A DNA stretch of 64,000 nt from Frigoribacterium endophyticum (GTDB lineage: Bacteria; Actinomycetota; Actinomycetes; Actinomycetales; Microbacteriaceae): positions 1,051,510-1,115,509 of the forward strand of contig NZ_JAAOYV010000002.1 of the NCBI RefSeq assembly GCF_011759585.1, written 5' to 3'. The translations under genes were made by a program, and so were the position numbers. The notes beneath the pieces are model-generated. The model was given only the letters and a program-made list of their open reading frames with translations, made no database searches and had not been told where the DNA came from. This document shows positions 1 through 64,000 of this stretch, piece after piece. Every line of letters begins with the position of its first letter. Position 1 is the first letter of the stretch.

Positions 1-639
1 TTCCTCACCGACTGGTACTCGGAGACCGACGAGCTGCCGGTCGTCGACGACCTCGAGGCCCCCGTCGAGCGCCGCACCGGCCCCGACGCGATCGAGTGCC
101 AGGTCGTGCCGAGCGGGCCAGGGTTCGACGGCGAGAACAACCTGCGGCTGTTCAACGCGCTCGTCTACGGCGCGCAGGAGAAGCTCATCATCGCGAGCCC
201 CTACTTCGTGCCCGACGACTCGATGCTCTACGCGATCACCACGGCCGCCGAGCGCGGCGTCGACGTGCAGCTGTTCGCGTGCGAGGTGGCAGACCAGTTC
301 CTCGTCTACCACGCCCAGCGGTCGTACTACGAGACGCTGCTGCGCTCGGGCGTCCGGATCTTCCTCTACGAGAAGCCGATCGTGCTGCACTCGAAGCACT
401 TCACCGTCGACGACGACGTGGCCGTCGTCGGCTCGAGCAACATGGACATGCGCTCGTTCAGTCTCAACTTCGAGGTGTCGCTGCTCGTGCGCGGCGCCCA
501 CTTCGTCGAGCGCCTGCGCGCGGTGGAGGACGACTACCGCTCGAAGTCGCGCGAGGTGCACCTCGACGAGTGGCTGACGCGGCCGGCGGCGATCCAGGTC
601 GTCGACAACGTCGCGAGGCTGACCGCGGCGGTGCAGTAG
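1..639 (+). CDS. cls: Cardiolipin synthase, C-terminal part (5' end outside window)
   Basis: The frame is open from the first base, so only the last 212 residues are present. They hold the second phospholipase D half-site of a cardiolipin synthase: a histidine-x-lysine pair (HSK, about codons 130-132) followed by the aspartate (HFTVDDD) and GSSNMDMRS. The preceding core SPYFVPDD is also typical of the family. The enzyme joins two phosphatidylglycerol molecules at the membrane to give cardiolipin and glycerol. The first catalytic half and the N-terminal membrane segments must lie upstream. The gene is followed by a GC-only stretch with repeated gcgggccgggcg. The family call is firm; the choice between cardiolipin synthase and another PLD-family phosphatidyltransferase rests on the C-terminal half only. 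Confidence 0.9.
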   Translation, partial: FLTDWYSETDELPVVDDLEAPVERRTGPDAIECQVVPSGPGFDGENNLRLFNALVYGAQEKLIIASPYFVPDDSMLYAITTAAERGVDVQLFACEVADQFLVYHAQRSYYETLLRSGVRIFLYEKPIVLHSKHFTVDDDVAVVGSSNMDMRSFSLNFEVSLLVRGAHFVERLRAVEDDYRSKSREVHLDEWLTRPAAIQVVDNVARLTAAVQ

Positions 640-812
640 GCGGGAGGCGCGGGAGCGCGGGCCGGGCGCGGGCCGGGCGGGAGGCGCGGGCCGGGCGCCC
701 CGCGGGTCCCGTCGCGCTGACGGCTGCGTCATGGGATGGCTCCCTAGGGTGTGCCCGCCCCGCGACCCGTCGACGCCCGACCCCCGGCGGGGCTCGTCCG
801 GAAGGCCCCGCG

Positions 813-2174
813 GTGTCGTTCTCCCTCGTCTCCGTCCTCACCCTGGCGCCGGTGTACGCCCTGGCGCTCGGGCTGGCCGTGTGTCTCGTGCGCCCACCGC
901 GCGGCTGGGTCAGGAGGCGGGACGCGCGGCCCCGACCCCGCCCCCGGCGCTGGTGGACGGCGGTCGGCGTCGCCGCCGTGGTCGGTGCCGGCGCGGGCGC
1001 CCTGGTGTCGTGGTGGGTCGGCGACGTGCAGGCCGCCCTCGACGTACCTCCGACCTGGGTCGACCGGGCCTGGGTCTCCGCGCTCGGCGCGGGCCTGGCC
1101 GTGGCGGTCGTCGCCGGCGTGCGCGGCGGGGCCGGGCGTCGCGTCGTGGCCGGGCTCGGAGTCGTCGTCTTCGCGCTCTCGACGGGCCTCGCCGTCAACC
1201 GTGACGCCGGGCTGTTCCCGACCGTGGGGGCGCTGCTCGGGGTGTCGCACGTCGCGCCGCTCACGCTGCCGCCCGCCCAGCACGGGGCGTCGGCAGGCGA
1301 CGCGACCACCGCCTCCGGCACCCTCCCGGCGGAGTGGACCCCGCCCGCCGACCTGCCCCGGCACGGCCGGCTCGGCAGCGTGGTGATCCCGGCGACCGAC
1401 TCGCACTTCCGGGCCCGGCCCGCCCTGGTGTGGCTGCCGCCCGCCGCGCTGACCGCCGACCCGCCCGCGCTGCCGGTCGTCGAGGCGCTCTCCGGCCAGG
1501 GGCCGGGCGCCGCCCCCGAGAACCTCGTCGACGCCGGGCACCTCGACGACCAGCTCGACGCCCTGGCGGCGCAGCACGACGGTCTCGCGCCCATCGTCGT
1601 GATGCCCGACCAGCTCGGCCGGCCGACCTCGAACCCGATGTGCGTCGACGGCGAGCTCGGCGACAGCGCGACCTGGCTCACCCGGGACGTGCCCGCCTGG
1701 GTCACGGCCCACCTCGACGTGCAGCGCTCCCCCGCCGCGTGGGCGATCGCCGGCTTCTCGCAGGGCGGCACCTGCTCGGTGCAGCTGGCGACGGAGCACC
1801 CCGACGTCTTCGGCTCGTTCGTCGACGTCAGCGGGCAGCTCGGGCCGCTGCTCGACGGCGGCGTCGACCGCACGATCGCCCGCGGATTCGACGGCTCGCG
1901 CGCCGCGTACGACGCTGCCCAGCCGGTCGCGGTGATGCGGGCGCATGGTCGGTACGCCGACCTCGGCGGCTTCTTCGCGGTGGGGGCCGACGACTCGCGC
2001 TACGGGCCCGTGCAGCCCGTCGTCTCGGCGGCGGCGCAGGCGGCGGGCATCGACGTGACCCGTCTCACGGTGCCCGGCAGCGGGCACGACTGGCACACCG
2101 CCTCCGTCGGGCTCGCTGCCGGCCTGCGCTGGCTCTGGCCGCGCCTCGGCCTCGGCGCCGTCGTGGGTGGCTGA
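813..2174 (+). CDS. Membrane-anchored esterase (alpha/beta hydrolase, Esterase D/antigen 85-like fold)
   Basis: This 453-residue protein starts at a GTG with GGAAG eight bases upstream. The N-terminal third has about four hydrophobic segments (roughly residues 2-25, 49-72, 88-104 and 110-130). An exported hydrolase domain follows. The nucleophile elbow is GFSQGG with Ser316. A likely acid lies in the stretch before VPGSGHDWHT, whose His would complete the triad. The domain resembles the putative esterase family (PF00756) that includes mycolyltransferases and feruloyl esterases. Similar four-helix plus esterase proteins are common in actinobacteria, and their substrate is unknown. A longer frame runs upstream of the GTG, but it has shadow composition and no ribosome site. 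Confidence 0.8.
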   Translation: MSFSLVSVLTLAPVYALALGLAVCLVRPPRGWVRRRDARPRPRPRRWWTAVGVAAVVGAGAGALVSWWVGDVQAALDVPPTWVDRAWVSALGAGLAVAVVAGVRGGAGRRVVAGLGVVVFALSTGLAVNRDAGLFPTVGALLGVSHVAPLTLPPAQHGASAGDATTASGTLPAEWTPPADLPRHGRLGSVVIPATDSHFRARPALVWLPPAALTADPPALPVVEALSGQGPGAAPENLVDAGHLDDQLDALAAQHDGLAPIVVMPDQLGRPTSNPMCVDGELGDSATWLTRDVPAWVTAHLDVQRSPAAWAIAGFSQGGTCSVQLATEHPDVFGSFVDVSGQLGPLLDGGVDRTIARGFDGSRAAYDAAQPVAVMRAHGRYADLGGFFAVGADDSRYGPVQPVVSAAAQAAGIDVTRLTVPGSGHDWHTASVGLAAGLRWLWPRLGLGAVVGG

Positions 2175-2238
2175 CTCCCGGAGGCGACCCGCCCCGCCGC
2201 CCCCGCCCGGCCCCCGCCCGGCCGTCCTCGCACCCGCG

Positions 2239-2300
2239 AGAACCACCGACTGATCAAAGAACCACGTCAGATCGTGGTTCTTTGATCAGTCGGTGGTTCT
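2239..2300. terminator. 28-bp perfect inverted repeat between convergent genes
   Basis: Arms at 2239-2266 and 2273-2300 are exact reverse complements around the 6-base loop TCAGAT. Each arm carries AGAACCAC twice. The repeat lies between the esterase (+) and the TetR gene (-), so it could terminate both transcripts. It is far richer in A and T than its surroundings and has no U-tract, which is unusual for a local terminator. A mobile palindrome or a protein binding site is also possible. Confidence 0.6.
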
Positions 2301-2355
2301 GCCGCGCAGCCGGGTCGCCCGCCGTGCACCTCGCCCGCCGTGCACCTGGCCGGCC

Positions 2356-2380
2356 GGGCGGGCGGGCGGGCGGGCGGGCG
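2356..2380. repeat. Tetranucleotide repeat (GGGC)6
   Basis: Six perfect GGGC units lie in the space before the TetR gene. Just upstream GCCCGCCGTGCACCT occurs twice in direct repeat (about 2318-2348). Both look like replication slippage and no function is visible. Confidence 0.7.
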
Positions 2381-2400
2381 GCGGTGCTGGCGTTCGGCGC

Positions 2401-3057
2401 TCAGCGCGCGGCGGCGCCGTAGATGCTGCTCAGCCAGACGTGCAGCAGGGTGTCGACCGGGTCGACGGCCGCCCCGGGCAGGCTGGGCTCGGTGAGCGCC
2501 GCTATGATCACGCGCTCGTTGAGCAGGTTGAGGCTGGTCGCGAGCACGCGCGGCTCGGGCCCGGCGACGGCGGCGCCGCGGGCGCGCTCGGCCTCGATCG
2601 CGCGGGCCGTCTCGTCGATCCAGCCCTGCAGCAACCGCGACCACTGGGCGACGATCTCGGCGTCGGTGCCGCGCGCGCCGACCACGGCGGCGACGACGCC
2701 GGGGTGCGCCGCGAACGTCTCGAAGAAGGCCGAGATCGCGCGTCTCCAGGTCGCGGCGGGGTCGTCGGCGAGCCCGACGAACACCTCGGCCGACCGCCGC
2801 GACGCCTCGTGCGCGACCCGGTCGAGCAGCGCCAGCAGCACGCTGCGCTTCGACGCGAAGTAGAAGTAGAACGTCGGCCGCGAGATGCCCGCTCCGCGGG
2901 CGAGGTCGTCGATCGTCAGCGCCGAGAAGTCCTTCTCGCCGAGCAGCCGGTCGGCCGTCGTGAGGATCGCCTGCTCGCGCTCGTCGCCCGACACCCGGGT
3001 CGCCCGCCGACCCCGGCCCCCGGGAGTCGCGGCGACGGCGTCGAGGTCACGGGGCAT
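2401..3057 (-). CDS. TetR-family repressor, EthR-like
   Basis: This 218-residue protein has an N-terminal TetR helix-turn-helix (LTIDDLARGAGISRPTFYFY). The C-terminal ligand domain ends in LLNERVIIAAL, a pattern seen in EthR-type repressors. EthR controls the Baeyer-Villiger monooxygenase EthA in mycobacteria, and here the gene is likewise divergent from such a monooxygenase, 77 bases away. I chose the ATG at 3057 (MPRDLDAV) over a start 57 bases upstream, because the upstream extension would cover the operator region. The likely role is repression of the monooxygenase operon and of itself. The ligand is unknown. Confidence 0.85.
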   Translation of the reverse strand: MPRDLDAVAATPGGRGRRATRVSGDEREQAILTTADRLLGEKDFSALTIDDLARGAGISRPTFYFYFASKRSVLLALLDRVAHEASRRSAEVFVGLADDPAATWRRAISAFFETFAAHPGVVAAVVGARGTDAEIVAQWSRLLQGWIDETARAIEAERARGAAVAGPEPRVLATSLNLLNERVIIAALTEPSLPGAAVDPVDTLLHVWLSSIYGAAAR

Positions 3058-3108
3058 GCGCCGATGGTACCGTCCCGCAGCGCTCGTCGGACACACCGTC
3101 GACACTCT

Positions 3109-3128
3109 CGACACTGTGTCGATACAGT
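3109..3128. promoter_or_regulatory. Candidate TetR operator between the repressor and the monooxygenase
   Basis: Two overlapping dyads are visible: CGACAC-T-GTGTCG (3109-3121) and ACTGT-6 nt-ACAGT (3113-3128). A further CGACACTC copy lies just upstream (3100-3107). The dyads end seven bases before the monooxygenase ATG. That is the position expected for a TetR site blocking a promoter with a very short or absent leader. Confidence 0.5.
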
Positions 3129-3134
3129 GGACGC

Positions 3135-4780
<1,646 letters not shown>

Positions 4781-4784
<4 letters not shown>

Positions 4785-5716
4785 CCTCCCCCCTCGACCC
4801 CGCCACCGCCTCCCACGGTCCTGACGCCGCCTCCGCCTCCGCGACCCCGCTGTCGCGCGTGACCGTGCTCGGCACCGGCGTGCTGGGCGCGCAGATCGCC
4901 TTCCAGGCGGCGTACACCGGCAGCGACGTCGTCGCGTACGACATCGGCGACGAGCAGATCGCCGTCGCTCGCGCCCGGTTCGACGGCCTCGCCGCGACGT
5001 ACCTGACGCCGCAGGGGCTGCCCGGCGCGACGGAGGAGTCCACGCGGGAGGCGCTCCGTCGCGTCGCCTTCAGCACCGACCTGGCCGAGGCCGTCGCCGA
5101 CGCCGACCTCGTGGTCGAGGCCGTGCCGGAGAGCCTCGAGCTCAAGCGCGACCTCTACGCCCGGCTCGCCCCGCTGCTGCCGGAGCGCACCGTGCTCGCC
5201 ACGAACTCGTCGACGCTGCTGCCGAGCGACCTCGTCGACGTGACCGGGCGGCCCGAGAAGTTCCTCGCGCTGCACTTCGCGAACCTGATCTGGGTCAACA
5301 ACACCGCCGAGGTGATGGGCACGCCGGCCACCTCGCCCGACGTGTTCCGCTCCGTCGTCGAGTTCGCCCGCGGCATGGGCATGGTGCCGATCGAGCTGAA
5401 GAAGGAGCAGCCCGGCTACGTGCTCAACTCGCTGCTGGTGCCGCTGCTGAACGCGGCCTCGGCGCTGCTCGTGAAGGGCGTCGCCGACCCCGAGACCGTC
5501 GACACGACCTGGCGCATCGGCACGGGGGCGCCCTTCGGGCCGTTCCAGATCATGGACGTGGTGGGGCTCCGCACCGTGCACGCCGTCTCCGTCGCCGGCG
5601 GGCCGGAGGGGCGCGCGTTCGCCGAGATGATCCAGCGCGACTACCTCGACCGCGGCGCCACCGGGCGCGAGAGCGGCGAGGGCTTCTACAGCTACCCGGC
5701 ACCGTCGGCCGAGTAG
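4781..5716 (+). CDS. 3-hydroxyacyl-CoA dehydrogenase
   Basis: This 311-residue protein has an NAD-binding GTGVLGAQ at residues 31-36 and the domain order of the FadB/PaaH dehydrogenases: an N-terminal Rossmann domain with VVEAVPESLELK and ATNSSTL, then a helical C-terminal domain. HFANLIWVNNTAEVMG holds the catalytic His of the family. The enzyme oxidises 3-hydroxyacyl-CoA to 3-oxoacyl-CoA in beta-oxidation. The first about 24 residues are a low-complexity Ala/Ser/Pro extension. Its ATG overlaps the monooxygenase stop (ATGA), so the two proteins are probably made together. It is not fused to a hydratase, unlike FadB/FadJ. Confidence 0.88.
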
Positions 5717-5726
5717 CGTCCGCGTC

Positions 5727-6761
5727 GTGGAGCTGAGTCGCGTGCTGTCGTCCGTCCGTCGTCGTGCCGCCGGGCGGGGGGCGGGTGCGGGTGCGGGCGG
5801 CGCTGCGGCCGGTGCCGGGTCTCGACCCGCGACTCCCCCCGCCCGCCCCGTCCACGAGCCGCTCGCCACGCGGCTGGTGCTGCCGCGGGCGCTGGCCCCC
5901 GTCTTCCTGCGGCTGACGCGGGCGAACCGCACCTTCACGACCGAGGCCGGGGCCCGGCGCCGCATCCGCGAGCGGTCGCTGCGGCCCGCACCGTACGGGC
6001 CGCCCGCGACGCTGCGCTCGGACGTGCGCGTCGACGTCGAGCAGCGCGGCGGCTGGCCGGTCTACCGCGTCTCGCGCCGCGACGGAGCCTCGGCCGGCAC
6101 CGTCGTCTACGCCCACGGCGGCGGCTGGGTCGGCGAGATCGTGTCGCAGCACTGGCACCTCGCCGCCCAGGTCGCGGCGGAGGTCGGCACCACCGTGCTG
6201 CTGCCGATCTACCCGCTCGTGCCCTTCGGCACCGCCGAGGAGGCGCGGGTCGGCATCACCGACCTGGTCACCTCGGCCGAGGGCCCGGTGGTGCTCGCGG
6301 GGGACTCCGCGGGCGGCCAGATCGCCCTCTCCGCGGCGCAGTCGCTGCGCGACCAGGGCGTCGACGTGGCGCACGTGCTGATGATCTCGCCGGCGCTCGA
6401 CCTCACGTGGAGCAACCCGCGCATCCCCTTCGTGCAGCCGACCGACCCCTGGCTCGGCACGCCCGGCGGGCGCGTGCTCGCGGAGCACTGGCGCGGCTCG
6501 CTCGACCTGCTCGACCCCGTGGTGAGCCCGCTGGCCGGGGAGCTCGCGGGGCTCCCGCCCCTGACGGTCTTCACCGGGACGCGCGACGTGCTCAACCCCG
6601 ACGCCCACCTGCTGCGGACGCGGGCGGCCGCCGCGGGCGTGGCGCTCGACTGGCGCGAGGGGGTCGGCGAGCTGCACGTGTTCCCGCTGCTGCCGACGCG
6701 GGCCGGGCGCGCCGCGCGGGCGCAGATCGTGCGCACGCTGCGCGCGGCGCTGCGCGGCTGA
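5727..6761 (+). CDS. Alpha/beta hydrolase, hormone-sensitive lipase family
   Basis: The protein has 344 residues and starts at a GTG ten bases after the dehydrogenase stop, so it is the third gene of the operon. The oxyanion motif is HGGGW and the nucleophile motif GDSAGG with Ser194. FTGTRDVLNPD and GVGELHVFP supply the expected Asp and His. These are the marks of the HSL (family IV) esterases, which cleave short to medium acyl esters in the cytoplasm. The first about 35 residues are Ala/Gly/Arg-rich and probably disordered. Downstream of a Baeyer-Villiger enzyme, a fitting role would be hydrolysis of the ester product; that is inference from context. Confidence 0.85.
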   Translation: MELSRVLSSVRRRAAGRGAGAGAGGAAAGAGSRPATPPARPVHEPLATRLVLPRALAPVFLRLTRANRTFTTEAGARRRIRERSLRPAPYGPPATLRSDVRVDVEQRGGWPVYRVSRRDGASAGTVVYAHGGGWVGEIVSQHWHLAAQVAAEVGTTVLLPIYPLVPFGTAEEARVGITDLVTSAEGPVVLAGDSAGGQIALSAAQSLRDQGVDVAHVLMISPALDLTWSNPRIPFVQPTDPWLGTPGGRVLAEHWRGSLDLLDPVVSPLAGELAGLPPLTVFTGTRDVLNPDAHLLRTRAAAAGVALDWREGVGELHVFPLLPTRAGRAARAQIVRTLRAALRG

Positions 6762-6777
6762 GCCGCGCGCGGCGCGC

Positions 6778-7754
6778 TCGAGGTGACCCGATCTGGGCCG
6801 TCGCCCGCCCGCAGGGCCCACGACGAGTCGTCTCGATGAGGGCCCGGCGCTGCGCGCCGACCACTCCCCCCACGAGCCACCCGCCTCGGTCAGTTGCTAC
6901 TTTGGGGGCCCCACAGGGCCGCTCGACCCCTCAAATTGGCAACTCACGAGCGAGCACCCATCGAGACGACCCGATCTGGGCCCCAGCCCGCCCGCAGGGC
7001 CCACGACGAGTCGTTTCGATGAGGGCCCGGCGCTGCGCGCCGACCACTCCCCCCACGAGCCACCCGCCTCGGGTGAGTTGCCATTTTGGGGGCCCTACAG
7101 GCCCGCTCAACCCCTCAAATTGGCAACTCACGTTCGCGCCCAGATCGAGATGACCCGATCTGGGCCCCAGCCCGCCCGCAGGGCCCACGACGAGTCGTTT
7201 CGATGAGGGCCCGGCGCTGCGCGCCGACCACTCCCCCCACGAGGCCACCGCCTCTTGTGAGTTGCCACTTTGGGGGCCCCACGACGCTGCTCAGCCCCCC
7301 AAAACGGCAACTCACGAGCCGACACCGATCGAGGTGACCCGATCTGGGCCCCAACCCGCCCGCAGGGCCCACGAAGAGTCGTCTCGAGGAGAGGCCCGGC
7401 GCTGCGCGCCGACCACTCCTCCCACGAGCCACCCGCCTCGGTCAGTTGCCACTTTGGGGGCCCCACAGGGCCGCTCAACCCCTCAAATTGGCAACTCACG
7501 AGCGCGGCGCGCTCGAGGTGCCCCGATCTGGGCCCCAGCCCGCCCGCAGGGCCCACGACGAGTCGTCTCGATGAGGGCCCGGCGCTGCGCGCCGACCACT
7601 CCCCCCACGAGCCACCCGCCTCGGTCAGTTGCCACTTTGGGGGCCCCACAGGGCCGCTCAGCCCCTCAAATTGGCAACTCACGAGCGCGCCCCGATCGAG
7701 GTGACCCGATCTGGGCCCCAGCCCGCCCGCAGGGCCCACGAAGGGTCACCTCGA
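6778..7754. repeat. Tandem array of six related units (about 184 bp period) built from palindromes, non-coding
   Basis: The marker GATCTGGGCC recurs at 6790, 6973, 7157, 7341, 7525 and 7708, spacings of 183 or 184 bases. Each full unit has a hairpin of about 59 bp, a GGCGCTGCGCGCC dyad, and a second imperfect hairpin pairing GAGTTGCCACTTTGGGG with CCTCAAATTGGCAACTC. The whole array is bounded by exact inverted repeats TCGAGGTGACCC (6778-6789) and GGGTCACCTCGA (7743-7754). Arm sequences differ between units, but some changes are matched on the other side (GACGAC/GTCGTC, GGTGAC/GTCACC). The period is not a multiple of three and no ribosome site is seen, so apparent open frames across it are not genes. 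It lies after the hydrolase and before the isocitrate dehydrogenase terminator. Confidence 0.85.
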
Positions 7755-7780
7755 CGAGCACGCCACGACGGCGAACGACG

Positions 7781-7822
7781 CCCCGCACACGGGCCCCGCC
7801 GAAGCGGGGCCCGCGTGCGGGG
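7781..7822 (-). terminator. Terminator of isocitrate dehydrogenase, UUCG tetraloop hairpin
   Basis: Nineteen-base arms (7781-7799 and 7804-7822) pair with one mismatch, which is a G-U wobble in the minus-strand transcript. The loop read in the transcript is C(UUCG)G, the very stable tetraloop. There is no U-tract, as usual in high-GC actinobacteria. It begins 31 bases after the stop codon. Confidence 0.85.
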
Positions 7823-7852
7823 CGCGGCTCGCGCGTCGCGTCGCAGCTACAG

Positions 7853-10063
7853 CTACAGCGTCGCGAGCGCCGCGTTGAACGTCGCCGACGGGCGCATCAC
7901 GGCCGCTGTCTTCTCGGGGTCGGGGTGGAAGTAGCCGCCGATGTCGACCGCCGTGCCCTGGGGCGCGATCAGCTCGTCGACGATCGTCTGCTCCTGCTCG
8001 CCGAGCGAGGCGGCGAGGGCGGCGAACGCCTCCGCCAGCTCCGCGTCGACGGTCTGCGCGGCCAGCTCGTCGGCCCAGTACTTGGCCAGGTAGAAGTGGC
8101 TGCCCCGGTTGTCGATCGAGCCGAGCTTGCGACCGGGCGACTTGTTCTCGGCGAGGAAGGTGCCGGTCGCGCGGTCGAGCGTGTCGGCGAGGATCTGCGC
8201 CCGTGGGTTGTCGGTCACCGTCGCGAGGTGCTCGAAGCTGACCGCCAGGGCCAGGAACTCGCCGAGGCTGTCCCAGCGGAGGTAGTCCTGGTCGACGAGC
8301 TGCTGCACGTGCTTCGGCGCCGAGCCGCCGGCGCCCGTCTCGAACAGGCCGCCGCCGTTGATCAGGGGCACGACCGACAGCATCTTGGCCGAGGTGCCGA
8401 GCTCCATGATCGGGAAGAGGTCGGTGAGGTAGTCACGCAGCACGTTGCCGGTCACGGAGATGGTGTCGGCACCGCGACGGATGCGCTCGAGCGAGAACGC
8501 CATGGCCTCGACCGGCGACAGCACCTCGATCTGCAGCCCGTCGGTGTCGAGCTCCGCCAGGTACGAGCGCACGAGGCCGATCAGCGTGGCGTCGTGGGCG
8601 CGGCTCTCGTCGAGCCAGAACACGGCCGGCGTCGCGCTGGCGCGGGCCCGCGTCACGGCGAGCTTGACCCAGTCGCGGATCGCGACGTCCTTCGTCTGGC
8701 AGGCCCGCCAGATGTCGCCCTCGGCGACCTCGTGCTCGATCAGCGACTCGCCGGCGGCGTTCACCACGCGGATCGTGCCCTCGGCCGGGGCCTGGAAGGT
8801 CTTGTCGTGCGAGCCGTACTCCTCCGCCGCCATGGCCATCAGGCCGACGTTCGGCACCGTGCCCATGGTCGCCGGGTCGAAGGCGCCGTGGGCGCGGCAG
8901 TCGTCGAGCACGGCCTGGTAGATGCCGGCGTAGCTCGAGTCGGGGATCACCGCGAGGGTGTCGTGCTCGGCGCCGTCGGGCCCCCACATGTGGCCCGAGC
9001 TGCGGATCATCGCCGGCATCGAGGCGTCGACGATGACGTCGCTCGGCACGTGCAGGTTGGTGATGCCCTTGTCGGAGTCGACCATGGCCAGGTCGGGGCC
9101 GGAGGCGATGCCGGCCTCGAACGCCGCCCTGATCTCGGCGCCCTGGGGGAGGCGGTCGAGACCCTGCAGGATCGCGTTCAGCCCGTCGGCGGGGTCGAGC
9201 CCGGCGGCGGCCAGCGCCTCGCCGTGCTGCTCGAAGACCTCGGGGAAGAAGGCGCGGATGACGTGGCCGAAGATCAGCGGGTCGGAGACCTTCATCATCG
9301 TCGCCTTGAGGTGCACCGAGAACAGGACGCCCTCGGCCTCGGCCCGGGCGATCTGCGCGGCGAGGAACTCACGGAGCGCGGCGACGTGCAGCACCGTGCC
9401 GTCGACGACCTCGCCCGCGAGCACGGGGATCGACTGACGGAGCACCCGCGTGCTGCCGTCCGCGCCGACGAACTCGATGGTGAGGGTGTCGTCGGCGGGC
9501 ATGACGACCGACTTCTCGTTGCTGCGGAAGTCGTCGACGCCCATCGTGGCGACGTTCGTCGCCGAGTCGCTGCTCCACTCGCCCATGCGGTGCGGGTGGT
9601 TGCGCGCGTACTGCTTGACGCTCGCCGGCGCGCGGCGGTCGGAGTTGCCCTGGCGCAGCACGGGGTTGACGGCGCTGCCCTTGACCTTGTCGTAGCGGGC
9701 CCGCGCCTCCTTCTCGGCGTCGGTCGAGGGGTCGTCGGGGTAGTCGGGCAGGTCGTAGCCCTGCGACTGCAGCTCGCGCACGGCGGCCTTGATCTGCGGG
9801 ATCGAGGCCGAGATGTTCGGCAGCTTGATGATGTTCGCCTCGGGCGTCGTCGCCAGGGCGCCGAGCTCGGCGAGGGCGTCGTCGACGCGCTGCGCCTCGG
9901 TGAGCCGCTCGGGGAACTGGCTGATGATGCGGCCGGCGAGCGAGATGTCGCGGGTCTCGACGTCGACCCCCGCGGTGCTCGCGTACGCCTCGATGACGGG
10001 AAGGAACGAGTAGGTCGCCAGCATCGGCGCCTCGTCGGTGAGCGTGTAGATGATCTTGGCCAT
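7853..10063 (-). CDS. icd: Isocitrate dehydrogenase, NADP-dependent, monomeric type
   Basis: This 736-residue protein begins [13 protein letters not shown] and contains the conserved blocks of the monomeric class: [43 protein letters not shown] and [13 protein letters not shown]. Length matches the family, about 740 residues. It catalyses oxidative decarboxylation of isocitrate to 2-oxoglutarate with NADP in the citric acid cycle. The monomeric form is the usual isocitrate dehydrogenase of many actinobacteria and is unrelated in length to the dimeric 400-residue type. The gene stands alone, ends at a strong hairpin, and has about 210 bases of upstream space. GGGAG lies nine bases before the ATG. 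Confidence 0.97.
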
Positions 10064-10274
10064 GCCGCTGGTACTCCCTCGTGTGGCTCTGCGTTCGTGG
10101 GCCCCACGCTACTCGCGCAGGTCTCTCGACATGAAGATACAGGCGGCGACCGCCGGGCCGCGCCCGTCGCACGACGGAGGGAGCCGCGCGACAGGCCGGA
10201 CGACGGAGGCGCGGTGCGCGTCGACCGCACACCGCGCCTCCCTGCACCGCGCCTCCCGCAGCGGCGGACCCCGC

Positions 10275-13200
10275 CTACCGGAGCCCGCGCACCGGCCCCG
10301 TCACCGGCCGGCGACGACGGCCGAACAGCACCAGCCCGAGCCCGGCGAGCATCACGAGCAGCGCGACGCCGAGGTCGGCGGCCACGTGGCCGGCCCCGGT
10401 GAACGCCAGGCCGAGGATCGCCGGGAAGCGCAGCGTGATCAGGCCCTCGAGGGTCTCGGCCGAGGTGTCGGCGACCCGGTACGCGATCGACGCGACGCCG
10501 GTGAAGCCGTCGACGGGGGTGAAGCGGACGCCGTCGGCGCCGACCGTCCAGGTGCCCTGGCCGGGCACCGTGACCGTGCTGGCCGCGACGCCGGTGGCCG
10601 GGTCGACGAGCACGAGCGTGCCGCGGTCGAGGGTCTGGCCGCCGCTCGCGACGTCGTTGGCGAGCGGGTCGATCGTGACCGGGCGGCCCGGCGTCGCGAG
10701 CTGCGTGTCGTCGGCGGCGACCGCGGCGCTGCGCACGGCGATGGTGACCGTCGCCGTGCTCGTGGCTCCGTCGACCGAGGTCACGAGGTACGTGAACGAG
10801 TCGGTGCCGGTGAAGCCCTCGGCGGGCTTGTAGGTCCACGAGCCGTCGGCCGCGACCGTGGCGGTGCCGTGCGCCGGCTGCGTCGCGATCGACGCGACCA
10901 GGCCGGTGCCGAGGTCGTTCGCCAGCAGGCCCGCGTCGGCCGGGACGCGCAGGGCGCGGCCCGCGACGGTGCTCGCCGCGTCGTCGACGGCGACCGGGTC
11001 GGTCACGATCGTGAGCGTGCTGCTCGCCGGCAGCCCCTCGGCGTCGACGACGTCGTAGGTCACCTCGTCGCTGCCCGACCAGCCCGGGGCCGGCGTGTAG
11101 ACGACGGCGCCGTCCGAGCCGATCGACAGGGTGCCATGGGCCGCGGCGGCGTGGCCGACGACGACCAGGTCGCGGCCGAGGTCGTTGCCGAGCACCGCGG
11201 GCGCGGCGACCGTGAGCGTGGTGCCCGCGGCGACGTGCGCCCGGTCGGCGGCCGCGGTCGGCGTGACGGTGACGGTCACGAGCCCGGTGGTGACGCTGCC
11301 GCGGTCGTCGGTGGCCGTGTAGGTGAACGTGTCGGTGCCCGAGAACCCGTCGGCGGGCTCGTACGTGTACGACCCGTCGGCGGCGAGCGCCACCGTGCCG
11401 TGGCCCGGCTCGACGTCGACGCGGGCGGTGAGGCCCGTGCCGGCGTCGTTCGCGAGCACGCCCTGGGCGGCGGCGACCTCGAGGCGTCCGCCGGCGGCGA
11501 CCGTCGCGGCGTCGGGCGTCGCGATGGGGCCGACGAGCACGGTCACGACGGAGTCGGCGGTCAGGCCGTCGGCGTCGGTCACCGTGTAGTCGAAGGTCGC
11601 GGCGCCCGAGGTGCCGGGGGCCGGCACGAAGCGCACCGAGCCGTCGGGCAGCAGCGTGGCCGTGCCCGACGAGGGCGTGCCGACCCGGGTCACGGCGAGG
11701 CGCGAGCCCCGGTCGTTGCCGGTCAGCTGGGCGGCGCGCAGCACGAGCGGGGTGCCGGCGGGGGTGCTGGCGGAGTCGACCGTCGCGACGGGCGAGACGG
11801 TCACGGTGACAGTCGACTCGCGCTCCTGGCCCGAGTCGTCGGCCACGCGGTAGCTGAACCCGTCGACGCCCGAGAACCCGGCGTCGGGCACGTAGGTGAC
11901 CCAGCCGTCGGTCGTCGACGTGGCGGTGCCGTGCACCGGGGCCGTGACCGAGAGCAGGCGCAGGCCGCGGCCGCGGACGTCGCCCATCAGGCTGAACACG
12001 GTCTGCTGGCCCGAGACGGTGCGGCGCGCGTCGGGCGACGCGGTCGGCGTGACGGTGACCGAGACGGTCGTGCTGCTGGTCTGCCCGGCGGCGTCGACGA
12101 CCGTGTAGCCGAAGGTCTCGACGCCCGAGAAGCCGTCGGCCGGCGTGTAGACGACCCGGCCGTCGGTGCCGAGGCGGGTGGTGCCGCCCTGGTCGCCGGC
12201 GGTGACGGACTGGATGCGCAGCGCCTTCCCGTGGTCGTTCGCCAGGAGGTCGGCGATCGTCAGGGCCGTGTCGGCGGGGGTGCTCCGCACGTCGGCGACG
12301 GCGGTCGGCACGACGGTCACGGTGACGACGGCGTCGGCCGTGCGGCCGGCCGCGTCGGTCGCGGTGTACCCGAAGGAGTCGGTGCCCGAGAAGCCGGTGG
12401 CGGGCACGTACGTGACCTGGCCGGCCCGGTCGACCGACGCCGCGCCTCCCGCGGTGGTCGACCCGACGGCGGTGACGACGAGGGCCTTCCCGTGGTCGTC
12501 GGCGACGAGGTCGGTGAGCGACAGCGCCGTGTCGGCCGGCGTGCTGCGGGCGTCGTCGGCGGCGGTCGGGCGGATCGTCATGGTGACGACCGACGAGACG
12601 ACCTGGCCGGAGGCGTCGGTCGCCGTGTACCCGAAGGTCTCGGTGCCCGAGAAGCCGGGCGCACCGGTGTGGGTGACGCGGCCGCGCTGGTCGACGGAGG
12701 TCGTGCCGCCCTGGTCGCCCGCGGTGACGGAGGTCACGACGAGGCGCTGGCCGCGGTCGTTGGCCGTGACGTCGACGAGGGTCGTCGCGGTCTCGGCCGG
12801 CACCTCGTAGGCGTCGGGCGCGGCGCGGGGCGTGACCGTCAGGGTGACGGTCGCGGTGCTCTCCTGCCCGTCGACGTCGGTGACGGTGTAGTCGAACTGC
12901 TCGGTGCCCGAGAAGCCGACGGCGGGGGTCACGACGACGGCGCCCGAGGCGTCGAGGGCCACGTCGACCCGGCCGCCCGTGCTGGCGGTGACGGCCGTGA
13001 CGGTCAGGTCGCGGCCGCGGTCGTTCGCGAGCAGGTCGGCGAGCGTCGTCGCCGCCCCGGTCGGGACGGTGCGGGCGTCGTCGACGGCGGCCGGCGCGAC
13101 GGTCATCGTGACGGTCGCGGAGCTCGTGCGCCCCGCGGCGTCGGTGACCGTGTACCCGAAGGTCTCGGCCCCGCTGAAGCGGGCGGCGGGGGTGTACGTG

Positions 13201-15638
13201 ACGGTGCCGTCCTGCTCGAGGCGCACCGCGCCTCCTGCACTGCCCGCCGTGACGGCGGTGACGGTGAGGCCGCGACCGAGGTCGTTCGCCCGGAGGTCAC
13301 GCAGCGTGGTCGACTCGCCCGGCGTCGCCGTCCCGCGGTCGTCGCGGGCCTGGGGCGTGACGGTGACCGTGACGGTCGCGGTCGAGGTGCGGCCCGAGGC
13401 GTCCTTCGCCGTGTAGGTGAAGGTCTCGGTGCCCGAGAAGTCGTCGCGGCTCGTGTAGGTGACCGAGCCGTCGCGGCCCAGCTCGACCTTGCCCCCGGCC
13501 GAGCCCTGGGTCACGCCGGTGACGGTCACGTCGGTGCCCACGTCGTTGCCGGCGAGGTCGGTGAAGGTGGTCGGCGTGCCCGCGACGACGGTCTTCGCGT
13601 CGGCGGCGGCGGCCGGGTCGACCGTGACGGTCAGCGTCGCCGTGCGCTCGGTGCCCGAGGCGTCACGGACGGTGTACGTCACCACGATCGTGCCCCCCGA
13701 GGAGGCGGTGGCCGGGTCGAGCACGACGCCCCCGTCGCGGTCGACGGAGACCTTCCCGCCGCCGGAGACGACCTTCGCGCCGACGACCGTGAGGCCCGTG
13801 CCGAGGTCGTTGCTGAGCAGGTCGGTGAAGGTGGTGGTCTGGCCGGCCGGGGCGCTGCGCGCGTCGTCGCCGGGGGTCGGGGCGACCGTCAGCGAGACCG
13901 TGGCGGTCGAGCGCACGCCGGCGGCGTCGGCGACCGTGTAGGTGATGCTCGCGGGGCCGGAGGTGCCGGGCTCGGGCGAGTAGACGAGGTCGCCGCCGGG
14001 GGCGACGGTGACGCTGCCGCCGCCGGAGACGACGGTCGCGTCGACGACCGTGAGGCCCGAGCCGGCGTCGTTGCCGAGCAGGTCGGCGGCCGGGATGGTC
14101 GTCGAGCTGCCGCTCGGCTGCGCGGGCACGGTGGCGTCGTCGTCGACGGCGCGCGGGGCGACGGTGACGGTGACGGTCGCCGTGGAGGAGGCGCCGCTCG
14201 CGTCGGTGACCGTGTAGGTGAAGGTCTCGGTGCCCGAGAAGCCGCGGTCGGCGGTGTAGCCGACGGTGCCGTCGGCGCGCAGCGCGACGACGCCGCGGGC
14301 GCTGCCCTGGGTGACGCCGGTGATCTTGAGGCCCGTGCCCGCGTCGTTCGCGCGCAGGTCGGTGAAGGTGGTGGCGACTCCGGAGGCGGCCTCCTCGGCG
14401 TCGTCCTTCGCCGCGGCCGCGAGCACGTTGACGAAGGAGCAGGTGACCTCGGAGGAGGCCTCCGTCTTGGACGTCGGCTGCGTGTACGTGGCCTTGGTGC
14501 CGGTGCCCTCCGAGACCACCGTGCCGCCGTCGGCGCAGGTGTAGCTCGTCGCGTAGTCGGCGGGGAGGGTCGTCGAGTTGCCGGGCTTCTGCTCGACCGT
14601 GTACTGCGTGCCGCCGACCGCGAGGATCGGGCCCGCCGTGGCAGTGTCGGAGCCGGGCGCCGTCGTCGCGGTCGCGCTGGGGCTGCCGGCGGGGATGCCG
14701 CCGCCGGTGAGCGTGACGCCGAACTGGTCGGAGGGCTTGGCGCGGTCGACGATCGTCGTGCTGGCCGAGGTCGTGTTGGGGTAGTTGCAGGTCGCGAGGT
14801 CGACGGTCGCGAAGCCGGGCAGCACCGTCTCCTTGATCGTCGCGCCGGAGGCCGGGTCGACCTCGGTCAGCGTCGTCTGCGGGGCCTGGGCCGTGCCGGT
14901 GCTGCGGGAGAGGAAGAGCGTGCCGTCGTGCGAGAACGCGATGCCGTTGTAGGCCGCGTTGGTGCCGCCGAGGGTCGCGATGTTCGTGGTCGGGATGGGG
15001 GTGTCGCCCGAGGTCGTCGGCACGGGCACGTCGGCGCGCTGCACGAGCGCGTTCGAGACGACGAACATGGTGCCGCTGCGGCTGAACGCGAGGTCGCCGT
15101 TGCCCACGGTGGTGTTGCCCGTGATGCCGATGGTGCCGACGCGGCCGAGGGCGACGCCGGGCTCGGGGGGCTTCGGCGGCACGTAGGCGCTGAGCTGCGG
15201 CTGCGCCTGGGCGGCCGCGTAGTAGTAGCTGCCGCTCTGCGGGTTCACGCCGCCGCGGATGATGTTGAGGTTCGCCGCCTCCGGCCGGGTGGTCGGCGTC
15301 GAGGTCTCGCCCTCGCGGTCGTAGGTGATGATCTGCGGCACGCCGTTCGAGACGCCCGTGGCGTAGGCCCGGAGCCCGCCCGCGCCGATGCCGAGGCCGT
15401 TCGTCGCGCCGGTGAGCGTCGCGACGGAGGCGACCGTGCCCGTCGCCAGGTCGACCGAGCGGACCTGGCCGGTGCTCGTGATCGAGTACACGGTGTTCTG
15501 GTCGCAGGCGAGCGGGCTGGCGGCGAGCGCGGGGGCCGCAGGCGTGACGGTGGTGAGCACGCCCGCCGCGAGCAGGGCGGTGAGCCCGACGGCGACGGTG
15601 CGGCGCCCGAGCGAGCGGGCAGACAGGGAGGAGGGCAT
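10275..15638 (-). CDS. Large wall-anchored surface protein with 15 tandem Ig-like (Big_9/cadherin-like) repeats
   Basis: This 1,787-residue protein starts at ATG 15638 with GAAGG eight bases upstream. An export signal (ARSLGRRTVAVGLTALLAAG, cut near ALAA) is followed by a domain of about 290 residues with propeller-like repeats (GIAFSHDGTLFLSRS, DLAFSRSGTMFVV). Next is a short prealbumin-like segment (YTVEQKPGN to CSFVN). About 15 repeats of about 87 residues follow, each with the pattern DD..T..G..TT..DL..ND.G, then DG.V.YTP..GFSGTETF.YTVTD. The C-terminus is LAFTG (residues 1744-1748), a hydrophobic helix and RRRR, which fits a sortase LAxTG signal. It is probably an adhesin or wall scaffold. 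Adjacent repeats are near-identical in places, so copy number may vary or be misassembled. Confidence 0.85.
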   Translation of the reverse strand: MPSSLSARSLGRRTVAVGLTALLAAGVLTTVTPAAPALAASPLACDQNTVYSITSTGQVRSVDLATGTVASVATLTGATNGLGIGAGGLRAYATGVSNGVPQIITYDREGETSTPTTRPEAANLNIIRGGVNPQSGSYYYAAAQAQPQLSAYVPPKPPEPGVALGRVGTIGITGNTTVGNGDLAFSRSGTMFVVSNALVQRADVPVPTTSGDTPIPTTNIATLGGTNAAYNGIAFSHDGTLFLSRSTGTAQAPQTTLTEVDPASGATIKETVLPGFATVDLATCNYPNTTSASTTIVDRAKPSDQFGVTLTGGGIPAGSPSATATTAPGSDTATAGPILAVGGTQYTVEQKPGNSTTLPADYATSYTCADGGTVVSEGTGTKATYTQPTSKTEASSEVTCSFVNVLAAAAKDDAEEAASGVATTFTDLRANDAGTGLKITGVTQGSARGVVALRADGTVGYTADRGFSGTETFTYTVTDASGASSTATVTVTVAPRAVDDDATVPAQPSGSSTTIPAADLLGNDAGSGLTVVDATVVSGGGSVTVAPGGDLVYSPEPGTSGPASITYTVADAAGVRSTATVSLTVAPTPGDDARSAPAGQTTTFTDLLSNDLGTGLTVVGAKVVSGGGKVSVDRDGGVVLDPATASSGGTIVVTYTVRDASGTERTATLTVTVDPAAAADAKTVVAGTPTTFTDLAGNDVGTDVTVTGVTQGSAGGKVELGRDGSVTYTSRDDFSGTETFTYTAKDASGRTSTATVTVTVTPQARDDRGTATPGESTTLRDLRANDLGRGLTVTAVTAGSAGGAVRLEQDGTVTYTPAARFSGAETFGYTVTDAAGRTSSATVTMTVAPAAVDDARTVPTGAATTLADLLANDRGRDLTVTAVTASTGGRVDVALDASGAVVVTPAVGFSGTEQFDYTVTDVDGQESTATVTLTVTPRAAPDAYEVPAETATTLVDVTANDRGQRLVVTSVTAGDQGGTTSVDQRGRVTHTGAPGFSGTETFGYTATDASGQVVSSVVTMTIRPTAADDARSTPADTALSLTDLVADDHGKALVVTAVGSTTAGGAASVDRAGQVTYVPATGFSGTDSFGYTATDAAGRTADAVVTVTVVPTAVADVRSTPADTALTIADLLANDHGKALRIQSVTAGDQGGTTRLGTDGRVVYTPADGFSGVETFGYTVVDAAGQTSSTTVSVTVTPTASPDARRTVSGQQTVFSLMGDVRGRGLRLLSVTAPVHGTATSTTDGWVTYVPDAGFSGVDGFSYRVADDSGQERESTVTVTVSPVATVDSASTPAGTPLVLRAAQLTGNDRGSRLAVTRVGTPSSGTATLLPDGSVRFVPAPGTSGAATFDYTVTDADGLTADSVVTVLVGPIATPDAATVAAGGRLEVAAAQGVLANDAGTGLTARVDVEPGHGTVALAADGSYTYEPADGFSGTDTFTYTATDDRGSVTTGLVTVTVTPTAAADRAHVAAGTTLTVAAPAVLGNDLGRDLVVVGHAAAAHGTLSIGSDGAVVYTPAPGWSGSDEVTYDVVDAEGLPASSTLTIVTDPVAVDDAASTVAGRALRVPADAGLLANDLGTGLVASIATQPAHGTATVAADGSWTYKPAEGFTGTDSFTYLVTSVDGATSTATVTIAVRSAAVAADDTQLATPGRPVTIDPLANDVASGGQTLDRGTLVLVDPATGVAASTVTVPGQGTWTVGADGVRFTPVDGFTGVASIAYRVADTSAETLEGLITLRFPAILGLAFTGAGHVAADLGVALLVMLAGLGLVLFGRRRRPVTGPVRGLR

Positions 15639-15960
15639 GGTGGGGGCCTTCGGGTGGGGTGGGCGCGGGTCAGGAGGCGCGGAGCGGGTGGGGGGAGCCG
15701 GTCCGGTCGCGCAGGTGGTGCTGTCGGGGGCGTCGGGCTGCACGGTCGGGTCGCAGGGGTGTCGGGCGCCCTGCGGTCGGGCTCAGGTTATTGACAGGGA
15801 GGGGTCCCCCACATGCCCCACAACGGGCATCCCCCGCTCGGGTGTCACGGCACGAGCTGTCCTCTCGGCGCACCCTCGGCAGGGCGACTCGCCCCGACGG
15901 CCGGTCTGTGGTCCACTGGGGGCCGACGCGCCGACGGAGGGCGCGAGCAGGGAGACGACC
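15639..15960. other. Intergenic region between the surface protein and a divergent MarR gene
   Basis: About 320 bases without a gene. GAAGG for the leftward gene is at its left edge and GGGAG for the rightward gene at its right edge. A TTGACA-like hexamer occurs at 15791-15796, but no convincing minus-10 box lies at the right distance on either strand. Promoters for both genes must lie here. Confidence 0.5.
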
Positions 15961-16434
15961 GTGACCGACGACCTCCTGCCGCCGACCCCCGCCAACCACC
16001 CCGACTCGATCAAGAAGCTCGCAGCGACGCTCCGGCGGCTCGACGAGGCGCACCGTCGCTACCGGGTGCACGCCGCGAAGGTGGTCGGCATGGCCCCGAC
16101 CGACCTCTCCGCCCTGCTCGTCGTGAGCGAGAACCCCGGCATCACCCCCGGCGCCCTCGCGAAGGAGCTCGTGCTCAGCACCGGCACGGTGACCGCCGTC
16201 GTCGACCGCCTCGAGGCGTCCGGCCGAGTGGCCCGGGTGGCCCACCCGGGCGACCGGCGCAGCCTCCACCTGCAGCTCACCGAGCAGGGCACCCAGATCG
16301 CCTCCGCGCTCGACGAGGCCTACTGGTACGTGCTGTCGACCACCGGCACCGACGAGACCATCGCGGGGGCGCTGCCCCAGCTCGACGGCATCACCGAGGC
16401 GCTCGACGCCGTCGCGAGCGAGGCCGTGGGCTGA
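15961..16434 (+). CDS. MarR-family transcriptional regulator
   Basis: This 157-residue protein starts at a GTG with GGGAG eight bases upstream. The winged helix-turn-helix is complete: LLVVSENPGITPGALAKEL for the recognition region, VLSTGTVTAVVDRLEASG, then the wing with HPGDRRSLHLQLTEQG, where the DxRR motif is the family hallmark. The N- and C-terminal helices would form the dimer. It is divergent from the large surface protein and has no same-strand partner, so it may control that protein or itself. The ligand is unknown. Confidence 0.88.
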   Translation: MTDDLLPPTPANHPDSIKKLAATLRRLDEAHRRYRVHAAKVVGMAPTDLSALLVVSENPGITPGALAKELVLSTGTVTAVVDRLEASGRVARVAHPGDRRSLHLQLTEQGTQIASALDEAYWYVLSTTGTDETIAGALPQLDGITEALDAVASEAVG

Positions 16435-16471
16435 GCCGCCCTCGCCGCCTCGTCGCCTCGTCGCCTCGTCA

Positions 16472-16530
16472 TCGAGGTGCCCCGTCCTGGGCCCTCCCGG
16501 CTCAGCAGGCCCCAGATCGAGTCACCTCGA
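16472..16530. repeat. Single palindromic element related to the 6.8-7.75 kb array
   Basis: TCGAGGTG at 16472-16479 pairs with CACCTCGA at 16523-16530. Inside, CCTGGGCC and GGCCCCAG pair with a bulge, and GATCGAGTCACC echoes the array's right arm. Same outline and about the same length (59 bp) as one hairpin of the array. It sits between the convergent MarR and hydrolase genes, so it may act as a two-way terminator. Confidence 0.7.
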
Positions 16531-16579
16531 CGCGCACAGCAGGGACGCCGAGGAGGCGCGGGGCGCGACGCGCCCCGGC

Positions 16580-17404
16580 TCAGGGCGCGACGAAGGGGGC
16601 GAGCGCCGCGATCCAGGCGTCATGAGCGTCGAGGTGCGCGTCGTGCGAGCCCCCGTCGAGGTCGACCCTGGTCACGGTCCGGCTGTGGGCGACGAAGGCA
16701 TCCTGCTGCTCGGCGGTGAACATGCCGCCCTCCGCCCACACGACGAGCGTGGGTGCCGTGACGCTCTCCCACTCCGCCCAGCGCGGCACCCCGACCGCCT
16801 CGATCGTGGCCTGGAGCACGTCGGCGTCGAATCGCGGGCGCAGCCCGTCGGGCCCCTCCTCGAGGTCGTCGACCCAGGCCCGCTCGAGCGGGCCGTCGCC
16901 GAGCGCGGCGAGCGCGGCCGCCCGGTCGGCGAACGGGACCGCCCACGACCGGAAGAAGTCGCCGAGCGCCCGGTGCGACTCCGGGGTCCCTCCGCCCTGG
17001 TCGCCCTCGAGCAGCACCAGCCGGCGCACGAGGTCGGGGCGTGCCGCCGCGACGAGCATCGCGGTGTGGGCGCCCATCGACTGGCCCACGAGGTCGACCG
17101 GGCCAGCGGCCTCCGCCTCGACGACGCTGACGACGTCGGCCACGAAGGCCCGCCGCGAGAGGTCGACGGGGCGCCGCGTGCTGCGGCCGTGCCCGCGTTG
17201 GTCGACGAGCACCACGCGGCGCCCGACGAGCGCCCGGGCGGTCGGCAGCAGCTCGCGGCCGCTGCCCGCGAGGCCGTGCAGGAGCACGACGGTCGGCTCG
17301 GCGCCCTCCTGCACCGCGTACGCGACGCGGGTGCCGTCGGCGGCCGTCACGGCCGCCTCCCGCAGCTCGCCGGGCTCCGCGGGCTCCGCGGAGGCGGTGG
17401 TCAC
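16580..17404 (-). CDS. Alpha/beta hydrolase
   Basis: This 274-residue protein has the classic fold motifs: VVLLHGLAGSG (oxyanion loop), VLVDQRGHGRS, the nucleophile elbow GQSMGA, an Asp region near VVWAEGG and the C-terminal His in GGSHDAHLD. It resembles small esterases and epoxide-hydrolase relatives with a helical cap between strands. Its GTG start overlaps the stop of the MerR gene (GTGA), so the two are translationally coupled. The MerR protein is therefore likely to control it as well as the divergent SDR gene. Substrate unknown. Confidence 0.85.
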   Translation of the reverse strand: MTTASAEPAEPGELREAAVTAADGTRVAYAVQEGAEPTVVLLHGLAGSGRELLPTARALVGRRVVLVDQRGHGRSTRRPVDLSRRAFVADVVSVVEAEAAGPVDLVGQSMGAHTAMLVAAARPDLVRRLVLLEGDQGGGTPESHRALGDFFRSWAVPFADRAAALAALGDGPLERAWVDDLEEGPDGLRPRFDADVLQATIEAVGVPRWAEWESVTAPTLVVWAEGGMFTAEQQDAFVAHSRTVTRVDLDGGSHDAHLDAHDAWIAALAPFVAP

Positions 17405-17802
17405 GCCGCCGAGGCGACGGACGCGGGGGCGCCGTCACGGAGCGCGGGGCAGTGCTCGGGCGTCGGGTGCAGCGAGACGTCGATGACGCGGTCGAGCTCG
17501 GCACGGGCGGCGGTCAGCTCGGCGATGCTCGCCGTGATGCGGTCGCGCTCGCGACGGAGCAGCGCGAGCGACTCGTGGGTGGCGACGCCCGCGTCGACGC
17601 AGGGCAGCAGCTCGACGATGGTGCGGCTCGCCAGGCCGGCGGCGAAGAGCTGCTGGATGAGCTGCACCCGCTCGACCGCGGCCTCGTCGTAGACGCGCTG
17701 GCCGCTGCCGGTGCGGTCGGCGGGCAGCAGGCCCTGCTCCTCGTAGTAGCGCAGGGCGCGGGGGCTGACCCCGGCGCGGGCAGCGACGTCTCCGATGCGC
17801 AC
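17401..17802 (-). CDS. MerR-family transcriptional regulator
   Basis: This 133-residue protein starts at a GTG with GGGAGGAG six bases before it. The N-terminal MerR winged helix is RIGDVAARAGVSPRALRYYE, followed by QRVYDEAAVERVQLIQQL and a dimer coiled coil (LLRRERDRITASIAELTAARAELDRVI). Two cysteines (in LLPCVD and HCPAL) are too far apart for an obvious metal site, so a small organic effector is more likely than a metal. It is divergent from an SDR gene and coupled to a hydrolase. A longer upstream frame exists but lacks a ribosome site and would cover the promoter. Confidence 0.88.
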   Translation of the reverse strand: MRIGDVAARAGVSPRALRYYEEQGLLPADRTGSGQRVYDEAAVERVQLIQQLFAAGLASRTIVELLPCVDAGVATHESLALLRRERDRITASIAELTAARAELDRVIDVSLHPTPEHCPALRDGAPASVASAA

Positions 17803-17871
17803 GAGCGCTCCTCCCGGTGGGGCGTCGGGCGGGTGCACGACGCGGGGCTGGTGGTCGATCTCGGGCAGGAC

Positions 17872-17903
17872 TTGCCCTTGACGTCGACGTGAGGTCCTAA
17901 CGT
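17872..17903 (+). promoter_or_regulatory. MerR-type promoter with a long spacer in front of the SDR gene
   Basis: TTGCCC (17872-17877) and TAACGT (17898-17903) are separated by 20 bases, the stretched spacing typical of MerR-activated promoters. The spacer contains the perfect palindrome ACGTCGACGT, and AGGAC (17868-17872) with GTCCT (17894-17898) forms an outer dyad. MerR proteins bind such a spacer and twist it. The SDR start is 57 bases downstream. Confidence 0.6.
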
Positions 17904-17959
17904 AGCCGCGCAGGCCCGGACGCACCGCCCGGCCGCCCCGAGAAGGAAGAACGAACACC

Positions 17960-18688
17960 ATGGACATCACCGACCAGGTCGCCCTCGTCACCGGCGCCAA
18001 CCGCGGCATCGGCCGCCGCTTCGTCGACGAGCTGCTCGCCCGCGGGGCCCGGAAGGTCTACGCGACCGCCCGTCGCGTCGATTCCCCCGAGGCCCTCGAG
18101 CTGGCCGCCCTCGACCGCGTCGAGGTGCTCGCCGTCGACATCACCGACCACGCGTCGGTCGTCGCCGCGGCCCGCGTCGCCACCGACGTCACCCTGCTGG
18201 TCAACAACGCGGGCATCGCGACCTCGACGCCGCTCGTCACGGGCGACCTGGCCGAGCTGCGCCGCGAGATGGACACGCACTACTGGGGCACGCTCGACGT
18301 GATCCGCGAGTTCGCGCCGGCCCTCGCCGCGAACGGCGGCGGGGCGATCGTCAACGTGCTCAGCGCGCTGTCGTGGTTCGCGTACCCCGGCAACGGCGGC
18401 TACGGGGCCGCGAAGGCGGCCGAGTGGAACATGACCAACGGCGTCCGCCAGGACCTCGCCGCGCAGGGCACCCTCGTGCAGGGCGTCCACCTCGGCGCCG
18501 CCGACACCGACATCATGGCCGGCTACGACGGCCCCATGATCGACCCGGCGGACGTGCCCCGCGCCTCCTTCGACGGCCTCGCCGCCGGAGCGATCGAGGT
18601 CGTCGTCGACGACTGGAGCGCGATGGTCAAGGCCTCGCTCGCCCACGACCCCGCGCTGCTCTACGCGCAGATCAGCCCCGCGAGCTGA
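17960..18688 (+). CDS. Short-chain dehydrogenase/reductase
   Basis: This 242-residue classical SDR has the cofactor motif TGANRGIG near residues 11-18, the structural NNAG and the catalytic YGAAK (Tyr and Lys). GAAGGAAG precedes the ATG. The loop after the first strand carries ATARR, where basic residues favour NADP(H). The Ser of the triad lies in NVLSALSWF. Substrate is not predictable. It is divergent from a MerR regulator with a MerR-type promoter between them, so it is probably induced by the MerR effector, perhaps a toxic aldehyde or ketone. Confidence 0.9.
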   Translation: MDITDQVALVTGANRGIGRRFVDELLARGARKVYATARRVDSPEALELAALDRVEVLAVDITDHASVVAAARVATDVTLLVNNAGIATSTPLVTGDLAELRREMDTHYWGTLDVIREFAPALAANGGGAIVNVLSALSWFAYPGNGGYGAAKAAEWNMTNGVRQDLAAQGTLVQGVHLGAADTDIMAGYDGPMIDPADVPRASFDGLAAGAIEVVVDDWSAMVKASLAHDPALLYAQISPAS

Positions 18689-18783
18689 GGCGGGTGCGGG
18701 CCGGGCCCGGCGGGTCCGTGTCCTCATGGGCTGCCCGGGCCCGGCGGGTCCGTGTCCTCCTGGGCTGCCCGAGCCCTGGGTGC

Positions 18784-18845
18784 GGCGGGTCCCCGTCCTC
18801 CTGGGCGGGTCGGCGCCGACCCGCCCAGGAGGACACCGACCCGCC
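18784..18845. repeat. Palindrome of the GTCCTCCTGGGCGGGTC family, copy 1
   Basis: The core 18795-18834 is a perfect 40-bp palindrome with no loop: arm GTCCTCCTGGGCGGGTCGGC and its complement. After a three-base mismatch it extends by GGCGGGTC/GACCCGCC. Partial copies of the left half (GGCGGGTCCGTGTCCTC) precede it at about 18708-18775. It sits between convergent genes (SDR and VOC) and could stop both transcripts. Confidence 0.85.
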
Positions 18846-18893
18846 ACACCGCGGCGCAGACCCCTCCGGGCCGCCTCGCGGGCTCGCCAGACG

Positions 18894-19361
18894 CTAGCGG
18901 TGCGCGGCCTGCACGTCGACGACCCAGGTCACCCCGAAGCGGTCGGTGAGCATGCCGAAGCCGGGGCTCCAGGCCGACGCGGCGAGGGGCTCGACCACGT
19001 CGGCGCCCTCGGCGAGACGCTGCCAGAGGGCCTCGACCTCCTCCAGCGTCTCGCCCTGGAGCGACTGGAAGAAGGTGCGGTCGGTGACGGTCGTGCCGTC
19101 GACGCGGCGGGTGGTGCCCGCGACGGCGGCGGTGTCGGTCGTGTCGAGCCCGGGCACGTCGTAGGCGAGCAGCCGGAAGCCGTCGGCGGCGTCGACCTGG
19201 CCGAAGACGACCTTGTCGGCGCCCGGCAGATCGTGGGGCATGCCGAAGTCGCCGTAGGTGGCGGCCGCGGTCACCTCGCCGTCGAAGACCGAGGCGTAGA
19301 AGTCGAGGGCGGCCCGGGCCGTGCCGGGGAAGTTCAGGTGGGTGGTCGTGCTGACGGTCAT
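18894..19361 (-). CDS. VOC-family (PhnB-like glyoxalase fold) protein
   Basis: This 155-residue protein starts at ATG 19361 with GGGAGGA about nine bases upstream. It has the two beta-alpha-beta modules of the PhnB/3-demethylubiquinone-like branch: NFPGTARAALDFYASVFDG at the start, FGQVDAADGFRLLAYD in the middle and WSPGFGMLTDRFGVTWVVD at the end. This branch is widespread and mostly uncharacterised; some members bind metals or small antibiotics. It is divergent from a WYL regulator, which probably controls it. Confidence 0.85.
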   Translation of the reverse strand: MTVSTTTHLNFPGTARAALDFYASVFDGEVTAAATYGDFGMPHDLPGADKVVFGQVDAADGFRLLAYDVPGLDTTDTAAVAGTTRRVDGTTVTDRTFFQSLQGETLEEVEALWQRLAEGADVVEPLAASAWSPGFGMLTDRFGVTWVVDVQAAHR

Positions 19362-19425
19362 GGAAGGGTCCTCCCGGTCGTGGTGGTGCGCGGCGACCTG
19401 CCGCACGCTCACCGTCCCGCACGAT

Positions 19426-19444
19426 GCGGACAGTTACGGTCCGC
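19426..19444. promoter_or_regulatory. Candidate operator between VOC and WYL genes
   Basis: GCGGAC-7 nt-GTCCGC is an exact inverted repeat in the 104-base divergent region, 22 bases before the WYL ATG. Position and form suit a dimeric regulator acting on both genes. No clear minus-10/minus-35 pair was recognised beside it. Confidence 0.4.
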
Positions 19445-19465
19445 TCCTCACGGCAGACTCGGGGC

Positions 19466-20482
19466 ATGGTCGGGAACTCGTCGCGCATGCTGTCGCTCCT
19501 CTCGCTGCTGCAGACGCGGCGCGACTGGCCGGGGCCGCTGCTCGCCGACCGGCTCGGGGTCACCGCGCGCACCGTCCGGCGCGACGTCGACCGGCTCCGT
19601 GAGCTCGGCTACTCCGTCGTCGCCACGCGCGGGCCCGAGGGCGGCTACCGCCTCGCCCCCGGCGCCGACCTGCCGCCGCTCCTCTTCGACGACGAGCAGG
19701 CGGTCGCGATCGCGGTCGCCCTGCAGGGCGTGACGGCGAGCGGCGTCGACCTCGACGAGGCCGCGTCGCGCGCGCTCGCGACGGTGCGGCAGGTGATGCC
19801 GTCGCGTCTGCGGCACCGGGTCGACGGGATCCGCTTCACCGCGCCTCCCCCCGTCGACCCGGTCGACCCGGCCGTGCTCGAGCTCGTCAGCGCCGCGACG
19901 CGGGACGCTCGGGTGCTGCGGTTCCGCTACGACCGGGTCGCGGTGCCCGGGGCCGATCCCGCGCCGGGCACGGACACGCCCGGCACGACGGCCGGCCAGT
20001 CAGCCGCTGACCTGCCCGCCCTGGCCCGCCGGGTCGAGCCGCACGGCGTCGTGCTGCGCGGCGGGCGCTGGTACCTGCTCGCCTGGGACCTCGACCGCGA
20101 CGACTGGCGCGTCTTCCGCCTCGACCGCGTGCACCCCCGGAGCCCGGGAGGCGCCCCCTTCGCCCGCAGACCGCTGCCGGGCCCCGACGCGGCCGCGGTC
20201 GTCACCGCGCGCGCCAAGGGCTCGGCCGACGCCGACCGCTGGCCCTGCCAGGGCGTCGTCGACCTCGAGCTGCCGCCCCGCGAGGTCGCCCCCTGGGTCG
20301 CGGACGGCCTGCTGGAGGCGCGGGGCGAGCACCGCAGCCGCCTCACGATCGGCTCGTGGTCGTGGGCGGGGGTGCTCGCCGCGGCTCTGCGCTTCGACGC
20401 GCCGTTCACGGTGGTGGGCCCGCCGGAACTGCGGTCGGCGGCCGAGGTCGCGGCGGTGCGGCTGCGCAGCAGCTCCGCGTGA
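19466..20482 (+). CDS. WYL-domain transcriptional regulator (YafY/DeoR-type HTH)
   Basis: This 338-residue protein begins with an HTH_11 domain (MLSLLSLLQTRRDWPGPLLA, then TARTVRRDVDRLRELGYSV) and a GGYRL wing. The central WYL domain reads RRVEPHGVVLRGGRWYLLAW followed by FRLDRV; the motif here is WYL itself. A C-terminal WCX-like region ends the protein. WYL domains bind single-stranded nucleic acid or small ligands. I chose ATG 19466 (MVGNSSRML) over a start 42 bases upstream, because the upstream one would overlap the operator dyad. It is divergent from the VOC gene. Confidence 0.88.
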   Translation: MVGNSSRMLSLLSLLQTRRDWPGPLLADRLGVTARTVRRDVDRLRELGYSVVATRGPEGGYRLAPGADLPPLLFDDEQAVAIAVALQGVTASGVDLDEAASRALATVRQVMPSRLRHRVDGIRFTAPPPVDPVDPAVLELVSAATRDARVLRFRYDRVAVPGADPAPGTDTPGTTAGQSAADLPALARRVEPHGVVLRGGRWYLLAWDLDRDDWRVFRLDRVHPRSPGGAPFARRPLPGPDAAAVVTARAKGSADADRWPCQGVVDLELPPREVAPWVADGLLEARGEHRSRLTIGSWSWAGVLAAALRFDAPFTVVGPPELRSAAEVAAVRLRSSSA

Positions 20483-20554
20483 TGATCGCCGCGTGGCGCG
20501 CGAGCGGGCCCCGGGCGCGGCGGGTCCGTGTCCTCGTGGGCTGCCCGGGCCCGA

Positions 20555-20626
20555 GGTGCGGCGGGTCCCCGTCCTCCTGGGCGGGTCAGCGGCGACCCGC
20601 CCGGGAGGACACCGACCCGCCGCACC
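20555..20626. repeat. Palindrome of the GTCCTCCTGGGCGGGTC family, copy 2
   Basis: GGTGCGGCGGGTC (20555-20567) pairs with GACCCGCCGCACC (20614-20626). The inner arms GTCCTCCTGGGCGGGTC and GACCCGCCCGGGAGGAC pair with one T-G wobble; the loop is AGCGGC. A partial copy precedes it at about 20516-20548. It lies between convergent WYL and signal peptidase genes. Confidence 0.85.
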
Positions 20627-20678
20627 CGATCAGCCCACCGCCCGACGCGAGGGCCGGACACGCTCGTCGAGTCGGGCG

Positions 20679-21863
20679 TCACGCGCAGCGGGCGCTTCCT
20701 CCGCCCAGCAGCGAGAGCCCGTTCACGCGCACGCCCGTCGCCGCGGGCCCCATCCAGCTGCCGCCGTAGTCGGCTCGGACCAGGAGCGTCTGCACTCCGA
20801 GCTGGAGCAGGGCGCTCGGCCGGTAGACGAGCGACTGCGGGGTCGCCCCGGTCGGAGTCGCCGTCCCGACCACCGTGCCGGTCGAGGCGTTGACGAGGCT
20901 GAAGACGTTCGGCGGGGTCGCCCCCGTGTACGTCCAGGTGATCCTGACCGCCCCGCTGTCGGCCCCGGTCGTGATGTCCGTGCAGGTCACGCCCGTCGGC
21001 GGGGTGATCGTCCCCGCCGTCAACGACGCCGACGTCGCCGTCCGCGCGAAGAACGGCGCGGCCGCCGCCTCGGTGGGCAGCGTCGCGAGCGGGGCCGTGA
21101 CGAGCATCGCGAGCGCGAGGGCGGACGACGCGGTGCGCAGGCGCCGCAGCCTCCGGGCCCGGTGGCGGATCGACCGCCGGGTCGGCCAGGCGACGAGGGC
21201 GGGCAGGCCCGTGCCGACCCGCGACTCCCCGGCGCCTGCCGCGGCTGCGGCCTCGGCCTCCACCTGGGCGCAGATCCGACGCTGCTCGCGGTCGACCGTC
21301 GTCAGCGCCAGCAGCACGAGCACCCCGAGGGCGACCATCGCGAGCGGCACCCACCTGCCCTCGCGGGCCCAGACGACGGGCATGCCGATCGACGGCACGC
21401 GGAGGAACCCCACCCCGTGCACCGCCGACGCCCCGATCGGCGTCGAGTCGACGGCGGGGTTGGCGTCGCCCTTCGTCACCATCATGCCGCCGGCCAGCGC
21501 CTCCGCGTAGCGGTGCAGGCGAAGGTGCCCCGGCTGGTCGGGGTCGTCGGCGAGCAGCACGTGCCCGGTCTGGACGAGGTCCATCGGCACGGGGCGCGAG
21601 ACGACGACGTCGCCGACGCGGATGCGCGGCTCCATCGAGCCGGTCACGACCGTCGTCGGGTGCCAGCCGAGCACCGCGGGCGCCGCGGCCCAGAAGGCGA
21701 GCCCCAGCAGGGCGACGATCACGCCGCGGGCGACCGTGGCGACGACGATCCGCGACCAGTCCTCGACCCCGGTCCGCGCCGTCGGCAGGGTCGACAGGGT
21801 CGGCGAGGAGGCGCGGGTCGAGCCCCGCAGCGGGCTCGCGACGTGCTGTGCCGTCGCCGACAT
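20679..21863 (-). CDS. SipW-type signal peptidase I fused to an exported substrate-like domain
   Basis: This 394-residue protein has ATG 21863 with GGGGAGG before it. Residues 37-65 form a membrane segment, then come the catalytic TGSMEP (Ser76), RVGDVVVSRP, HRY (117-119, His in place of the bacterial Lys, as in SipW/ER-type peptidases) and KGDAN (131-135). A second membrane segment spans 172-190. That would normally be the end. Here the chain continues with a basic linker (RRSIRHRARRLRRLR), a third hydrophobic stretch (246-262) ending TEAAAA, and PFFARTATSASLTAGTITPP, which looks like the mature start of a SipW substrate. An about 100-residue Fn3-like beta domain ends the protein. It lies just downstream of a TasA/camelysin-like gene on the same strand. 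Confidence 0.85.
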   Translation of the reverse strand: MSATAQHVASPLRGSTRASSPTLSTLPTARTGVEDWSRIVVATVARGVIVALLGLAFWAAAPAVLGWHPTTVVTGSMEPRIRVGDVVVSRPVPMDLVQTGHVLLADDPDQPGHLRLHRYAEALAGGMMVTKGDANPAVDSTPIGASAVHGVGFLRVPSIGMPVVWAREGRWVPLAMVALGVLVLLALTTVDREQRRICAQVEAEAAAAAGAGESRVGTGLPALVAWPTRRSIRHRARRLRRLRTASSALALAMLVTAPLATLPTEAAAAPFFARTATSASLTAGTITPPTGVTCTDITTGADSGAVRITWTYTGATPPNVFSLVNASTGTVVGTATPTGATPQSLVYRPSALLQLGVQTLLVRADYGGSWMGPAATGVRVNGLSLLGGGSARCA

Positions 21864-21946
21864 GGCGGCCTCCCCTCTCGACGTGGGGTCCGTGACGCGG
21901 GGCGGGCGGCGGCGCGGCACGAGCCGCGCAGCCGCCCGGGGACTGG

Positions 21947-22555
21947 CTAGTTGTTCTGGGCTTCCCAGGTGAAGCCCTGCTTGACGTTCAGGCCCTGCGA
22001 CGCGTTCAGCAGGTCCGGCGCGACGGTGTAGGTGAACTTGTACAGGCGGTTCTCGGCGGTGGCGTCGGCCCCCGTCGGGTTGCCGGTCGTGACCCAGGCG
22101 TCGGCGCCGTTCGCGTAGCTGGAGCGCGCCGTCTGGAACGCGGCGAGCGTGCCGTCGTAGACGGTGCCGCCCGTGCCCGCGGCGACGAACGCCTGGCAGG
22201 TGCCGGTGCCCTGCTCGATCTTGAGCGTGGTCTTGACGCCGAGGTCGTTGCTGACGTTGACCGCACCCGTGCCGTAGAGCTTCACGGTCGAGGGCAGGCT
22301 GCCGGTCGAGGTGACGGTGATGCAGTTCGTGCCGGTCGAGCCGGGCTTGAGGTTGACGGCGGTGAAGAGGGCCACGTCGGCGTCGTTGTCGGTGAGCTTC
22401 ACCGAGCCGGTGGTCCAGTTGCTCGTGGGGTTGCTCGTCTGCGCGCTGAACGCCGAGTACGACGCGTTCGAGACGACGAGCCCGGAGGCGACGAGGGCGA
22501 GCGGGACGCCGATGACGGCGGCGAGGCGGGCAGCACGGGGCGTGGCGGTGCGCAT
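21947..22555 (-). CDS. SipW-dependent exported protein, TasA/camelysin-like
   Basis: This 202-residue protein has a signal segment at residues 1-33 (RLAAVIGVPLALVASGLVVS). The mature start YSAFSAQTSNPTSNWTTG and the following SVKLTDNDADVALFTAVNLK are the standard layout of SipW-dependent proteins (camelysin, TasA). NLKPGST..NCITVTSTG resembles the TasA core strands. TasA forms extracellular fibres in Bacillus, and camelysin is a surface protein. Its processing enzyme is almost certainly the SipW-type peptidase 83 bases downstream. An AGGA site lies about nine bases before the ATG and a promoter at 22699-22727 drives both genes. Confidence 0.85.
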   Translation of the reverse strand: MRTATPRAARLAAVIGVPLALVASGLVVSNASYSAFSAQTSNPTSNWTTGSVKLTDNDADVALFTAVNLKPGSTGTNCITVTSTGSLPSTVKLYGTGAVNVSNDLGVKTTLKIEQGTGTCQAFVAAGTGGTVYDGTLAAFQTARSSYANGADAWVTTGNPTGADATAENRLYKFTYTVAPDLLNASQGLNVKQGFTWEAQNN

Positions 22556-22698
22556 GGCGGGGTGTCCTGATCCTTGGGTGCAGCGTGTCCGGGCGACGGA
22601 GTGCCACGGAGGGGCGCGGGAGGCGGCTGGTGAGACCGCGGTGCGCCGACCGCACGGGCGTGGTGAGGGCCCGACGTCGTCCGGTTGTTACGGTCACC

Positions 22699-22727
22699 AA
22701 GATAAACCTGTGAGCGCTCCTCAGCAA
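22699..22727 (-). promoter_or_regulatory. Promoter of the TasA-like/SipW operon
   Basis: Read on the minus strand, TTGCTG (22727-22722) and TATCTT (22704-22699) are separated by 17 bases, a normal sigma-70-type layout. The transcript would start about 135 bases before the TasA-like ATG, leaving a sizeable 5' leader in which I see no obvious structure. Confidence 0.55.
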
Positions 22728-22831
22728 GGCCGCGGGGCACCCCCCGAGGGAGGGGGCTCGCGCATCGGCCAGGCCCGGGCGGAGGCGCGTGCCTGGGCGC
22801 CAGCAGCACCCGCGTCGGTACCGTGGCGGGC

Positions 22832-24253
22832 ATGCAGCAGCCCGACGCCCCCGCCCCGACCGACGCCGCGACCCCGGGTGGCGCCTCGACCCCGGGCGGC
22901 GCCCCGGCCTGGACGGAGCACGTCGTGTGGTGGCACGTGTACCCCCTCGGGTTCGTGGGGGCCGACACGACCGGGGCGGACCGCTCGCCGGCACCGCGCC
23001 TCCTCGACCTCGTGCCGTGGCTCGACCACCTCGTGGCGCTCGGCGCCAACGGGCTCGCGCTCGGGCCCGTGTTCGCGTCGTCGACGCACGGCTACGACAC
23101 CATCGACTGGATGCACGTCGACCCGCGGCTCGGCAGCGACGACGACCTCGTCACGCTGATCGACGCGGCGCACGAGAAGGGCGTCCGCGTGATGCTCGAC
23201 GGTGTCTTCAACCACGTCGGCCCCGAGTTCCCGCCGCTGGTCGAGGCCCGCGCCGACCCGTCGTCGCCGGCGGCCGCGCTGTTCCGCCGTGACGGGTCGG
23301 GCGACCTGGCGACCTTCGAGGGGCACGGCGGTCTGATCGCCCTCGACCACTCGTCGCCCGAGGTGGCACGGCTCGTCACCGACGTCATGACGCACTGGAG
23401 CGACCGCGGCGCCGACGCCTGGCGCCTCGACGCCGCCTACTCGGTGCCGACCTCGTTCTGGGCGACGGTGCTGCCGGCCGTGCGCGACCGCCACCCCGAC
23501 GTGTGGGTGGTCGGCGAGGTGCTGCACGGCGACTACGCCGCGATCGTGCGCGAGGCGGGGCTCGACGCGGTCACCCAGTACGAGCTCTGGCAGGGCGTCT
23601 GGCACGCGCTGCAGAGCGTCAACCTGCACGAGCTCGCGTGGGCCCTCACCCGGCACGACGAGTTCCTCGACGCGTTCGTGCCGCTGACCTTCGTCGGCAA
23701 CCACGACGTCACCCGCATCGCCAGCCAGGTCGACGACGAGCGCCACCACGCGCACGCGACCGTGCTGCTGTTCACCCTCGGCGGGGTGCCGTCGGTCTAC
23801 TACGGCGACGAGCTCGGGCTGCGGGCCGTGAAGGAGGAGCGGGTCGGCGGCGACGACGCGGTGCGCCCGGCCTTCCCCCGCTGGTCGGGCGACGACGTCG
23901 TGTCGCTCGTGCCCGACGCCGACCCCGTCGCCCTGGCGCTGCACCAGCAGATGATCGGGCTCCGTCGCCGTCACCCGTGGCTGCACACGGCCCGGTCGCG
24001 GACGGTGTCGGTGACGAACGAGTCGCTCGTGCTCGAGCTGCGGCCAGGGGCGGGCGCCGAGGCGGGCGCGGGCGGGGGCACGGGCGGGGACGCGGGCGAC
24101 GTCGCGCTGGTCGTCGCCCTCTCGCTCGGCGACGAGCCGCTGCGGGTGGCCGACCCGGCGCCGGGCGAGTTCCTCGCCGGGCGCGACGCGGGGCTCGACG
24201 GCGACGAGCTCGTCATCGGCGCCCACGGCTGGGCGGTCGTCGCGCGACGGTAG
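22832..24253 (+). CDS. GH13 alpha-amylase family glycoside hydrolase
   Basis: This 473-residue protein has all GH13 blocks: GVFNHVG (region I), WRLDAAY with the nucleophile Asp200, VVGEVLHG with the acid/base Glu229, and FVGNHDVTR with the third Asp292. WWHVYPLGFVGAD begins the barrel. A small C-terminal beta domain carries a Gly/Ala-rich insert (about residues 405-420). No signal peptide is visible, so it should act inside the cell on alpha-glucan or maltodextrin, as a glucosidase or transglycosidase. Either ATG 22832 or GTG 22823 could start it; neither has a clear ribosome site. It ends just before an exact 15-bp hairpin. Confidence 0.9.
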   Translation: MQQPDAPAPTDAATPGGASTPGGAPAWTEHVVWWHVYPLGFVGADTTGADRSPAPRLLDLVPWLDHLVALGANGLALGPVFASSTHGYDTIDWMHVDPRLGSDDDLVTLIDAAHEKGVRVMLDGVFNHVGPEFPPLVEARADPSSPAAALFRRDGSGDLATFEGHGGLIALDHSSPEVARLVTDVMTHWSDRGADAWRLDAAYSVPTSFWATVLPAVRDRHPDVWVVGEVLHGDYAAIVREAGLDAVTQYELWQGVWHALQSVNLHELAWALTRHDEFLDAFVPLTFVGNHDVTRIASQVDDERHHAHATVLLFTLGGVPSVYYGDELGLRAVKEERVGGDDAVRPAFPRWSGDDVVSLVPDADPVALALHQQMIGLRRRHPWLHTARSRTVSVTNESLVLELRPGAGAEAGAGGGTGGDAGDVALVVALSLGDEPLRVADPAPGEFLAGRDAGLDGDELVIGAHGWAVVARR

Positions 24254-24260
24254 GAGCGGC

Positions 24261-24321
24261 GGGTCGAGTGGTCACGATCTGTTCGTCCCCCGCCCCGGGA
24301 GCAGCAGTTCGTGACCACTCG
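24261..24321. repeat. Hairpin after the GH13 gene, related to the array palindromes
   Basis: GTCGAGTGGTCACGA (24261-24275) and its exact complement (24307-24321) flank a 31-base loop. The left arm continues TCTG, and TCGAGNGGTCACGATCTG matches the left edge of the 184-bp units (TCGAGGTGACCCGATCTG) with matched changes on the other arm. It lies 8 bases after the GH13 stop and probably serves as its terminator. Confidence 0.7.
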
Positions 24322-24362
24322 ACGGCCGCGCGCGGGAGGCCCGCGCGTGGTGGACTGGCTCC

Positions 24363-24833
24363 GTGCTCGACCCCTTCACCACGCCCCTGCCCGACCGGCA
24401 CTTCGAGGACTACCCGCCCGGCCTCCACGCCGAGTACGGCCCGACCACGGTCACGGCCGACGAGATCGTCGCCTTCGCGACCGCCTTCGACCCGCAGCCG
24501 ATGCACGTCGACGCCGAGTGGGCCGCCGCCGGCCCGTTCGGCGGGCTCATCGCCAGCGGCTGGCACACGACCGCGATCATGATGCGGCTGCTCGTCGACC
24601 ACTGGCTGAACGGCGAGACGAGCCTGTCGTCGCCCGGCGTCGACGAGCTGCGCTGGCACCGCCCGGTGCGCCCGGGCGACCAGCTGACGGCCCGGTTCAC
24701 GGTGCTCGAGGCGCGGCCGTCGGCGTCACGGCCCGACCGGGGCATCCTCCGCACGCGCATCGAGCTGGTCGACGCCGACGAGCGGCTCGTCATGTCGCAG
24801 GTGATGACGAGCTTCGTCCTGCGCCGGGTGTAG
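24363..24833 (+). CDS. MaoC-like hydratase (hotdog fold)
   Basis: This 156-residue single-domain protein starts at a GTG. Its central motif FDPQPMHVDAEWA followed by GPFGGLIASGWHT is that of MaoC/R-specific enoyl-CoA hydratases, where Asp and His activate water. Such proteins hydrate 2-enoyl-CoA or act on related thioesters. The family also includes many uncharacterised cytoplasmic proteins, so the real substrate is uncertain. It stands alone between the GH13 hairpin and the convergent GH2 gene, with no operon partner. Confidence 0.87.
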   Translation: MLDPFTTPLPDRHFEDYPPGLHAEYGPTTVTADEIVAFATAFDPQPMHVDAEWAAAGPFGGLIASGWHTTAIMMRLLVDHWLNGETSLSSPGVDELRWHRPVRPGDQLTARFTVLEARPSASRPDRGILRTRIELVDADERLVMSQVMTSFVLRRV

Positions 24834-24862
24834 CCCGCGCCCGCGCGCCGCGAGCCCGGGCG

Positions 24863-27391
24863 TCAGCCCTGCAGGTCGCCCGCGTGCCGCACGACGTCGT
24901 CGGCGGTGAGCCGCTCGGCGTCGGACTCGGCGACCCCGGTCACCCGGAACGTCGCCGACTCCCCCGCGAGCAGCGTCACCATGCCCGTGTCGACCACGGC
25001 CCCGGGGTCGACCCGGTCGACGAGCAGGGTCACGTCGCGGGCGTAGCTGCGGGCGGTGACGGTGACCAGCGCGACGCCGGGAGCGGTCTCGGCGAGGGCG
25101 ACCACCGCCTCCACCGCACCGGGGTCGAGGTGCTGGTCGACGACCTCGGCGGCGTCCCACCGGGCGCGGCCGGCGCCGAAGCCGGGCAGGTCGGCGACGA
25201 GCAGCTCGGCGGCGGGGTCGAGGCCGTCGACGAGCGCGGCCGGCAGCGCGACCGTGGTGCTGCCCCGCGCCTCCACCGTGACCGGCAGCGCGACCTCGTC
25301 GCGGCGCCCGCCGTCGAACGCGGCGGCCGCGACCGTGGCGGTGCCGCTCCACGCGTCGTCGGTGTCGTTGAGCAGCACCAGGGCCAGGCCGGAGGCGCGG
25401 GGCTGGATCGTCGCCAGCCGCGCCTCGTAGACGGCCCGGAGCACGTGCCAGAGCGGCTTGCGGTGCCCCGCGAAGTCGACCGCCGCCCACGACACGACGG
25501 GCCAGTCGTCGTTCAGCTGCCAGACGACGACGCCGGTGTTCCGCGGCGCCAGCGAGCGGAAGTGCTCGACGCCGAAGCGGATCGCCGCGGCCTGGTTGAG
25601 CTGGGTCGCCCAGTGCCAGTCCTCGATCGTCGAGGGCGCGGGCAGGTGGCCGTCGAGGCCCCGCTCGAGCTTGAGGTTGCCGTCCTCCGCCTTCTGGTGC
25701 ACGAGCATCTCGTGGCCGTAGGGGTCGAGCGGCTCGTCGTGCACGACCGAGGTCAGCGTCGACCAGGCGGGCGGCCCCTGGAAGCCGAACTCGGAGACGA
25801 AGCGCGGCTCGTGGTCGCGGTAGGCGGTGTAGTCGAGGCGGTTCCAGACGTCCCAGATGTGCATGGTGCCGTTCGCGGCGTCGTTCGGGTGCAGGTACTC
25901 GCCGAACGACCACGGGCTGCCGGGCGAGTACGGCCGGGTGCCGTCCAGCTCGGCGACGACGCGCGGCAGCAGGTCGAAGTAGTAGCCCTCGCCCCAGGTG
26001 CGGCCGGCGAGCTGGCGACGCCAGTCCCAGTCGACGTAGCCCCAGATGTTCTCGTTGTTCCCGTTCCAGATCACGAGGCTCGCGTGGCGGCTGAGGCGGG
26101 TGACGGCCTCCCGGGCCTCGGCCTCGACCTCGTCGGCGAGCCAGGGCTCCTCTGCGTAGGCGCCGCAGGCGAAGAGGAAGTCCTGCCAGACGAGCACGCC
26201 GGCCTCGTCGCACGCGTCGTAGAGGTCGTGCGACTCGTAGACGCCGCCGCCCCACACGCGCAGGAGGTTCATGTTCGCGTCGGTCGCGTCGGCGACGCGG
26301 AGGCGGTAGCGCTCGGGGGTCATCTCGGTGAGGAAGGCGTGGTCGGGGACCCAGTTCGCGCCCCGCACCTGCACCGGCCGGCCGTTGACGCTCAGCACGA
26401 AGGGGGCGCCGTGCTCGTCGGGGGCGGTGTCGAGGGCGACGGTGCGGAAGCCGACCCGCGCCTCCCACGGCTGCGGGGCCGGCTCGGTCTCGCTGCTGCT
26501 GCCGACCGTGACGGTGACGGGGTAGAGCGGCTGGGCGCCGTGGCCGCGGGGCCACCAGAGCTCGGCGTCGGGCACGACGACCGTGAGCTGCACCTGCGTC
26601 GTGCCGGGGGCGACCGCCGAGGAGGCGCGGTGCCCGTCGACGAGGACGGTCACCTCGGTCTCGGGGGCGGTGGTGCCGATGCCGTCGGTGCCGACGGTGC
26701 CGGCGACGGCGCTGGTGTCGGCCGGGGCCGTGGGGCTCGCCCACTCGAGCTCGACGTGGGCGTCGAGCACCCCGCCCTCGTCGGTGACGTCGACGAGCGG
26801 CCGGACGGACGCGATGCGCACGCCCGACCAGCTGTCGAGCCCGATCGGTCGCCAGATGCCGCTGGTGGCGACGTCGACGCCCCAGTCCCAGCCGAAGTTG
26901 CTGGCGGACTTCCGCAGCATCGTGAACGGGTGGTGGTTGACGTGCGGGAGCGCTCCGTGGCGCTCGACCCGCGACTCCACCTCGGGCACGGGCGCGGCGA
27001 ACGTCACGACCAGGTGGTTGTCGCCGTCGGTCAGCGCGTGGCGCACGTCGACGCGGTACGAGCGGTGCTGGTTCTCGGTCTCGGCGACGACGACGCCGTT
27101 CAGCTCGACGCGGGCGACGGTGTCGAGCCCCTCGGCGACGAGGTCGTGGCGGTCGGAGCCGTCGTCGTGCCACTCGAACGTCGTCCGCCAGCGCCAGACG
27201 GTGTCGCCGATCCACTGCTGGGCGGCCTCGGCGTCGCCGTCGAACGGGTCGGTGACCAGCCCCGCGGCGAGCAGGTCGGTGTGGGCGACGCCGGGCACGG
27301 TGGCCGGGACGAGCCGGCCCGCGACCTCGGCGGGCACCGGGCCGCTCACGGCCTCGAGGGTCCAGTCGTCGTGGAGGGGTCGGAGAGCCAT
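24863..27391 (-). CDS. Beta-mannosidase, GH2 family
   Basis: This 842-residue protein begins with a GH2 sugar-binding jelly roll (RWRTTFEW, VARVELNGVVV, NFGWDWGVDV) and an Ig-like domain. The TIM barrel contains RGANWVPDHAF, WGGGVYE, WQDFLFACGAY, the acid/base Glu447 in WNGNNE, and the nucleophile Glu534 in SEFGFQG. QLNDDWPVVSW and further beta domains close it. This combination (WNGNNE plus SEFGFQ) marks beta-mannosidases rather than beta-galactosidases. There is no signal peptide, so it should act in the cytoplasm on imported manno-oligosaccharides or N-glycan fragments. ATG 27391 has GAGGAC nine bases upstream. Confidence 0.92.
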   Translation of the reverse strand: MALRPLHDDWTLEAVSGPVPAEVAGRLVPATVPGVAHTDLLAAGLVTDPFDGDAEAAQQWIGDTVWRWRTTFEWHDDGSDRHDLVAEGLDTVARVELNGVVVAETENQHRSYRVDVRHALTDGDNHLVVTFAAPVPEVESRVERHGALPHVNHHPFTMLRKSASNFGWDWGVDVATSGIWRPIGLDSWSGVRIASVRPLVDVTDEGGVLDAHVELEWASPTAPADTSAVAGTVGTDGIGTTAPETEVTVLVDGHRASSAVAPGTTQVQLTVVVPDAELWWPRGHGAQPLYPVTVTVGSSSETEPAPQPWEARVGFRTVALDTAPDEHGAPFVLSVNGRPVQVRGANWVPDHAFLTEMTPERYRLRVADATDANMNLLRVWGGGVYESHDLYDACDEAGVLVWQDFLFACGAYAEEPWLADEVEAEAREAVTRLSRHASLVIWNGNNENIWGYVDWDWRRQLAGRTWGEGYYFDLLPRVVAELDGTRPYSPGSPWSFGEYLHPNDAANGTMHIWDVWNRLDYTAYRDHEPRFVSEFGFQGPPAWSTLTSVVHDEPLDPYGHEMLVHQKAEDGNLKLERGLDGHLPAPSTIEDWHWATQLNQAAAIRFGVEHFRSLAPRNTGVVVWQLNDDWPVVSWAAVDFAGHRKPLWHVLRAVYEARLATIQPRASGLALVLLNDTDDAWSGTATVAAAAFDGGRRDEVALPVTVEARGSTTVALPAALVDGLDPAAELLVADLPGFGAGRARWDAAEVVDQHLDPGAVEAVVALAETAPGVALVTVTARSYARDVTLLVDRVDPGAVVDTGMVTLLAGESATFRVTGVAESDAERLTADDVVRHAGDLQG

Positions 27392-27556
27392 GCGTGCGTG
27401 TCCTCGTCGTCGAGATGCGGGTGGGCCTCGCACCACGCTAGCGGGAGGCGCGGCGCCGCGGGCGGGGAGCCGGCGGGTCGCCGTCCTCCGCGGTGCTCGC
27501 CGGCGCTCGGCTACCGGGTGCGGCGGGTTCCCGTCCTCGCCGGTGCTCGCCGACCG

Positions 27557-27628
27557 GGTGCGGCGGGTTCCCGTCCTCCTGGGCGGGTCGGCGCCGACCC
27601 GCCCAGGAGGACACGGACCCGCCGCACC
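27557..27628. repeat. Palindrome of the GTCCTCCTGGGCGGGTC family, copy 3
   Basis: The core 27573-27612 is the same perfect 40-bp palindrome as at 18795. It is flanked by GGTGCGGCGGGT and its near complement. Partial left-half copies (GTGCGGCGGGTTCCCGTCCTC) recur at about 27474 and 27518. It lies downstream of the reductase gene and upstream of the mannosidase gene, both on the minus strand, so it can end the reductase transcript. Confidence 0.85.
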
Positions 27629-27672
27629 GGCGTGACCTCCCCCGGCGGGCCGACCCGCGCCTCCCCGGGCCC

Positions 27673-28410
27673 TCAGAACTGGCGGGCGGCGACGTCCGGG
27701 CGGTGCGACGCGGCGACCAGCTCGCGGAGGCGCTCCGCCGTCACGGGCGCGCCCGGGTCGGCGAGGTGGTCGACGGCGAGGGCCGCGGCGTCGGCCGCGT
27801 AGATCGGGGTGTACGCGCCCGACTCGGGCTCCGTGCGCCACGACTCGGCGAGCGAGCCCGCGTCGACCGGCTCGAAGCCGAGCAGGTCGACGAGCTCCAT
27901 GACCCGGGCCTTCGCCGTGGCGTCGTCGCCCTGGACGGCGAGCGCCGTGCGCGGGGTCGAGCCCGTGAGCGCCGGGATGTGGTGGGCGAGGATCCCGTTG
28001 AACGCCTTCACGACGAGCGCGCCGGGCAGCAGCCGCTGCTCGAGCTCGGCGGTGGCGAGCTCGAGGCTGTCGAGCTCGGCGATGCGCCCGTCGCGGTGCG
28101 GGTAGTAGTTGCCGGTGGAGAGCACGACGCGGCCGGCGAGGGCGTCGACGGGCAGCGCCGGGTAGGCGCCGAGCGGGACGGCGAGCACGACGAGGTCGCC
28201 GGCCTCCGCCGCCTCGCGGGGAGCGGCGGCGCGGGCGCGGGGGCCGAGCTCCTCGACGAGGCCCGCGAGCGACTCCGGCCCGCGCGAGTTCGCGACGACG
28301 ACGTCGAGGCCGGCCGCCACGGCGAGGCGGGCGACACCGCTGCCGATGTCGCCGCTGCCGATGACGCCGATGCGGGTGAGGGGTGTGGGGATGCTGGTGG
28401 TGTCGGTCAT
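27673..28410 (-). CDS. NAD(P)-binding reductase, NADPH-F420 reductase-like
   Basis: This 245-residue protein opens with a Rossmann motif RIGVIGSGDIGSGVARLAV and ANSRGPES, where Ser and Arg after the second strand favour NADP. LVVLAVPLGAYPALP and VVKAFNGILAHHIP match the NpdG/F420 oxidoreductase-like family. Members reduce F420 or flavin-like acceptors, or are uncharacterised. It lies 76 bases downstream of a TetR gene on the same strand, so it is probably the repressor's target. Confidence 0.82.
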   Translation of the reverse strand: MTDTTSIPTPLTRIGVIGSGDIGSGVARLAVAAGLDVVVANSRGPESLAGLVEELGPRARAAAPREAAEAGDLVVLAVPLGAYPALPVDALAGRVVLSTGNYYPHRDGRIAELDSLELATAELEQRLLPGALVVKAFNGILAHHIPALTGSTPRTALAVQGDDATAKARVMELVDLLGFEPVDAGSLAESWRTEPESGAYTPIYAADAAALAVDHLADPGAPVTAERLRELVAASHRPDVAARQF

Positions 28411-28486
28411 GGTGCCTCCTGGTCGGGGTCGGGGTCGTGGTCGTGCGCGGGGCGCGGGGCGCGGGGTGCGGGGCTCGGGGCCGCCG

Positions 28487-29107
28487 TCAGGCGTCGTCGC
28501 CCGCGGCGGCCGGACGTGCCTGCCACCCCCGGCGGGTGAGCGCCGCGAGCCCGTCGGCCGAGTCGTCGTCGGCGAGCGCGGCGCCCCGCACCCAGCTCGT
28601 GGCGAGGGCGGCGAGGAAGAGGTCGCGGGCGCGCACGTCGCTCCGGGCGGCGCCGTCGCGGCGGGCGGCGTCGAGGAACTCCTCGGTCACGGTGACGAAG
28701 CCCTGGCAGGTCGTCGCGAGGGGCGAGTCGCTCGTGAGCGTGGCGGCGCGCAGGGGCCCGGGCAGGCCGTCGAACGCCCCCGCCCAGTCGATCACCGCGG
28801 CGAGCCAGCCGTGCAGGGCGTCGCCCGCGTCGACGGTGCCGTCGTCGCGGCCGGCCCGGAGGGAGTCGCGGCGTGCGACGAGCGCGTCGTCGCGGGCCGT
28901 CAGCAGGGCCGCGAGCAGGGCCTCGCGCGTCGGGAAGTGGCGGTACAGGGTGCCGGCGCCGACGCCCGCCCGCTTCGCGATCGCGTCGAGGGAGCCGCCG
29001 ACGCCGTGCTCGGCGAAGTGCTGCTCGGCGGTGGCGAGGAGGTGCTCGCGGTTGCGGAGGGCGTCGGCGCGGGGAGCCCTGGCTCCGCGGGTGGTCGTGT
29101 CGGGCAC
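28487..29107 (-). CDS. TetR-family transcriptional regulator
   Basis: This 206-residue protein starts at GTG 29107 with GAGGAGG seven bases upstream. The HTH is GSLDAIAKRAGVGAGTLYRHFP, followed by REALLAALL. The C-terminal ligand domain is all-helical with no clear relatives. It heads an operon with an NADPH-dependent reductase, and two palindromes lie in its upstream region, so it likely represses both. An ATG at 29146 is in frame but lacks a ribosome site and would run through the operator. Confidence 0.87.
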   Translation of the reverse strand: MPDTTTRGARAPRADALRNREHLLATAEQHFAEHGVGGSLDAIAKRAGVGAGTLYRHFPTREALLAALLTARDDALVARRDSLRAGRDDGTVDAGDALHGWLAAVIDWAGAFDGLPGPLRAATLTSDSPLATTCQGFVTVTEEFLDAARRDGAARSDVRARDLFLAALATSWVRGAALADDDSADGLAALTRRGWQARPAAAGDDA

Positions 29108-29124
29108 GGCGTCCTCCTCGTCGC

Positions 29125-29167
29125 GATGCGGAGGACCTCTCCGCATCACGAAGAGGAGACTATCTCC
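29125..29167. promoter_or_regulatory. Candidate TetR operators upstream of the TetR-reductase operon
   Basis: GATGCGGAG-5 nt-CTCCGCATC (29125-29147) is an exact inverted repeat with 9-base arms. A second, GGAGA-CTA-TCTCC (29155-29167), lies eight bases further upstream. Both precede the GTG start of the repressor, as expected for autoregulation. Confidence 0.6.
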
Positions 29168-29231
29168 GTTCGCGTGGGAGCGCACCCCGGAGCACGGCCA
29201 TCGCCCTGGCGCGGCTCACCGCCGTCGCGGC

Positions 29232-29978
29232 TCAGCGCTGGCGCGGCGCGACGACGAAGGCCGCCGCGGCGTCGAGCACCGGGTCGGCGCGGTCGCTCAC
29301 GACCGTGCAGACGCCGAGGCCGAACGAGCGGCAGAGCGAGACGACGCCGAACTTGCTGCTGTCGGCGAGCACGACGGTCTCGCGGCTGTGCGCCTGCACG
29401 AGGCGCTTCTTGTTGGCCTCGCGGATGTCGAACGTGGTGACGCCGGCCTCGGCGTCGATGCCGGTGACGCCGATGAAGGCCCGGTCGAAGTAGAGGTCCT
29501 CGAGCTGTCGGTCGGTCATCGTGCCGGCGACGGAGCCGATGTCGGGCAGGTAGTCGCCGCCGAGCGCCGTCACGGTCACCCGGGGCCGGGGCACCATGCC
29601 GAGCACCTGCGTGTTCGAGGTGATGACGTGCACGTCGATGTTCGGCAGAGCCACCATGAACTCGGTCAGCGACGTGCCCGAGTCGACGTAGATCGTCTCG
29701 CCCTCGACCACCATGGCGGCGGCGGCGCGGGCGATCGCGACCTTCTCGTCGCGGTTGATCTGCGACTTCATCGCCGCCGGCAGCTCGGCCGAGCGCTCCT
29801 CGGCACGGATCGCCCCTCCGCGCAGGCTCACGACGTGGCCGGACTGCTCCAGCTCGCGGATGTCGCGGCGCACGGTCGAGGGCGACGCCCCCGTGGCCGT
29901 GACGAGGTCGTCGATCAGGATCGAGTCGCCCGAGGCGACACGGTCGAGGATCAGCTGGTGCCTGGCGAACGATCTCAC
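29232..29978 (-). CDS. DeoR-family sugar-phosphate-responsive repressor
   Basis: This 248-residue protein has an N-terminal HTH (ILIDDLVTATGASPSTVRRD) with the DeoR signature, then the sugar-phosphate-binding DeoRC domain: YVDSGTSLTEFMVALP, VITSNTQVLG, ALGGDYL and DRAFIGVTGID. The GTG start overlaps the stop of the upstream kinase gene (GTGA), so kinase and repressor are co-translated. DeoR repressors usually sense the phosphorylated sugar made by such a kinase. Likely targets are its own operon and the divergent isomerase-ABC arm. Confidence 0.9.
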   Translation of the reverse strand: MRSFARHQLILDRVASGDSILIDDLVTATGASPSTVRRDIRELEQSGHVVSLRGGAIRAEERSAELPAAMKSQINRDEKVAIARAAAAMVVEGETIYVDSGTSLTEFMVALPNIDVHVITSNTQVLGMVPRPRVTVTALGGDYLPDIGSVAGTMTDRQLEDLYFDRAFIGVTGIDAEAGVTTFDIREANKKRLVQAHSRETVVLADSSKFGVVSLCRSFGLGVCTVVSDRADPVLDAAAAFVVAPRQR

Positions 29979-30883
29979 GCCTCGAGGTCCTCCCGGGTCG
30001 GCATGCTGGACTGTGCCCCCATCCCCGCGACGGTGATCGAGGCGACGAGCGCGGCGGTGCGGGCGGCTGAGAACGGGTCGACCCCGTCGGCCAGCGCGAC
30101 GGCGAAGGCCCCGATGAACGAGTCGCCGGCGCCGGTCGTGTCGACCGCGCGGGCGGGCACCGCCCCCACGAACTCCACCCGTCGGCCCTCGAGAACATAG
30201 CAGCCGCGACTGCCGAGGGTCAGGACGACAGAGTCGCAGAACGCCGCCAGCTCGGCGACCGCGGCCCGCATCGCCGCGTCGTCGGCGACGTCGCCGAGGG
30301 GGCGTCCGAGGTACTCGGCCGCCTCGTCCTCGTTGACGACGAACCAGGCGCAGGCGCGGGTCACCTCGAGCGGCACGGGCCGGGCGGGCGCGGCGTTGTA
30401 GACGACCGGGACGCCCGCGGCCGCGGCGAGCGCCACCGCCCGCTCGTTGGCCGAGGCCGGCACCTCGTTCTGCAGCACGACCACGGCCGACGACGCGACG
30501 AGGTCGGCGTTCTCGTCGACCCACTCGCCGGTCACGTCGGCGTTCGCCCCCTCGACGATCGTCGCGTGCACCTCGCCCTCGCCGACGACGTGCACGATGC
30601 CGAGGCCGGCCGCCGCGTCGGTGGGCCGCAGCCGGCACTCGACGCCCTCGCGCTCGAGGGCGGCTCGGCAGATCTCGCCGTGCTGGTCCGCCCCCGCGGC
30701 GCCGACGAAGCGGACGGAGGCGCCGAGGCGGGCCGCCTGGACGGCCTGGTTCGCGCCCTTGCCGCCGGGGTCGGCGCGGAACCCGGTGGAGACGAGCGTC
30801 TCGCCCCGCCGCGGCAGCCGCTCCTGGCTGACGATCAGGTCGTAGTTGATGCTGCCGACCACCAGGATGGCGTGCGCCGCCAT
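29975..30883 (-). CDS. Ribokinase-like PfkB sugar kinase
   Basis: The protein has 302 residues and starts at ATG 30883 with GGAGG six bases upstream. The N-terminal signature is GFRADPGGKGANQAVQAARLG; the C-terminal one is ARAVDTTGAGDSFIGAFAVAL, with the catalytic Asp in GAGD. VGSINYDLIV at the start is typical of ribokinases. It phosphorylates a furanose or pentose with ATP. Ribose is the default prediction, but the FucU-like mutarotase and isomerase in the facing operon make another sugar possible. It is the first gene of a two-gene operon with the DeoR repressor. Confidence 0.88.
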   Translation of the reverse strand: MAAHAILVVGSINYDLIVSQERLPRRGETLVSTGFRADPGGKGANQAVQAARLGASVRFVGAAGADQHGEICRAALEREGVECRLRPTDAAAGLGIVHVVGEGEVHATIVEGANADVTGEWVDENADLVASSAVVVLQNEVPASANERAVALAAAAGVPVVYNAAPARPVPLEVTRACAWFVVNEDEAAEYLGRPLGDVADDAAMRAAVAELAAFCDSVVLTLGSRGCYVLEGRRVEFVGAVPARAVDTTGAGDSFIGAFAVALADGVDPFSAARTAALVASITVAGMGAQSSMPTREDLEA

Positions 30884-30930
30884 GCGGTCCTCCACTTCGT
30901 CGTGTCGACGACGTGCCGTCGCCAGGGCCG

Positions 30931-30960
30931 ACAGTAGGCGGCAATGACGACGGTTGTCAA
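30931..30960 (-). promoter_or_regulatory. Promoter and operator of the kinase-DeoR operon
   Basis: On the minus strand TTGACA (30960-30955) and TACTGT (30936-30931) are 18 bases apart. The minus-35 box is part of AATGACGACGGTTGTCAA (30943-30960). Its near-exact copy lies at 31019-31036 over the divergent promoter, so the same regulator, presumably the DeoR protein, should bind both. Confidence 0.65.
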
Positions 30961-31018
30961 AAATGATCAGCATTCTGGTGCGGTGCACGCGCTCATCCGG
31001 GCTGCAGACGTGACCAGA

Positions 31019-31058
31019 AATGACGACGCTTGACAATCGTGGTCATGCTCCGTACGGT
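31019..31058 (+). promoter_or_regulatory. Promoter and operator of the isomerase-ABC operon, probably leaderless
   Basis: TTGACA (31030-31035) and TACGGT (31053-31058) are 17 bases apart. The predicted start of transcription is about 31065, at or next to the isomerase ATG (31066), which has no ribosome site. The minus-35 box lies within AATGACGACGCTTGACAA (31019-31036), the second operator copy. Confidence 0.65.
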
Positions 31059-31065
31059 CGCCACC

Positions 31066-32013
31066 ATGAAGTTCGCCACGCGCCTCAACTCGTTCATCGC
31101 CGGTGGAGACACCGCCGCAGCCCTCCGCCGCATCAGCGCGACGAAGGGCATCGACCACGTCGACCTCAACTACCCCGAGCACTTCGTGGGCATCGAGCCC
31201 GCCGACATGAAGCCCCTCCTCGACGAGCTCGGGCTCTCGCTCAACAGCGTCGCCATGCGCTTCCGCAAGGACTTCGTCCACGGCGAGTACAGCAACCGCG
31301 ACGAGGCGGTCCGCCGCGAGGCGATCGAGCTGACGAAGGCCGGCATCGACGCCGCGGCCCTCGGCGGCAGCGACCTCGTGACGGTCTGGCTCGGCTACGA
31401 CGGCTTCGACTACACGTTCCAGAAGGACTACGCGCGTGACCTCGGCCGCATCGTCGAGGCCTTCCAGGAGCTCGCCGACCACCGCCCCGACGTCCGCATC
31501 AGCATCGAGTACAAGCCCTACGAGGAGCGCGTGCACTCGGTCATCCGCAGCGTCGGGCAGACCCTGCACGTCCTCCAGCTGATCGACCGGCCCAACGTCG
31601 GCGCGACGCTCGACTTCGCGCACATGCTGATGGCCGGCGACGCGCCCGGCTTCGGCGCCGCGCTGCTGCTCGCCGAGGGCAAGCTGTGGGGCGTCCACCT
31701 CAACGACGGCAACAACGACCACGACGACGGGCTCATGATCGGCTCGATCCACCCCTTCGAGACGATCGAGTTCCTCTACTACCTGCTCCGCCACGACTAC
31801 GACGGCGTCATCTACTTCGACACGTTCCCCATCCGGGAGGACGCACAGGAGGAGGCGGAGACCAACCGGGCCACCGTCGAGCTGCTCATCGCGAAGATCG
31901 AGGCGGTCGGCGTCGACCACATCACCTCGGTCATCGACCAGGCCGACGGCATCGCCTCGCAGCGCCTCCGCAACGAGCTGATGAGCGTCGCCGTCCCCGC
32001 TCCCGGCGCCTGA
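31066..32013 (+). CDS. Sugar isomerase/epimerase, xylose-isomerase-like TIM barrel
   Basis: This 315-residue protein belongs to the PF01261 barrel group. Likely metal ligands are the Glu of ISIEYKPYEE, the Asp of GATLDFAHM and the His of WGVHLNDGN, with an acidic residue in VIYFDTFPI. Members convert ketoses to aldoses or epimerise them with a divalent metal. The blocks EYKPYEERVHS and HLNDGNNDHDDG resemble isomerase-like proteins found beside Rbs-type transporters. The start at 31066 (MKFATRLNSF) fits the promoter, and a longer frame would begin inside it. It leads the uptake operon, so it probably acts on the imported sugar. Which sugar is not shown by sequence. Confidence 0.82.
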   Translation: MKFATRLNSFIAGGDTAAALRRISATKGIDHVDLNYPEHFVGIEPADMKPLLDELGLSLNSVAMRFRKDFVHGEYSNRDEAVRREAIELTKAGIDAAALGGSDLVTVWLGYDGFDYTFQKDYARDLGRIVEAFQELADHRPDVRISIEYKPYEERVHSVIRSVGQTLHVLQLIDRPNVGATLDFAHMLMAGDAPGFGAALLLAEGKLWGVHLNDGNNDHDDGLMIGSIHPFETIEFLYYLLRHDYDGVIYFDTFPIREDAQEEAETNRATVELLIAKIEAVGVDHITSVIDQADGIASQRLRNELMSVAVPAPGA

Positions 32014-32050
32014 CCCGTCGTCGAGGGCGTCCCGAGACTCCTCGGGCCCC

Positions 32051-32094
32051 GGCCGGTGCCTCCCCGCGACCCGCGCGTGCGGAGGCACCCGGCC
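32051..32094 (+). promoter_or_regulatory. Intercistronic hairpin before the binding-protein gene
   Basis: GGCCGGTGCCTCC (32051-32063) pairs with GGAGGCACC plus GGCC (32081-32094), with one bulged C. It lies in the 186-base gap between isomerase and binding-protein genes. Such stems often stabilise the downstream message or partly stop transcription. A closely related stem recurs after the permease gene. Confidence 0.5.
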
Positions 32095-32199
32095 CGCGAC
32101 TCCCCGGGCCCCCGCCCGACCCCGTGCGACCCGACCGACACGCACCACCCCGCACGACGAACACCCCCCGACCCCTTCTCACACACAGGTGGACACGCA

Positions 32200-33240
32200 A
32201 TGGCGCGATCTAGAACAGTCTTCTCCCTCTCCCTCGTGGCGACCATCGCCCTCGTCGCCCTCGTCGGCGGCGTCGTCGGCGGCAGGGCCACGGTCTCCGA
32301 GGCGGCATCGAGCGGAGGGGGTGAAGGAGGCGCGGCGTCCGGAGTCAAGGTCGACGTCATCATCCGGGCCAGCGACTCCGCCTACTGGCAGACCCTGCTC
32401 GCCGGCTCCGAGGCCGCCGCGGCCGACTACGGCATCGAGGTCGCGACCTTCGGACCGACCTCCGAGACCGACATCGCCGGGCAGGTGCAGCTCGTCGAGA
32501 ACTCCGTCTCGCGCGGCGCCGACGCCATCCTCATCGCGCCCAGCTCGAGCGAGGCCCTGAACGCCTCCATCGACCAGGCGCGGGCGGCCGGCATCAAGGT
32601 CATCACGGCCGACACGAAGGTCACCGCCGACATCGAGGGCCACATCGGCACGAACAACGTCCTCGCCGGCACGGCCGCCGGCGAGCGCATGTGCCAGCTG
32701 CTCACCGACGCGGGCACGACCACCGGCAAGGTGCTCGTCGAGGCCCCGATCGCGGGCATCGAGGCCAACCAGGACCGCGACGCGGGCTTCCGGGCCGGGC
32801 TCGCGGCCGGCTGCCCCGACATCGACTCCAGCCTGCAGAGCTACAACAACAACGACATCGGCACGGCGGCCTCGCAGGTGAACGACGCCATCTCGGCGAA
32901 CTCCGACCTCGTGGGCGTCTTCGCCGACAACAACAGCTCCGGCGTCGGCGCGGCCACCGCCATCAAGGACAACGACGCGTCCGACGACATCGTCGTCGTC
33001 GCCTTCGACTCCGACCCGGCGGAGAACGCCGCCCTGGCCGACGGCAGCATCGACGCGCTGGTCGTGCAGAACCCCTGGTTCCTCGGCTACCAGGGCGTCG
33101 TCGAGGCCGCGATGGCGACGCAGGGGCGCATCCCGCCCGCGAGCCTCGACCCCGGCGTCGCGGTGGCCGACCGCGACAACATGGAGAGCCCCGAGATCAA
33201 GTCGCTCCTCGAGCCGCAGACTGCCGAGACCAACGGATGA
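32200..33240 (+). CDS. Sugar ABC transporter substrate-binding protein (RbsB-like)
   Basis: This 346-residue protein has an N-terminal hydrophobic segment (residues 8-27) and a periplasmic-binding-protein domain of the ribose/galactose type: VDVIIRASDSAYWQTLLAG, ADAILIAPSSSEALN, AGIKVITADTK and VFADNNSSGVGAATAI. It captures the sugar outside the membrane and delivers it to the permease. In Gram-positives such proteins are normally lipoproteins, yet no lipobox cysteine is present in the first 60 residues, so it may be held by an uncleaved anchor or be released. AGGTGG precedes the ATG. Its stop overlaps the ATPase start (ATGA). Confidence 0.9.
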   Translation: MARSRTVFSLSLVATIALVALVGGVVGGRATVSEAASSGGGEGGAASGVKVDVIIRASDSAYWQTLLAGSEAAAADYGIEVATFGPTSETDIAGQVQLVENSVSRGADAILIAPSSSEALNASIDQARAAGIKVITADTKVTADIEGHIGTNNVLAGTAAGERMCQLLTDAGTTTGKVLVEAPIAGIEANQDRDAGFRAGLAAGCPDIDSSLQSYNNNDIGTAASQVNDAISANSDLVGVFADNNSSGVGAATAIKDNDASDDIVVVAFDSDPAENAALADGSIDALVVQNPWFLGYQGVVEAAMATQGRIPPASLDPGVAVADRDNMESPEIKSLLEPQTAETNG

Positions 33241-34844
33241 CCGTCCGCGAGCCCGAGGGCGCTGCCGTGCTGCAGCTCACCGACGTCTCGAAGGCGTTCG
33301 GCGCCGTCCAGGCCCTCAGCGGCGTCTCGCTCAAGCTCGTGGCGGGGCAGGTGCACTGCCTCGCCGGCGAGAACGGCGCCGGCAAGTCGACGCTGATCAA
33401 GGTGCTCACCGGGGCGCTGCCCCGCGACTCGGGCGACTACGACATCGACGGCCGCACCGTCACGACGGCCACCCCGGCCGCCCTCCGCGGCGCGGGCGTG
33501 CAGGCCGTCTACCAGGAGCTCAGCCTCCTGCCGCACCTCTCAGTGGGCGAGAACATGTTCATGGGCCGCCTGCCGGCGCGCTCGGGCGTGATCCGCTCCC
33601 GCGACCTGCACGACCGCTGCCGGTTCGTGCTCGACTCGCTCGGCCTCGCCGACGTCGACCCCGACGTCGTCGTCGAGCGGCTGCCCGCCGCGACGAAGCA
33701 GCTCGTCGAGGTCGCGAAGGTCGTCACCGCCGACTCCGTCAAGGTGATCGTCTTCGACGAGCCGACGACGGCGCTGACCGAGGCCGAGTCCGACCGACTG
33801 CTCGACCAGATCCGGAAGTTCAAGGCGGAGGGCGTCGCGATCCTCTACGTCACCCACCGCCTGGAGGAGATGTTCGCCGTCGGCGACTGGGTCACGGTGC
33901 TCCGCGACGGCGAGCTGTCGCAGAGCGGGCCGATGAGCGACTACACGGAGGACACGCTGATCAACGCCATGGTCGGCCGTGAGGTGTCGAGCCTGTACCC
34001 GGACGAGGCGCGCGAGGTCCACCCGGCGCGCCTCAGCCTCCGGGGCCTGCGGCGCACGCCGGACAGCCCGACCATCGACCTCGAGGCCCGGGGCGGCGAG
34101 ATCCTCGGCATCGGGGGCCTGCTCGGCTCGGGGCGCAGCGAGCTGCTGCTCAGCGTCTTCGGCTCGGAGCCGGTCGCGGAGGGCGAGATCCTCGTCGACG
34201 GCGTCGTGGTCCGGCCCGACGGGCCGCGCACGATGATGGACGCGGGCGTGGCCCTGCTCACCGAGGACCGCAAGGTGCTCGGCCTGCTGCCGGAGCTGTC
34301 CATCCGCGAGAACGTGACGATCGCGAGCCTGCGCGTCGGCTCCCGACGGGGGCTGCTGCCCGGCCGGGCACAGTCCGACGAGGCCGACGCCCTGCTCGAC
34401 AGCCTCCGCATCCGCGCCGGCTCGTACGACCAGCCGGTCTCGACGCTCTCCGGGGGCAACCAGCAGAAGGTGCTGCTCGCCCGCTGGCTGCTGACGAAGC
34501 CCGGGGTCATCATGTTCGACGAGCCGACGAAGGGCATCGACGTCGGCGCCAAGGGCGAGCTCTACGACGTGATCAACGACCTGGCCCGCCGCGGCCTCGC
34601 GGTCGTCGTCGTCTCGTCGTACCTGCCCGAGCTGCTCGGCCTCGCCGATCGCGTGGTGGTGCTCCGCGAGGGCGCCGTCGCGGGCGAGCTGCCGGGCGGC
34701 GCCTCCGAGGAGGACGTGCTCCGCCTCGCCAGCGGCGGGGTCGACGACCCCGCCGACCACCTGCACGGCGTCCCGCCGCTCAGGCACGACCCCCGCACCG
34801 ACCCGGTCACCCGACAGAACATCGAGGAAGTCCCCCATGCCTAA
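33237..34844 (+). CDS. Sugar ABC transporter ATP-binding protein, double NBD (RbsA-like)
   Basis: This 535-residue protein carries two nucleotide-binding domains in tandem. The first has Walker A GENGAGKST and Walker B VIVFDEPT, but its signature is LPAATKQLVEV instead of LSGGQ. The second has a degenerate Walker A (GLLGSGRSE) but an intact LSGGNQQKV and MFDEPTKGID. This asymmetry is normal for the RbsA/MglA class. It powers uptake of the sugar with the permease encoded next. The start overlaps the binding-protein stop, and the stop overlaps the permease start by 8 bases, so the transporter genes are tightly coupled. Confidence 0.93.
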   Translation: MTVREPEGAAVLQLTDVSKAFGAVQALSGVSLKLVAGQVHCLAGENGAGKSTLIKVLTGALPRDSGDYDIDGRTVTTATPAALRGAGVQAVYQELSLLPHLSVGENMFMGRLPARSGVIRSRDLHDRCRFVLDSLGLADVDPDVVVERLPAATKQLVEVAKVVTADSVKVIVFDEPTTALTEAESDRLLDQIRKFKAEGVAILYVTHRLEEMFAVGDWVTVLRDGELSQSGPMSDYTEDTLINAMVGREVSSLYPDEAREVHPARLSLRGLRRTPDSPTIDLEARGGEILGIGGLLGSGRSELLLSVFGSEPVAEGEILVDGVVVRPDGPRTMMDAGVALLTEDRKVLGLLPELSIRENVTIASLRVGSRRGLLPGRAQSDEADALLDSLRIRAGSYDQPVSTLSGGNQQKVLLARWLLTKPGVIMFDEPTKGIDVGAKGELYDVINDLARRGLAVVVVSSYLPELLGLADRVVVLREGAVAGELPGGASEEDVLRLASGGVDDPADHLHGVPPLRHDPRTDPVTRQNIEEVPHA

Positions 34845-35892
34845 GTTGATGTGGCGCGAACCCATCGAGACGACGACCATCCGGGTGGTGCGGAACGGCG
34901 ACGACGCCGCGGCCGCGGCCGCCCGGGCGTCGACCAAGCCGCGGGTCACGACCCTCGGCAGCATCGCCGGCCGCGAGAGCGGGGTGCTGATCGTCCTGCT
35001 CGTCGTGTTCGGAGCGCTGACGCTCGCGAGCGACGACTTCCTGACCGGCAACAACCTCGCGAACCTGGCCCGCCAGGTGTCGATCTTCGGGATCCTCGCC
35101 ATCGGGCAGCTGATGGTCATCCTCACCGGGGGCATCGACCTCTCGGTCGGGTCGATCCTCGGCCTCGCCGGGGCGGTCACCGCGCAGCTGCTCGTCGCGG
35201 GGGTGCCGATCCCGCTCGCGCTGATCCTGGGCGCGCTCGTCGGGGCGGTGCTGGGCATCATCACGGGGCTGCTGGTGACGAGGTTCAAGCTCCCCCCGTT
35301 CATCGCGACGCTCGGCATGCTCGGCATCGCCCGGGGCGTGGTGCTCGTGATCACCGACGCGAACACGATCCAGGGCCTGCCCGAGGGCTTCCAGACGATC
35401 GCCAACGGCTCGGTGGTCGGCGTGCCGAACCTGCTGATCCTGTTCGTCGTCATCGCGGCGATCGCGGCCTTCGTGCTGAAGCGCACCGTCTTCGGCCGGT
35501 ACGTCTACGCCGTCGGCTCGAACCCGGAGGCGGCGCGCCTGGCCGGAGTGCCGGTGCGACTGGTGACCATCACGGTCTACGGCATCGCGGGGCTGCTGTC
35601 GGCGGTCGGCGGCGTGCTGCTGACCTCGCGGCTCGGGGCCGGCGTGCCCACGGCGGGCACCGGCTTCGAGCTGCAGGCGATCGCGGCGTGCGTGATCGGC
35701 GGCGCGAGCCTCTCCGGGGCACGGGGCAGCGCGATCGGCGCGGCCTGCGGGGCGCTGCTGATCGGCGTGCTGAACAACGGCGGCAACCTGCTGGCCGTGA
35801 ACTCGTTCTACCTCCAGATCGCGATCGGCCTGCTGATCCTCGTGGCCGTCGCGTTCGACCAGCTGAACACCCGGGCCGCCGCCCGGGAATGA
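34837..35892 (+). CDS. Sugar ABC transporter permease (RbsC-like)
   Basis: This 351-residue membrane protein has about 8-10 hydrophobic helices after a 45-residue cytoplasmic N-terminus. The family blocks are clear: LMVILTGGIDLSVGSILGLAG, VTRFKLPPFIATLGML, RYVYAVGSNPEAARLAGV and GGASLSGARGSAIGA. It forms the channel of the sugar importer and would work as a homodimer with the double ATPase. The ATG overlaps the ATPase gene. Confidence 0.92.
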   Translation: MPKLMWREPIETTTIRVVRNGDDAAAAAARASTKPRVTTLGSIAGRESGVLIVLLVVFGALTLASDDFLTGNNLANLARQVSIFGILAIGQLMVILTGGIDLSVGSILGLAGAVTAQLLVAGVPIPLALILGALVGAVLGIITGLLVTRFKLPPFIATLGMLGIARGVVLVITDANTIQGLPEGFQTIANGSVVGVPNLLILFVVIAAIAAFVLKRTVFGRYVYAVGSNPEAARLAGVPVRLVTITVYGIAGLLSAVGGVLLTSRLGAGVPTAGTGFELQAIAACVIGGASLSGARGSAIGAACGALLIGVLNNGGNLLAVNSFYLQIAIGLLILVAVAFDQLNTRAAARE

Positions 35893-35900
35893 GGCACGGC

Positions 35901-35947
35901 GACGGCCGGGCCGGTGCCTCCTGCGGGAGGTGGCCGGCCCGGTCGTC
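35901..35947 (+). terminator. Hairpin between permease and mutarotase genes
   Basis: A 14-base stem (35901-35914 with 35934-35947) has one G-U wobble and encloses a CTCC/GGAG inner stem with loop TGCG. No U-tract follows. It probably reduces, rather than ends, transcription into the mutarotase gene, or protects the upstream message. It shares GGCCGGTGCCTCC with the hairpin at 32051. Confidence 0.55.
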
Positions 35948-35994
35948 GTGCACCGCGACTCCCCCCGTCCCATCCCTTCCTGAAGGAGCCCCTC

Positions 35995-36477
35995 GTGCTC
36001 AAGGGCATCGACCCCGTCCTCACCGCCGAGCTGCTGTCGGTGCTCATGTCGATGGGGCACGGCGACCAGCTGCTGCTCTGCGACGTGAACCACCCGGCCG
36101 CGTCGATCGCGGCCCACACCACCCACGGCACCGTCGTCGACCTCGCGGGCTGCGACCTGCCGCGGGCCGTGGGCGCCGTCCTGTCGCTGATGCCGCTCGA
36201 CACGTTCGTCGAGGCACCCGTGACGCGGATGGCGGTGGTGGGCGACCCCGACCGGCTCGTGCCGGTGCACCACGCCGTGCAGGCCGCGGTCGACGCCGCC
36301 GTCGGCGGGGCCGTGCCGGTGGAGGCGCTGGAGCGGTTCGACTTCTACGCCGCGGCCCGCGGGGCGTTCGCGGTCGTGCGGACCAGCGACTGGGGGCCGT
36401 ACGGGTGCTTCCTGCTGCGGAAGGGCGTGGTGGAGGGCAGGGCGTCGGGCGGGGCAGAGGCCGCCGCAGGGGCGTGA
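35995..36477 (+). CDS. RbsD/FucU-family sugar mutarotase, FucU-like
   Basis: This 160-residue protein starts at a GTG with GAAGGAG eight bases upstream. The N-terminal GHGDQLLLCDVNHP matches the active-site His-Asp region of the FucU branch. The C-terminal RFDFYAAARGAFAVVRTSDWGPYGCFLLRKGVV is also FucU-like rather than RbsD-like. These decameric enzymes interconvert alpha and beta anomers of fucose or ribose. As last gene of the operon it would speed the supply of the right anomer to the kinase or isomerase. Confidence 0.87.
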   Translation: MLKGIDPVLTAELLSVLMSMGHGDQLLLCDVNHPAASIAAHTTHGTVVDLAGCDLPRAVGAVLSLMPLDTFVEAPVTRMAVVGDPDRLVPVHHAVQAAVDAAVGGAVPVEALERFDFYAAARGAFAVVRTSDWGPYGCFLLRKGVVEGRASGGAEAAAGA

Positions 36478-36490
36478 GCCTCCGGGTTCG

Positions 36491-36721
36491 TCACCCGATG
36501 CGCGTGGCGTGTTCCAGCACCGACTCGGCGAGCGCGGCGCGGGCTCCGACGACCTCGATCCCGAGCAGTCGCCCCTCAGCGTCGAAGTCGAGCACGACGG
36601 TGGCGCGGTCACCGGGGGCCTCGACGACCTCCTGGGCGACGGCGGCGCCGCGGCCGACGCGCGGCACGAGCTGGATGTAGGCGCAGTCGGCGGACGCGTC
36701 GTAGGTCACGGGGAGGTCCAT
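36491..36721 (-). CDS. DUF2283 family small protein
   Basis: This 76-residue protein has the compact beta pattern of DUF2283: VTYDASADCAYIQLVP at the start and VVLDFDAEGRLLGIEVVGA in the second half. The family is widespread and without known function; some members lie near toxin-antitoxin-type loci, but no partner toxin is visible here. It lies 9 bases before the start of the membrane gene on the same strand, so they may share a transcript. Confidence 0.8.
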   Translation of the reverse strand: MDLPVTYDASADCAYIQLVPRVGRGAAVAQEVVEAPGDRATVVLDFDAEGRLLGIEVVGARAALAESVLEHATRIG

Positions 36722-36730
36722 CGCGCCACG

Positions 36731-37336
36731 CTAGCGCGCGGCTGACGTGCCGGAGTCGGCCCTGCGCGCCGCGGCCAGGGCCTTCCAGAGGTCGTCGGCG
36801 ACGAGGTGCGCCTCGGTGCTGACGACGGGCAGGGGCTCGCGCCCCACGATCTCGAGCACGACCCACCGACCGCCTCGGAGCCGCCGACGGTGGTCGACCG
36901 GCTGCACGCTGACGGTGCCGACGGCGTCGAGCGGCCACTCCTCGGAGCGGGAGCCCCGCCACCGGGCGGAGGCGCGGGGCACCCACCGCAGGCGCGTGGT
37001 CGAGAGTGCGAGCACGCCGGTCAGCCCGGCACCGCCGGTCGGCCGGACGATCTGGGCCGTGGTGCCCCAGACCAGGCGCTCACCCGCATCGACCGGGAGG
37101 CGACGCCACGCCCCCGGGGCCCGCAGGTCGATGACGACGGCGACCAGCGCCAGCAGCCCGAGCACGACTCCGGCGATCAGGGTCATGACCCAGAACCACC
37201 CCCGGTCCCGGTCGTGATCGAGGAGCTGCAGGGCGACGACGCCGGCGAGGACGACCGGCGGCGCGGCACCCCACCACGCCCGCGAGCGCAGGGCTCGCTC
37301 GGAGGGAGAGGCGGGAGGGTCGAGGGCTGCGGCCAT
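36731..37336 (-). CDS. Membrane protein with PH/GRAM-like domain, unknown function
   Basis: This 201-residue protein has two hydrophobic helices (about 24-40 and 49-72) followed by a soluble beta-rich domain (VWGTTAQIVRPTG, GVLALSTTRLRWVPR, RWVVLEIVGREPLPVV). The layout resembles actinobacterial membrane-anchored PH/GRAM proteins. I do not recognise a specific family. It is upstream of the DUF2283 gene on the same strand. Confidence 0.6.
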   Translation of the reverse strand: MAAALDPPASPSERALRSRAWWGAAPPVVLAGVVALQLLDHDRDRGWFWVMTLIAGVVLGLLALVAVVIDLRAPGAWRRLPVDAGERLVWGTTAQIVRPTGGAGLTGVLALSTTRLRWVPRASARWRGSRSEEWPLDAVGTVSVQPVDHRRRLRGGRWVVLEIVGREPLPVVSTEAHLVADDLWKALAAARRADSGTSAAR

Positions 37337-37399
37337 GGGCCCATCCTGGTCGAGAGCGGTGCGGTGGGGACGTTGGCGGAGGCCTGGAGTCCGATCAGC

Positions 37400-37597
37400 T
37401 CAGGCGGCGGCCACGATCGGCACGATGATCGTGGCCGAGATGATGCCGGCACCGAGCCCGGCCAGGACGGTGACCGACCACCACGCTCGGCTCAGGACAG
37501 CTGCGCCACCTCGCCGGCGTACAACCAGGGCGGCGAGTACGCCGGCAGCCAGGAGCAGCGTTCCGATGATGAGCAGGACGATGCTGGCGGGACCCAT
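37400..37597 (-). CDS. Small two-helix membrane protein
   Basis: This 65-residue protein has two membrane helices (3-26 and 42-63) around a basic loop RRRGGAAVLSR. Codon third positions are GC-rich as in real genes here. No family recognised and no ribosome site is obvious. It is one of five small membrane proteins in 36.7-40.2 kb. Confidence 0.55.
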   Translation of the reverse strand: MGPASIVLLIIGTLLLAAGVLAALVVRRRGGAAVLSRAWWSVTVLAGLGAGIISATIIVPIVAAA

Positions 37598-37651
37598 GCC
37601 CGAACTGTAGTCAGCTGGTCACGAGCGAGGTCCTCCCCCGGCGGGAAGTAC

Positions 37652-37700
37652 GGTCCAGCATCGCTGATCCCACTCCGGAGTGGATCAGCGATCCTGGACC
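37652..37700. repeat. GATCCACTCC-family palindrome, copy 1
   Basis: GGTCCAGC/ATCGCTGATCC/C/ACTCC pairs with GGAGTGGATCAGCGAT/C/CTGGACC, with one bulge and one mismatch; arms are about 24 bases. The left flank CGGGAAGTACGG is shared with copy 2. It lies between divergent small membrane-protein genes. Confidence 0.8.
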
Positions 37701-37812
37701 ACGACTCCCGTCCCTGCCGCAGCGAGGCGAGCTCTCCGACCCACCGACCGCGGCGCTGCGTAGGCTCGCGGCGGGGGGCGAGCTCACTGCCGTGCCCGAG
37801 GGGGGAAGCGCG

Positions 37813-38349
37813 ATGGGGAAGAGAACGCAGTTCATCAAGGGCCAGGGCGTCCGGTTCGTCAGTGTCGGAATCGGCATGTTCGTCGGAGTGGGCGTCGTCC
37901 TGCTCCTCTGGGCCGTCGACGACGACCCGCTGCCGGTCGGGATCCTCATGGCCATCATCGCCGTCGTCCTCGTCATCGGCCTGGCGGCCACCGTCGTGGG
38001 GCTGCTCATCGCCCGCTCGGTGTTCGGTGACCGCGTCGAGGTGGCGCTCCGACGAGCAGGTGAGCGGAAGTGGCGGCACGGACGGCTCGAGCTGGCGCCC
38101 GGCCGCCTGACGTTCACGCCCTACCGCTGGCAGATGCGGTTCGTCTCCGGTGATCCGCTCGACTTCGAGGTGCGCGAGGTGGGGGCCGACACGGGCCGTC
38201 GCCCGTCTCCGACGCAGAGCCTGACCGTGAACCCGGCCCTCCACCTCGTCGACGTCGAGACCGACCAGGGCACGCTGGAGCTCGGGGTGCAGGCCCACCA
38301 GGTCGACGACCTGCGCGGGCGGCTGCAGCCGACCCGCGCCTCCTCGTGA
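37813..38349 (+). CDS. Membrane protein with DUF2550/PH-like domain
   Basis: This 178-residue protein starts at ATG 37813 with GGGGGAAG nine bases upstream; a GTG 21 bases earlier is less likely. Two membrane helices (about 14-34 and 41-66) are followed by a soluble domain (KWRHGRLELAPGRLTFTPYRW, FEVREVGAD, ALHLVDVETDQG). The pattern resembles actinobacterial DUF2550-type proteins, a weak match by eye. Its stop overlaps the next GTG (GTGA), so the two are coupled. Confidence 0.6.
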   Translation: MGKRTQFIKGQGVRFVSVGIGMFVGVGVVLLLWAVDDDPLPVGILMAIIAVVLVIGLAATVVGLLIARSVFGDRVEVALRRAGERKWRHGRLELAPGRLTFTPYRWQMRFVSGDPLDFEVREVGADTGRRPSPTQSLTVNPALHLVDVETDQGTLELGVQAHQVDDLRGRLQPTRASS

Positions 38350-38609
38350 CCGGCACCGACGGAGGTCGCGATCCGGCGAGCGGCCAGGTGCGGGAGGCCC
38401 GTCGGCTGATGGTCGCCGGGGCCGTGTGCGTGGTCGTCGCGATCGTGCTGCTGTTGCAGCCCCAGGACGAGCTGCCCGTGCTGGGCGACACGTCGTCCGC
38501 CGCACGCATCATCGGCGGTCTCGGGGCTGTCTTCGTGATCCGAGCTGGCATCGGCCTCTGGCTCGTGCGCCGGGACCGACGGAGGCGCGGGCCCGACGAG
38601 CAGACCTGA
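38346..38609 (+). CDS. Small membrane protein
   Basis: This 87-residue protein has two hydrophobic segments (about 22-39 and 53-73) and an Arg-rich C-terminus. The GTG start overlaps the stop of the preceding membrane protein. No family recognised. Confidence 0.6.
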   Translation: MTGTDGGRDPASGQVREARRLMVAGAVCVVVAIVLLLQPQDELPVLGDTSSAARIIGGLGAVFVIRAGIGLWLVRRDRRRRGPDEQT

Positions 38610-38654
38610 CCGGGATCGTGCGGAGCACTGGACCCGCGGGAAGTACGGCCCAGG

Positions 38655-38690
38655 AACGCTGATCCACTCCAGAGTGGAGGAGCGATGCGG
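38655..38690. repeat. GATCCACTCC-family palindrome, copy 2 (degenerate)
   Basis: CGCTGATCCACTCCAGAGTGGAGGAGCG keeps the CCACTC/GAGTGG core and the CGCT/AGCG ends but has lost the middle pairing. The left flank CGGGAAGTACGG is the same as in copy 1. It lies about 45 bases after the stop of the small membrane gene. Confidence 0.7.
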
Positions 38691-38734
38691 GGGCGCACTC
38701 CCGGAGCCGCCCGCCGCGGGCTCACGTCGCGACC

Positions 38735-38754
38735 GACCTGACCTGACCTGACCT
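38735..38754. repeat. Pentanucleotide repeat (GACCT)4
   Basis: Four perfect GACCT units end about 22 bases before the next ATG. They lie where a promoter or leader would be, so slippage could change expression; no evidence of that here. Confidence 0.7.
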
Positions 38755-38776
38755 GACCCGACACGAGGAGCACGAC

Positions 38777-39010
38777 ATGGACGCCCGAGACACGACGAAG
38801 CGCGGAGCGCCCGGCGGCCTTCCCGGGGCGTGGTTCAACGTCGCCGTCTGCTCCGCCGTCCTGGTCGGCGCCGTCGTCTACACCGTGACCGGCCCGGACC
38901 TCCTCTCCGACCGGCTCATCGGCGCAGGCGTCGCCCTCATCGGCGTCGGCATGCTCGTCTTCTTCATCTCGGTCCTCCGCCGCGAGCTCGCCCGCCGTCG
39001 CGACCGCTGA
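38777..39010 (+). CDS. Small two-helix membrane protein
   Basis: This 77-residue protein has helices at about 20-38 and 45-66 and a basic C-terminus RRELARRRDR. GAGGAG lies six bases before the ATG. No known family. It follows the GACCT repeat. Confidence 0.65.
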   Translation: MDARDTTKRGAPGGLPGAWFNVAVCSAVLVGAVVYTVTGPDLLSDRLIGAGVALIGVGMLVFFISVLRRELARRRDR

Positions 39011-39127
39011 GGCCCCGACCCGCGCGAGGCTGAGCCGGCACCGGCATCGCCACCGGCACGCGAGCCCGACGCCTGCCGTGAGCGTCGCGGGTGGCACGGA
39101 CGCCGTCCCGGCCGCTAGCGTGCCCGG

Positions 39128-39613
39128 ATGAGCACCGACGAGTGGGAAGAGCGCGTGGCCGCCCTCTGGGCCGACGAGAGCGTCGACGACGAGCGGCGGA
39201 TCGCGCTGATGCGCGACCTCGCCGCCGACGCCCCGCACCCCGCCCTCGGCGCGTTCGAGCTCGGCGGCGCGCACGACTCCGGCGGCCGGGAGGCCGACGC
39301 CGACGTCTCGTACGCGGCCGCGACCGCCGCCGGGCTCGCCGCGGTCGACTCCGACCGGGCGGCGCGCATGGTCGTGCAGCACGCCTCGACCCTCCGCAAC
39401 CTCGGCCGCGTCGACGAGGCGATCACGATGCTCCGCGACGCCCCTCCGCACCCCGCGACCGGTGCGGCACCGAGGGTGTTCCTCGCGCTCGCCCTGCACA
39501 GCGCCGGCCGTGTCGACGAGGCGCTGCGTGTCGCGATCGAGGCCGTCGAGCCGACGCTGCCGCGGTACCACCGCTCGGTCCGCGCCTACGCGGCGGCCCT
39601 CACCGGCGACTGA
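39128..39613 (+). CDS. Tetratricopeptide repeat protein (TPR_5-like)
   Basis: This 161-residue protein is almost all helical with TPR-like pairs: ALGAFELGGAHDSGGREADA, AARMVVQHASTLRNLGRVDE and VFLALALHSAGRVDEALR. It matches the short actinobacterial TPR_5 proteins of unknown role, which probably bind a protein partner. ATG 39128 lies just after a GCTAGCGTGC stretch and has no strong ribosome site. Confidence 0.8.
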   Translation: MSTDEWEERVAALWADESVDDERRIALMRDLAADAPHPALGAFELGGAHDSGGREADADVSYAAATAAGLAAVDSDRAARMVVQHASTLRNLGRVDEAITMLRDAPPHPATGAAPRVFLALALHSAGRVDEALRVAIEAVEPTLPRYHRSVRAYAAALTGD

Positions 39614-39719
39614 GCGCGGGCGCGACCTCCCTCGAGGGCTCGCACCGCGACTCCTGCCCGCCCCCGCCTCGACGACTCGGTCGGCCGGCGGAGGCGGAGA
39701 AGGACCGTCGCGGATCGCC

Positions 39720-39739
39720 GATCCACTCCAGAGTGGATC
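39720..39739. repeat. GATCCACTCC-family palindrome, copy 3 (short)
   Basis: GATCCACTC and GAGTGGATC (9-base exact arms) flank CA. The upstream CGCGGATCGCC resembles the longer arm of the other copies but is not matched on the right. It lies about 100 bases after the TPR gene. Confidence 0.75.
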
Positions 39740-39814
39740 GAGCTCCTCAGCGACCGTCTCCCCAGCGACGACGTCACACCTCCGCAGGGCGCGCATCTGG
39801 TGTTCACTGCACAG

Positions 39815-39949
39815 ATGCCCGTCGAACCGCTCGTCGTCATGGCCACCTGGGCACCGCTGACGCCCGTCGGCATCATCGTCTTCAGCATCGCGTGCGTCGC
39901 CGTCATCGTCTCGTGGGTGCTGCAGTGGCGCAAGATGAACAAGGACTGA
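39815..39949 (+). CDS. Very small membrane protein (44 residues)
   Basis: ATG 39815 to TGA 39949 encodes MPVEPLVVMATWAP, one membrane helix (TPVGIIVFSIACVAVIVSWV) and LQWRKMNKD. Third positions are GC-rich. It lies 11 bases before the next small membrane gene on the same strand, so they form a pair. The start could also be the inner ATG at 39839. Confidence 0.5.
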   Translation: MPVEPLVVMATWAPLTPVGIIVFSIACVAVIVSWVLQWRKMNKD

Positions 39950-39960
39950 CACCGCTGACC

Positions 39961-40197
39961 ATGACATCGAGCCAGGTCGTCGCCCTCGTCATCTCCCCCT
40001 TCGTCGCCGTCTTCGGCGTGTTCTTCATCACCTCGCGGCACCACATCTCGCGGGTGGCGCGCCAGCTGCGACGCGAGCAGAAGCAGTACGTCGGCCCGTG
40101 CACCCAGTCGCCGACCCTGATGCTCGTCGCCGGCGTCGCCATCGTCATCGCCGCAGCGCTGATAGCCGTCGGAGCCTTGACCGGCGTCATCGACTGA
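39961..40197 (+). CDS. Small two-helix membrane protein
   Basis: The 78-residue product starts MTSSQVVALVISPFVAVFGV, then has a polar loop (SRHHISRVARQLRREQKQY) and a second helix (LMLVAGVAIVIAAALIAVGA). Codon use is like that of neighbouring genes, and it directly follows another tiny membrane gene. No family recognised. Confidence 0.6.
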   Translation: MTSSQVVALVISPFVAVFGVFFITSRHHISRVARQLRREQKQYVGPCTQSPTLMLVAGVAIVIAAALIAVGALTGVID

Positions 40198-40278
40198 TCG
40201 GCAGGCCCGAGCCACGAGCCCCGCGCCCCGCGCCCCGCAGCGAGCGCGACCGCGAGCGCCGCGCCGCGCCAGCGACCT

Positions 40279-41019
40279 TCAGCCGCGCGGCAGCGCCACT
40301 CCCGTCTCGCGCTCGAGCGCCGCGAGCACCTCGCCCTGGAAGCCCTCGTCGCCGACGGAGGCGTGCGGCTGCTGCTGCTGCTCCTCGTGGAACCAGTAGG
40401 CCCCGCTGACGTCGCCCAGCTCGCCGAGGGCGAGCAGCCGCTGCGTGCGGTGGCCGAGCTCGAAGTCGTCGGGCGCCCCCGCGCCTCCCATCTTCGTGGC
40501 GACCCAGCCCGGGTCGACCGCGTTGCTCCGCAGGTCGGGCCGGAGTCGCGCGACGGCCGCCGAGAACGCCGTCACGAACAGCTTGCTGTCGGAGTACGAG
40601 CCGGTCTCTCGCGAGCCCGACCAGTCGACGTCGCCCAGCACGGACGCCGTGCCGCTCTTGTGCATGCCGCTGCTGAGGTACACGTGCCGCGTCGGCGCCG
40701 TCACGAGCGCGGTGAGCAGGTACGGGGCGACGACGTTGACGGGCATCATCGCCGCGCCGCGGATCAGGCCCGCGTTGTGGATGACCGCGTCGAGCGGTGC
40801 GTCGAGCGCGTTCAGCTCGTCGGCGAGCGCCGTCACCGCGTCGCGGTCGCCGAGGTCGGCGACGACGAGCCGGGCTCCGCGGTCGACGAGCGGCCGCAGC
40901 ACCTCCCCGCGCGAGTCGCTGCGGGCGTGGACGACGACGTGGTGCCCCTGCTCGAGCAGGGCTTCGGCGGCGCCGCGGCCGAGGCCGTCGGTCGAGCCGG
41001 TGACGAGGATGTGTGCCAT
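40279..41019 (-). CDS. Short-chain dehydrogenase/reductase
   Basis: This 246-residue protein starts MAHILVTGSTDGLGRG, with the cofactor motif TGSTDGLG, an HNAG in place of NNAG, and the catalytic YSDSK. HARSDSR after the second strand suggests NADP(H). The C-terminal region contains a run of four Gln (HEEQQQQPH). Substrate is unknown. ATG 41019 is preferred to an upstream in-frame start that would read through the divergent promoter region. Confidence 0.85.
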   Translation of the reverse strand: MAHILVTGSTDGLGRGAAEALLEQGHHVVVHARSDSRGEVLRPLVDRGARLVVADLGDRDAVTALADELNALDAPLDAVIHNAGLIRGAAMMPVNVVAPYLLTALVTAPTRHVYLSSGMHKSGTASVLGDVDWSGSRETGSYSDSKLFVTAFSAAVARLRPDLRSNAVDPGWVATKMGGAGAPDDFELGHRTQRLLALGELGDVSGAYWFHEEQQQQPHASVGDEGFQGEVLAALERETGVALPRG

Positions 41020-41104
41020 GCCCCGATCCTGGCCCCGAGAGAGCACAGTCGGTCCAGGCACCTCCTCCCCCGCCCGTGTCGGTGGTCGCCTGCACGCTCG
41101 GATC

Positions 41105-42211
41105 ATGAGCACAGTCACAGGCACACGCCCCTGGCGCCGAGAGCGTCCTGCCCGTCGGCGGGCGGCCACGATCTGGACGGGCCCAGGGATGATGAGCGTC
41201 GTCGCGCTCGGCGAGCTCTACCTCACGTTCGTCTGGGCTGCTCTCGTCAGCGAGATCGGTGGGGACGACCTGTGGGCAGTCCTCGGTCCTCTAGCTAGGC
41301 AGGTCGGTTCTGACGCGCTGACCATCCTCACGGTCGTCCTGGGGCTTCTCGGCGCCCTCTTCATCGCACAGGTCCTCCCCACGGATCCTCTCGACCAGCG
41401 ACGCGACAGTGGTTCCGTCGGGCTCTTCGCTTATGGACTGGCTGGCACCTCGGCGGCCGTCGTCGTACTGGCCGCCGTCGGCACCCTCGCCCCTCGGCCA
41501 CGCGACTACGGAATGTGGAGCATCGTCGCCTTGGGTGCCGTGAGCACCGTCGTGGCACTCTGGCTCGGACTCGTCACGTTCGGGTCTCGCCGACGTCTCC
41601 GCCGACTGGCAGGGCTGCAGTTGCAGTCCACGGGGAGGACGCTGCTCCGATACGCAGAGTCGACACGCCCTTCCTCACGACCCGTCATCGACGCGGTCCG
41701 CGTCACCGTGCTCACCGGTGTCGCCACGAGCGCTATCGCCCTCGCCATCGCCCTCTTACGCGCTCCCAGGGAGATCGCACCGGACGAAGTCGCCGTGATG
41801 GGCGGTTTGTTCGTCTTGCTCACCACGCTCGGCGTCATCTCGGCCTGGTTCACCTGCGTCGTCAAGGCAGCCCGAATCGACATGGTCCGGCACGCCTGGG
41901 TCGGCACCGCCACGACCGGCGCCGTCGCCGGCGGAGTCGTGATGACCGCAGTCCTGCTCGGGCTGATCTTCAGCACGGCGCCTCTCGGGAACGCGCTCGT
42001 GCCCGCGGTGTTGGTGTCGCAGGTGCTCCCGCTGTTCACCGTGCTGAGCAGGGCCGGTGGTGGCCGGTGGTCACTCACGGCGGCCGTGGCGTCTGCGGAT
42101 CTGCGACGCATCCGTAGACGCCGGCTGGAGCTCCTCCGCGACCTCTACGCCCTGCGGAAGCGACGCCACCGCGGCACGTGGGTGGCACTCCGAGGTGCCG
42201 ACGTGACCTGA
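41105..42211 (+). CDS. Polytopic membrane protein of unknown function
   Basis: This 368-residue protein has about eight hydrophobic helices: two early (about 30-50, 58-80), a pair around 95-140, a pair around 195-235, and two more before 300. A basic C-terminal tail follows (RRIRRRRLELLRDLYALRKRR). No recognised family or catalytic motif. Base composition is slightly less GC-rich than its neighbours. Confidence 0.6.
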   Translation: MSTVTGTRPWRRERPARRRAATIWTGPGMMSVVALGELYLTFVWAALVSEIGGDDLWAVLGPLARQVGSDALTILTVVLGLLGALFIAQVLPTDPLDQRRDSGSVGLFAYGLAGTSAAVVVLAAVGTLAPRPRDYGMWSIVALGAVSTVVALWLGLVTFGSRRRLRRLAGLQLQSTGRTLLRYAESTRPSSRPVIDAVRVTVLTGVATSAIALAIALLRAPREIAPDEVAVMGGLFVLLTTLGVISAWFTCVVKAARIDMVRHAWVGTATTGAVAGGVVMTAVLLGLIFSTAPLGNALVPAVLVSQVLPLFTVLSRAGGGRWSLTAAVASADLRRIRRRRLELLRDLYALRKRRHRGTWVALRGADVT

Positions 42212-42264
42212 CGGAGAGCGGCCCGCCGCTCGGGTGCCACGATCACCTCCCCTAGCGTCGAGGC

Positions 42265-43038
42265 ATGACCTCCTCGCCCGCGACTCCCGCCCGACCCGAG
42301 CGCCCCGCCGACCCCGCGCGCCCCGCCGACCCCGACCGCCCCTCGCAGCCCGGCGTCGACGTCCCCGACCACCGCGGCCGCACCGGGCTCGACCAGGTGG
42401 GCCGCGACCTGGCGCGGAACCCGGACGTCGTCGTCCGCGACGTCGAGCTGACGAGCACCGGCTGGCACGTGCTGCGCCGCACGACCTTCGACCTGCGAGG
42501 CCGCGACGGGCGCTGGACGACCCAGCAGCGCGAGACGTACGACCGCGGCGACGGCGCGACGATCCTGCTCTACGACGCCGAGCGCGGCACGGTGCTGCTG
42601 ACGCGGCAGTTCCGCTTCCCCGCCTACGTCAACGGGCACCCCGACGGCATGCTCGTCGAGACGGGCGGCGGCCTGCTCGACCCCGACGACGCGGGCGACG
42701 CGACGGCGGCGATCCGTCGCGAGGCCGAGGAGGAGCTCGGCGTCCGCGTCGGCGAGGTCACCCCCGTCTTCGCCGTCTACATGAGCCCCGGCTCGGTGAC
42801 CGAGCGGGTGCACTTCTTCGCCGCGCCGTACACGGTCGACGACCGCGTCGGCCCGGGCGGCGGCCTCGAGGAGGAGGGCGAGGACATCGAGGTGCTCGAG
42901 GTCGACCACGAGGAGGCGCGCCAGATGATCCGTGACGGTCGCGTCGTCGACGGCAAGACGATCATGCTGCTGCAGTGGGCGGCCCTCGACGGCCCGTTCG
43001 CGCCGCGCGGCCCCGAGCGCGACACGCCCGCTGGGTAG
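42265..43038 (+). CDS. Nudix hydrolase, NudK/GDP-mannose or ADP-ribose type
   Basis: The protein has 257 residues with a Nudix box covering GGGLLDPDDAG and AAIRREAEEELGV (REAEEE carries the metal-binding glutamates). The context TRQFRFPAYVNGH before the box and YMSPGSVTERVHFF after it is that of the YffH/NudK branch, which hydrolyses GDP-mannose or ADP-ribose. A Pro/Asp-rich N-terminal extension of about 35 residues (ARPERPADPARPADP) is probably disordered. The next gene, a GntR regulator, starts ten bases later on the same strand. Confidence 0.88.
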   Translation: MTSSPATPARPERPADPARPADPDRPSQPGVDVPDHRGRTGLDQVGRDLARNPDVVVRDVELTSTGWHVLRRTTFDLRGRDGRWTTQQRETYDRGDGATILLYDAERGTVLLTRQFRFPAYVNGHPDGMLVETGGGLLDPDDAGDATAAIRREAEEELGVRVGEVTPVFAVYMSPGSVTERVHFFAAPYTVDDRVGPGGGLEEEGEDIEVLEVDHEEARQMIRDGRVVDGKTIMLLQWAALDGPFAPRGPERDTPAG

Positions 43039-43047
43039 GATCGCGCC

Positions 43048-43797
43048 GTGCCCACCTCCCTCTACGAGCAGATCGCCGACGACCTGCGCCGGCGGATCCT
43101 CGGCGGCGAGCTCTCGGTGGGCGACGACGTGCCGAGCGAGGGCGAGCTCGCCGAGCAGTGGCGCACTTCGCGGGGCCCCATCCGCAACGCCCTCGCCGCC
43201 CTCCGGTCGGAGGGCCTCGTCGAGACGCGGCGCGGCCGGCCCGCCCGCGTGGTGGCGCGCAAGGCGCACCACCCGGTCGACGTGTCGATCCCGTTCACGA
43301 AGTGGGTGCACGACGTCGGCGGCGAGCCCGGTGCCCGCACGCAGGAGGTCTCGCTGCGACGGGCCGGCGAGGAGAAGGCGCGGTCGCTCGGCATCGAGCC
43401 CGGCGACCTCGTGGTCGACGTCGTGCGGCTGCGCCTGGTCGACGGGCGCCCGACGATGCTCGAGCGGCTCACCTTCATCGAGGAGGTCGGCCGCGTGCTC
43501 TTCGACGTCGACCTCGACACCGTGTCCATCACGGAGTACCTCGACTCGCGCGGCTTCGGCTACGCCGACGTCGACCACGAGATCGACGCCGTCGCCGCCG
43601 ACGACCTCGACGCCGAGCTGCTCGACGTCGAGCCCGGCACCCCGATCCTGCGCCTGCACCGCGTGACGCGCGGGGCCGACGGGCGCACCTTCGAGGCCTC
43701 CGACGACCGCTACCGCAGCGACATCGTGCGCTTCACGGTCGCGGCGTCGGGGCGGGCCCGCGAGGGCGGGCACTTCATCCGGGCGCTCGGCGCCTGA
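43048..43797 (+). CDS. GntR-family regulator with UTRA domain (HutC type)
   Basis: This 249-residue protein starts at a GTG. The N-terminal GntR winged helix is LYEQIADDLRRRILGGELSV, PSEGELAEQWRTSRGPIRNA and LRSEGLVETRRG. The UTRA effector domain begins near PFTKWVHDVGGEP and ends with FEASDDRYRSDIVRFTV. UTRA domains bind sugars, amino acid derivatives or organic acids. It lies directly after a Nudix gene and may be in the same transcript, but its target is not obvious. Confidence 0.88.
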   Translation: MPTSLYEQIADDLRRRILGGELSVGDDVPSEGELAEQWRTSRGPIRNALAALRSEGLVETRRGRPARVVARKAHHPVDVSIPFTKWVHDVGGEPGARTQEVSLRRAGEEKARSLGIEPGDLVVDVVRLRLVDGRPTMLERLTFIEEVGRVLFDVDLDTVSITEYLDSRGFGYADVDHEIDAVAADDLDAELLDVEPGTPILRLHRVTRGADGRTFEASDDRYRSDIVRFTVAASGRAREGGHFIRALGA

Positions 43798-43910
43798 GCC
43801 GCCGCGCGGGCCGTCGACGCCCCGCAGCCGGCGAGCGCGGGAGGCACGGAGGCGCGGAGAGCGCACCACCGGAGGCTCGGCGGGTGCAGCGCGGGGGGCG
43901 CGGGAGGCGC

Positions 43911-43950
43911 GGTCCAGGATCGCTGATCCACTCCGGAGTGGATCAGCGAT
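43911..43950. repeat. GATCCACTCC-family palindrome, copy 4 (perfect)
   Basis: ATCGCTGATCCACTCC (43919-43934) and its exact complement (43935-43950) form a 32-bp loopless palindrome, preceded by GGTCCAGG as in copy 1. The right flank contains ACTTCCCGG, the complement of CGGGAAGT found left of copies 1 and 2. It lies between the GntR and GrpB genes. Confidence 0.85.
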
Positions 43951-44011
43951 GACGGCGTGCACTTCCCGGCCGGTCGACGTCCGGCCCGCCGCCCCTCGGT
44001 AGGCTCGCGCC

Positions 44012-44713
44012 GTGCCCGACGCCCCCACCCCTCGCCCCCGCACCCCCCGCCGCCCCGACGTGACCGCCCTCGAGCTGGTCGGCGGCCCCGAGCGCGTCAC
44101 CGTCACGCTGCACGAGCCCGACGAGGCCTGGGCGGCGACCTACCTCGAGCACCGGGCGCGCATCCTCGACGCGGTCCGCGCCTCCCCGGCTGCCGGCTCC
44201 GACGGCGGCGGCGACGGCGACGGCGACGGCGAGAACCGCGGCACCGCCCCGTCCGTCGAGGTCGAGCACATCGGCTCGACCTCGGTGCCCGGGCTCGCGG
44301 CGAAGCCGATCGTCGACGTCGTCGTCGCGGTCGACGACATCACCGCCGAGGAGGACCACGTCGAGCGCCTGATCGCCGCCGGCTACGAGCTCCGCGTCCG
44401 CGAGCCCGGGCACCGGCTGGTGCGCACCCCCGAGCGCGACGTGCACGTGCACCTCTACGAGCGCGGCCACCCCGCGGTCGACGACTACCTGCTGCTGCGT
44501 GACCGGCTCCGCTCCGACGACGCCGACCGGGCCCTCTACGAGAGCACGAAGCGCGAGCTGCTCGACCGCGACTGGAGCGACATGAACGACTACGCCGACG
44601 CCAAGACCGCCGTCGTCGAGGCCATCAAGGCGAGAGCGCGAGAAGCGCGAGAGGCGCAGGAGGCGCGGGCCCCGTCGTCCGCACCGGCCCCGCACCCCGG
44701 GGACGTCGATTAG
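44012..44713 (+). CDS. GrpB-family nucleotidyltransferase-like protein
   Basis: This 233-residue protein has the GrpB pattern VEHIGSTSVPGLAAKPIVDVVVAVD (HIGSTSV and the paired acids PIVD), followed by LVRTPERDVHVHLYERG and DYLLLRDRLR. These proteins belong to the nucleotidyltransferase fold; their substrate is unknown, and in some bacteria the domain is fused to dephospho-CoA kinase. An Asp/Gly insert (DGGGDGDGDG) and a charged C-terminal tail are local low-complexity additions. GTG start. Confidence 0.88.
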   Translation: MPDAPTPRPRTPRRPDVTALELVGGPERVTVTLHEPDEAWAATYLEHRARILDAVRASPAAGSDGGGDGDGDGENRGTAPSVEVEHIGSTSVPGLAAKPIVDVVVAVDDITAEEDHVERLIAAGYELRVREPGHRLVRTPERDVHVHLYERGHPAVDDYLLLRDRLRSDDADRALYESTKRELLDRDWSDMNDYADAKTAVVEAIKARAREAREAQEARAPSSAPAPHPGDVD

Positions 44714-44813
44714 CCGGTCCCCCACCTCGGGGCAACCCCGGGCACGACGTGACGCGACGCGTCTACCGTCGACGTCACCCGCACCGCACGACCGCCACCC
44801 GAGAGGCACCCGC

Positions 44814-44930
44814 ATGGCCCTGCACGACCCGAACGTCGCCCTGACCGCTCCGATCCGTCCTGAGACGCGCCTCCCGCTGCCCGCGACCGAGAAGGTCGAC
44901 ATGGCGCCGCTGCTCGCCGAGCGCGACTGA
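44814..44930 (+). CDS. Possible small protein of 38 residues
   Basis: ATG 44814 has GAGAGG seven bases upstream. The frame reads MALHDPNVALTAPIRPETRL and ends MAPLLAERD before TGA. Of 38 sense codons all but three end in G or C, stronger than chance in a non-coding strip. A CCCCACCTCGGGG-type stem precedes it. No homologue recognised; it may be a real small gene or an artefact. Confidence 0.45.
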   Translation: MALHDPNVALTAPIRPETRLPLPATEKVDMAPLLAERD

Positions 44931-45029
44931 CCCGTGCCCCGCTGACGCACCGCCGGGCTGACGCACCGCCGGGCTGACCCGCCGCCAGGCTGACCCGCCG
45001 ACCGGCGCGGAGAGCCCGGGAGTCGCGGC

Positions 45030-45911
45030 TCAGCGCAGCCGGTGCCCCTCGGCGTCGAGGTGGTCGCGCCACGAGCGCGTGGCCGTCCAGCCCAGCAGGC
45101 GCCGGGCCTTCTCGGTCGAGATGCCGGAGGCGTCGACGCGGTCGATCGCCCGCAGCTCGACCTGGTCGCCGTGGTGCTCGCGCAGCGTCGCCGCGAAGTC
45201 GTGGCCGCCGGCGTTGTCGGCTGCGGCGATGTAGAACACCTCGTGGCCCGGCAGGTCGCTCTCGGCGGCGAGCAGGAGCGCGTCGGCGAGGTCGTCGGAG
45301 TCGATGTAGCTGCCGAAGTTCGCGCTCGTCGGCGACGCCTCGCGCACCTGCGGCCCGAGGTTCTCCTCGTAGTTGCTCTCGTCGTGCACCGTGCTCGGCC
45401 GGATCGAGATCGCCCGCAGGTCGGAGCGGCGGACGGCCGCGTCCATCAGCTGCTCGCCGAAGGCCTTCGAGAGGGCGTACGGGTCCTGCGGGTGCAGCGG
45501 GTGCTCCTCGTCGACGGGGACGTAGTCGGGCAGGAAGGGCCGTTCGGGGAAGAAGTTGCCGACGATGCTCTCGCTCGACACGTTGACGAAGCGGGGCACG
45601 CCGAACCGGACCGCCGCCTCCACCAGGTTGAACGTCGACATCAGGTTCGTCTGGAAGACGACGTGCGCGGGGTTCGCGGTCGGCTGCGGGATGGCCGCGA
45701 CGTGCACCACGGCGTCGGCCCCGGCCACCGCGGCGTACGCGGAGCCCGCGTCGGTGAGGTCGGCCATCATGTACCGGCCGGGCGCGACGGAGCCGGCGTC
45801 GAAGACGGGCCGGACGAGGTCGACGCCGAGCACGTCGTGCCCCGCGTCGACGAAGCGACGCACGGCGGCGCGGCCGACCTTGCCGCGTGACCCGGTGATG
45901 ACGACCTTCAT
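45030..45911 (-). CDS. NAD-dependent epimerase/dehydratase (extended SDR)
   Basis: This 293-residue protein starts MKVVITGSRGKVGRAAVRRF, a TGxxGxxG cofactor motif, with GVDLVRP for the acid that selects NAD. The catalytic YxxxK is in DPYALSKAFGEQL and the Ser in VNVSSESIVG. It resembles nucleotide-sugar epimerases and related uronate dehydrogenase-like proteins; the small size and lack of glycan neighbours leave the substrate open. A GAGGGAGC site lies 6-8 bases before the ATG. Confidence 0.85.
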   Translation of the reverse strand: MKVVITGSRGKVGRAAVRRFVDAGHDVLGVDLVRPVFDAGSVAPGRYMMADLTDAGSAYAAVAGADAVVHVAAIPQPTANPAHVVFQTNLMSTFNLVEAAVRFGVPRFVNVSSESIVGNFFPERPFLPDYVPVDEEHPLHPQDPYALSKAFGEQLMDAAVRRSDLRAISIRPSTVHDESNYEENLGPQVREASPTSANFGSYIDSDDLADALLLAAESDLPGHEVFYIAAADNAGGHDFAATLREHHGDQVELRAIDRVDASGISTEKARRLLGWTATRSWRDHLDAEGHRLR

Positions 45912-46001
45912 GCTGTGCTCCCTCGACGGGCGACGGTGTCGCCACCGGCCGTCAGGCCGACCAGCGCGACGCTACGCCGCCGTGGCGGGCGGCGGTGCGC
46001 G

Positions 46002-46562
46002 ATGATCGTCGGCGTGACCCCTGATGCGCTGCTGACCACGGCCCGGCTGTCCCTCCGCCTGCACCGGGAGGGCGACCTGGAGCGCCTCGTGGCCGTCTAC
46101 TCGCGGCCGGACGTCGCGCGCTTCCTCCTCGAGGAGCCGTGGACGCCCGAGTCGGGCGCCGCGCACCTCGAGCGTCGCCTCGGGCGCACGGGCCTCGACG
46201 AGCCGGACGGCGCCCTCGCGCTGGTCGTCGAGCGGGAGGGGACCGTGATCGGGTCGGTGTCGGTCTGGCGGACCGACCAGGAGCGACGCACCGTCGAGCT
46301 GGGCTGGACCTTCGACCCCGACCACGGTGGGCTCGGCTACGCGACGGAGGCCGTCACCGCCGCCCTGCAGCACGCGTTCGAGCGGCACGACGCCCACCGG
46401 GCCGTCGCGCAGATGGATGCCCGGAACGACGCGTCGGCGCGTCTCGCGCAGCGGCTCGGCATGCGCCAGGAGGCGCACTTCCGCCGTGACTTCTGGAGCA
46501 AGGGCGAGTGGACCGACACCCTGGTCTTCGCGATGCTCGCGAGCGACCGGGCGGCGTCGTAG
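46002..46562 (+). CDS. GNAT N-acetyltransferase, RimJ/RimL type
   Basis: This 186-residue protein reads LLTTARLSLRLHREGDLERL at the start, VERE..VIGSVSVWR in the core, and LGWTFDPDHGGLGYATEAV for the acetyl-CoA loop (normally Q/RxxGxG/A; here HGGLGYA). ARNDASARLAQRLGMRQEA is the conserved C-terminal part. It transfers an acetyl group to a protein N-terminus or a small amine. Starts at ATG 46002 or GTG 46014 are both possible. Divergent from the epimerase gene. Confidence 0.87.
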   Translation: MIVGVTPDALLTTARLSLRLHREGDLERLVAVYSRPDVARFLLEEPWTPESGAAHLERRLGRTGLDEPDGALALVVEREGTVIGSVSVWRTDQERRTVELGWTFDPDHGGLGYATEAVTAALQHAFERHDAHRAVAQMDARNDASARLAQRLGMRQEAHFRRDFWSKGEWTDTLVFAMLASDRAAS

Positions 46563-46634
46563 GCCGGGCGGGCGCGGCGCACGGCGCGACGGCGCGACGT
46601 CGCGGCTCGGTGCGCGACCGACCGAGGCCGCCCG

Positions 46635-47549
46635 CTAGCCCGCCGTGCGGGCCGCCCGCCCGAGGTGAGCGGCGAGCACGTCGCGCACGGTGGTCCACTC
46701 GTGGGCCCCGAAGCGGTCGTTGTCGACGTGCCGCAGCTGCGCCTGGCCGCTGAACATGTTGACGAAGTACTGCATGCCCTGCCACGCGGGGAAGGCCTCG
46801 TCGGGGTCCTTCGAGAGGCGCCGGCCGACCTTGCTCATCGCCGACAGGGTCGCCGTCGTGCCGGCCCACTGCAGGCCGAAGGGCTCGCCGGTCAGCTCGG
46901 TCATCGTGCTCGCGATCTCGCGGGCCGTCATGCGCGACCCCGCGACCTCGACCACCCGCGGGGCGTCGGGGTCGAGCGCCACGAGGGCGGCGACGCGGGC
47001 GACGTCGTCCTTGGTGGTGAAGTCGAGCACCTGGTCGGGGCTCGACCAGTAGAGGACCTTGTGGCGCCCGAACAGGATGAGCGGCGCGTCACCGGTGAGC
47101 AGCTCGGCGAACATGCCGTTCAGCACCGACGTCGCCCGCACGGGCGCCGCGTCGACGTCGGCGGCGAACTCGCGGCGGAGCTCGAAGTTGCGGTTGCTGC
47201 CCACGTCGATCGAGCGGTAGTCGGCCGACCAGTCCGAGGGCACGAAACGCGGCACGCCCGCCGCCACGGTCGCGGCGAGCAGGGCACGCTGCGCGTCGAC
47301 GATCACCGACCGGGTGCCGCTCACCGCCGAGACGACGACGTCGACGCCGCGGACCGCCTCGGTGAGGGCGTCGTGGTCGCCGTACGCCGCGACGACGACG
47401 TCGACCCGGTCGTCGGCGTCGAGGGCCGCGGCGCTCCGGCTGCCCGGGCGGGTCAGCACCCGCACGCGGGCGTCGTGCGTCAGGAGTTCACGGAGGATGC
47501 GCTGGCCGAGGTCGCCGGTGGCGCCGGCGAGGAGGACGGTGGTGGTCAT
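46635..47549 (-). CDS. NmrA-like atypical SDR
   Basis: This 304-residue protein opens with TVLLAGATGDLGQRILREL, an NADP-binding GATGDLG motif, and VLTRPGSRSA after the second strand. FVPSDWSADYR and FTTKDDVARVAALVALDP fit the NmrA/isoflavone-reductase group, which often lacks the YxxxK pair and acts as a redox sensor or reductase. It lies between the GNAT gene and a MarR gene; the MarR gene is 51 bases upstream on the same strand and may control it. Confidence 0.85.
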   Translation of the reverse strand: MTTTVLLAGATGDLGQRILRELLTHDARVRVLTRPGSRSAAALDADDRVDVVVAAYGDHDALTEAVRGVDVVVSAVSGTRSVIVDAQRALLAATVAAGVPRFVPSDWSADYRSIDVGSNRNFELRREFAADVDAAPVRATSVLNGMFAELLTGDAPLILFGRHKVLYWSSPDQVLDFTTKDDVARVAALVALDPDAPRVVEVAGSRMTAREIASTMTELTGEPFGLQWAGTTATLSAMSKVGRRLSKDPDEAFPAWQGMQYFVNMFSGQAQLRHVDNDRFGAHEWTTVRDVLAAHLGRAARTAG

Positions 47550-47600
47550 GGCCTCGAGTCTCTCCCTGTCGCGGCGTGGCCGCGCACTCGCCCCGACCGG

Positions 47601-48104
47601 TCAGGGGCGGTGAGGGGGTGGTCCTGTCCGGAGCCTGTCGGTGGCGGCGGTCGCGGCCTCGACCATCCGCTCGAGGAAGACGGTCGACGCGGCGAGGTCC
47701 GGGAGGTCCGTCTCGTGGAGGGCTCCGGCGATCTCCGTGACCGACGCCTCCGTGAAGGCCCGCGCCCGCTCCTGCGCCGCGGGCGTCGGGCGGAGCGTGA
47801 CGCGCCGACGGTCGGCGTGCTCGCGGCTGCGCTCGATCAGGCCAGCGGCCTCGAGCCTGTTGACGAGCACGGTCACCGACCCCGACGTCATCCCGATCCG
47901 CTGACCGAGGCGGGCCGGCGACAGCGGGTCACCGTCGGACGCGGCCCACAGCACCTGCCCGAGCGCCTGCGCATCCGTCGTCGGCAGGTCCATCCACGTC
48001 GCCATGTGCTGGTTCAGCTCGGCGAAGGCCACGGCCCAGCCGCGCAGCGCCTCCATCACCTCGATCTCGGGAGCCCGCCAGGCGCCCTCGAACACGTCGG
48101 TCAT
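47601..48104 (-). CDS. MarR-family transcriptional regulator
   Basis: This 167-residue protein has the winged helix motif LSPARLGQRIGMTSGSVTVL, NRLEAAGLIERS and the wing HADRRRVTLRPT. Two ATGs stand side by side; the second (48104) is better spaced from GAAGGAG. It is divergent from an FAD monooxygenase with an exact 17-bp palindrome between them, and upstream of an NmrA-like gene. It most likely represses the monooxygenase until a phenolic or antibiotic ligand binds. Confidence 0.88.
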   Translation of the reverse strand: MTDVFEGAWRAPEIEVMEALRGWAVAFAELNQHMATWMDLPTTDAQALGQVLWAASDGDPLSPARLGQRIGMTSGSVTVLVNRLEAAGLIERSREHADRRRVTLRPTPAAQERARAFTEASVTEIAGALHETDLPDLAASTVFLERMVEAATAATDRLRTGPPPHRP

Positions 48105-48115
48105 CATTCTCCTTC

Positions 48116-48142
48116 ACTGTGCAGTAGCTTTACTGTAAAGCT
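48116..48142. promoter_or_regulatory. MarR operator between MarR and FAD monooxygenase genes
   Basis: AGCTTTAC-T-GTAAAGCT (48126-48142) is an exact inverted repeat in the 58-base divergent space. A shorter dyad ACTG-TG-CAGT (48116-48125) adjoins it. The position between the two starts suits a single MarR dimer controlling both genes. Confidence 0.65.
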
Positions 48143-48162
48143 CATCCGGACCGAGGAGAACC

Positions 48163-49350
48163 ATGAAGAACCGCACTGCCGTCATCTCAGGAGCCAGCAT
48201 CGCAGGCTTGTCCACGGCGTGGTGGCTGCGACGGACGGGGTGGGACGTCACCGTGATCGAGCGGGCCCCGGCCTTCCGCGACGGCGGCCAGAACGTCGAC
48301 GTCCGAGGAGCGGCCCGTGACGTCCTCCGGGAGATGCACCTGTTCGACGCCGTGGCGGCACGGAACACCACGGAGACCGGCACCGTCCTCGTCGACGCCC
48401 GCGGCGTCGTCACCGCCGAGCTGCCCTCCGACGGGAGCGGCGGGGCGACCGCCGAGCTCGAGATCCTCCGCGGCGACCTCGCGCGCACGCTCCTCGACGA
48501 CCTCCCCGACGGCGTCGAGTTCGTCTACGGCGACACGATCGCCCGCGTCGACGACGAGGTCGACGGCGTCACGATCACCACCGCGGGCGGCCGGCGCCTC
48601 GACGCCGACCTGCTGGTGGTGGCGGAAGGGGTCCGGTCGAGGACGAGGGCCCTGGTCTTCGACGAGAGCGAGGTCGAGGAGCGGGACCTCGGCGTGACGA
48701 TGGTGTTCGGCACCATCCCGCGCCTCGACCGGGACGACGACCGGTGGCGGTGGCACACCGCCGCCCGAGGCCGCCAGATCCACCTCCGCCCCGACCCCTA
48801 CGGCACCATCCGGGCGATCCTGGCCTACTCGCCGGGCGACGACGTCCTCGGCACGACCCGCGACGAGACGCTGGAGCTCGTCCGGGCTCGCTACGCCGAC
48901 GCCGGGTGGGAGGCCCCGCGGATCCTGGACGCCCTCGCGACGTCGCCCGACGTCTACGTCGACCAGCTCCAGCAGGTCCGCATGACGACCTGGCACCGAG
49001 GGCACGTGGTGATGGCGGGCGACGCGGCGTGGTGCGTCACGCCCATGGGAGGAGGGGGCGCTTCCCTCGCCCTCCTCGCCGGGCGCGTCCTCGCCGCCGA
49101 GCTCGCGAGCACCGACGACCACGACGTGGCCCTCGCCGCGTACGACGCCTGGATGCGCCCGCTCGTCGACGACGTCCAGGACCTGCCCCGCGGCCTCACG
49201 GCGTTCGCCTACCCCCAGACCCGTGCCGGCCTCGCCCTCCGCAGGGTCGTGGACAGAGTGATGACGTCGCGAGCGTTCCGGCCCCTGACGGCGAAGCTCA
49301 CCGCGGTCGCCGAGACCGACCGCAGCCTGCCGCCCCTCACCGTGCGCTGA
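48163..49350 (+). CDS. FAD-dependent monooxygenase (PHBH fold, TetX/aromatic hydroxylase-like)
   Basis: This 395-residue protein starts MKNRTAVISGASIAGLSTAW (FAD-binding GASIAGLS), with the second dinucleotide motif ADLLVVAEGVRSRTR and the ribityl motif VVMAGDAAWCVTPMGGGGAS. The fold is that of p-hydroxybenzoate hydroxylase and TetX. Such enzymes hydroxylate aromatic compounds or inactivate antibiotics. GAGGAG lies before the ATG. Control by the divergent MarR repressor fits a detoxification role; the substrate is not evident. Confidence 0.9.
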   Translation: MKNRTAVISGASIAGLSTAWWLRRTGWDVTVIERAPAFRDGGQNVDVRGAARDVLREMHLFDAVAARNTTETGTVLVDARGVVTAELPSDGSGGATAELEILRGDLARTLLDDLPDGVEFVYGDTIARVDDEVDGVTITTAGGRRLDADLLVVAEGVRSRTRALVFDESEVEERDLGVTMVFGTIPRLDRDDDRWRWHTAARGRQIHLRPDPYGTIRAILAYSPGDDVLGTTRDETLELVRARYADAGWEAPRILDALATSPDVYVDQLQQVRMTTWHRGHVVMAGDAAWCVTPMGGGGASLALLAGRVLAAELASTDDHDVALAAYDAWMRPLVDDVQDLPRGLTAFAYPQTRAGLALRRVVDRVMTSRAFRPLTAKLTAVAETDRSLPPLTVR

Positions 49351-49395
49351 CGGGGTCGGAGATCGCCGAGGGCCGCGATCGAGAGAACGGCGGCG

Positions 49396-50340
49396 TCACT
49401 TGCTGTCGACGTGCCCGATCGGGTCGGCGGCTCGGCGGAGGGCGTCCCGGGCCGCGGGCCAGGCGCCCCCGTCGACGCGGAGGGCCGTGCGGAGGTAGGC
49501 GGTGCTCAGGCGCTGGACGACGGCGACCCGCTCCGGGTCCTCGTCGGTCGTCTCGGCGACCTCGTAGCCGACGATCCCGCCCAGGGAGTGCTCCGCGCCG
49601 TGCAGGGCGAGGAGGTCGGTGGCGCCGGGGCTGTGCGTGTAGGCGTCGGTGAACCAGTCCGGTCCACGGCTGGACATCCGCGACTGGTCGTGGTCGCCGG
49701 CGACGACGAGCGTCGGGGTGGCGAGCTCGCCGAACGACGGGCGCATGAAGGGGAAGTTCGCCTGCGCGAAGGGGTGCAGGTCGTCACCGCCGAGGCCGGT
49801 GGCGGCGAGGAGGACGCCCGCGGTGACGCGGCTGTCGGACATGTCGTCTCCGACGCGGCCCTCCTCGTCGACGATGCGCGCGCCGAGGAGCGCCTGCGCC
49901 GTCTGGCCGCCCCAGGAGTGGCCCGTCGCGGCGATCCGGTCGCGGTCGACGCGGCCGGCGAGACCGGGGACGGCCGCCTCGACGGCGTCGAGCTGGTCGA
50001 GGACGCGGGTCAAGTCGGCGATGCGCTCTGTCCAGATCGAGGGGAAGACCGGGTGGTCGAACCCGAACCCGTTCCGCCTCGAGTCGAGGTGCGTGGGCTG
50101 GACGACGACGAAGCCGCGCGAGGCCCAGAACGCGGTCAGGGGCGCGTACCCGTCGAGGTTCCAGCCGTTGCCGTGCGAGAACACGACGACCGGCAGGTCG
50201 CCTCCCGTGGCGGGTGCCGACACGCGGACCTCGAGGGGGACGGCGCGCCCCGGGGCCGACAGGGTCACCGGCGCGACGGAGACGACCGGGTCGCCGGCGC
50301 CGACGATGTCGTCCAGTGCGGTGACGAGTGATGAGGGCAT
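49396..50340 (-). CDS. Alpha/beta hydrolase (PAF-acetylhydrolase/chlorophyllase-like)
   Basis: This 314-residue protein has the oxyanion motif VVFSHGNGWN, the nucleophile elbow GHSWGGQT, TLVVAGDHDQS for the acid and LHGAEHSLGG for the His. The layout with a long region between strand 3 and the nucleophile, and FDHPVFPSIW, resembles PAF-acetylhydrolase or chlorophyllase-like esterases. GGAAGGAA precedes ATG 50340. It is divergent from a TetR gene with two near-identical operators between them. Confidence 0.85.
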   Translation of the reverse strand: MPSSLVTALDDIVGAGDPVVSVAPVTLSAPGRAVPLEVRVSAPATGGDLPVVVFSHGNGWNLDGYAPLTAFWASRGFVVVQPTHLDSRRNGFGFDHPVFPSIWTERIADLTRVLDQLDAVEAAVPGLAGRVDRDRIAATGHSWGGQTAQALLGARIVDEEGRVGDDMSDSRVTAGVLLAATGLGGDDLHPFAQANFPFMRPSFGELATPTLVVAGDHDQSRMSSRGPDWFTDAYTHSPGATDLLALHGAEHSLGGIVGYEVAETTDEDPERVAVVQRLSTAYLRTALRVDGGAWPAARDALRRAADPIGHVDSK

Positions 50341-50385
50341 GGAGGGTTCCTTCCGTGAGGGGTCGGGCTCTGCGATACTGCTTAT

Positions 50386-50423
50386 CGGAGCGCTGCTCCG
50401 CAACGTTACGGAACGTTGTTCCG
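50386..50423. promoter_or_regulatory. Twin TetR operators between hydrolase and TetR genes
   Basis: CGGAGC-GCT-GCTCCG (50386-50400) and CGGAAC-GTT-GTTCCG (50409-50423) are two exact 15-bp inverted repeats, 23 bases centre to centre. They differ at symmetric positions, so symmetry is kept in both. This is a classic arrangement for a TetR protein binding as two dimers over divergent promoters. Confidence 0.75.
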
Positions 50424-50461
50424 TTAAGCAAGCACCGGTTCGACCCGATCGAGGAGGCGCC

Positions 50462-51088
50462 ATGCCCGACACGCAGGGAGGCGACGCCCCAGCAGCGCCG
50501 TCACGGCCGGTGGGCCGCCCCCGCCGCAGCCAGCGGGCTCTCCTGGACGCGGCGGCGGAGGTGTTCGTGGAGTCCGGCGTCGACGCCCCCGTGCGCGAGA
50601 TCGCGGCGAGGGCGGGCGTGGGGGTCGGGACCGTCTACCGGCACTTCCCGACGCGGCCCGAGCTGGTCGTCGCCGTCTACCGCCACCAGGTCGAGGCCTG
50701 CGCCGAGGCCGGGCCGCGACTCCTCGCCGAGAGCGCGACCCCGGAAGGAGCCCTCCGCGCGTGGGTGGCGCTGTTCGTGGACTTCCTCGTGACGAAGCAC
50801 GGCCTCGCCACCGCCCTCCACGGTGACGCCGCCGGCTCGGACGCACTCCACGCGTACTTCGTGGGCCGGCTCGTGCCGGTCTGCGGGTCGCTCCTCGCCG
50901 CGGCCCGCGCCGATCTCGGCCCCTCGGGCGAGGAGGCGGCCCTGGACGGGTACAGCCTCCTGAAGGGCGTCGGCAACCTCTGCATCGGCGCTGCGAGCGA
51001 CCCGGGCTACGACGCCGAGCTGCTGGTGCAGGCCCTCGTCTCCGGCGCGCTCGCCCCCGGCCGGTCCCCCGGCACGAGCCCCGGGTAG
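50462..51088 (+). CDS. TetR-family transcriptional regulator
   Basis: This 208-residue protein has GAGGAGG six bases before the ATG. The HTH is SGVDAPVREIAARAGVGVGT followed by VYRHFPTRPELV. The C-terminal domain matches the SbtR-like type (GALRAWVALFVDFLVTKHGL). It probably represses the divergent hydrolase through the twin operators, and possibly the MFS gene that follows on the same strand. Confidence 0.9.
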   Translation: MPDTQGGDAPAAPSRPVGRPRRSQRALLDAAAEVFVESGVDAPVREIAARAGVGVGTVYRHFPTRPELVVAVYRHQVEACAEAGPRLLAESATPEGALRAWVALFVDFLVTKHGLATALHGDAAGSDALHAYFVGRLVPVCGSLLAAARADLGPSGEEAALDGYSLLKGVGNLCIGAASDPGYDAELLVQALVSGALAPGRSPGTSPG

Positions 51089-51256
51089 CGCGTCCCCGAC
51101 CGGAGGACCGCCTCGGCGGCATCGCTCCCGCGCTTCCGTCGGGGGCGGCGGTCCGTGTACGGTGTCGATCACTGAGGTAAAAGGCGCCGCGCTCTGCGAC
51201 GCACCCGCACGCGGCATCGAACGAGTCGCCACTTCTTCCCAGAAGGAGTGCGCCCC

Positions 51257-52792
51257 GTGCCACCCAGCCCCTCTCTCACCCGCGGTCGGCTGCGTGCCGG
51301 CGACGCGCCTCCCCGGCTGTCCGACGCGGGGATCGCCCTGGCCGGGCTCTCCGCGGTGTTCCTGTTCGAGATGCTCGACACCTCGGTGCTGAACGTCGCC
51401 CTGCCCACGATCGGTCGCGAGCTGGGCTCGTCGACGACGGGGCTGCAATGGGTGTCCGGCGCCTACGCGGTCGCCTTCGGCGGGCTCATGCTGCTCTTCG
51501 GCGCCGTCGCCGACCGCGTGGGTCGCCGCCGCGTCATGCTCGCGGGCCTCGTGCTGCTGGCCGTGGCGAGCCTCGCCACCGTGGCGGTCACGACGACCGA
51601 GCAGCTCATCGCCGTCCGCGTGCTGACGGGCGTCGCCGCGGCGATGACCACGCCCGGGTCGATGGCGCTGGCGTTCCGGCTGTTCGACGACGAGGGCCTG
51701 CGCGTCCGGGCCCTCACGGTCATCTCGACCGCGGGGCTCGTCGGCCTCGCCGTCGGCCCGACCGTCGGCGGGTTCGTGCTCGCCGTCGCCCCGTGGCAGG
51801 TGCTGCTGCTGGCCGACGTGCCGATCGCGGCGCTGGCGTTCGTCGGCGTCCTCGTCGGCGTCGGCCGCGACGACGCGGCGGGGCTGCGACGCGACCCCGT
51901 CGACGTGGGCGGAGCGCTGCTCGGCACCGCGACCGTGGCGGGGCTGCTCGTGACGCCGACCGTCCTCGTCGGGCCGGCCACCGCCTCCTCGTGGGGGTGG
52001 GCCGCCGTCGCCCTGACCGTCGCCTGCGGCGCCGGGTTCGTCGTGCGCCTGCGGACGGCGCGGCACCCGGTGGTCGACCTGCACCTGCTCGCCCGCCCCC
52101 TGGTGTCGAGCGGCCTGGCGTTCAAGGCCGCGTCGGGCCTCGCCGTCGCCGGGCTGTCGTACCTCGTGACGCTGCAGCTGCAGTTCGCCTGGGGCTGGCC
52201 GCCGGCCCTCGCAGCCGTGGGCACGCTGCCGCAGGTCGTCGTTCTCCTCGCCGGGGGCCGCCTCGTGGGGCCGTTCGTGCAGCGGGTCGGCCTCGGCCGG
52301 GCGGCGTGGGTCAGCGCGGCGGCGGTCGTGTCGGGCCTCGCCGTGTTCGGCGCCCTGAGCCGCCACGGGTACGTCTGGGTGCTCGTCGCCCTCGTGCTCG
52401 TGGCCGCCGGCATGCGCGTCGTCGGCGTCGTCGCGGGAGCCTCCGTGCTGACGGGCCTCCCGGCCGACCGCACCTCGGTCGGTGCCGCCCTCGTCGACAC
52501 GTCGAGCGAGCTCGCGGGGGGAGCCGCGGTCGCCGCCGCGGGCACCATCGTCGCGGCCTTCGTCACCGGCAGCATCACGACCACGCCGTGGACGGCCCCG
52601 CGGCTCGCGGGCTTCGAGGACGCCCTCACCGTCGCCGGGCTCGGCCTCGCCGCCGTCGCCGCCGCGCTCGTCGTGGTCGGGATGCTCCGGGCACGAGCCG
52701 CCGACCCGGCCCCCGACGCCACCACGGCACCCGCCCCCTCGACCCCCCTCACCCCCACCGCCCCCACCACCCAGGAGCCCTCCCGTGCCTGA
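51257..52792 (+). CDS. MFS drug exporter, DHA2 (14-helix) family
   Basis: This 511-residue protein has about 14 membrane helices. The first helix is LAGLSAVFLFEMLDTSVLNV, with the DHA2 motif LDTSVLNVALPTI, and motif A is FGAVADRVGRRRVML. AGLVGLAVGPTVGGFV is the antiporter motif C. It should export drugs or other hydrophobic compounds in exchange for protons. I chose GTG 51257, eight bases after AAGGAG; the GTG at 51248 is too close to that site. Its stop overlaps the start of the next hydrolase gene. Confidence 0.9.
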   Translation: MPPSPSLTRGRLRAGDAPPRLSDAGIALAGLSAVFLFEMLDTSVLNVALPTIGRELGSSTTGLQWVSGAYAVAFGGLMLLFGAVADRVGRRRVMLAGLVLLAVASLATVAVTTTEQLIAVRVLTGVAAAMTTPGSMALAFRLFDDEGLRVRALTVISTAGLVGLAVGPTVGGFVLAVAPWQVLLLADVPIAALAFVGVLVGVGRDDAAGLRRDPVDVGGALLGTATVAGLLVTPTVLVGPATASSWGWAAVALTVACGAGFVVRLRTARHPVVDLHLLARPLVSSGLAFKAASGLAVAGLSYLVTLQLQFAWGWPPALAAVGTLPQVVVLLAGGRLVGPFVQRVGLGRAAWVSAAAVVSGLAVFGALSRHGYVWVLVALVLVAAGMRVVGVVAGASVLTGLPADRTSVGAALVDTSSELAGGAAVAAAGTIVAAFVTGSITTTPWTAPRLAGFEDALTVAGLGLAAVAAALVVVGMLRARAADPAPDATTAPAPSTPLTPTAPTTQEPSRA

Positions 52793-53768
52793 CACCACCA
52801 CCGCCCTGCCCCGCCCCCCGTTCGACCCCGAGTTCGTGCCCTTCCTGGAGGCGATGGACGCCCGCGGCCGCTTCCGCCTCGAGACCGCGATGCTGCCGCA
52901 GATGCGCCAGCTGGACACGACGGAGGCGCGGCTCGACGAAGGACTGCGCGCCCGCGGCCTCGAGAGGCGCAGCATCACCGTCCCCGGGCACCTCGGCGAC
53001 CCGATCACGCTCGCGGTCGTCCAGCGCATCGGCCGCACCGGGACGGCGGCCTGCGCCTACGCGATCCACGGCGGCGGCATGATGTTCGGCCACCACCTCG
53101 GCAACCTCGACGCGTACGACGACTGGCTGCTCGTGCACGACGTCGTCCTGGTCAGCCCCGACTACCGTCTCGCCCCCGAGCACCCCGACCCGTACCCGGT
53201 CGAGGACTGCTGGGCCGGCCTGACCTGGGTCACGGAGCACGCCGACGAGCTCGGCGTCGACCCCGAGCGGATCGTGCTCGTCGGCCAGAGCGCCGGCGCC
53301 GGGCTCGCGGCGGGCACGGCGCTCCTCGCCCGGGACCGGCAGGGGCCGGCCGTCATCGGGCAGGTGCTCGTCAGCCCCATGCTCGACGACCGTGACGCGA
53401 CGCTCTCCGCGCGGCAGTTCGACGGGGTGGGCGTCGCCGACCGCGAGATGACCCGGTTCGGCTGGGACGCCTACCTCGGCGACCGTCGCGGCGGCGACGA
53501 CGTGTCGATCTACGCGGCCCCCGGCCGGGCGACCGACCTGGGCGGCCTGCCGCCGGCCTACGTCGACTGTGGCAGCACCGAGGTGTTCCGCGACGAGACC
53601 GTCGCCTACGCCAGCGCGCTCTGGGCGGCGGGCGTGCAGGCGGAGCTGCACGTGTGGCCGGGGGCCTTCCACGGGTCGACGAGCATGGTGCCGGGGGCGA
53701 CGCTGTCGCGGCGGGCCGTCACCGCCCTGCGGGACTGGACCGGGCGCCTCCTCGACGCCACGCCCTGA
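52785..53768 (+). CDS. Alpha/beta hydrolase fold-3 (HSL-like)
   Basis: This 327-residue protein starts at GTG 52785 within the end of the MFS gene, with AGGAG nine bases upstream. Motifs are YAIHGGGMMFGHH (oxyanion), DYRLAPEHPDPYP, GQSAGAGLA (nucleophile), DCGSTEVFRDE (acid) and PGAFHGST (His), all typical of HSL-family esterases. The 8-base overlap implies co-translation with the exporter, suggesting that the exported compound or its ester is also hydrolysed. Confidence 0.9.
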   Translation: MPDTTTALPRPPFDPEFVPFLEAMDARGRFRLETAMLPQMRQLDTTEARLDEGLRARGLERRSITVPGHLGDPITLAVVQRIGRTGTAACAYAIHGGGMMFGHHLGNLDAYDDWLLVHDVVLVSPDYRLAPEHPDPYPVEDCWAGLTWVTEHADELGVDPERIVLVGQSAGAGLAAGTALLARDRQGPAVIGQVLVSPMLDDRDATLSARQFDGVGVADREMTRFGWDAYLGDRRGGDDVSIYAAPGRATDLGGLPPAYVDCGSTEVFRDETVAYASALWAAGVQAELHVWPGAFHGSTSMVPGATLSRRAVTALRDWTGRLLDATP

Positions 53769-53771
53769 CGG

Positions 53772-54158
53772 CTAGTCGGTGGTCGGCGTGCTGAACAGGT
53801 TGACGACGTTGCCGTCGGGGTCACGGACGAGTGCGGAGCGGTTGCCCCAGGGCATCGTGGTCGGCTCGAGGACGACGTCCTCGCCGCGGAGCGCGAGCGT
53901 GCGCACGAGCTCGGCGAACTCGTGGTCGACGTCGGCGACCTCGAACTCGATGACCACGGAGCGGTTCGTCGCGGGGGCGAGGGCGCCGCCGAGCATCGCG
54001 ACGGTCGCGGTGCTGGCGATCGCGAGGGTCGCGCCGGGGCCGCTGAACTGCGCGAAGACCGGGGCGGGGTGCTCGGCCTGCTGGCCGGTGACCTGCTCGT
54101 AGAACGCGACGAGGCCTTCGAGGTCGTCGGTGACGATGCGGACGGATGCGAACGACAT
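53772..54158 (-). CDS. VOC-family (glyoxalase/bleomycin resistance fold) protein
   Basis: This 128-residue protein reads MSFASVRIVTDDLEGLVAFY at the start and NRSALVRDPDGNVVNLFSTP at the end, the two ends of a VOC module pair. Such proteins bind metals, antibiotics or small aldehydes. GGAGCCCC lies before the ATG. It is three bases from the convergent hydrolase stop, with no room for a terminator. Confidence 0.87.
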   Translation of the reverse strand: MSFASVRIVTDDLEGLVAFYEQVTGQQAEHPAPVFAQFSGPGATLAIASTATVAMLGGALAPATNRSVVIEFEVADVDHEFAELVRTLALRGEDVVLEPTTMPWGNRSALVRDPDGNVVNLFSTPTTD

Positions 54159-54254
54159 GGGGCTCCTTCAGGGGCGCTCGTGACAGGGGAGCACCAGCGT
54201 CGCTGGTCGTGGCGACAACGTCCTGTCGGTGTTCGCCGAAGACGTCGCCGCCGA

Positions 54255-54995
54255 TCAGTCGTCGACGACGGACCGGAGTCGCCCGTAAGGGATTGCGAGG
54301 TCCTCGGCGCGGAGCACGCGTCGCGGGGGCCGTTCGTCGGTGACCCTGACCGCGAGCATCCGGTCGGCGCGGAACGCCCGGACGCCCTGTCGGAGGCGGC
54401 ACCACGCGATCAGGTACCACTGGCCTCCGTTCTCGATCGACCCCAGCGGCTCGACGTCCCGCACGGACTCCGCGCCGCCGGCGTCCTGGTAGCGCAGCTG
54501 CACGACGCGGTCCGCCCGCAGGGCCTCGGCGAAGTCGACCGGGGCGGGCACGGGAGCGGTGCTCTCTTCGCTCTCGCCGCCTCCGTCGCTCTCGTCGCTC
54601 TCGTCGCTCTCGAGGAAGTGCACGCGGGAGGCGAAGGCGCTGGCCCGGGCGGCCTCGCGCTCCGGCATGACCGCGAGCAGCTTCCGCGCGGCGGTCTGGG
54701 CAGGCTGCCGGAAGGGGCTGCGGCGGAGCCCGCCGAGCCCGATCAGCACCGCGAGGGCCTCGTCGAGCGTGAAGCCCGCCGGGCCGAGCGTCGCCGACGC
54801 GTCGATGACGTACCCGCCGGCCCGGCCGGGCTCCGCCCAGATCGGCAGCCCCAACTGCTGCAGCGCCGCGAGATCCCGCTCGATGGTCCGCGCCGACACC
54901 TCGAAGCGCTCGGCGAGGCGGCGCGCGCTCCGCGGACGCGGTGACGCAGCTCGCAGCTCCTCCACGAGACCGTAGAGACGATCGGTCCGGTTCAC
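54255..54995 (-). CDS. WYL-domain transcriptional regulator
   Basis: This 246-residue protein starts at GTG 54995 and reads NRTDRLYGLVEELRAASPRP. The HTH is SARRLAERFEVSARTIERDL, then ALQQLGLPIWAEPGRAGGYV. The WYL domain is SIENGGQWYLIAWCRLRQGV followed by FRADRM. A Ser/Asp/Glu repeat (SDESDESDGGGESEES) forms a linker. Its start overlaps the cytidine deaminase stop (GTGA). WYL proteins often control DNA damage, defence or metabolic genes. Confidence 0.87.
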   Translation of the reverse strand: MNRTDRLYGLVEELRAASPRPRSARRLAERFEVSARTIERDLAALQQLGLPIWAEPGRAGGYVIDASATLGPAGFTLDEALAVLIGLGGLRRSPFRQPAQTAARKLLAVMPEREAARASAFASRVHFLESDESDESDGGGESEESTAPVPAPVDFAEALRADRVVQLRYQDAGGAESVRDVEPLGSIENGGQWYLIAWCRLRQGVRAFRADRMLAVRVTDERPPRRVLRAEDLAIPYGRLRSVVDD

Positions 54996-55426
54996 CGACC
55001 CATCGTGCCCTGGGGCGAGGTCGGCTCTTCCGGTCGGGGCCATTCCCACTCCGGCAGCAGATCGCGGAGTGGCGCGGCCCGGCCGTGGCCGAGCACGACG
55101 GTCGCCCCGAGGTTGGAGTCGTCGATCTGTCTGATGAACTCGCGGCAGCGACCGCACGGTGGGAGGACGGTCACGCGGTCGTCGTCGTCCAGCCAGACAG
55201 CCACGATGCGTGCGATCTCGTACTCGCCGCTGGTGACCATGGAGGCGACGGCAGCGTGCTCGGCGCAGAAACCGGTCCCGGAACCGGTGTCGATGCAGAC
55301 ACCCGTGTGGATCGCGCCGGCGGTCGTCTCGAGAGCAGCGCCGACGTCACCGAAGAGACGATCGCCCACACGGTGCGGGTTGACGGCAGCTCGGGCGGCC
55401 TCGATGAGATCGGCGTGTTCGCTCAT
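54992..55426 (-). CDS. Cytidine deaminase-like zinc deaminase
   Basis: This 144-residue protein carries the zinc-binding pair of the deaminase fold: CAEHAAV (Cys and catalytic Glu) and PPCGRCREF (two Cys). HTGVCIDTGSG lies where the substrate loop is. Length and layout fit cytidine/blasticidin-S deaminases; the cytidine scavenging enzyme is the default. TATCCT, a minus-10-like box, lies six bases before the ATG, so it may be leaderless. The stop overlaps the start of the WYL regulator. Confidence 0.85.
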   Translation of the reverse strand: MSEHADLIEAARAAVNPHRVGDRLFGDVGAALETTAGAIHTGVCIDTGSGTGFCAEHAAVASMVTSGEYEIARIVAVWLDDDDRVTVLPPCGRCREFIRQIDDSNLGATVVLGHGRAAPLRDLLPEWEWPRPEEPTSPQGTMGR

Positions 55427-55581
55427 CGGCCAAGGATAGGCAGAGGTGCGCTGTCCACCCGAGAACGCAGCTCGCAGTGGAGCGCGGATGCCTCGCCCAT
55501 CGGGCACCAGGCCGATCGGCGGCTCACCTGCCGTCCCCCGCCACCGTCGGCACGGCTTCGGCCCCGCGTTAGGGTCGGGGC

Positions 55582-55851
55582 ATGCATGACGAGGTTCCTC
55601 CGCGCGTCAAGGCGCTGTGGTGGGAGGGCCCCGCGGGCTTGGGTTACGCACTCTTCGCGTTCGGCACGAGCGTCCTGCTGTTCGAGTTCGTCGAGGACGA
55701 TGCATCAGCGGCGTGGCGCTGGGCGGTGCTCGTGGTCGTCATCCTCGGGTTCCTCATCGGCGCCGTCGTCTTCGCGCGATGGGCAGGCCGCTACCGCCGG
55801 GCTGTGCGCGAGGTGGCGACTTCTGAGGCGGCATCTTCGCCGTCTCCCTAG
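55582..55851 (+). CDS. Small two-helix membrane protein
   Basis: This 89-residue protein has helices at about 18-36 and 44-66, with an acidic loop (EFVEDDASAAW) between them and a Ser-rich tail. No family recognised. It is convergent with the large membrane hydrolase and ends before a shared terminator. Confidence 0.6.
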   Translation: MHDEVPPRVKALWWEGPAGLGYALFAFGTSVLLFEFVEDDASAAWRWAVLVVVILGFLIGAVVFARWAGRYRRAVREVATSEAASSPSP

Positions 55852-55903
55852 CCGACCGGTCAGAACTGGGCGCTCGGTGGCCTGTTTCTTCAGAGCGGAG
55901 ACG

Positions 55904-55939
55904 GCCGGAGCCCCGGACCGATCGGCCCGGGGCTCCGGC
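55904..55939. terminator. Bidirectional terminator
   Basis: GCCGGAGCCCCGG (55904-55916) and its exact complement (55927-55939) flank ten bases that include CCGATCGG. It lies midway between the convergent stops at 55851 and 55959. No U-tract on either side. Confidence 0.75.
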
Positions 55940-55958
55940 TGTGACGACGGCGTCCGCG

Positions 55959-57791
55959 TCAGTACGTTACGGTGAGGGTGTTGGTCACCGACACGAGCGT
56001 CACCACCGCGGCGCTGATGAAGCCGCCGACGTACGGGTTCCCCGTCACGCGGTAGAGCTTGCGCGACAGCACGGCCGTGGCCGCGAGGATGACGATGACC
56101 GGGAACAGCCAGATGCTGAAGATGCCGCCGAAACCGGGGATCGTCTCGCCCGTGATGAAGAACGTCGTGTACTGAGCAACGACCAGCACGATCGGTGCCG
56201 ACGCGTTCACGAGTGCCAGCACCGCCGTGTTGACCCACTCCCGACCCCGGAACGTGAACCGGTTGAAGACGTTGACCGCCACCGAGTTCGCGACGAAGTA
56301 CACCAGGAAGAAGGGCAGGTAGAGCAGAGCTACCCACAGCTTGTCGGGCTCGAAGTCCTTCACCGCGACCACCCAGAAGCGATAGTCGGTGTGCAGCAGC
56401 CAGTCGGACAGGAAGACCAGCCCGAACGCCGCAGCGACGGTGACCGCGGCGAGGCCGACGCTCTTCAGGAGTTTCCTCCCGCCGGGGAGCAGTCCGAGCT
56501 CGCGCACCTTCACCCCGTTCTTCCGGCCGAAGAGCAGGTACGAGATCACCATGATCGCGATCGCCGCGACACCGTTGACGGCCGCCCAGAAGGCGATGAA
56601 GAACGTGGCGCCCTGCGTGAACGGGGTGGGTGCGGCGTTGAACGCGATGCTGTTGATCCACGGGGCCTGGCTGAGGGCGACGTAGCTGACGCCCGAGACG
56701 ACGGCGGAGACGATCATGCCGCCCCAGAACCATCCGAGGCCCCTGCGGGTGTTCGCGGCGACCGGCACGGCGTCGGTGCGCAGCTCCGCGAACGCCCGCG
56801 TCTTGAGCAGTGCGCGCGCGAACGCGAGCAGGAAGATCATGAACCCGATCAGGCCGAGAGCCGTGAAGGCCTCCTTGACCTGCCAGATCTGCGAGCCGGA
56901 GTCGATGGGCTCGGGAGCGCCGAACGACGCCTCCCAGAACTCGAGCTGGTCAGACACCGTCTGCTTCGAGATCGTGCCCCACGGGTGGGTCTGCGCGGGG
57001 GTGTAGACCACGCGGAGGGAGTCGTCGTCGTAGAGGGTGTTCGCCTCCCGAACTTCGCCGCCGTCGGCGGGGTCGACCCCGTGGTTGAGGAACGACTGGG
57101 CGTTGGGCGTGCCGATGTAGTCGCGAGGCGCCGTCAGGGCGACACCGTCCGCGTCGTAGCTGCGGAAGAAGAACTCGTCGTACTGGTCGGCGACGAGGCC
57201 GGTGTCGCGGTCGCCGTAGATGTTCGTGTACGCGCCGTCCGCGTCGACGTAGACGGGGTCGTTGTCGACGAGGAAGACGGCGTCGATGAGCTGCTCGTCG
57301 GCTTCGTTGTCGAGGGCGACCGAGAAGTTGGCCGCGCGCGCACCGTTGGAGTGGCCCGAGACGCCGATCTTGTCGGGGTCGACGTAGGGCAGGTCGGCGA
57401 CGAGCTTCACGGCGTCGTACATGCCGGTGCCACCGAGCTCGAGGTTCGTCGCGGGCAGATAGTCGGAGTCGCCGTGACCGTACATGTCGATCGACACCAC
57501 GACGTAGCCGCGACGGGCGAGCTCGACGTAGTTGGCGTCCTGCATCTCCTTGTTGTTCCACCAGCCGTGGGAGACGACGATGGCCGGCGCCTGGTCGTCG
57601 GCGGAGACCCCGTTCGGCTTGTACAGCAGGGCGCTCATCGACTGGCCGGACGCCGTCTCCCAGTTCATGTCCTTGACGGACACGGCGTAGCCGGACGTCT
57701 GCACCGCAGACGACACGATCGACGACATCGCCATCAGCACGAGCGACAAAGCTAGCCAGAAGCCATTGCGCCTGATCAGTGTCGGTTTCAT
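55959..57791 (-). CDS. Membrane-embedded alpha/beta hydrolase, unknown substrate
   Basis: This 610-residue protein starts at ATG 57791 with AAGGAG seven bases upstream. One N-terminal helix (about 11-31) anchors an exported hydrolase domain: VVSHGWWNN (oxyanion, 73-81), DMYGHGDSD, GHSNGA with Ser148, FLVDNDPVYVD and AQTHPWG for the His. About eight membrane helices then follow from residue 290 to the end. The acyl-hydrolase plus multi-helix layout is not one of the well-known families. A role in exported ester or peptidoglycan-linked chemistry is a guess. Base composition is less GC-rich than the 45-55 kb genes. Confidence 0.72.
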   Translation of the reverse strand: MKPTLIRRNGFWLALSLVLMAMSSIVSSAVQTSGYAVSVKDMNWETASGQSMSALLYKPNGVSADDQAPAIVVSHGWWNNKEMQDANYVELARRGYVVVSIDMYGHGDSDYLPATNLELGGTGMYDAVKLVADLPYVDPDKIGVSGHSNGARAANFSVALDNEADEQLIDAVFLVDNDPVYVDADGAYTNIYGDRDTGLVADQYDEFFFRSYDADGVALTAPRDYIGTPNAQSFLNHGVDPADGGEVREANTLYDDDSLRVVYTPAQTHPWGTISKQTVSDQLEFWEASFGAPEPIDSGSQIWQVKEAFTALGLIGFMIFLLAFARALLKTRAFAELRTDAVPVAANTRRGLGWFWGGMIVSAVVSGVSYVALSQAPWINSIAFNAAPTPFTQGATFFIAFWAAVNGVAAIAIMVISYLLFGRKNGVKVRELGLLPGGRKLLKSVGLAAVTVAAAFGLVFLSDWLLHTDYRFWVVAVKDFEPDKLWVALLYLPFFLVYFVANSVAVNVFNRFTFRGREWVNTAVLALVNASAPIVLVVAQYTTFFITGETIPGFGGIFSIWLFPVIVILAATAVLSRKLYRVTGNPYVGGFISAAVVTLVSVTNTLTVTY

Positions 57792-58007
57792 CTTCACTCC
57801 TTCGTGAGAACGCAAGCCCAGTTACTGCGGTCGATCTAGAAGCGTAAACACACCGATAGCGCCGAACTGCAGTCAGTGCACGTATGCACACATGTGCAGA
57901 GGTAGGCGTTAATGTCGCCGACGGAATGCGGTAGCGGCGCGCAGATGTGCATGGTCCTCCCCTCGGTCGGCAGGCGATCCCCCCGAAGGACGGTAGCTCG
58001 TCGAGAC

Positions 58008-58250
58008 CTAGAGACCGCGCTTCCCTTGCCAGCGGTTGATGACGAACACGGCGACCCCGATGACAGCGAGACCCGATCCGACGTAGATGAGCAAGGGATC
58101 GCGACCATCTGCGAGCCCCGCGACGGCACGTACGGCCATGAACACCCCGACGATGACAGCGACGATGGGCAGGACGTCTCGCAGCGGGTTGAACTTCAGC
58201 TTCTGGAATCGCTTCGGGACTCCCGTGCCCTCGGAGTCATCTTCGGTCAT
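58008..58250 (-). CDS. Small two-helix membrane protein
   Basis: This 80-residue protein starts at ATG 58250 (MTEDDSEGTGVPKRFQK). Helices span about 27-43 and 53-72 and the tail is RWQGKRGL. No family recognised. A longer frame exists upstream, but it would run into the space next to the SIR2 gene and has no ribosome site. Confidence 0.6.
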   Translation of the reverse strand: MTEDDSEGTGVPKRFQKLKFNPLRDVLPIVAVIVGVFMAVRAVAGLADGRDPLLIYVGSGLAVIGVAVFVINRWQGKRGL

Positions 58251-58352
58251 GCGGACAGCGTCACAGATCAGAAGGGACAACGACCGATGCCCGCTGATCA
58301 ATCCCCTATCGGGCAGGCATCCGCATGCCCTACTTGATTGCATCACTCCGAC

Positions 58353-61300
58353 TCAGTGGATGACGCGCAAAGATCTACGGGGACGACGCTCCTCTCGAAG
58401 GCGAGCAGATCTAAGGTCGGCTTCGAAATTGTTCATCGCCGAGTTTCGCTGGCTAACAGAGGAGAAGGAATACCTGGCGCCAATCACCCGACGTAGATAC
58501 TGGCGAATCTTGGCGCGTTGTTCTTCGTGAAGTCGGTCATCAGTGACGTAGGCATATCGGGCAAGGCCAGCCAGGAAGGAGGCTGAGAACCAGCTTCTGA
58601 CCGCAGTCTCGCTCAGCTCATCAAGGGAATCCACCCACGCGATGGAACCGCCGGAGTACAGGGTCAATGTGCGAAGCAGGGCAGCCCACTCCCCCAGTGG
58701 CACTGATTCCGCGCTGAACTGCGTCAGCAGTCGGTCCAGTGTTGGAGAGCTCAGGCAGTAGCTCAGCCCGCTATACGTGATATATGAAGGCACCACCCGA
58801 AGGAGCGAGTGCATAAACGGAACGAACTCCTTGTCCGGCAAATCGAGCTTGTCGAAAATCGGCCGAACTGCTTCATCGAGCTTTGGCAACGCGGTCAGTT
58901 CTGCTTGATAAAGCTCGAGGAACATCACCCAAGCCTCGAGTAGGCGCCCTAGATAGCGCTGCTTGTGCGCCTGATCGCGGATCTCATCCGAATCCCGCAG
59001 AACGCGGGAGGCAAGGTCGACGACAAGCATCGCTACTCGGGCCGGAGGGAGGTCTTCGATCCGTGCTGCGAGAAACGTAGGCCTGTCCGAGTCGTCCGAC
59101 CGGTCGTAGTAGACAGTTTGTTCCGGGGCACGATCCACGACGTCCTCGAGCGGGGCAGGCTGATCATCCGCTTCGAGAGGCACTGGCTCTCTCAGCAATG
59201 ACTCGGGGGCATCTCTCTTCCGGACGCTCGACAGGATCGATCCCGTAGGGCGCTGCACACTGATCCGGTCGAGCTCGCGTTCGACAACATCGAGGACATC
59301 AGTATCGCTTCGTGCCATGGCCGCATACATGCGAACGATTGACGCAAGTTCCAGGGGCGAGGAAAAGATCAGCTTCTTGAACTCTTCATTGCCTTTGGCA
59401 GCAATGCCAGCGAGCAGCTCCAGATAAATGGACCTCTGGAACCGGATGGTATTTCCGGGCCCTGTGCTGAGAACGCGTCTCTGCTTGAGATCTTCCAGGA
59501 CTACGTCTACTTCGTAAGACCAACCAACCTCATCGAACAACTCCGCGACCCAACCAGCTACTTCCCCGTAGGGCGCCTTGTCTTCGCGTGCCTCAACAAG
59601 TTTGCGGGCAAGGTACTCGATCACCACCCGCTTGTTGCGCAAGCTCATGCGAGGAGAGGAAGTCACTCGCGGGAAATCTCCAAAAAGCAGCAAATTCAGG
59701 TATTCATCGAGGACGGACATCTCCGAGTCCTGGTTTTTCAGCGTTTTTCCGCTGTTCAAGAGCTCCATCAGCAGCGTGATCGTGAACGGCGTGCGCGGGA
59801 GGTGCTTGTCCCGGATGATCACCATGACAGTGGTTACGAAGCGCGTCTCGCGCCCGGGTGCCACACGTCTGGCAATTTCACCCGCCTCAGCATCACTGAA
59901 CCGACCAAGGTAGACCACGTCCACGTCGTCGATGCCCTCCTCAGCCAGTGCCTTCGCAACCTCTACGGTGTCCGACTGCGAGACGCCCAGCACCTTGAAC
60001 TCAGCAGCGTTCTGGGCGATGTCGGCAATCGTCCGATCGAATCGGCTTGATGATTCGAAGAGCAAATTGTCAACGGCAAGCACTAGCTGCTCCTGACCCT
60101 CGCTCTTGGGCACTCCCCAGTCGGCGTAAATGTTCTGAACGTCTTTTGTGATGGGGTGCGGTCCGGATCCAAAGGCCTTTCGCAGCAGAACTCCGTGCGT
60201 GCCGGGACGGACACGGACTGCCTCGTTGACTGCCCACGAGAGCGCCGTGCTGACCCCACTACTTTCCCCGCCAGCAATGATTAGAACTTTGCCCTTGCTA
60301 ACAATTTCGCCCATGTCGACGGGTTTAATCTGCTTCGACTCAGCTTCGATAACCGTGTTCGTGGCGTACTGGTCGTGCGGCTCCGGTAGGAAGATCGGCG
60401 GCACCACCAGCTCTTCGAAACGCTTCTCATCCAGGACCTCCTTTTCTCGCCAGAGGGTGGAGTTTTCCCGGACTTGTCGGAGAAGTCGCTCTTGCCCCTT
60501 GACGCGTCGGTCCACGTGCTGAACGGAAATCGATTCGGGTGCAAGCGAGGTTAGGAAGCCAGCCAAGTTGTCGTGGTGCTGGCCGTACGCGACATCGGCA
60601 ATGACGTCGAGGTCCGAACCGGGCCGCACTTCATCCGTCCTGCATAGTCTGAAGTGGGAAAAAGCCGCAGTTTGATGAACGTCGGCGAACCTCTTGACTA
60701 GTGGTTCGAAGTTCGGGTCATCGAGACCAGAACCAAATCCGACGAATAGAAAGTGGCGCATTCCAAAAGCCGCGTCCTGAATTGCTTGTGCTGGACTGTT
60801 GTTCACAATGCGGTGGTAATCGACGTCGTTGAAGATGACGCTGTCGGGGTCATTCCACAGTCCGTGGAGGTGACCCACGGCGGTGGAGTTGTGCATGGCT
60901 ATCTCCCGCATCATCGCGGGTTCTTTCCACGTCGCCGAACCACGTCCAAGAGCTTGCTCGAGGACGTCGTCGTAATTCGTCGTGAACAGTGGAGCCCCGA
61001 GAGAGCCGAGGGCATCTGCCACGGCGCTCTGACTGGGCCGAAGTTCGCCGACCGTCGCCGACAGCCAACGGCCGTAGCGGTCATGTACGGCACGCTTCAG
61101 CTCGGTGCGGATATCTGAGGCCAGCGAAAGGAGATCGTCAACGCGTGGGTCGTCTAGAAAAAGCTCCAGCTTGTCGCGCATGAGGCGGCCTCGGCGAGGG
61201 TCCACGTCCTCCACGTGCACAACCCCGTGCTCGAGAAGGCCCAACCATGAACTGGTGGCTGCGTTCGCGGTGAGGGACGAGGTGACGCCGGTGCCGGTCA

Positions 61301-61355
61301 CGATGATGAGCTGCCGACGCTGCACTGCCTCAGCGAGCTTTTGCAAAGCGGTCAT
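58353..61355 (-). CDS. SIR2-domain protein with P-loop NTPase-like region, probable antiphage NADase
   Basis: The protein is 1,000 residues long. Residues 1-290 form a SIR2-like NAD-binding domain: GTGVTSS (21-27), TTNYD (125-129), GHLHG (161-165, catalytic His) and GFGSGLDDPNF (206-216). A P-loop-like GGESSGVST (362-370) has Val in place of the Walker A lysine, and LVLAVDN (424-430) is a Walker B candidate. Helical regions to the C-terminus would be the sensor. SIR2 domains of this size next to STAND-like NTPases deplete NAD on phage infection. GC content is visibly lower than that of the flanking genes, pointing to transfer. A decayed recombinase is adjacent. The ATG at 61355 has only a weak ribosome site. 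Confidence 0.78.
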   Translation of the reverse strand: MTALQKLAEAVQRRQLIIVTGTGVTSSLTANAATSSWLGLLEHGVVHVEDVDPRRGRLMRDKLELFLDDPRVDDLLSLASDIRTELKRAVHDRYGRWLSATVGELRPSQSAVADALGSLGAPLFTTNYDDVLEQALGRGSATWKEPAMMREIAMHNSTAVGHLHGLWNDPDSVIFNDVDYHRIVNNSPAQAIQDAAFGMRHFLFVGFGSGLDDPNFEPLVKRFADVHQTAAFSHFRLCRTDEVRPGSDLDVIADVAYGQHHDNLAGFLTSLAPESISVQHVDRRVKGQERLLRQVRENSTLWREKEVLDEKRFEELVVPPIFLPEPHDQYATNTVIEAESKQIKPVDMGEIVSKGKVLIIAGGESSGVSTALSWAVNEAVRVRPGTHGVLLRKAFGSGPHPITKDVQNIYADWGVPKSEGQEQLVLAVDNLLFESSSRFDRTIADIAQNAAEFKVLGVSQSDTVEVAKALAEEGIDDVDVVYLGRFSDAEAGEIARRVAPGRETRFVTTVMVIIRDKHLPRTPFTITLLMELLNSGKTLKNQDSEMSVLDEYLNLLLFGDFPRVTSSPRMSLRNKRVVIEYLARKLVEAREDKAPYGEVAGWVAELFDEVGWSYEVDVVLEDLKQRRVLSTGPGNTIRFQRSIYLELLAGIAAKGNEEFKKLIFSSPLELASIVRMYAAMARSDTDVLDVVERELDRISVQRPTGSILSSVRKRDAPESLLREPVPLEADDQPAPLEDVVDRAPEQTVYYDRSDDSDRPTFLAARIEDLPPARVAMLVVDLASRVLRDSDEIRDQAHKQRYLGRLLEAWVMFLELYQAELTALPKLDEAVRPIFDKLDLPDKEFVPFMHSLLRVVPSYITYSGLSYCLSSPTLDRLLTQFSAESVPLGEWAALLRTLTLYSGGSIAWVDSLDELSETAVRSWFSASFLAGLARYAYVTDDRLHEEQRAKIRQYLRRVIGARYSFSSVSQRNSAMNNFEADLRSARLREERRPRRSLRVIH

Positions 61356-61433
61356 GCCTCATAGTGCCGGATTGGGGATCATTTCGAGCTATCGCAATCG
61401 ATCGGACGGCATCCTAACCGACAACGGAACCCA

Positions 61434-61976
61434 CTAAGCCTGCTCGGCCCGCTGTGTAGCTCGGTAGACCGTTGACCGGGCGACTCCGAAAAGCTCGGCG
61501 ATCTCGCTGGTGGTGTGGGCGCCCGTGCGGTGCAGTTGCACCAGGTGCTTCTCTTGCGAGGGGTGAGCTTGAGCTTGCGGCCGCAAACCTTGCCGGCAGC
61601 CTTGCCAATCCCCATACCGTCTCGGGTGCGGGCCCGGATGAGGTCGGCCTCGAAACCAGCGACCATCCCTGGGACGTTGAACAGGAGCTGGCCGATAGGG
61701 TCGGTCGGGTCTTGGACGGCTCACTGAGGTTCAGGGAGACGCCCTTCGTCGTCAGCTCGTCCGCGATGTCCGTCGCGCAGCGAGCGGGCAAGGCGGTCGA
61801 GCTTCGTGACCACCAGGACGTCGCCGGCACGGCAGGCAGCGAGGGCCTCGCGGAGGCCTGGCCATGCTCGAGTGGTGCCCGAAAGGCCGTGGTCAACATG
61901 GACGTGTTGATCGTCAACACCGAGTGCTGCGAGATCCTGTCCCGAGAGGTCGAGACGCGGGGTAGCCGATGAGCAT
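61434..61976 (-). pseudogene. Serine recombinase (resolvase/invertase), frameshifted remnant
   Basis: Reading leftwards from ATG 61976, recognisable pieces appear in different frames: MLIGY; RVST; SGQDLAALGVDDQHVHVDHG through VVTKLDRLARSLRD; DIADELTTKGVSLNLSEP; MVAGFEADLIRARTRDGMGI; and HTTSEIAELFGVARSTVYRA to the stop near 61434. Together these follow the order of a Tn3-type resolvase (YARVST with its Ser, TKLDRLARS, FEADLIRART, C-terminal HTH), but the region after the catalytic segment is shortened and at least three frameshifts break it. It must be non-functional. It lies 78 bases upstream of the SIR2 gene and probably records the element that brought it. Confidence 0.82.
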
Positions 61977-62080
61977 GCGAGGTCTGTAGCGTTCAGACCC
62001 CCGTCACCGGGCATTTTTGCGGGACAGGCATACGCGAATCCGCAGGCCAGGCGCCACTTGACCTTGGCTGACCGCGACGG

Positions 62081-62119
62081 GTCCGACAACGTGTCCCGAT
62101 GAACGACCGCCTGTCGGAC
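62081..62119. repeat. Inverted repeat upstream of the recombinase remnant
   Basis: GTCCGACA (62081-62088) and TGTCGGAC (62112-62119) are exact complements, 23 bases apart. It lies about 105 bases upstream of the resolvase start, where a res recombination site would be expected. Whether it is one is uncertain. Confidence 0.35.
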
Positions 62120-62217
62120 AGTCCCCCCGGAACTCGGGACGCAGGGCCTGGCACTTCGAGAGCGGGCTACCTGCCACAGGAACTCACTCGAGTCCGCAGA
62201 ACACGATGCGAGATCAC

Positions 62218-62670
62218 CTACCGGAAGTACTCAGCCCACAGCACGTCCGCCTCCGGCCCCGGGGGCAGGAAGGTCAGGCCGGAGCTCGTCATCAGGTCGA
62301 CCACCTCCGCCGGGTCCTCCGTGGTGAGGAGGAGCTCGAGGCTGCCGACAGGGTTCGCGGGGAGACCGCTCGCCATGACGTCGAACGTCGTCGGTCTCCT
62401 CCAGCGCCTGTCGACGAGGAGGGCCACGAACAGGCCCGCCGCGATGCCGGAGCCTGCCGTCCCCACCCGGAACTCAGCCCTGAGGCCGCGGAGGTCGCGC
62501 TCGGTCAACGCGGAGGACGCCTCGCGCACGGCCGGCCACGACGGCACGGCGATCCCTCTGATCGCACTCTGACGCGACGGGCGGATCCTCATGTGGATCA
62601 CCGCCGCGACGCCGAGGACGATCGTGACGGCGACGGCAGCGACGACGGGCGCCCACTCGGAGTTCAGCAC
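62218..62670 (-). CDS. Hypothetical membrane-anchored protein
   Basis: The frame from GTG 62670 encodes 150 residues: one membrane helix (about 8-25, VVAAVAVTIVLGVAAVIHM), a basic segment and a soluble domain ending LLLTTEDPAEVVDLMTSSGL to EADVLWAEYFR. GGGGGAGA lies about 11 bases upstream. No family recognised. It is 58 bases downstream of the GntR gene. Confidence 0.55.
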   Translation of the reverse strand: MLNSEWAPVVAAVAVTIVLGVAAVIHMRIRPSRQSAIRGIAVPSWPAVREASSALTERDLRGLRAEFRVGTAGSGIAAGLFVALLVDRRWRRPTTFDVMASGLPANPVGSLELLLTTEDPAEVVDLMTSSGLTFLPPGPEADVLWAEYFR

Positions 62671-62728
62671 CAGGTCACCATCTCCCCCGCCCGAGCGTCG
62701 ACGGACGCCCGCCGCACGAAGGGCACAC

Positions 62729-63646
62729 CTACGACGACCGGCGGGCGAGGCCGTCGAGGTCCGCCGCCAGCTCACGAGCCCTGCGGGCCAGCTCGTCGAG
62801 GCCGGCCTCGCCCCGGAGGGCGCCCGACTCAGGGGACGCATCGTCGGCGGGCACAGGCACGGGCAGGGGCGCGGCCACCGGCACCGGCTCGACCTCGGCC
62901 CTGCCGTCGTCCGTGACGACGTCGACGTCGAACACGACCCGGTCGGCGCGGTGCCAGGTCCGGAAGGTCTCCACCGGCACCCCCGACCGGTCGAGGGTCG
63001 TGCCCTCGAGCAGCAGCACCGGCGACCCGTCCAGCACCTCGAGGGCCTCGGCGAGCGCACCGGACGCGCTCACGGCCCGCACCTGGCGCCTCCCCGACAC
63101 GAGGCTCACCCCGTACGTGGAGCGCAGCACCGCGTGGAGGGACGTGTCGGTCAGCTGGGCCGTCGTGAGCCCCGCCCCGATGCTCTCCGGCAGCCAGGTG
63201 TGGATGAGGGCGATCGGCTCGCCCTCGGCCCGACGCAGACGACGGAGACCGACCACGGCACGGACGCCGAGACGCGCCTCCGCGGCCTCGTCGCGCTCCG
63301 GCCCGAGCGCGAGGACGCTGGTGGTGACCGCGGGCACCTGCGTCGACAGGCCCGACAGCCGCTGCACGAGGCGGTGGTGCTCGCCGCGCGGGGCGACCAC
63401 GCTGCCGCGGCCCCGCCCGCGCCTCACGAGACCGTCGGTCGTGAGCGACGACAGGGCCTGCCGCACGACCGAGCGCGAGACCCCGAAGTGCGCCTGCAGC
63501 TCCGCCTCGGTGGGCAGGTCGGCGCCCACCGGCAGCGAGCCGTCCACGATGTGCGACCGCAGGAGCGCGCTGAGCTGCGCGTGCAGGGGCCCCGGGGCGG
63601 CGGGGCCGACCGCGTCGGCGTCGAGCTCGGTGAGCCAGATCGACAC
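62729..63646 (-). CDS. GntR-family regulator with UTRA domain
   Basis: The protein has 305 residues and starts at GTG 63646 with GAAGG seven bases upstream. The winged helix is PLHAQLSALLRSHIVDGSLP, then PTEAELQAHFGVSRSVVRQA and GLVRRGRGRGS. The UTRA domain includes IALIHTWLPESI and STYGVSLVSGRRQV. A Pro/Val/Ala stretch (PVPVAAPLPVPVPADD) and a helical tail follow. It lies 26 bases downstream of the pdxA-family gene on the same strand, so it is probably its own operon's repressor. Confidence 0.88.
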   Translation of the reverse strand: MSIWLTELDADAVGPAAPGPLHAQLSALLRSHIVDGSLPVGADLPTEAELQAHFGVSRSVVRQALSSLTTDGLVRRGRGRGSVVAPRGEHHRLVQRLSGLSTQVPAVTTSVLALGPERDEAAEARLGVRAVVGLRRLRRAEGEPIALIHTWLPESIGAGLTTAQLTDTSLHAVLRSTYGVSLVSGRRQVRAVSASGALAEALEVLDGSPVLLLEGTTLDRSGVPVETFRTWHRADRVVFDVDVVTDDGRAEVEPVPVAAPLPVPVPADDASPESGALRGEAGLDELARRARELAADLDGLARRSS

Positions 63647-63672
63647 GGTGGTCCCTTCGGTGGTGCGACAGG

Positions 63673-64000
63673 TCAGGGCACGGCGGGGTCCTGCTGCTGG
63701 GCGGTGCGCCACACGTGCTCCCAGCCGGGGGCGAGGGCGGCGGCGCGCTCCACCGAGAGTACAAGGCTCGCCTCGCGGGCGATGCCCTGCCCCGCGATGT
63801 CGAACGCGGTGCCGTGGTCGACCGAGACCCGCACGACGGGCAGCCCCACCGTGATGTTGACGCCGTCGTCGCCGTACACGGCCTTGAAGGGCGCGTGCCC
63901 CTGGTCGTGGTAGCAGACGACGATGATCTTGTACTTGCCGCGGACGGCCGCGGGGATGAGCGCGTCACCGGGCACGGGGCCGACGACGTTTAGCCCGCGA
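63673..64000 (-). CDS. pdxA: PdxA-family 4-phosphate dehydrogenase, C-terminal part (5' end beyond window)
   Basis: The last 109 residues are present and the frame stays open to the window edge. NVVGPVPGDALIPAAVRGKY, CYHDQGHAPFKAV (metal-binding His), GVNITVGLPVVRVSVDHGTA and FDIAGQGIA are the conserved C-terminal blocks of 4-hydroxythreonine-4-phosphate dehydrogenase. The PdxA2 branch instead oxidises D-threonate or D-erythronate 4-phosphate. Linkage to a GntR/UTRA regulator favours the catabolic PdxA2 branch over vitamin B6 synthesis; the gene symbol is given for the family only. Confidence 0.85.
   Translation of the reverse strand, partial: RGLNVVGPVPGDALIPAAVRGKYKIIVVCYHDQGHAPFKAVYGDDGVNITVGLPVVRVSVDHGTAFDIAGQGIAREASLVLSVERAAALAPGWEHVWRTAQQQDPAVP

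Follow-up and report, generated by a model that had tools for sequence, protein, structure and literature searches.

The DNA analysed here (the window) is a stretch of 64,000 nucleotides, corresponding to C2:1051510-1115509 of a Frigoribacterium genome of 3.32 Mb in 6 contigs (G000). An array of palindromes, 977 bp in length (6778-7754), is flanked by the 3' ends of two convergent genes. On its left is an alpha/beta hydrolase gene (Abhydrolase_3, Pfam PF07859; 5727-6761, + strand) and on its right the monomeric isocitrate dehydrogenase gene icd (Pfam PF03971; 7853-10063, - strand). The array is followed, before the end of icd is reached, by a separate GC-rich hairpin (inverted repeat I6, 7771-7832, with 29-nt arms that are 86% complementary), which is probably the icd terminator. 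No T-tract (intrinsic) terminator was found in 6400-8100; high-GC actinobacterial terminators often lack a T tract.

The array is built in the order A-B-A-B-A-B-A-B-A-B-A with a step of 183-184 bp. Each unit consists of a 59-bp palindrome A (beginning TCGAGGTGACCCGATCTGGGCCC...), 52-53 bp, a 59-bp palindrome B (beginning GTCAGTTGCCACTTTGGGGG...) and 13 bp, and five such units are followed by a sixth A. Two covariance models were built, R1 from 31 copies of A and R2 from 13 copies of B. With these, the A copies were placed on the + strand at 6778-6836 (70.8 bits), 6961-7019 (69.3 bits), 7145-7203 (70.4 bits), 7329-7387 (69.1 bits), 7513-7571 (71.8 bits) and, at the array end, 7696-7754 (75.4 bits). 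The B copies, also on the + strand, occupy 6889-6947 (74.4 bits), 7073-7131 (78.1 bits), 7257-7315 (74.1 bits), 7441-7499 (79.7 bits) and 7624-7682 (80.3 bits). The units are nearly symmetric and R1 scores both strands; the third B copy is also matched by R1 on the other strand (30.9 bits).

An initial sequence-only reading of this DNA had described six copies of GATCTGGGCC at 183-184 bp spacing. All six were located (6790, 6973, 7157, 7341, 7525 and 7708; spacing 183, 184, 184, 184 and 183), in agreement with the single array reported by TRF (6767-7741, period 184, 5.3 copies, 89% matches, score 1590), and a seventh copy lies outside the array at 37049. The exactly complementary 12-bp ends ascribed to the array are present, and the two hairpins ascribed to each unit are found in five units (A and B), the sixth consisting of A alone. 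The perfect self-pairing of the last unit holds for the outermost 12 pairs of the last A (by eye), with 16/20 paired over the outer 20, and the perfect pairing proposed for the unit 1 right arm with the unit 2 left arm was overstated, the outer 20 again pairing at 16/20. Moreover, the left arm of unit 2 pairs equally well with the right arm of unit 5, so this is no specific inter-unit pairing. The full units are pairwise 87-95% identical with gaps counted (162-174 identities per pair), and the array itself is thus a local duplication of rather recent date. Since the arms are near copies of one another, compensation among the six units is weak evidence.

The array appears to be non-coding, as judged from its period, which is not a multiple of 3, and from a mechanical ORF list, in which ORFs of up to 203 aa lie fully inside the array and longer ones run out of it. 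Nor is it a CRISPR, as the earlier reading held: the spacers repeat along with the unit, and there are no unique spacers between identical repeats. No Rfam family reached its gathering score within the window, with 3 sub-threshold matches at E <= 1 in 6700-7860.

The same reading had proposed that the rest of the genome be searched for the unit. This search showed that both palindromes are dispersed, with at least 41 more copies of A and 8 more of B. R1 gave at least 92 matches in the genome, and among the matches listed there are 41 places outside the array and 6 inside it; the 26 matches of R2 represent 13 places, 8 outside and 5 inside. Palindrome A has arms of about 23-25 bp and conserved inverted ends (TCGAGGTGACnCG). 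The best dispersed A pair is 85% identical, and this lack of near-identical dispersed copies means that there is no sign of recent movement of A in this genome. The A-B-A order is found again at C2:1419368, likewise with a 183-bp step, and an alignment of 250 columns has 175 identities; a common spacer of the two A-B-A loci was not supported, the likeness of the A-B spacers being not significant (110/1000 shuffles as good). Within the window, a lone palindrome A (16472-16530; R1, 67.8 bits) lies between convergent predicted genes at 15961-16434 (+ strand) and 16580-17404 (- strand), and a model-free scan identified a 59-bp palindrome of a related subfamily (TCGAGTGGTCACG...; 24264-24322) that carries CGAGnnGnCnC at both ends and stands 10 bp past a predicted stop.

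Other features of the window were recorded in passing. A palindrome at 2245-2294 (ACCGACTGATCAAAGAACCACG...), between two convergent predicted genes, looks like a member of a second palindrome class of the genus, in which a motif is repeated about 20 bp apart within each arm; the motifs of this class are of the GAACCCCG or CGCCACGA types. Three similar hairpins with GACCCGCC and AGGAGGAC (18790-18839, 20558-20623 and 27568-27617) are probably terminators, and a 51-bp palindrome between divergent predicted genes (37651-37701) is perhaps an operator. In the genome as a whole, GGAGGCGCGGGTC occurs at 254 places (reversed control, 3) and looks like half of a genus-wide terminator-type hairpin. The segment 56001-62000 is of lower GC content (58-66% vs about 75%), and a 1000-aa ORF at 58353-61355 (- strand), with a SIR2-like domain and partial similarity to ThsA and Dsr1 defence models, is a possible defence gene.

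Palindrome A (R1) was found in 8 of 16 Frigoribacterium genomes and in 0 of the 44 others of the first genome set, while B (R2) was found in 5 of 16 and, weakly, in one genome outside the genus. When R1 was applied across the Microbacteriaceae under stricter filtering, 18 candidates being scored in each genome, matches were obtained in 26 of 299 genomes and 17 of 85 genera, the genome under study included. Twenty of these places were fetched (13 genomes, representing 10 of the 16 other matching genera), and all are palindromes of 58-60 bp. Sixteen pair at 17-22 of 23 positions in a 59-bp frame; the other four (L288, L289, L290 and L299), with lengths of 58 or 60 bp, were judged palindromic by eye. 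The inner arms are lineage-specific, such that five loci of one genome (G084) share ATCTGCGGC or are one base off. The ends are A-like (CGAGnnGnCnC, with exceptions), a resemblance that is partly selection by the search because R1 rewards such ends.

The model-free scan covered the window and seven relatives (eight blocks, 437 kb) and returned 39 palindromes, ordinary terminator-like hairpins included, with none in three simulated 60-kb sequences. CGAGnnGnCnC stands at both ends of 9 of the 39, compared with 101 of 160,000 random windows; since any end motif stands twice in a palindrome, we estimate that the fair chance is nearer 2.5% each, or about 1 of 39. Strong palindromes also occur, though less frequently, in other actinobacterial genera, where the same scan of 76 loci gave 21 in 720 kb, mostly GC-rich and terminator-like by eye. 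R1 gave 4 weak matches at E <= 0.05 on 80 icd loci of other actinobacteria (758 kb), which were taken as chance.

Comparison of the icd-side site in the 16 genomes showed the array in the genome under study alone; in several relatives different palindromes stand near icd. When five such icd-side palindromes were joined into one query, it matched in 16 of 16 genomes (up to 93 matches in one), including all 8 genus genomes without A, which indicates that different species carry different palindrome families. R1 also picks up Q5, a palindrome family of other genus members. A phage or plasmid origin was discarded: viral contigs gave one lone half-site that is not palindromic by eye, and plasmids gave no match to the array. 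Among titles and abstract openings, most subscription journals being beyond reach, no description of such Microbacteriaceae elements was found, which is not proof of absence.

Similar arrays are present in a relative, G003, as would be expected of the mobile palindrome amplifying in tandem that the sequence-only reading had entertained. In 16 stretches of G003, picked among the matches listed, there are 48 A places, and 12 of the 22 A loci seen hold 2-5 copies, most commonly with a step of 104 bp. The A copies of G003 (44 places at 19 loci in the locus table; the four omitted are three single-copy loci and one copy in the L250 array) are 84% identical within an array vs 70% between loci. Turnover between species is evident at a site downstream of an aminotransferase gene (assigned by Pfam; L104), which was compared in all 16 genomes, as species and not as strains. 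A clear A or B is present in 5 of the 16: one B in the genome under study, two B-like copies in G007, one A each in G006 and G011, and five A in G003. In three genomes (G001, G013 and G015) an inverted repeat that is weak (15/20 pairs) and unclassified lies within 150 bp, and the remaining 8 lack a palindrome close to the gene, some of them showing weak ones at a greater distance.

Next, pairing was examined in a cross-species alignment of 55 A copies, comprising 32 from the genome under study, 19 from G003 and 4 from G006; 8 of the 40 own copies were left out, two that are not 59 long and six from multi-copy loci. Pairing cells amounted to 81.2% vs 75.9% in shuffled alignments, and double-changed cells to 97 vs 55.7 +/- 5.7, with 0 of 500 shuffles as high. 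The inner-arm consensus is GTCCTGGG.../...AGGAC in the genome under study vs GAA.../...TTC in G003. A good part of the covariation comes from this difference, and so may reflect few events. Within the genome under study (38 copies of 59 bp) covariation is weak (z of 3.0 for the outer arms, 1.2 for the inner arms and -1.7 for the loop side); the corresponding values within G003 (19 copies) are 1.1, 1.5 and 2.1. The copies seem to have decayed from palindromic masters and not each to be held by strong pairing selection; even so, their ends are better kept than the middle. The selection on structure, RNA or cruciform, that had been suggested from the sequence is half supported: arm changes are compensated between species, but covariation within the one genome is weak. 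It had also been conceded that absence of any other copy, together with absence of significant covariation, would leave only a local duplication; dispersed copies and cross-species covariation were both found. As to the level of structure, mismatches on the sense strand of tandem-context copies gave no clear excess of G.T over A.C (32 vs 24; 31 vs 30 in a second count). Selection at the RNA level was accordingly set aside, and nothing in the sequences favours RNA over DNA.

A source of mobility was sought in the genomes and at the ends of the copies. The RAYT/Y1 transposase (Y1_Tnp, PF01797) is absent from all 16 genus genomes, whereas the same search matches in 5 of 14 genomes used as controls. 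It was also considered that A copies might enclose a captive mobiliser gene; the flanked genes looked at gave no such protein, encoding instead an EamA transporter, an inositol monophosphatase and proteins of the Fapy-glycosylase type and with an HD domain, together with two overlapping frames without a Pfam match. The target-site duplication feature of a MITE or IS-derived element is not consistently present: direct repeats of 4, 5, 6, 7 and 8 bp were found at 0, 1, 0, 1 and 0 of 48 copies. The 7-bp exception, GAGCCGC around the B copy at C2:1468056 (L101 1957-2015; seen by eye), is the lone long one among the 48 and is perhaps a target-site duplication. Among the comparisons listed there is no clean empty/filled pair with exact junctions, the flanks being too diverged.

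The setting of the copies raises the question of whether they are host cis-sites, that is, bidirectional transcription terminators or mRNA 3'-end protectors selected at each gene end. When 40 A and 8 B copies of the genome under study were placed relative to genes (by a codon-usage gene finder, with overlaps of up to 15 bp tolerated), 48 of 48 lay between predicted genes and none inside one, with 19 in convergent, 24 in tandem and 5 in divergent contexts; in the window, 17% of 59-mer positions are intergenic and 17% of those convergent. Tandem-context copies are nearer the upstream stop than the next start in 20 of 24 cases (medians 29 bp vs 142 bp). Likewise, 50 copies of G003 and G006 fall into 29 tandem, 14 convergent and 3 divergent contexts, 2 at an edge and 2 inside predicted ORFs, and 20 of the 29 tandem copies are nearer the stop (median 66 bp). 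This position at gene 3' ends, the excess between convergent genes, the strength of the hairpins and the retention of A in place in another species, at three loci that were compared, are what host cis-sites would display. However, the array region has no T-tract terminator (a point tempered by the habit of high-GC actinobacteria), a separate hairpin already lies between the array and icd, and a GGAGGCGCGG-type hairpin directly follows icd in 10 of 15 relatives (by eye). Furthermore, the L104 gene end dispenses with a nearby palindrome in half of the genomes and has the weak one alone in three more, and G.T mismatches, which RNA pairing would favour, are not clearly above A.C in the sense strand. 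Taken together, these data make host cis-sites a rather unlikely explanation.

Paired sites of a DNA-binding protein, such as a nucleoid or segregation factor, with the 59 bp setting a half-site spacing of about four helical turns, would account for the nearly fixed length (the match spans 59 bases in 39 of the 41 dispersed A copies listed, and 56 and 60 bases in the remaining two) and for ends that are better conserved than the middle. Half-sites are, in addition, not seen alone: a half-site pattern with up to 3 mismatches has 61 of its 62 matches within A/B palindromes (reversed control, 0), so that the palindrome looks like the unit, bearing in mind that strongly changed half-sites would escape the pattern. 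The A family is also denser near the dnaA gene (C2:1323345), with 18 of the 38 listed loci (the array counted once) within 400 kb on C2, which is 17% of the genome (P 1.4e-5; on C2 alone P 6e-4; among the matches listed, and with the 400-kb limit chosen after seeing the data). The control repeat GGAGGCGCGGGTC has 96 of its 254 copies on contig C1 vs 5 of the 38 listed A loci. Among the matches listed the Q5 family is similarly denser near dnaA; in G005, 23 of 29 listed places on contig C1 are within 700 kb of it (P 3e-5, assuming a circular 3.4-Mb chromosome and leaving out two places on another contig). Set against protein sites are the eight genus members in which A was not found, all of which match other palindrome families, the post hoc limit of the origin test, and the pairing of the inner arms, which simple half-sites do not need. 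We therefore regard this explanation as improbable. Finally, a mere local tandem duplication of ordinary intergenic sequence, with no wider meaning, would fit the high identity of the units and is contradicted by the dispersed A and B families and by the arrays at more than half of the G003 loci seen, making it very improbable indeed.

The palindromes are dispersed, extragenic, biased towards gene 3' ends, nearly fixed in length, patchy among species and lineage-specific in their inner arms, and a relative has several loci at which they stand in tandem arrays; mobility, an enzyme and exchange are what we infer. The reading that we favour, and hold to be rather probable, is that a REP-like 59-bp intergenic DNA palindrome, dispersed in trans and amplified by unequal exchange, has two subfamilies, A and B, which together make up a BIME-like cluster in the array. 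New copies would be made by a hairpin-recognising activity acting in trans, other than a known RAYT, for which the conserved inverted ends may be the recognition signal. Where two copies come to lie close together (A-B-A, as at C2:1419368), unequal exchange could multiply the unit and mix the arms, and would in this way have produced the present array. The structure would probably be read as DNA, as a cruciform or as a single-strand hairpin of either strand, and not as sense RNA; an effect on the host, if any, would be secondary, as a 3'-end or protein-binding site.

A broader proposal, which we put forward tentatively, is that there is a Microbacteriaceae-wide class of palindromes of about fixed 59-bp length, with CGAGnnGnCnC-type ends and fast-changing self-complementary inner arms, that might be spread and renewed by a non-RAYT hairpin-recognising enzyme and replace one another at the same gene ends. 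If the favoured reading is true, populations like REPs and BIMEs exist in high-GC actinobacteria without the transposase held to make REPs elsewhere, in which case another enzyme or host processes would make the palindromes. The nearly fixed length, the conserved ends and the family differences at orthologous sites would then offer a concrete system for finding the copying activity, and the arrays might be of use as strain markers of the VNTR type.

Several known repeat systems share part of this form. Like the MIRU-VNTR loci of mycobacteria, A and B are dispersed intergenic units found in tandem arrays in an actinobacterium; unlike them, they are near-perfect palindromes, which MIRUs are not known to be. 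Uptake-sequence-like pairs (DUS terminators) have a half-site that is also frequent alone, unlike the half-sites here, nearly all of which lie within palindromes. REPINs are two inverted halves with a loop that act as one unit, and A resembles them in this respect; however, neither half of A is by itself a REP palindrome, and the search for a RAYT found none.

The elements are further like the GTAG and CGTC REPs, as these are presented in PMC3733652, in being dispersed intergenic palindromes that lie mainly between convergent and unidirectional ORFs, as the placed copies do (all extragenic, and mostly in convergent or tandem contexts). They are also like the CGTC REPs, apparently without a dedicated transposase according to the same paper (PMC3733652), in that no RAYT was found. 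They differ in that A is longer than the 20-40 bp given there as the definition of a REP (PMC3733652), is nearly fixed in length, and carries no GTAG and no consistent CGTC tag: within 8 nt of the ends of 38 copies, GTAG and its complement CTAC each occur in 0 of 38, CGTC in 3 on the left and 3 on the right, and GACG in 6 on the left and 1 on the right. The RAYT gene that accompanies GTAG REPs is likewise wanting in all 16 genus genomes. Membership among the REPs was rejected on these tests of length, tag and RAYT, and the element is for this reason called REP-like and not filed as a REP.

The closest counterparts are the BIMEs, so that the statement in the sequence-only reading that no described element has this form was too strong. 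As described in PMC2817692, BIMEs are clusters of regularly spaced REPs, some of them hybrid, in which palindromy is kept, suggesting selection for complementary mutations. The differences are a palindrome of 59 bp here as against 20-40 bp, the failure to find a RAYT gene and the actinobacterial host; the alternation of unit orientation in BIMEs would leave no visible trace in units as nearly symmetric as these. The likeness, on the description in that paper (PMC2817692), is to BIME-2 and the hybrid Stenotrophomonas BIMEs in particular, and extends to regularly spaced short palindromes in extragenic clusters of repeated modules (as in the array and the G003 loci), two palindrome types per cluster, a species-specific sequence with palindromy preserved, and length differences between strains, which are paralleled here, between species, by a copy number of 0, 1, 2 or 5 at a single site across the 16 genomes.
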